Shown here in pieces: positions 1 through 15,378 of a stretch of DNA of 15,378 bases. The DNA comes from an uncultured bacterium (GTDB lineage: Bacteria; Cyanobacteriota; Vampirovibrionia; Gastranaerophilales; Gastranaerophilaceae). Made by a program: the position numbers and the translations under genes. The DNA is taken from the NCBI GenBank assembly GCA_948888345.1, contig CAQTPN010000003.1:2780-18157 (forward strand). The letters run 5' to 3'. The notes below the pieces were generated by a model. It ran no database searches. It worked only from the letters and a program-made list of their open reading frames with translations, and had not been told where the DNA came from. Each line of letters starts with the position of its first letter. The stretch's first letter is position 1.

Positions 1-190
1 CAACCAAAAACTTTATTATATCAGGATTATCCGCCGCAGGACATGTATTAGGCATAGCGCACAATGCACCGTATCCTCCCCTGATACCTGCAGCCATACC
101 TGTTTCCAGCGTTTCTTTTCCTTCAAACCCGGGCTCTCTTAAATGGGTGTGCATGTCGATAAATGCAGGAATAGTCTTAATATTGGCCAT
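1..190 (-). CDS. pyrC: Dihydroorotase, N-terminal part (cut by the window edge)
   Basis: Dihydroorotase closes carbamoyl aspartate to dihydroorotate in the cytoplasmic pyrimidine pathway. Only the first 63 residues are inside the window. Residues 11-21 read [11 protein letters not shown], the class I signature in which His14 and His16 would bind zinc and Arg18 the substrate. MPNT follows at 47-50, also typical. The start overlaps the end of pyrB by 14 bases. Two Met codons are adjacent (193 and 190); the G-rich AGGGGGG ribosome-binding stretch lies 2 bases before the first and 5 before the second, so 190 is preferred. A TAG stop sits in frame just upstream (200-202), so no longer start is possible. 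The protein therefore begins about 40-50 residues later than classical class I enzymes and lacks their N-terminal beta-sandwich strands. The identity is firm; completeness of the fold is uncertain because most of the gene is missing. Confidence 0.88.
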
Positions 191-1106
191 CATTCCCCCC
201 TAAAATCGCCTCTAAAAGGGCAATTCTGGCAAAAACACCGTTGCGGGCCTGTTCTAAAATTACTTCCCCTCTATTATCCAAAAGGGCGGAAGTTACTTCT
301 ATATCACGGTTTACAGGCCCCGGATGTATTAAAATGCAATTTTTTGGCAGATTATTTTTATTAATTTGAAAATTTTTGATATAATCTTCAAATTCAATTA
401 TACCTTGAATTCTTTCCTTTTGAATTCTTAAAGCCATTACTATATCTGCATTTTCAAGAGATTTATTTAAATTATCAGACCACGTAAGATTTTTCAGGCT
501 TTCATCTTTAAAATATTCAGGTGCAGCACAGGTTATATTAACACCAAATCTGGAAAGCAGCTCTATATTTGATTTTGCAACACGAGAATGACGTATATCC
601 CCGACTATTACCAGTTTTAAACCGTTTAAATTTTTAAATTTTTCTTTAATTGTTACATAATCAAGCAGTGCCTGCGTTGGGTGGGCCGAAGTGCCTTCTC
701 CCGCATTGATTAATGCTATATTTTTAAAAAATTTTCTGCCGTTTTCGGCTTCAAAAATAGTCTTTTTTATAAGCCCTTCTTCACTTGTGCGGATTATGCA
801 TGCGTCAAAACCAATAGCTGCAAGATTATTTAAGGTATCAAAAACATCTTCCCCTTTAGATAATGAGGATTTTGACGTTTCAAAATTGTAAACCTTTACC
901 TCGAGCATATTTAAGGCCATTTCAAAAGAAAATTTTGTGCGCGTAGAATTTTCAAAAAACATCAGTGCAACGTGTTTATCGGCACAAGATACGGGTTTTG
1001 CACCATTTTTGATTTCAAGAGCACGTTCTGCAATTCCCTCAATTTCCTCTGTTGAAAGGCTTTTGATATCAACTAAATTTTTTAATCTTACAGGGCAAAA
1101 TGTCAT
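177..1106 (-). CDS. pyrB: Aspartate carbamoyltransferase catalytic chain
   Basis: PyrB transfers the carbamoyl group from carbamoyl phosphate to aspartate, the committed step of pyrimidine synthesis. The 309-residue length matches free catalytic chains. STRTK at 54-58 is the carbamoyl-phosphate loop, Lys84 in SSLSKGED is the mobile lysine contributed to the neighbouring subunit, HPTQ at 142-145 contacts carbamoyl phosphate, [11 protein letters not shown] at 169-179 and HPGPVNRD at 261-268 are family signatures. It starts one base after the pyrE stop; an AGGAG ribosome-binding site lies inside the pyrE end, 6 bases before the ATG, so the two genes are likely translated together. No regulatory chain gene (pyrI) is visible in the window, so the enzyme probably acts as a catalytic trimer or in complex with the dihydroorotase encoded next to it. 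Confidence 0.97.
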
Positions 1107-1107
1107 T

Positions 1108-1683
1108 TTAAGCTCCTACTCTGCTTCCCGGCTTCACTACAGGAATGTTTTCCTTACATAGCGGGCAATTTGAGGGTTCGTATACAACAGGGTCAATTTT
1201 CAGCAGCGAGTTGATTTTTAATTTATCATCCAGCTTACCCTGTGTCCTGTCTACGATACAGCCCACTCCAACAATTTTGGGTTCAAATTCTTTAACCGCA
1301 TCAATTGTTTCAAAAATGGTTCTTGCAGTTGTAATCACATCTTCAATAATCACGATTTTTTCGCCTTTTTTCAAGCTATATCCGCGTCTCAGCTGCATAA
1401 CCCCATCTTTTCTTTCAACAAAAAGGTTACGCTTTTTTGCCTGTTTTGCAACCTCATAACCGAAGATTACAGCACCGATTGCGGGAGCTATAATAGTATC
1501 AAATTCAAGCCCATCAAGTTTTTGAGCCAATGCATATCCGATTTTTTCAACTAAATCAGGGTATTGATATAATTTTGCACATTGAAAGTAAGTATCCGAA
1601 TGAAGGCCGGAAGTTAGGCAAAAATGCCCGTGCAGCAGGCCATCAGCCTTGATTAACAATTCTTTAACATCTATTTCACTCAT
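1108..1683 (-). CDS. pyrE: Orotate phosphoribosyltransferase
   Basis: PyrE joins orotate to PRPP to give orotidine monophosphate. The 191-residue protein has the family's early GHFCLTSGLHSDTYFQ segment (19-34), IAPAIGAVIFGYEVA (65-79), an EDVITTARTI PRPP loop (114-123), and a CPLC...KPGSR tail (173-188). That cysteine-bearing tail is typical of the Thermus-type branch of the family rather than the E. coli branch. The PRPP loop is unusual: most family members read TTG after EDVV/I, whereas here it is TTARTI, closer in its last residues to the TGRTI of PyrR-type phosphoribosyltransferases. The start codon overlaps the pyrD stop in an ATGA arrangement (1680-1683), which implies translational coupling. 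The alternative, a PyrR-like regulator, is unlikely given the orotate-type N-terminal half and the operon. Confidence 0.94.
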   Translation of the reverse strand: MSEIDVKELLIKADGLLHGHFCLTSGLHSDTYFQCAKLYQYPDLVEKIGYALAQKLDGLEFDTIIAPAIGAVIFGYEVAKQAKKRNLFVERKDGVMQLRRGYSLKKGEKIVIIEDVITTARTIFETIDAVKEFEPKIVGVGCIVDRTQGKLDDKLKINSLLKIDPVVYEPSNCPLCKENIPVVKPGSRVGA

Positions 1684-2615
1684 CTTCTAAGTTCCTCTTT
1701 TAAGTTATTAAAATCTTTAAAGCCTTGTCTTTCAATAAATTCAGCTAATTCAAAGACAAGTTTTTCAGCTATATCAGGGTTTGTAAAGTTTTCTGTACCG
1801 ATTTGCACCGCATCTGCTCCCACTGCAACAAATTCAAGTACATCTTTTAAGCATGAAATTCCGCCTAAACCAATAATAGGAAGGGTTATAGCCTCTTTAA
1901 TTCTTTTTATCATTGAAAGTGCTACAGGTTTAACGCATTTTCCGCTTAAACCGCCTTGGACAAAGCTTTTTGATACTTTTGCACCATTAAAATTTAATTC
2001 AACCCCAAGACCTTTAAGTGTATTTATGGCTGAAATACAATCAGCACCGGCATTTTGAGCGGCAACAGCCAATTCTTCAATATTTGTAACATTTGGAGTT
2101 AATTTTACAATTAAAAAGCCTTTATATTTTTCCCTTATACCCGAAATTAAGTCGTAGAGGCAATTTTTATCCGTTCCAAATTCAAGACAGCCGGATTTAA
2201 CATTCGGACAGGATACATTTGTTTCAATGGCCTCAATTCCTTTATTTTCACAGATTTCAGCCAGTTTAACATAATCTTCGACAGTCTTTCCTGCTATGTT
2301 TAAAACAAAGTTTACCCCTTTTTCCTTTAATTTCGGCAATTTATCGGATATAAAAGCTTCAATCCCAACATTTTCAAGGCCTATACGGTTTATCATTCCG
2401 CCATAGGTTTCAAATATACGCTTTCCGTCATTTCCGGAGCGCACTTCAAGCGTAACCCCCTTGGTTACAATTGCACCAATATTTTTAACATCAAAAAATA
2501 CATCAAATTCATCACAATATCCGTATGTTCCGGATGCAGTCATAATGGGATTTTTCATTTTAAATTTTTTAAAATCAACCAATAAATCTATATTTTTTTC
2601 AGCTATTCTTCCCAT
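1680..2615 (-). CDS. pyrD: Dihydroorotate dehydrogenase, class 1B catalytic subunit
   Basis: This FMN-containing subunit oxidises dihydroorotate to orotate and passes electrons to PyrK, which reduces NAD. Visible are the FMN-site NPIMTASGTYG (22-32), KGVTLEVRSGN (52-62), NVSCPNVKSGCLEFG (133-147) with the presumed catalytic base Cys136, KLTPNV (171-176), NTLKG (198-202) and the phosphate-binding IGLGGIS (248-254) and VQIGTE (270-275). The start was chosen at 2615 because GGAGG lies 4 bases before that ATG; a longer reading to 2654 would add 13 poor residues (MRGWPC...) that lie in pyrK sequence. The resulting 311 residues match class 1B enzymes. It overlaps the pyrK end by 13 bases and the pyrE start by 4. 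Where most class 1B enzymes have two glycines after SCPNVK, the second is Cys143 here. Confidence 0.96.
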   Translation of the reverse strand: MGRIAEKNIDLLVDFKKFKMKNPIMTASGTYGYCDEFDVFFDVKNIGAIVTKGVTLEVRSGNDGKRIFETYGGMINRIGLENVGIEAFISDKLPKLKEKGVNFVLNIAGKTVEDYVKLAEICENKGIEAIETNVSCPNVKSGCLEFGTDKNCLYDLISGIREKYKGFLIVKLTPNVTNIEELAVAAQNAGADCISAINTLKGLGVELNFNGAKVSKSFVQGGLSGKCVKPVALSMIKRIKEAITLPIIGLGGISCLKDVLEFVAVGADAVQIGTENFTNPDIAEKLVFELAEFIERQGFKDFNNLKEELRR

Positions 2616-3472
2616 ATAACCTCCGAACCGCAAAATACAGGGCCATCCGCGCATACAGAAGCATTTTTGGGCCCGTTTTCAGTATTTAAGCGGATAACGC
2701 ACCCTCTGCATACCCCGATACCGCAGGCCATAACCTTCTCCATTGCAATTTCAGCCTTAATATCATTTTTCTTTGCAATATCGCAAACCATCTCTAAAAC
2801 CACTCTTGGCCCGCATGAATAAATAATTTCAGGCTTAAATTCATCAATCAGGGTTTGAATATTATCAAGAACGCTGCCGCCTATAACTGTTTTGTCAGAG
2901 CCTTTTACAACCTCAGCTTCATCTTTAAAGCCGGATATTAAGTATGTTTCAACGCTTTTTTTCTGTAAAGTTTTTTTAAGATAGAGCATTGGTGCTATTC
3001 CAATGCCTGCACCAATCAAAAGGGCCTTTTGACCTTCTTTTGCAAGGGTGAAGGTATTTCCTAACGGGGCTAAATAATCAATAGTATCACCGATTTTCAG
3101 GGTTTTAAGGTAATTTGTACCATCGCCTTTTACTTTAAAAATAACCGTAATAATACCTTTATAAGACCCTGAAACAAATTCAGGGTGACGGCCGCAGGGG
3201 CCCGAATTATCAACACGCACCGCAAAATCCGCTTCTTGGATTATTGCGGGTTCACAGCCTTCAACAGGCTGTTCACAGTGTGCGTTCGTTTCACTGCCAC
3301 GCACCGCAAAATCCGCAACACTAAAGGGGCGGCGCAAAGTTTTATCAGGAATTAAAACTGAAACAAACTGCCCCGGCAAAATGTCTTCAAGTTCAGTGGT
3401 AAAGCACATTTTTACCGTATCTTTTGCCACGGTTTCTATATTTAAAATTTTTCCTTTATGATTTTTTTTCAT
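2603..3472 (-). CDS. pyrK: Dihydroorotate dehydrogenase electron-transfer subunit, with an in-frame insertion
   Basis: PyrK carries FAD and a [2Fe-2S] cluster and moves electrons from PyrD to NAD. RRPFS at 47-51 is the FAD-binding motif, GDGTNYL (116-122) and APLGN (135-139) belong to the same domain, LLIGAGIGIAPM (151-162) starts the NAD-binding domain, and Cys250, Cys255, Cys258 and Cys274 are the cluster ligands. At 289 residues it is about 30-45 longer than usual. The surplus sits between RRPFSVAD and YKGIITVIFKVKGDGT, about residues 55-103, and is rich in Cys, Pro and Glu with ADFAVR twice. Its DNA is G+C-rich and palindromic (see the repeat entry). The frame stays open and all cofactor motifs persist, so the gene looks functional. 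The ATG at 3472 has only a weak GAG upstream, and an in-frame TGA 9 bases earlier excludes a longer start. It is the first gene of the pyr operon. Confidence 0.94.
   Translation of the reverse strand: MKKNHKGKILNIETVAKDTVKMCFTTELEDILPGQFVSVLIPDKTLRRPFSVADFAVRGSETNAHCEQPVEGCEPAIIQEADFAVRVDNSGPCGRHPEFVSGSYKGIITVIFKVKGDGTNYLKTLKIGDTIDYLAPLGNTFTLAKEGQKALLIGAGIGIAPMLYLKKTLQKKSVETYLISGFKDEAEVVKGSDKTVIGGSVLDNIQTLIDEFKPEIIYSCGPRVVLEMVCDIAKKNDIKAEIAMEKVMACGIGVCRGCVIRLNTENGPKNASVCADGPVFCGSEVIWEE
3164..3316 (-). repeat. In-frame palindromic insertion inside pyrK
   Basis: This stretch is foreign to the PyrK fold and differs in composition: I count 67 G+C in the 120 bases 3181-3300 (56%) against 17 in 60 (28%) in 3121-3180. 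It holds a 7-bp-stem hairpin CCCTGAA-ACAAA-TTCAGGG (3167-3185), a second 7-bp-stem hairpin with arms ACAGCCT/AGGCTGT (3254-3260 and 3266-3272), and a perfect 19-bp direct repeat CACGCACCGCAAAATCCGC at 3214-3232 and 3298-3316. The repeats are exactly 84 bases (28 codons) apart, preserving frame. The left hairpin encodes HPEFVSGS on the coding strand, a peptide I associate from memory with dispersed palindromic repeats that enter genes in frame. Boundaries are approximate. Whether it is a named repeat family cannot be settled from one copy. Confidence 0.72.
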
Positions 3473-3513
3473 ACTTTTAGCTCAAACTATTACTACACAA
3501 GCATTTAAGGTCA

Positions 3514-3543
3514 TAAAAAAAGAAAGGCAAAAACGCCTTTCTT
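3514..3543 (-). terminator. Rho-independent terminator in the pyr leader (probable attenuator)
   Basis: On the minus strand a 9-bp stem (AAGAAAGGC with GCCTTTCTT, arms 3535-3543 and 3520-3528) encloses a 6-base loop and is followed directly by seven T. The tail only fits minus-strand transcription. It lies 42 bases before pyrK, and no minus-strand gene exists between it and the divergent gene at 3798 that it could serve. It must therefore act inside the pyr operon leader, which is the arrangement of a transcription attenuator. The terminator itself is clear; its regulatory role is inferred from position. Confidence 0.8.
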
Positions 3544-3591
3544 CTAATAATTGTTATTTGAAAATGATTTTTTAAAAAACTTCCTTTTCAT
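3544..3591 (-). CDS. Putative 15-residue pyr leader peptide
   Basis: This short reading frame encodes MKRKFFKKSFSNNNY and its TAG stop directly abuts the 5' arm of the leader terminator. A ribosome finishing it would cover the arm and stop the terminator from forming. The message just before the hairpin is U-rich (a run of six U and a run of four U), which is where RNA polymerase would slow at low UTP. This is the logic of the enteric pyrBI leader, in which translation close behind a paused polymerase prevents termination. Against it: the ATG has no proper ribosome-binding site (only AGG one base upstream), and the best promoter predicts transcription starting at or within a base or two of this ATG, so it would be a leaderless start. 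A frame this short could also arise by chance. Confidence 0.45.
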   Translation of the reverse strand: MKRKFFKKSFSNNNY

Positions 3592-3597
3592 ACCTGA

Positions 3598-3625
3598 ATT
3601 GTACCGTAAAAATAATTATTGTAAA
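3598..3625 (-). promoter_or_regulatory. Probable promoter of the pyr operon
   Basis: On the minus strand TTTACA (3625-3620) and TACAAT (3603-3598) are separated by 16 bases; each differs from the consensus hexamer at one position. Transcription would start near 3591, giving a leader of about 119 bases before pyrK that contains the leader ORF and terminator. The -35 hexamer lies within one copy of a 12-bp repeat, TTGTAAACAAAT. Confidence 0.6.
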
Positions 3626-3711
3626 CAAATTATTTCAAACGGAACATCACCCAATATACAGATGTATTGCAGAATACAGGGAAAAAGAATTTTAAAGCTT
3701 TGTAAACAAAT
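3619..3711. promoter_or_regulatory. Pair of TTGTAAACAAAT repeats in the divergent control region
   Basis: TTGTAAACAAAT occurs at 3619-3630 and again at 3700-3711, 81 bases apart, with a related GTAACAAAT right after the second (3712-3720). The core is a near-palindrome (TTGT-AA-ACAA). The left copy covers the likely -35 of the minus-strand pyr promoter and the right copy covers the best candidate -35 of the plus-strand gene (TTGTAA 3700-3705, then TTTAAA 3723-3728 after 17 bases). This placement would suit an operator shared by both directions. In AT-rich DNA such repeats can be fortuitous. Confidence 0.35.
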
Positions 3712-3797
3712 GTAACAAATGATTTAAAAAACCTAATGTTTTTAGAGGAGGATGCCGATAAGAATAACATAAGGAACAATGGAGACAATAAAGAACA

Positions 3798-4295
3798 ATG
3801 AGCATCAACGGACTAACAGCAGCATATAACGGAATTGATATTGCTAACGTAAATAAAGTTACAGCTGATATCTTAAGCTCTCTTGAAAACAAAAGAGTTG
3901 ATGTTTCAAAAGCTGATTTAGGCAAATTTACAAGAGCAAATCAAGGTGTAGACCTTTATTCAAGCAAAGTAAGCCTTGATGTTCAAAGACAAATTGCAAT
4001 GACAAATGCAGGTCTGATGAATAATGTTCAGGCTCTTCAATCAGTACAAATTTTAAACGCTCAAGCTGCAGCTCAGATTTATAATCCAAAAGCGGTTGAA
4101 AGAAACGTTGAAGGCAAACTTCACGTTAATGCAAACGCTGAAATGGAAACATTTCAAGAAGTTGGCAATCTTGAAGCTTCTTTAAATGTTTTTGAAACAC
4201 AAAAAGACAAAAAAGGTTCAAACCCCTTCTCTTTCAATCAATTCAATAATGAAGAAAAAGAAGAACAAAAACAACCTTTAAATCTTGTAGCATAA
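3798..4295 (+). CDS. Orphan 165-residue protein of unknown function
   Basis: I do not recognise this protein. It has no signal peptide and no membrane segment. Residues 1-105 look largely helical, with alanine, asparagine and glutamine-rich stretches (for example ALQSVQILNAQAAAQIYN at 79-96); the end is low-complexity and acidic, with a run of Asn, Glu, Lys and Gln (about 137-160), probably disordered. The first residues (MSINGLTAAYNGIDIANV) faintly recall the N-terminal helices of flagellar axial proteins, but this is too weak to name it. The start at 3798 is bounded by an in-frame TAA at 3789-3791. The nearest ribosome-binding sequence is poor (AAAGA); stronger ones (AGAGGAGG at 3744-3751, AAGGA at 3771-3775) serve only tiny frames upstream. 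It is a single gene, divergent from the pyr operon and closed by its own terminator at 4381-4406. Confidence 0.75.
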   Translation: MSINGLTAAYNGIDIANVNKVTADILSSLENKRVDVSKADLGKFTRANQGVDLYSSKVSLDVQRQIAMTNAGLMNNVQALQSVQILNAQAAAQIYNPKAVERNVEGKLHVNANAEMETFQEVGNLEASLNVFETQKDKKGSNPFSFNQFNNEEKEEQKQPLNLVA

Positions 4296-4380
4296 TTTTT
4301 AAAAAACTCCTAATCCTTCTATACTCTTAATTTCTCCAAAATCAACCAAAAATATTCCTCCTATTTCTATTAAAAGTTAA

Positions 4381-4406
4381 GCCGCTTTTTAAAAAAGCGG
4401 TTTTTT
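4381..4406 (+). terminator. Rho-independent terminator after the orphan gene
   Basis: CCGCTTTTT (4382-4390) pairs with AAAAAGCGG (4392-4400) and is followed by six T (4401-4406) on the plus strand. It ends transcription of the 3798-4295 gene and separates it from pyrF. Confidence 0.85.
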
Positions 4407-4456
4407 ATTAGCCTGATTTTACAATTAAATTGCAAAACCGGCTGCCGGAAGAACGA

Positions 4457-4486
4457 TTGCAATAAGGCGGGGAAATGTGATAAAAT
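4457..4486 (+). promoter_or_regulatory. Probable promoter of the pyrF-ald-proBA cluster
   Basis: TTGCAA (4457-4462) and TAAAAT (4481-4486) are 18 bases apart, and TGA directly before the second hexamer makes an extended -10 (TGN). It lies downstream of the terminator at 4381-4406 and about 38 bases before the pyrF start. Nothing else was recognised in the 228 bases between the two genes. Confidence 0.5.
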
Positions 4487-4523
4487 TGGATACCGTTTAA
4501 ATTAATTTAAATAAGGCAATCAG

Positions 4524-5297
4524 ATGACGTTTGAAAAACCGGAAAATCCAAAGGATAAGATAATTCTGGCTCTGGATGTAGATGATTTTGATGAAGCGAA
4601 AAAACTTGTACGTGAATTAAAAAATTATGCAGGCTTTTTTAAAGTCGGGCTTCAATTGTATACATCCGTCGGCTCAGATGTTATAAAAATGATTCATGAT
4701 GAAGGCTCAAAAGTCTTTTTTGACGGCAAATTCCACGATATTCCAAACACTGTTGCAAGGGCAAGTGCCAATCTTGTTAAAAAAGGAATAAGTTTTTTTG
4801 ACATCCACATAAAAGGCGGTTCCAAAATGCTTTCCACTACCGTAAAGCTTGCAGGTGAAACAGCTAAAAAATACGGTATGGAGCCCCCTGTAATTTTAGG
4901 GGTTACGCTCTTATCAAGTTTCGGCCAGAAAACTTTAACAGAAGAATTAAACGTAAATATGAATATTGACGATTATGTAAGTTCCCTTGCAAAAATGGCG
5001 TATGATGCAGGTTTAAACGGAGTTGTAGCTTCAGCATCAGAGGCTGTTGTTATAAGAAAAGAATGCCCTGAGGATTTTATTATAGTATGCCCTGCAATAA
5101 GGCCCACATGGAGCGTTGTGAATGACCAGGTAAGAGTTGTAACTCCAACGGATGCCGTACTTTCAGGGGTTGATTATATGGTAATAGGCCGTCCCGTAAC
5201 ATCGGCGGATGATAAAACAGGCGCAATTCAGCTTATAATTGATGAAATAGAAGAAGCACAGGCACACAAGGATTATATAAACGCGCAGAGCGTATAA
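4524..5297 (+). CDS. pyrF: Orotidine 5'-phosphate decarboxylase
   Basis: PyrF removes CO2 from orotidine monophosphate to give UMP, the last step of the pathway begun by the divergent pyr operon. ILALDVDD (14-21) opens the barrel, Lys40 in FKVG is the first active-site lysine, and FDGKFHDIPNT (66-76) contains the catalytic D67-x-K69-x-x-D72 set. CPAIRP (189-194) and the phosphate-binding GRPVTSADD (222-230) close the site. The 257 residues are slightly above the usual length for this group, with a short helical tail. The ATG at 4524 follows AAGG at a spacing of 7 bases. It is the first gene of a plus-strand cluster and sits 10 bases before ald. Placing pyrF apart from the other pyr genes means UMP synthesis here depends on two transcripts. 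Confidence 0.96.
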   Translation: MTFEKPENPKDKIILALDVDDFDEAKKLVRELKNYAGFFKVGLQLYTSVGSDVIKMIHDEGSKVFFDGKFHDIPNTVARASANLVKKGISFFDIHIKGGSKMLSTTVKLAGETAKKYGMEPPVILGVTLLSSFGQKTLTEELNVNMNIDDYVSSLAKMAYDAGLNGVVASASEAVVIRKECPEDFIIVCPAIRPTWSVVNDQVRVVTPTDAVLSGVDYMVIGRPVTSADDKTGAIQLIIDEIEEAQAHKDYINAQSV

Positions 5298-5307
5298 AGG
5301 ATTTTAT

Positions 5308-6450
5308 ATGAAGATGAAAACCGTTTTTGGTATTGTAAAAGAGCTTAAGACTGATGAAACAAGGGTGGCACTTACTCCGGATTGCGTCAGTATGCTTGCA
5401 AAAGACGGATATGAAGTTTTAATTGAGAGCAATGCTGGTGTTTTAAGCGGATTTTCAGATGAGCAATACATTCAAAGCGGTGCAAAAATAGCTTCAAGCA
5501 ACGAAGAAGTTTGGGAAAGTGCAAATGTTATCATCAAAGTTAAAGAGCCTCAAAAAAGCGAATATCAATATTTCAGAGAAAATCAGGTTATTTTTTCATA
5601 TATGCACCTTGCTGTTGAAGAAGAATTAACGAAAGAACTTTTAAATAAAAAGGTGTGCGCCATAGCGGCAGAATCAGTCACTGATAAGGATGGCGGTTTT
5701 CCGATTTTAAGACCCATGAGTGAAGTTGCAGGCAGGCTCAGCATTCAATTAGGCGCAAATTATTTAGAAAGCATAAACGGCGGTTCAGGTGTGCTTTTAG
5801 GGGGAGTGCCCGGGGTGCAGCCTGGAAAAGTTGTAATTATAGGCGGAGGCACAGTAGGTGTAAATGCAGCTAAGGTGGCTCTTGGAATGGGTGCAGATGT
5901 TTCTATATTAGATATTAATTCTAAACGTCTTGCAGATTTGGATTTATTATTTCAAGGGGCACTAAAAACCCACTACTGTAATCCTTACACAATAAAAGAA
6001 GAGTGTAAAAAGGCTGATATCCTTGTAGGAGCCGTGCTTCTTCCGGGCAGGAAGGCACCGAAGCTTGTCAGTGCAGATATTATAAAAGAGATGAAAAGAG
6101 GCTCAGTTATAATTGACGTTGCAATTGACCAGGGCGGAAATATCGAAACAATGGACAGGATAACAACACTTAAAAACCCCGTATTTGAAAAATACGGCAT
6201 ATTGCATTGTGCTGTACCGAATTTGCCCTCCTTAACTCCAAGAACATCGTCTTTTGCGTATTCTTATGCTATACTTCCGTATATCCAAAAAATTGGAGAA
6301 TTCGGCGCACTTCTTGCTCTAAGAGAAAGCGAAGAATTAAGGGCGGGCGTAAATACGTTCAGAGGCGAAGTTACAAGCGAGAGCCTTGCTGAAACATTCA
6401 ACCTCACTCATACGGAAATTTCGCTTTTAATAGGCTTTAAAGTAATTTAA
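5308..6450 (+). CDS. ald: Alanine dehydrogenase
   Basis: The enzyme interconverts alanine with pyruvate and ammonia using NAD. The 380 residues match the family. GIVKELKTDETRVALTP (8-24) is the typical N-terminus; Lys79 in KVKEP and His100 in SYMHLA are the substrate-binding and catalytic residues; IIGGGTVGVNAA (177-188) is the NAD-binding glycine loop ending in the ribose-contacting Asp202; Asp274 in DVAIDQGG and VPNLPSLTPRTSS (303-315) complete the active site. Saccharopine and transhydrogenase relatives share the fold, but the DVAIDQGG and VPN(L/M)P signatures point to alanine dehydrogenase. An AAAGGA ribosome-binding site lies 6 bases before the ATG; a second Met at residue 3 is a less well spaced alternative. 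It is 10 bases from both neighbours, so it is likely co-transcribed with pyrF and proB. Confidence 0.95.
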   Translation: MKMKTVFGIVKELKTDETRVALTPDCVSMLAKDGYEVLIESNAGVLSGFSDEQYIQSGAKIASSNEEVWESANVIIKVKEPQKSEYQYFRENQVIFSYMHLAVEEELTKELLNKKVCAIAAESVTDKDGGFPILRPMSEVAGRLSIQLGANYLESINGGSGVLLGGVPGVQPGKVVIIGGGTVGVNAAKVALGMGADVSILDINSKRLADLDLLFQGALKTHYCNPYTIKEECKKADILVGAVLLPGRKAPKLVSADIIKEMKRGSVIIDVAIDQGGNIETMDRITTLKNPVFEKYGILHCAVPNLPSLTPRTSSFAYSYAILPYIQKIGEFGALLALRESEELRAGVNTFRGEVTSESLAETFNLTHTEISLLIGFKVI

Positions 6451-6460
6451 GGTAAATAAA

Positions 6461-7579
6461 ATGAACACAGGAAACGTTAAGAGAGTAGTTTTTAAATTCG
6501 GGACAAATATTTTAAGAAATGATGAAGGGGATATATCTTTATCAAGGCTGTATTCATTTGTTGAAGATATTTCAAGGCTTTATAAAGAAGGAAAAGAAAT
6601 AATTATTGTATCTTCAGGGTCTGTTGCTTTAGGCATGAAAAAATTATGCCCTGTAAAAACTGCCTCAAACACAACTGTTGACAAGCAGGCAGCAGCTTCA
6701 ATAGGGCAGCCCTTTTTAATGAAAATATGGCAGGAAGGATTTGAAAAATACGGACTTACCGTTTCTCAGGTATTACTTACGGAGGATGATTTTTCAAACA
6801 GAAAAAGGTATCTGAACCTTAGAAACACCTTAAACAGGCTTTTAGAATGCGGAATTATCCCTATCATTAATCAAAACGATACCGTTTCAACAAGCGAAGT
6901 AGCACAGGTTTGTTTTTCGGATAATGATAAGCTTTCAGCTCTTGTTGCAAGTAAACTGGATGCGGATTTACTCATTATGGTATCTGATATTGACGGGCTT
7001 TACGATAAAAACCCGAAGGAATTTGATGATGCAAAATTAATCCCTGTGGTTGAAAAAGTAACTTCAAAAATCGAAAAACTCGCATCCGGCGCATCGTTGG
7101 GCGGAAGAGGCGGAATGATAACAAAATTATCTGCAGCAAAGGTTGTAGCAAATTCAGGCTCAAATGCTATGATTGTTAACGGCAAAAGGGAAGGCATTTT
7201 AAGAAAAGTATTCAATAATGAGGATGTCGGCACCGTATTTTTAGCTACAAATAAATTATCCTCAAAACACAGATGGATAGCCTATGCTACAAATTTAAGA
7301 GGCGGAATTGTAGTAAATGAAGGGGCAAAGAAAGCCTTGATTGAAAAACAGACAAGCTTGCTTCCTATTGGCACGCTTGCTATTGCAGGAATTTTTGAAA
7401 ACGGCGAAGTTATAAGTATTTTAGATGAAAAGGGGACAGAATTTGCAAGGGGAGTTGCAAATTATACTTCGGATGAATGTGAAAAACTTATCGGATGCCA
7501 CAGCGAAAAAATAAAAGAAATTTTAGGACACAAACAGAGTGATGATGTTATAAGCAAGGATAATCTTGTTTTATTATAA
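6461..7579 (+). CDS. proB: Glutamate 5-kinase with C-terminal PUA domain
   Basis: ProB phosphorylates glutamate, the first and feedback-controlled step of proline synthesis. The amino-acid-kinase domain (about 1-255) shows FKFGTNIL (11-18), SSGSVALGM (51-59), INQNDTVS (136-143), FSDNDKLSALVA (152-163), SDIDGLYDKNP (175-185) and GGRGGMITKLSAAK (214-227), which cover the phosphate, glutamate and nucleotide sites. Residues from about 269 to 355 form a PUA domain, so this is the long 372-residue form found in E. coli rather than the kinase-only form. An AAGG lies before the ATG at 6461. The gap to ald is 10 bases and to proA 15, consistent with an operon. Proline feedback inhibition is known for the family and not visible in the sequence itself. 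Confidence 0.96.
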   Translation: MNTGNVKRVVFKFGTNILRNDEGDISLSRLYSFVEDISRLYKEGKEIIIVSSGSVALGMKKLCPVKTASNTTVDKQAAASIGQPFLMKIWQEGFEKYGLTVSQVLLTEDDFSNRKRYLNLRNTLNRLLECGIIPIINQNDTVSTSEVAQVCFSDNDKLSALVASKLDADLLIMVSDIDGLYDKNPKEFDDAKLIPVVEKVTSKIEKLASGASLGGRGGMITKLSAAKVVANSGSNAMIVNGKREGILRKVFNNEDVGTVFLATNKLSSKHRWIAYATNLRGGIVVNEGAKKALIEKQTSLLPIGTLAIAGIFENGEVISILDEKGTEFARGVANYTSDECEKLIGCHSEKIKEILGHKQSDDVISKDNLVLL

Positions 7580-7594
7580 TTAAGGGCTTGATTT

Positions 7595-8842
7595 ATGAAT
7601 ACAGAAGAAATTGTAAAATACGCAAATAAAGCAAAAATAAAGCTTATGGATTTAAGCACAGGAAAGAAAAATGAAGCTTTAGAAAACGTTGCAAAAAACA
7701 TTGAAGCTAATAAAGAAAAAATTTACGAAGCTAATAAAAAAGATTTAGAATATGCAAAAACACTTGTGGAAAGCGGAAAATTAACACAGGCGACATTTGG
7801 CAGATTAAAGCTTGATGAAAACAAAATGCGCGATATGATAAAGGGCATTTATGATGTTATCAAGCTTGAGGACCCTTCCAATAAAGTTCTTTGGACAAGA
7901 GAACTTGATGAGGGGCTTATCCTAAAAAAAGTGACTGCTCCTATCGGGGTTTTGGGGATAATTTTTGAAGCAAGGCCTGATGTTATATCCCAAATTTCAT
8001 CTTTGGCTATAAAATCAGGAAATGCGGTTATTTTAAAGGGCGGCTCCGAAGCAAATAATACAAATGCGGCCATTTTTGAAATAATAACGGAAGCCCTTGA
8101 TAAAACGGAAGGTTTCCCAAAAAATGCCGTAAACCTTGTATATTCACATGATGATATTAAGAAAATGCTTGATATGGAAGGGTTTATAGATTTAATTATC
8201 CCCAGAGGCTCAAACAAACTTGTAAAATACATTCAAGAAAATACAAAAATCCCTGTTTTAGGACATGCTTCAGGCATTTGTCATATTTTTATAAACAAAG
8301 ATGCTGATTTTAATATGGTTAAAAACATCTGCATTGATGCCAAAACTCAATATCCGACCGCATGTAACTCTGTTGAAACAATTCTTGTGCATAAAGATTT
8401 TAAACAGTATAGTGAGCTTAAAAATGCGCTTATTGAGGCCGGGATTGAGGTTATTGAAAACCCCGAAAGGTTTGATATTGAATATTCAGATACAATTGTA
8501 ACCCTAAAACCTGTTAATACTATTGAAGAAGCCATTGAACATATTAATACTTACGGCTCTCATCATACAGATTCAATTATTACAAAAAACTCTCTTGAAG
8601 CTGAAATGTTTATGAATAATGTTGATTCAGCCGGCGTATTTATGAACGCATCCACAAGATTTTCAGACGGTTTTAGATACGGCTTCGGGGCGGAAGTCGG
8701 CATTTCAACAAATAAAACCCACGCAAGGGGCCCTGTCGGCTTGGACGGACTTTGTATCTATAAATATAAGCTTACAGGATGCGGACATATCGTGGATGAT
8801 TATGTTAAAAACAGAAAAACTCTAAAACACAAAGATATTTAA
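7595..8842 (+). CDS. proA: Gamma-glutamyl phosphate reductase
   Basis: ProA reduces gamma-glutamyl phosphate with NADPH to glutamate semialdehyde, which cyclises on the way to proline. The 415-residue length is standard. PIGVLGIIFEARPDV (116-130) and ILKGGSEA (146-153) form the cofactor site, VLGHASGICH (221-230) precedes the catalytic loop, Cys257 in TQYPTACNSVET is the nucleophile, and RYGFGAEVGISTNKTHARGPVGLDGL (361-386 region) is the family signature. AAGGG lies 8 bases before the ATG. ProB and ProA act in sequence on an unstable intermediate, and the 15-base gap between their genes fits joint expression. No proC is seen in the window, so the last step is encoded elsewhere. Confidence 0.97.
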   Translation: MNTEEIVKYANKAKIKLMDLSTGKKNEALENVAKNIEANKEKIYEANKKDLEYAKTLVESGKLTQATFGRLKLDENKMRDMIKGIYDVIKLEDPSNKVLWTRELDEGLILKKVTAPIGVLGIIFEARPDVISQISSLAIKSGNAVILKGGSEANNTNAAIFEIITEALDKTEGFPKNAVNLVYSHDDIKKMLDMEGFIDLIIPRGSNKLVKYIQENTKIPVLGHASGICHIFINKDADFNMVKNICIDAKTQYPTACNSVETILVHKDFKQYSELKNALIEAGIEVIENPERFDIEYSDTIVTLKPVNTIEEAIEHINTYGSHHTDSIITKNSLEAEMFMNNVDSAGVFMNASTRFSDGFRYGFGAEVGISTNKTHARGPVGLDGLCIYKYKLTGCGHIVDDYVKNRKTLKHKDI

Positions 8843-8867
8843 AAATAGTCATTTGATTTTTTTGTTT

Positions 8868-8873
8868 TATAAT
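8868..8873 (+). promoter_or_regulatory. Candidate -10 element for nadA
   Basis: A perfect TATAAT lies in the 41-base gap between proA and nadA. No good -35 hexamer is found 16-18 bases upstream. If used, it would start RNA near 8880, only a few bases before the first possible nadA start at 8884, which would favour the ATG at 8914. Confidence 0.4.
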
Positions 8874-8883
8874 AAAATTTAAA

Positions 8884-9825
8884 ATGGGAATTAGTGAAGT
8901 TACAAAAGAAGTAATGACAAATTTTGAACTTATAGAAAAAATAAATAAATTAAAGAAGGAAAAAAATGCAATAATTCTGGCACATTGCTATCAGAATCCT
9001 GAAATTGATAATGTAGCGGACTATGTTGGAGATTCGTTAGGTTTAAGCCGCCTTGCAAGCAAGACTGATGCTGAAATAATAATTTTTGCAGGGGTTTATT
9101 TTATGGCAGAAACGGCAAAAATTCTTTCCCCTGATAAAAAAGTTCTTCTCCCGAATAAAAATTCCGGCTGTAATATGGCCGATATGATAAATTTGCAGCA
9201 GGTTAAAGATTTTAGGGCAAAAAACCCGGATATTCCTCTCGTATGTTATGTAAATTCATCCGCTGAAGTTAAGGCTGAATGTGATATTTGCTGTACAAGC
9301 GCAAATGCAATTGATGTTATAAAATCTCTAAAGGTGCCCAAAGTTTTATTTGCACCGGATTGTTATCTTGGAAGTTTTGCACAGAAAAATCTTCCCGATG
9401 TTGAAATCATAAGTTATCCGGGGTTTTGTCCTACTCATCTAAGAATTATTCCTGATGAAATCATCAAAATGAAGATAATGTATAAAGATGCAAAAATTCT
9501 TGTACATCCTGAATGTCATCAGGAAGTTGTAAAACTTGCGGACTTTACGGGCTCTACTACCCAGATTATGCAATACTGCGCAAATTCAAACAATAAAAGC
9601 TTTATTATTGCAACCGAAAAAGGGGTTGTTGACCGTTTGGAGAGAGATTTTCCCGATAAAGAATTTATTCTGGCATCAAATAAACTTGTCTGCCATAATA
9701 TGAAATGGAATACTTTAGAAGATATTTTAAATTCTCTTTTATACAACCGGCATGAAGTAACGGTTGAAGATGCCATAAGGCAAAAGGCTCTAAAATCAAT
9801 CCAAAGAATGATAGAGCTTGGTTAA
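8884..9825 (+). CDS. nadA: Quinolinate synthase
   Basis: NadA condenses iminoaspartate with dihydroxyacetone phosphate to quinolinate for NAD synthesis, using a [4Fe-4S] cluster. Three cysteines match the cluster ligands by motif and spacing: Cys96 (SGCNMAD), Cys182 (PGFCPTH) and Cys270 (LVCHNMKW). AHCYQNPEIDNVADYVGDSLGLSR (33-56 region), GVYFMAETAKIL (70-81), the CCTSANA segment (136-142) and VHPECHQEV (207-215) are all conserved. The start is uncertain: ATG 8884 has no ribosome-binding site, while ATG 8914 (residue 11, MTNFELIEKI) has a weak AGAAG and gives the usual family N-terminus. The partners nadB and nadC are not in the window. The gap to proA is 41 bases, with a possible separate -10. 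Confidence 0.95.
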   Translation: MGISEVTKEVMTNFELIEKINKLKKEKNAIILAHCYQNPEIDNVADYVGDSLGLSRLASKTDAEIIIFAGVYFMAETAKILSPDKKVLLPNKNSGCNMADMINLQQVKDFRAKNPDIPLVCYVNSSAEVKAECDICCTSANAIDVIKSLKVPKVLFAPDCYLGSFAQKNLPDVEIISYPGFCPTHLRIIPDEIIKMKIMYKDAKILVHPECHQEVVKLADFTGSTTQIMQYCANSNNKSFIIATEKGVVDRLERDFPDKEFILASNKLVCHNMKWNTLEDILNSLLYNRHEVTVEDAIRQKALKSIQRMIELG

Positions 9826-9839
9826 GATTTTATTAACCA
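9819..9839. terminator. Weak hairpin between convergent nadA and helicase genes
   Basis: TGGTTAA (9819-9825, containing the nadA stop) pairs with TTAACCA (9833-9839) around a 7-base loop. It lies exactly where two convergent genes end, but neither side has a T tract and the stem is AT-rich, so its role as a terminator is doubtful. Confidence 0.3.
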
Positions 9840-9844
9840 TCTCC

Positions 9845-11938
9845 CTATGCCGGTCGGGCATTGGCGCGGGCAGAGGAGGCGGCGGCAAGAGAATTAATTA
9901 ATTCTTCCGGCATATCATCTTCGGTTAAGCTTGGCGGGGCAGCCCATATTACAGAGCGCATATAATATTTAACGGTTACGGTTTTATACCCTTTTTTCTT
10001 TAAAAAGCGGTTTATAACATGAGCTATAGTGGATGAGGCTTTCCCTTCAATAAGCCTTGTATAAGTTTTAATTCCCATTATATCTGCAATTTCAGCCACC
10101 TTTATCCAGCGGCCTTCTTTATCTATAATTTCCGCTATACTATCAGCCCATTTTAAAAGCTCTTTTCTTTCATCATTTTCTGCGGTATCAGAAGATTTTT
10201 TAACTTCTTCCAATGGCGGAAGTCCTTTAATTAAAGGCTCAATTTCAAGATTTTTATAAAAATTTACAACCTTTTCATCCGATATTACAAGCTCTTTTGA
10301 AAAATTTTCCAGATAAAGGCCAGATAGGGTTTTTACTCTGCTCATTGCAACATAAGCCTGCCCTCTTTCAAAAATCCTTTTACAATCAACGTATAGTCTA
10401 TCCAGTGTCATTCCCTGAGATTTATGAATTGTAACGGCATAGGCAAGTTTTAGCGGGAATTGCCTTCTTGTTGCAATAACTTTATCATTAAAATAGTATT
10501 CAAAAGTTTCGCGTTCAATATCATAAATTTCACCGTTATCAAATTTTACTGTGATGTTATCCTCATCAAAAGCACTCACAACACCGCAGGAACCGTTTAC
10601 AAGGCCCAGCCTAAAATCAAGATTAACAAGAAGCATCACTCTTGAATTTATTTTAAGCTGAATATTCTTTTCCGCCCTGCAGGATTTATTAAAAATTTCC
10701 AAAACAAGCTGTTCTTTATCTGATAAATCTTCATAAACAAAATCCTTGTCCCTTAAAACACCATCCTGCGCTGCATATTCGCGCATTTGAGTATTCAGGG
10801 AATTAAACATTGTGCTATTATAGCCGTCAGCTTCTTTATTGGTTGAAAATATATGAAGAATGTTTGAATTTTCACTCCCGCCAGAAGTATTTCTTGTATT
10901 TAAAAGTTTTATATCATTATCATTCAAAGAATTGATTCTCATATTTGAAAGAGCTTTTATGAAATCTTCTTCATTCTGACGGTGATTTTCTGTTAAAAGA
11001 ACATTTTTAAGGTTCAATTCACTCCATACAGGCGATTCAAAACAATAATTTAGCTCGGCGTTTTCTTCAGTTTCAACAGGAGGAAGCTGGAAAAAATCTC
11101 CCAAAAATATAACCTGAATTCCGCCAAAGGGTCTGTCATCCTCTCTTACAAGGCGAAGCACCCTATCAACATATTCAAATGCCTTTGTATTCAACATTGA
11201 AATTTCATCAATGGCAAGCATTGTACACTTTTCAATCTGTTTTTTTACTGTGGGTTTTTTTGTTAAAATATTTTTTACAATATTTTCAATTGAATAGCGG
11301 CAAAGACCTATACCCGCCCAGGAGTGAATGGTCTGCCCTTTTACATTAACTGCTGCAATGCCTGTTGTGGATGTTATTGTAAGTTTTTTAAATCTTTCTT
11401 TTAATCTGTCTAAAATATAGCTTTTTCCTGTGCCCGCATGGCCTGTTATAAAAACGTTTTCCCCTTCTTTTACAAGGCGGATAATATTTTTTAAAGCAAT
11501 ATTATCTTCAATTTCTTCGGCAGGGGTAGTTTCTTTTTTAGGCAGAACAGTGTTTTCAACCTTTTCATCAAGAATAAGCTGGTCCTCATTAAAAACTTTA
11601 TAAGCGGCATAATCTCCGCTTGCAATCTGCCTTTCAAACGCAACAGGCTTCTCGCCTGATTTAATTCTATATTTCAGCCCTTCGGAGTTTATCCATCTGG
11701 TTGAATTAAAATTGTAAAGTCTTTTAAAACATTCAAATATACACTGGGAGACGGAAGCAAATTTTTTGCCTTCAAAGGTTGTATGTTTTTGCTCAATTTC
11801 ATCCGCCAAATCTTTTGAGATATCCATAATTTCATCGTATCCGATAAATTCGGATAACAGAATTCTCAAAAGCTTTTTCGGGTTATTAAAATTAAACCCG
11901 TCAGCATTTTCAAGCAGATTTTCATTAATTTCAGACAT
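9845..11938 (-). CDS. Pif1-like SF1B helicase with ArdC-like N-terminal extension
   Basis: Likely a 5'-to-3' DNA helicase related to Pif1 and RecD. Positions are counted from the upstream ATG at 11944. Walker A GHAGTGKS (168-175), motif Ia STTGIAA (192-198), Walker B AIDEISM (244-250), LGDFFQLPP (281-289), HRQ (321-323) and YAVTIHKSQGMTLD (502-515) with YVAMSRVKTLSGLYL (531-545) are all present, so it should be active. Residues about 60-125 contain TRW...G...KSGEKP... and YKVFNEDQ, a pattern like the ArdC N-terminal single-stranded-DNA-binding domain. Residues about 595-668 look like a winged-helix domain; the last residues form an Ala/Arg-rich tail. The ATG at 11938 is preferred because AAAAGGA lies 6 bases before it but touches the ATG at 11944. 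The stop lies 39 bases upstream in the CoA-transferase gene, so co-transcription is possible. Genome maintenance or an element-derived role both fit. Confidence 0.9.
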   Translation of the reverse strand: MSEINENLLENADGFNFNNPKKLLRILLSEFIGYDEIMDISKDLADEIEQKHTTFEGKKFASVSQCIFECFKRLYNFNSTRWINSEGLKYRIKSGEKPVAFERQIASGDYAAYKVFNEDQLILDEKVENTVLPKKETTPAEEIEDNIALKNIIRLVKEGENVFITGHAGTGKSYILDRLKERFKKLTITSTTGIAAVNVKGQTIHSWAGIGLCRYSIENIVKNILTKKPTVKKQIEKCTMLAIDEISMLNTKAFEYVDRVLRLVREDDRPFGGIQVIFLGDFFQLPPVETEENAELNYCFESPVWSELNLKNVLLTENHRQNEEDFIKALSNMRINSLNDNDIKLLNTRNTSGGSENSNILHIFSTNKEADGYNSTMFNSLNTQMREYAAQDGVLRDKDFVYEDLSDKEQLVLEIFNKSCRAEKNIQLKINSRVMLLVNLDFRLGLVNGSCGVVSAFDEDNITVKFDNGEIYDIERETFEYYFNDKVIATRRQFPLKLAYAVTIHKSQGMTLDRLYVDCKRIFERGQAYVAMSRVKTLSGLYLENFSKELVISDEKVVNFYKNLEIEPLIKGLPPLEEVKKSSDTAENDERKELLKWADSIAEIIDKEGRWIKVAEIADIMGIKTYTRLIEGKASSTIAHVINRFLKKKGYKTVTVKYYMRSVIWAAPPSLTEDDMPEELINSLAAASSARANARPA

Positions 11939-11958
11939 TGCCATTCCTTTTACAAGGC

Positions 11959-11964
11959 ATTATA
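11959..11964 (-). promoter_or_regulatory. Candidate -10 element for the helicase gene
   Basis: On the minus strand TATAAT lies in the 39-base gap between the CoA-transferase beta gene and the helicase, about 21 bases before the preferred helicase start. No convincing -35 hexamer accompanies it, so the helicase may be read from its own promoter or from the upstream genes. Confidence 0.35.
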
Positions 11965-11977
11965 CAATAAACAAGAA

Positions 11978-12670
11978 TTATATTTCCATTTCAGACAGAT
12001 TTTCACTTATTTTGAAGGTGCAGCCGGTGGTTTTTTTGATATCATCTATTGTAAACATCGGGTTGATTTCTTCCAGTATAAGCCCGCGGGAGATTTTATT
12101 TTCATCAAAATCCACCCTGAAAACACATTTTTCAGTGATAATTAAATTTACCTCGCCTGTTGCCGTTAAGGGCAGGTCGCAATTTTCAACAATTTTAATC
12201 TGGCCTTTTGATGTGTGCTCCATTACAACTATAACTTTTTTTGCACCTACAACCAAATCCATAGCCCCGCCCATGCCGGGGGTAAATTTATTCGGCACAG
12301 ACCAATTTGCAAGATTTCCTTTACTGTCCACCTGAAGCGCGCCTAAAACCGTTGCATCGATATGTCCGCCGCGCATCAAAATAAACGCCATCTGTGAATC
12401 ATAAAAACAGGCACCGTCAACGGTCTCAACATATCCGCCGCCCGCATTTATCACTCTTTCGTCAATATTATCAGGATTTTGATTTTTCCCGACCCCCAAA
12501 AGTCCGTTTTCGGATTGGAACATAACATTTTTAGATTGCGGAATATATTTTGTAACTTCTGTAGGCAGGCCTATTCCAAGGGTTACAACATCTCCGTCCT
12601 TAAATTCTTTTGCGGCCCTTTTTGCTATTATTTCTCTTATTTTTTCTTTAGCCAGCAGTTCCATAACCAT
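11978..12670 (-). CDS. Acetate/acetoacetate-type CoA-transferase, beta subunit
   Basis: This subunit carries the catalytic glutamate of class I CoA-transferases, which move CoA between a short-chain acyl or 3-oxoacyl donor and an acid such as acetate. VTLGIGLPTEV (29-39) and FQSENGLLG (51-59) are signatures, with Glu54 in SENG the residue that forms the enzyme-CoA thioester. GGHIDATVLGALQVD (101-115), WSVPNKFTPGMGGAMDLVVGA (123-143 region) and PLTATGEVNLIITE (167-180) are also typical. The exact substrate (butyrate-acetoacetate, succinate-3-oxoacid or acetate) cannot be read from this, so no symbol is given. AAAGG 7 bases before the ATG at 12670 supports that start over Met3. It follows the alpha gene after 3 bases. 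At 230 residues it is slightly longer than most, with an acidic tail. Confidence 0.9.
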   Translation of the reverse strand: MVMELLAKEKIREIIAKRAAKEFKDGDVVTLGIGLPTEVTKYIPQSKNVMFQSENGLLGVGKNQNPDNIDERVINAGGGYVETVDGACFYDSQMAFILMRGGHIDATVLGALQVDSKGNLANWSVPNKFTPGMGGAMDLVVGAKKVIVVMEHTSKGQIKIVENCDLPLTATGEVNLIITEKCVFRVDFDENKISRGLILEEINPMFTIDDIKKTTGCTFKISENLSEMEI

Positions 12671-12673
12671 AAA

Positions 12674-13315
12674 TTAACCTTTAACAATATAGTCTATAAA
12701 TAATCCCGGGATTACAATTTCATTAGGGTCCAATTTTTCAACAATTTCATCCGCCTGAAGTATAACCGTATCGGCGGCTGTAGCCATAACGGTATTACAG
12801 TTTCTTGTGGTGCCGTAGTATGAAACATTGCCGTATTTATCCGCTTTTGTGCCGTAAATTAAGGCAAAATCAGCACTTATGGGCCTTTCAAAAAGATATT
12901 TTTTACCGTCAATTTCATGGATTTTTTTACCGTCTGCAATGGCCGTTCCAATACCTGTAGGAGTTAAAACACCGCCGAGTCCGGCACCTTTTGCTCTGAT
13001 GCGCTCCATTAAAGAGCCCATCGGGGTAAGCTCAACTTCGATTTCTCCTGTTTCCATCTGCCGGCCTGTTTCGGGGTTTGTTCCGATATGGCTTGTGATA
13101 AGCTTTTTAATTTGCTTATTTACTATTAACTTCCCCTTATCCTTATTAGGGACGGATGTATCATTCGATATCATGGTTAAATTTTTAACATTTGATTTTG
13201 TCAGCCCGTCAATTAATTTATCAGGAGTACCGCAGCTCAAAAATCCGCCCACCATAATGGTTGCATTGTCTTTAATTAAATTTACGGCCTCATTTAATGA
13301 TATAATCTTTGCCAA
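12674..13315 (-). CDS. Acetate/acetoacetate-type CoA-transferase, alpha subunit
   Basis: This is the partner of the beta subunit encoded 3 bases downstream; the two form a heteromeric class I CoA-transferase. MVGGFLSCGTP (21-31) is the glycine-rich family signature near the CoA site, and TSHIGTNPETGRQMETGEIEVELTPMGSL (74-102 region), GVLTPTGIGT (115-124) and ADFALIYGTKADKYGNVSYYGTTRN (148-172 region) are conserved in the same order as in CtfA/AtoD/ScoA. The start codon is TTG (13315-13313); AGAGGA lies upstream at a spacing of about 9 bases and no ATG is available in the right place. In anaerobes such pairs serve acetate or butyrate exchange or ketone-body use, but no neighbouring thiolase or kinase helps decide here. 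Confidence 0.9.
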   Translation of the reverse strand: MAKIISLNEAVNLIKDNATIMVGGFLSCGTPDKLIDGLTKSNVKNLTMISNDTSVPNKDKGKLIVNKQIKKLITSHIGTNPETGRQMETGEIEVELTPMGSLMERIRAKGAGLGGVLTPTGIGTAIADGKKIHEIDGKKYLFERPISADFALIYGTKADKYGNVSYYGTTRNCNTVMATAADTVILQADEIVEKLDPNEIVIPGLFIDYIVKG

Positions 13316-13346
13316 AGATTGTTTTCCTCTTTTTATTAAAATAATT

Positions 13347-13382
13347 CTAAGTTTAGCATAAAAATTTTCGCTTGAAACTTAG
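13347..13382. other. Inverted repeat between exported-protein gene and CoA-transferase operon
   Basis: CTAAGTTT (13347-13354) pairs with AAACTTAG (13375-13382), and AGC/GCT just inside could extend the stem. It starts 14 bases after the end of the 13396-13989 gene (minus strand) and lies about 30 bases before the CoA-transferase start. It could be a weak terminator for the first, although the stem is AT-rich and the T tract interrupted, or an operator for the second. Confidence 0.35.
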
Positions 13383-13395
13383 TGTATACAAATAT

Positions 13396-13989
13396 TTACA
13401 ACCATTTCGGGTGATAATAAAGCGTGAATATTTTTTTCGTATTAACCCTTACATGCCCGCCTTTTATAAAATTTGTCAAAGAACCTGTGGGGGGAAGTAT
13501 CGTAAGCGCCCATTTCAGCGGAAAAACAAAATAAGTTCTGTCCTGCCCGAAAATTTCAAGAGTATCCGTTACTTGTCCGTATTTTATTTTTTTCGGACAA
13601 TCTATAAATTCAAAATCATCAAAAATAACACTTGCGGGAATTCCGTTCATTCCGCTTGATATTATGGTAGAAACCCTTGCCTTTATTCTATCTCCGCGCC
13701 TTATTTTTATCCTGTTATTTTCGTATATGCTCTTTTGCACAATGAAATAGACTATTTCGCCTTCATATAAATTTTTTTCGGATTTTATAGGGTTTTGAAG
13801 TGAAATTTTTAAAGGAATTTTTTCTAAAGGTTCATAATCATATTCTTTATGGATGTACGGCTTTTTAATATCAACATTTTGAAGGGTTGTTTCAACAAGA
13901 GAATCGGTTTTCACCTGAACTTCTTCGGCAAACGCACCCAAAGGCATAAAGATTATGCACAATACCAAACACAATAAAAATCTATTCAT
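13396..13989 (-). CDS. Exported protein of unknown function
   Basis: I do not recognise this 197-residue protein. It begins with a clear signal peptide: a hydrophobic stretch (about 4-18) ending GAFA, with likely cleavage after Ala21. The mature part (about 175 residues) has a variable, charged first section and then a beta-rich section: residues 76-128 alternate hydrophobic and polar residues around IKIRRGDRIKARV (94-106), a pattern seen in secreted beta-barrel or beta-sandwich domains where a basic turn precedes a strand. Cys131 is the only cysteine after the signal peptide. PLKWALTILPPTGSL (157-171) may be a surface loop. It overlaps the upstream gene by 8 bases, so the two are translated together; AAAGGA lies 11 bases before its ATG. 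The cell location is probably the envelope. Confidence 0.8.
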   Translation of the reverse strand: MNRFLLCLVLCIIFMPLGAFAEEVQVKTDSLVETTLQNVDIKKPYIHKEYDYEPLEKIPLKISLQNPIKSEKNLYEGEIVYFIVQKSIYENNRIKIRRGDRIKARVSTIISSGMNGIPASVIFDDFEFIDCPKKIKYGQVTDTLEIFGQDRTYFVFPLKWALTILPPTGSLTNFIKGGHVRVNTKKIFTLYYHPKWL

Positions 13990-14728
13990 ATTTAATTCTT
14001 TCCTTTGAGCCTGATTTTATCTTTTCTTCAAGCATTTTTCTGTTTTCTTGAGAAGTTAAAAGGAAATTTTGATAATTTACATTAAAGAAATATTCATTAT
14101 TTTTGAGATAATACGGGTATTTTGTGTAGATATATTCATAAATTATAGCGAGTCTTTTTGAGGCGAGATTTCCCGTTATAGAATTTGTTCTTTTTTGAGC
14201 TTCACTTTTATTTATAAAGGTTATCATTGCAATAGGGTTGTATCCGGCTTTTACCATATAATCAACCGCAATTTTATCAAATACAATCTGGTATTTTTTA
14301 GGGGCGGCCTTCATTTTCAGGCTGCTTAATCTGCCGTTAAAAACACCGGAATAAGAACGGTAAGCCTCGGCTATATGCCTTGAAAGATAGGCTGCAAGTT
14401 CATTATCATCTTCAATAAATTTATAATGGTATCCATATACCAGAATTTGTCTGTTTAAAAGGGTTTTATCCTTTATGGAATCAAGTTTGCCCTCTGCTTC
14501 TTTTCTATCATAAGCAAAGACAATTCTTTCATCAATTTTATTTGAATTTAGAATATTTGTACCTATTGAATTTATACGGGTTTGAATTTCATTTTCTTTC
14601 TTTAGAACATCCTGTGTGCTTCCTTTTAAATACCATTCATCCGATGCAAAGCAGCTTTCTTTTGAAAACACGCAAAAGCCTGCAATCAGGATAAGTATAA
14701 AAATACTCCTGCATAATCTTTTTAACAT
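13982..14728 (-). CDS. Exported M48-peptidase-like protein lacking zinc ligands
   Basis: The frame starts at ATG 14728, where GAGG lies 6 bases upstream; the further 15 bases to 14743 would need a TTG start. Numbering here counts from 14743. A signal peptide (about 6-33) ends SCFA before SDEW. The rest follows the M48 peptidase layout: RINSIGTNIL (56-65), a strand-rich segment, NELAAYLSRHIAEAYRS (114-130), then DKIAVDYMVKAGYNPIAMITFINK (156-179), which matches the region after the third zinc ligand. In active enzymes the first block would read HExxH; here it is RHIAE (122-126), and the usual Glu before the Asp-containing helix is Val154 or Phe155. All three zinc ligands seem lost, so it is probably a non-catalytic relative, perhaps a chaperone or scaffold in the envelope. 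The remote match is by pattern only. Confidence 0.7.
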   Translation of the reverse strand: MLKRLCRSIFILILIAGFCVFSKESCFASDEWYLKGSTQDVLKKENEIQTRINSIGTNILNSNKIDERIVFAYDRKEAEGKLDSIKDKTLLNRQILVYGYHYKFIEDDNELAAYLSRHIAEAYRSYSGVFNGRLSSLKMKAAPKKYQIVFDKIAVDYMVKAGYNPIAMITFINKSEAQKRTNSITGNLASKRLAIIYEYIYTKYPYYLKNNEYFFNVNYQNFLLTSQENRKMLEEKIKSGSKERIKYE

Positions 14729-14756
14729 ACAAAACCTCATCAACTGTTATTTAATG

Positions 14757-14762
14757 ATTATA
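14757..14762 (-). promoter_or_regulatory. Candidate -10 element for the exported-protein pair
   Basis: On the minus strand a perfect TATAAT lies about 29 bases before the preferred start at 14728, downstream of the ferritin terminator. No strong -35 hexamer was found 16-18 bases further up. Confidence 0.4.
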
Positions 14763-14814
14763 GTACCATTAAATCAGTCATTATCATAATCTTTAACAAA
14801 AAACAGCTCTCAAG

Positions 14815-14854
14815 AATTAAAAACAGCGGACAGAAAAATTCCATCCGCTGTTTT
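14815..14854 (-). terminator. Rho-independent terminator of the ferritin gene
   Basis: AAAACAGCGGA (14820-14830) pairs with TCCGCTGTTTT (14844-14854), an 11-bp stem with a 13-base loop. On the minus strand it begins 21 bases after the ferritin stop and ends in five T. The outer part of the stem is A/T, so the tail and stem overlap, as is common. Confidence 0.8.
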
Positions 14855-14874
14855 CTCAAGACTTTATTCAGGTT

Positions 14875-15378
14875 TTACCCTATTACAGGCTGGGTAAATG
14901 TTCTTGTTAAAAGTTCTCTATCCAGTGCCAAAAGTGCATTTGAATCAGATTTTATAAGTTTTAAAGTATCAAGAACATCCGATACGCTTGCTTCTTCTTC
15001 AACCTGTTCTTTAATGTACCATTGAAGAAACAAGCCTGCTGCTCTGTCTTTTACTTCATCTGCAATATCTGCAAGATTATTAATTTTTGAAGTTACAAGC
15101 TGTTCATGTTTTAGGACATCTTCGAACACTTGAAGGGGTGAATTCCATTTTAATTCAGGCTTTGCAATAGCATCTAAAACAATTTCTCCGCCGCGTTCCT
15201 GAATATAATCATAAAGACCTCTTGCATGGGCCATTTCTTCCTGCACCTGTACATTCATCCAGTTTACAAAACCTTTAAGGTTCATTTTTTGGAAATACGC
15301 CTGCATTGAAAGGTATAAATAAGCTGAATATAATTCAGCATTAACCTGTTCATTTAATGCAGCATTCATTTTTTCGTT
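14875..15378 (-). CDS. ftnA: Bacterial non-haem ferritin (start outside the window)
   Basis: Ferritin oxidises and stores iron in a 24-subunit shell. The first in-frame Met (15369) is preceded by codons for Asn-Glu-Lys still inside the window, and ferritins usually begin about five residues earlier (for example SEKM before the first helix), so the true start probably lies a few bases beyond the right edge. Counting from that Met, the di-iron residues of the ferroxidase site are all present with a constant offset of five from E. coli FtnA: Glu12, Glu45, His48, Glu89 and Gln122, plus the extra Glu125/Glu126. LNEQVNAELYSAYLYLSM (5-22) and FLQWYIKEQVEEE (114-126) are signatures. There is no haem-binding Met pattern, so it is not a bacterioferritin. 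It stands alone and has its own terminator. Confidence 0.93.
   Translation of the reverse strand, partial: NEKMNAALNEQVNAELYSAYLYLSMQAYFQKMNLKGFVNWMNVQVQEEMAHARGLYDYIQERGGEIVLDAIAKPELKWNSPLQVFEDVLKHEQLVTSKINNLADIADEVKDRAAGLFLQWYIKEQVEEEASVSDVLDTLKLIKSDSNALLALDRELLTRTFTQPVIG

Follow-up and report, generated by a model that had tools for sequence, protein, structure and literature searches.

In-frame palindromic repeats are known in Rickettsia, in Wolbachia and in several small bacterial repeat families (PMC2229807, PMC10969869, PMC3733652). The RPEs are described as small, dispersed, hairpin-forming repeats that lie in frame within unrelated conserved genes (PMC2229807, PMC10969869), and those of R. 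conorii are reported to end in CGTC on one side (PMC3733652); the protein-coding palindromic repeats of Wolbachia are known to us from a cited title. CGTC REPs are defined by a CGTC tag, a stem of 8-9 bp and a loop of 4-5 nt; most have the tail CCA, almost all have A-T at the first and second stem positions, and intragenic units have been reported (PMC3733652). YPAL/RU-2 of Yersinia is described as a small repeat with empty and filled sites, whose targets span or adjoin a dyad symmetry (PMC2229807). IS200/IS605 elements are reported to use circular single strands (PMC6006769), and the TnpA-REP of E. coli to require a bulge in the stem (PMC8266576). The results of the current study add to these a dispersed family from the Gastranaerophilales, here called E1, one member of which lies in frame within a gene of pyrimidine biosynthesis.

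The window, that is, the whole stretch of 15,378 nucleotides that was analysed, carries pyrK on the minus strand (2603..3472). The gene encodes the electron-transfer subunit of dihydroorotate dehydrogenase B with inserts (289 aa), as indicated by its open reading frame, by PF10418 and PF00970 and by the PDB relatives 1ep1_B and 5ksw_B; we take the genes beside it to be pyrD, pyrE and pyrB. A sequence-only reading of this DNA had proposed that PyrK contains about 45-50 extra residues encoded by G+C-rich DNA (56% against 28% nearby), with the frame and all cofactor motifs intact, and the present analysis bears this out. The stretch from RRPFS to FK measures 67 residues in the window and 19 in E1-free relatives such as P0005, so that 48 residues are extra between RRPFSV and ITV, the edges having been set with the closest E1-free PyrKs (P0005, P0006, P0008, P0009 and P0011), which read RRPFSVADFVEGIITV. 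The G+C content is 55.8% over 3181-3300, 28.3% over 3121-3180 and 35.9% in the whole window. The reading frame runs uninterrupted from 3472 to 2603, and both the Fe-S and the FAD domain were recognised in its product.

The 48 residues derive from two different repeats. The mobile repeat proposed in the sequence-only reading is supported, in the form of E1, with the correction that the other hairpin belongs to a separate repeat alongside it. In the protein alignment and in the DNA, RRPFSV (3317..3334, minus strand), which we take to be the FAD-binding motif, lies immediately 5' of the insert. It is followed on the same strand by E1 (3234..3316), an 83-nt structured palindromic element with a three-way junction and the ends GCGGATTTT and AATAATCCAAGA, identified by a covariance model, by dispersed copies and by covariation, and then by a single A (3233..3233), which brings the net insertion to 84 bp, or 28 codons. 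Next come GCGGATTTT (3224..3232), encoding ADF and identical to the first 9 nt of E1; GCGGTGCGTG (3214..3223), 10 more nt that match the 5' end of E1 as a partial second copy; a linker with a short GGCC hairpin (3191..3213); and a CGTC-tagged REP-like hairpin that encodes HPEFVSGS (3166..3190), all on the minus strand. The 19-bp perfect direct repeat noticed earlier is exact (3214-3232 and 3298-3316, 84 from start to start), against a chance expectation of about 0.0004 for such 19-mers in the window. Judged by its sequence, this repeat is the 5' end of E1, and the 84-bp spacing, which had been read as a duplication formed on insertion or as nested insertions, is instead that of one 83-nt element plus one base, next to which stand the 9-bp host match and the 10-nt partial copy. 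Two hairpins are predicted in the insert, as claimed, with a stem of 7 bp in E1 but of 8 bp (ACCCTGAA/TTCAGGGT) in the other, for which 7 bp had been given. Folded together, the 171-nt insert region gives z = -2.56, and 3 of 200 shuffles fold equally well.

The second hairpin agrees with the definition of the CGTC REPs, having CGTC, 8 bp and a loop of 5 nt, but its tail is CTT, not CCA, and at the second position of the stem it has C-G where A-T would be usual. Palindromes of this type (up to two mismatches) were found in 11 of 12 genomes searched, with none in the reversed control; G023 has 254 copies, G001 and G040 have one each and G069 has none. At the same site in another PyrK, P0021, the peptide CHSELVSES can be read, from its residues, as a further CGTC-type palindrome.

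Comparison of E1 copies showed that the ends are fixed and that the inner part varies in length, the copies measuring 72-141 nt as matched. Folded alone as DNA, the window copy gives z = -4.0, which none of 200 shuffles equalled. In the consensus fold of 10 copies (RNAalifold), 24 pairs make up two side arms and a terminal stem in which a single T is unpaired; 98.3% of the cells are paired and 9 of the 24 pairs have changed on both sides. None of 500 shuffles reached these values, whether for cells paired, for pairs or cells changed on both sides or for the covariation score, while the number of further pair types showed no excess over shuffles (495/500). Among 62 matches fitted to the covariance model, an alignment thereby biased toward the structure, 19 of the 24 pairs have changed on both sides and the covariation score is 0.571, against 0.155 when shuffled. 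The model matches the window copy at 100.4 bits, this copy being in its training set. Taken from the aligned sequences, these patterns point firmly to a three-way-junction fold maintained by compensatory changes. The strand opposite to E1 is stop-free in 81, 62 and 85 of 105 distinct sequences, depending on the frame, which is far more often than in shuffled copies (about 34); both in-frame cases described below are nevertheless read on the forward strand.

E1 is a dispersed multicopy repeat of this Gastranaerophilales family. Dispersed copies had been predicted by the sequence-only reading, and when the 153-base segment was searched against G001 and G040, two genomes of one genus, 21 DNA matches were obtained with E values of 1 or less; the best three, all from G001, span window positions 3231-3316 over 86-87 nt with 86-88% identity. 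Both E1 ends with 50-80 nt between them occur in 100 of 383 family genomes, with zero matches in every row of the reversed control, and copy numbers by this pattern are highest in G133 (26), G023 (24), G044 (20) and G250 (20). The covariance model R1 raises the count to at least 127 of the 383 at E <= 0.001, a lower bound in part because the filters were stricter. In a sample of the phylum, the model found E1 in 25 of 244 genomes at E <= 1e-5, all 25 of them already in the family sample. The end pattern also matched 14 viral contigs, of which eight look E1-like by eye and six (L118, L122, L123, L124, L128 and L131) were set aside as chance-like. Five of the eight were compared with the model: L126, L121 and L119 match clearly, L120 weakly (E 0.004) and L125 not at all. 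In L130, another of the eight, E1 makes up the end of one of the open reading frames that, by resemblance, presumably represent phage head genes. The 153-base segment had no match in the phage and plasmid collections.

The pyrK site itself is variable. P0002 carries exactly 28 of the 48 extra residues of the window, and its comparison with P0011, made at the level of the proteins, shows identity at 243 of 245 shared residues; otherwise the two differ by one 28-residue gap at the site. Therefore, an 84-bp unit is present in one and absent from the other of two near-identical proteins, and we infer that these come from strains of one species, in which E1 would be polymorphic at strain level. The alignment comprised the window PyrK and 40 of the best 120 homologues among 5581, namely the 35 that ranked next below the window's own and five of lower rank, chosen partly for their length. 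E1-derived peptide stands at the ADF in six of these 41 PyrKs: the window, P0002, P0003 (partial), P0004, P0007 and P0012, the last with 25 codons. When the insert peptides of all six were compared by tblastn with a small set of E1 copies, each matched E1 DNA of other loci, at E values between 1e-5 and 1e-10; P0021 and P0023, the latter with another insert, do not match E1.

The host sequence at this site resembles the element. In G001 and G040, whose pyrK genes are without E1, the DNA at this site reads GCGGATTTT, the codons GCG GAT TTT for ADF, which are the first 9 nt of E1; none of the more distant pyrK loci compared has all 9 bases. We infer that host ADF codons matching the terminus of E1 make pyrK a preferred spot. 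In G001, about 22 other extra residues follow GCGGATTTT. In G040 (L009) the extra residues EAHSSENG stand there; their similarity to E1 is weak, and on this resemblance they may be a decayed scar of the element. The PyrKs of G001 (L001 3370-3560) and P0031 also contain a second long insertion, before ALLIGAGIG, which by eye is unrelated to E1.

Such a match at the target is what would be expected if a circular or tandem E1 unit had recombined with the host GCGGATTTT by short homology, in a Campbell-like manner, leaving GCGGATTTT on both sides. We regard this as the strongest of the rival explanations, although a doubtful one. One array period, usually the element plus one base (for example in G133:C19 and G156:C22), has the length of the net insertion, 84 bp; in P0002, P0004, P0007, P0012 and the window, the two copies of ADF are followed by the same residue; and 21 of 116 distinct E1 copies have a GCGGATT-like end at most 14 nt downstream. 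Against this reading, the 69 non-tandem sites, which by construction have no adjacent match, would need another route, and no circle was seen. By eye, the 21 downstream ends are mostly array, mosaic or partial copies, and the case for a guiding role of the 9-bp match in the explanation proposed below therefore comes from pyrK and at most L103.

A single old insertion in an ancestor, followed by many losses through precise deletion between the 9-bp repeats, appears less probable still, and we consider it unlikely. The 9-bp direct repeats could allow clean loss, and a partial remnant is seen in P0003 and perhaps in P0021. Against this, the E1 pattern needs six changes on the PyrK tree built with the insert region excluded (39 rows, P0034 and P0047 having been dropped as too short; 38 rows with six carriers in the count of changes, P0030, in which the site is deleted, being left out). 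A single clade of E1 carriers was rejected with p-AU 1.8e-57, for a group named after the inserts had been seen. In addition, the E1 of P0012 has 25 codons, not 28, and P0002 is nested in starred groups whose remaining rows are without E1.

In-frame copies in other genes had also been predicted, and one such gene was found, a Mu-like transposase gene. In L065, E1 is read in frame as EIQ-[28 residues]-EKL, in a frame just below our 120-aa rule and in a different phase from the copy in pyrK, and exactly 28 residues are missing at this site in P0129-P0131 and many other homologues, which confirm the insert. The homologues P0129, P0222, P0231 and P0123 have matches to phrog_310, a family of phage transposases, while the L065 fragment itself had no PHROG match. 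Over 27 residues, the peptide inserted in P0121 is the same as that translated from the E1 of L065 and from the E1 of L062, a copy at another place in another genome. L065 (160-270) and P0121-P0133 share a further stretch in frame, about 24 residues long (SKAFSSSLVEKVGASTTFNSFVPI), which P0151 and P0231 lack; the DNA that encodes it in L065 has no clear palindrome. A search with the insert peptide for further in-frame hosts gave, among 16 candidates, only three PyrKs, namely the one of the window itself (P0001), P0002 and P0007. In all, only two in-frame host genes of E1 were found, pyrK and the Mu-like transposase gene.

Insertions of E1 in coding sequence are rare, and its copies lie mostly outside long open frames. 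Among the 102 of the 116 copies with at least 150 bases on either side, a stop-free frame of at least 120 aa, with 30 aa on each side, runs through six (L038, L039, L064, L107, L214 and the window); pyrK of the window is the sole recognised gene among them, the other five having been judged by eye. Removal of E1 joins frames of at least 150 aa in five of the 102 (L149, L205, L214, L231 and the window). At the 69 distinct non-tandem sites, in an analysis restricted to non-viral loci and to copies that keep at least two of the four inner stem pairs, the preceding base is A in 53 and the following base is C in 49, and four sites come after a run of T. The T runs in L079, L080, L083 and L097 appear to belong to the T-tracts of intrinsic terminators, with E1 directly after them. 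In L072 and L069, by eye, E1 starts within the apparent stop codon of the upstream gene, its first G completing TAG. Six of the 69 sites fall in a loop that is closed by a perfect stem of at least 7 (shuffled mean 0.8, maximum 5 in 300); the effect is real, but it concerns about one site in ten, and hairpin-loop targeting was therefore rejected as a general rule.

Several copies lie in sequence that resembles the end of a tmRNA. In L061 (1400-1610), and also in L063, L064, L066 and L068, E1 stands within the T-arm-like stretch GGGTTCG|..|ACTCCCG. Interruption of tRNA or tmRNA by E1 was rejected, as the tmRNA is intact wherever it was found, namely near E1 in L061, L063 and L064 (ARAGORN); in L061, E1 lies in a 3' end of the tmRNA that is duplicated, probably the pattern left by mobile elements that integrate at ssrA. 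These five copies, together with the strong fold and its paired ends, would suit an intron-like E1 that is spliced from the transcript to leave a protein without the loop. We consider this very improbable, since no Rfam match lies over any copy tested (20 loci at the gathering score and 6 loci at E up to 0.5), an intron need not keep an open frame, and the nearby tmRNA genes are intact. A group II intron origin, suspected from the flanks in L040 and L042, was likewise dropped with no Rfam match, and the only Rfam matches in window positions 3000-3500 are two to mir-548, far under the gathering score. Least probable of all, and almost negligible, is an ordinary lineage-specific surface loop with repeats arisen by chance: its length does vary across relatives, but E1 DNA is dispersed, mostly outside long frames, with fold and ends conserved, the 28 residues are cleanly present or absent, and the close relatives do not all have the insert, P0005, P0006, P0008, P0009, P0011, G001 and G040 having no E1 in pyrK.

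The question of a surface loop, raised in the sequence-only reading, was put to a structure model. AlphaFold2, run on the window PyrK with the 41-row alignment, gave a mean pLDDT of 80.8, and the best PDB matches of the model are 4ylf_A, 5ksw_B and 1ep1_B. The insert falls between strands 47-57 and 106-113, and pLDDT is below 50 in its segments 61-80 and 85-101, as well as at 247-256 elsewhere. Because of this low pLDDT between two strands, the prediction suggests that the insert forms a disordered loop attached to the FAD domain, and PyrK with a flexible 28-residue loop probably survives as an enzyme.

We propose, with considerable confidence in the explanation as a whole, that E1 is a non-autonomous, mobile repeat with hairpin ends, which would be copied or moved in trans and would insert without target duplication. 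In pyrK, the 84-bp net insertion would have hit a turn that joins two strands in the FAD domain; as this length is a multiple of three, the frame is kept and the enzyme probably survives. A CGTC-type REP hairpin would have joined the insert beside E1. The GCGGATTTT host codons probably guide E1 to pyrK, by recognition of its end or by microhomology, and as GCGGATTTT is the 5' terminus of E1, this would explain repeated gain or loss at the site. No target-site duplication of E1 was seen, either in P0002 and P0011 at protein level or, by eye, in the flanks of the hairpin-loop sites, where one base is added; the GCGGATTTT flanking E1 in pyrK is not taken as a duplication because it is the element's own end in other copies.

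The weakest step of this proposal is the route of movement, for which single-stranded DNA handled by a Y1 (HUH) transposase is a tentative suggestion. The hairpin with its conserved unpaired T, the lack of target duplication and the arrays fit single-stranded HUH systems. Y1_Tnp is present in 11 of 18 E1-rich and 4 of 18 E1-poor genomes (Fisher p = 0.041, with kinship ignored and the sets picked by hand), and it is missing from seven E1-rich genomes (G001, G023, G040, G106, G156, G250 and G359). Paired E1 ends were found near Y1_Tnp in none of the eight loci examined, out of 19 matches, and a search that covered PF01797 revealed no cognate transposase with E1 ends. RAYT was rejected as the mobiliser of E1, given the weak association and the absence of flanking copies. 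More speculatively, and in our view improbably, E1 might exist as a circular single strand that uses its own 5' end as an address, docks by GCGGATTTT, finds in pyrK a recurrent site and is carried between species by Mu-like phages. If so, integration would occur mostly beside its own copies, giving arrays and mosaics, and a basic biosynthetic gene, pyrK, would serve as a docking site that gathers E1 subfamilies and then other repeats.

The near-identical filled and empty proteins, together with the solved fold of PyrK, make two old questions testable: how a repeat moves without a known enzyme, and what a newly acquired random loop does to an enzyme. They also carry a warning, as such loops in proteins from metagenomes can derive from repeat DNA and need not be domains. 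Among the matches listed, judged by titles and the openings of abstracts in a search whose scope left out most subscription papers and all preprints, we found no report of the E1 family; no paper joining Gastranaerophilales with repeat elements was found, and those that share E1 sequence words are unrelated by title.

Compared with the described systems, E1 combines features of several. A classical MITE would be expected to show a target-site duplication, and YPAL/RU-2, described as 168 bp long, has target duplications of 3-26 bp (PMC2229807), whereas E1 shows none. E1 is like YPAL/RU-2, on the other hand, in being a small repeat with empty and filled sites and with some targets at dyad symmetry. 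With the GTAG REPs and their RAYT (TnpA-REP), and with the ends of IS200/IS605, E1 shares an irregular stem, in the form of the unpaired T of its terminal stem, and the absence of target duplication; however, it starts with GCGG, has no GTAG or GTGG tag and is much longer, and it differs from the RAYT REPtron, in which repeats flank the transposase gene, in that none of the eight Y1_Tnp loci shows this arrangement. The CGTC-tagged REPs described by Di Nocera et al. 2013 (PMC3733652) resemble the second hairpin in tag, stem and loop, a type that is dispersed in the relatives, while E1 itself lies outside that class. The likeness to the Rickettsia and Wolbachia elements, claimed from the outset, holds in kind, as E1 too is dispersed, forms a stable hairpin with paired ends and lies in frame in unrelated genes, the comparison being one of descriptions. 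E1 differs from the RPEs in its length of 72-141 nt, its three-way junction, its ends GCGGATTTT/CCAAGA, its phylum and the two in-frame host genes found, and is thus a family of different architecture that performs in-frame insertion in gut relatives of Cyanobacteria.
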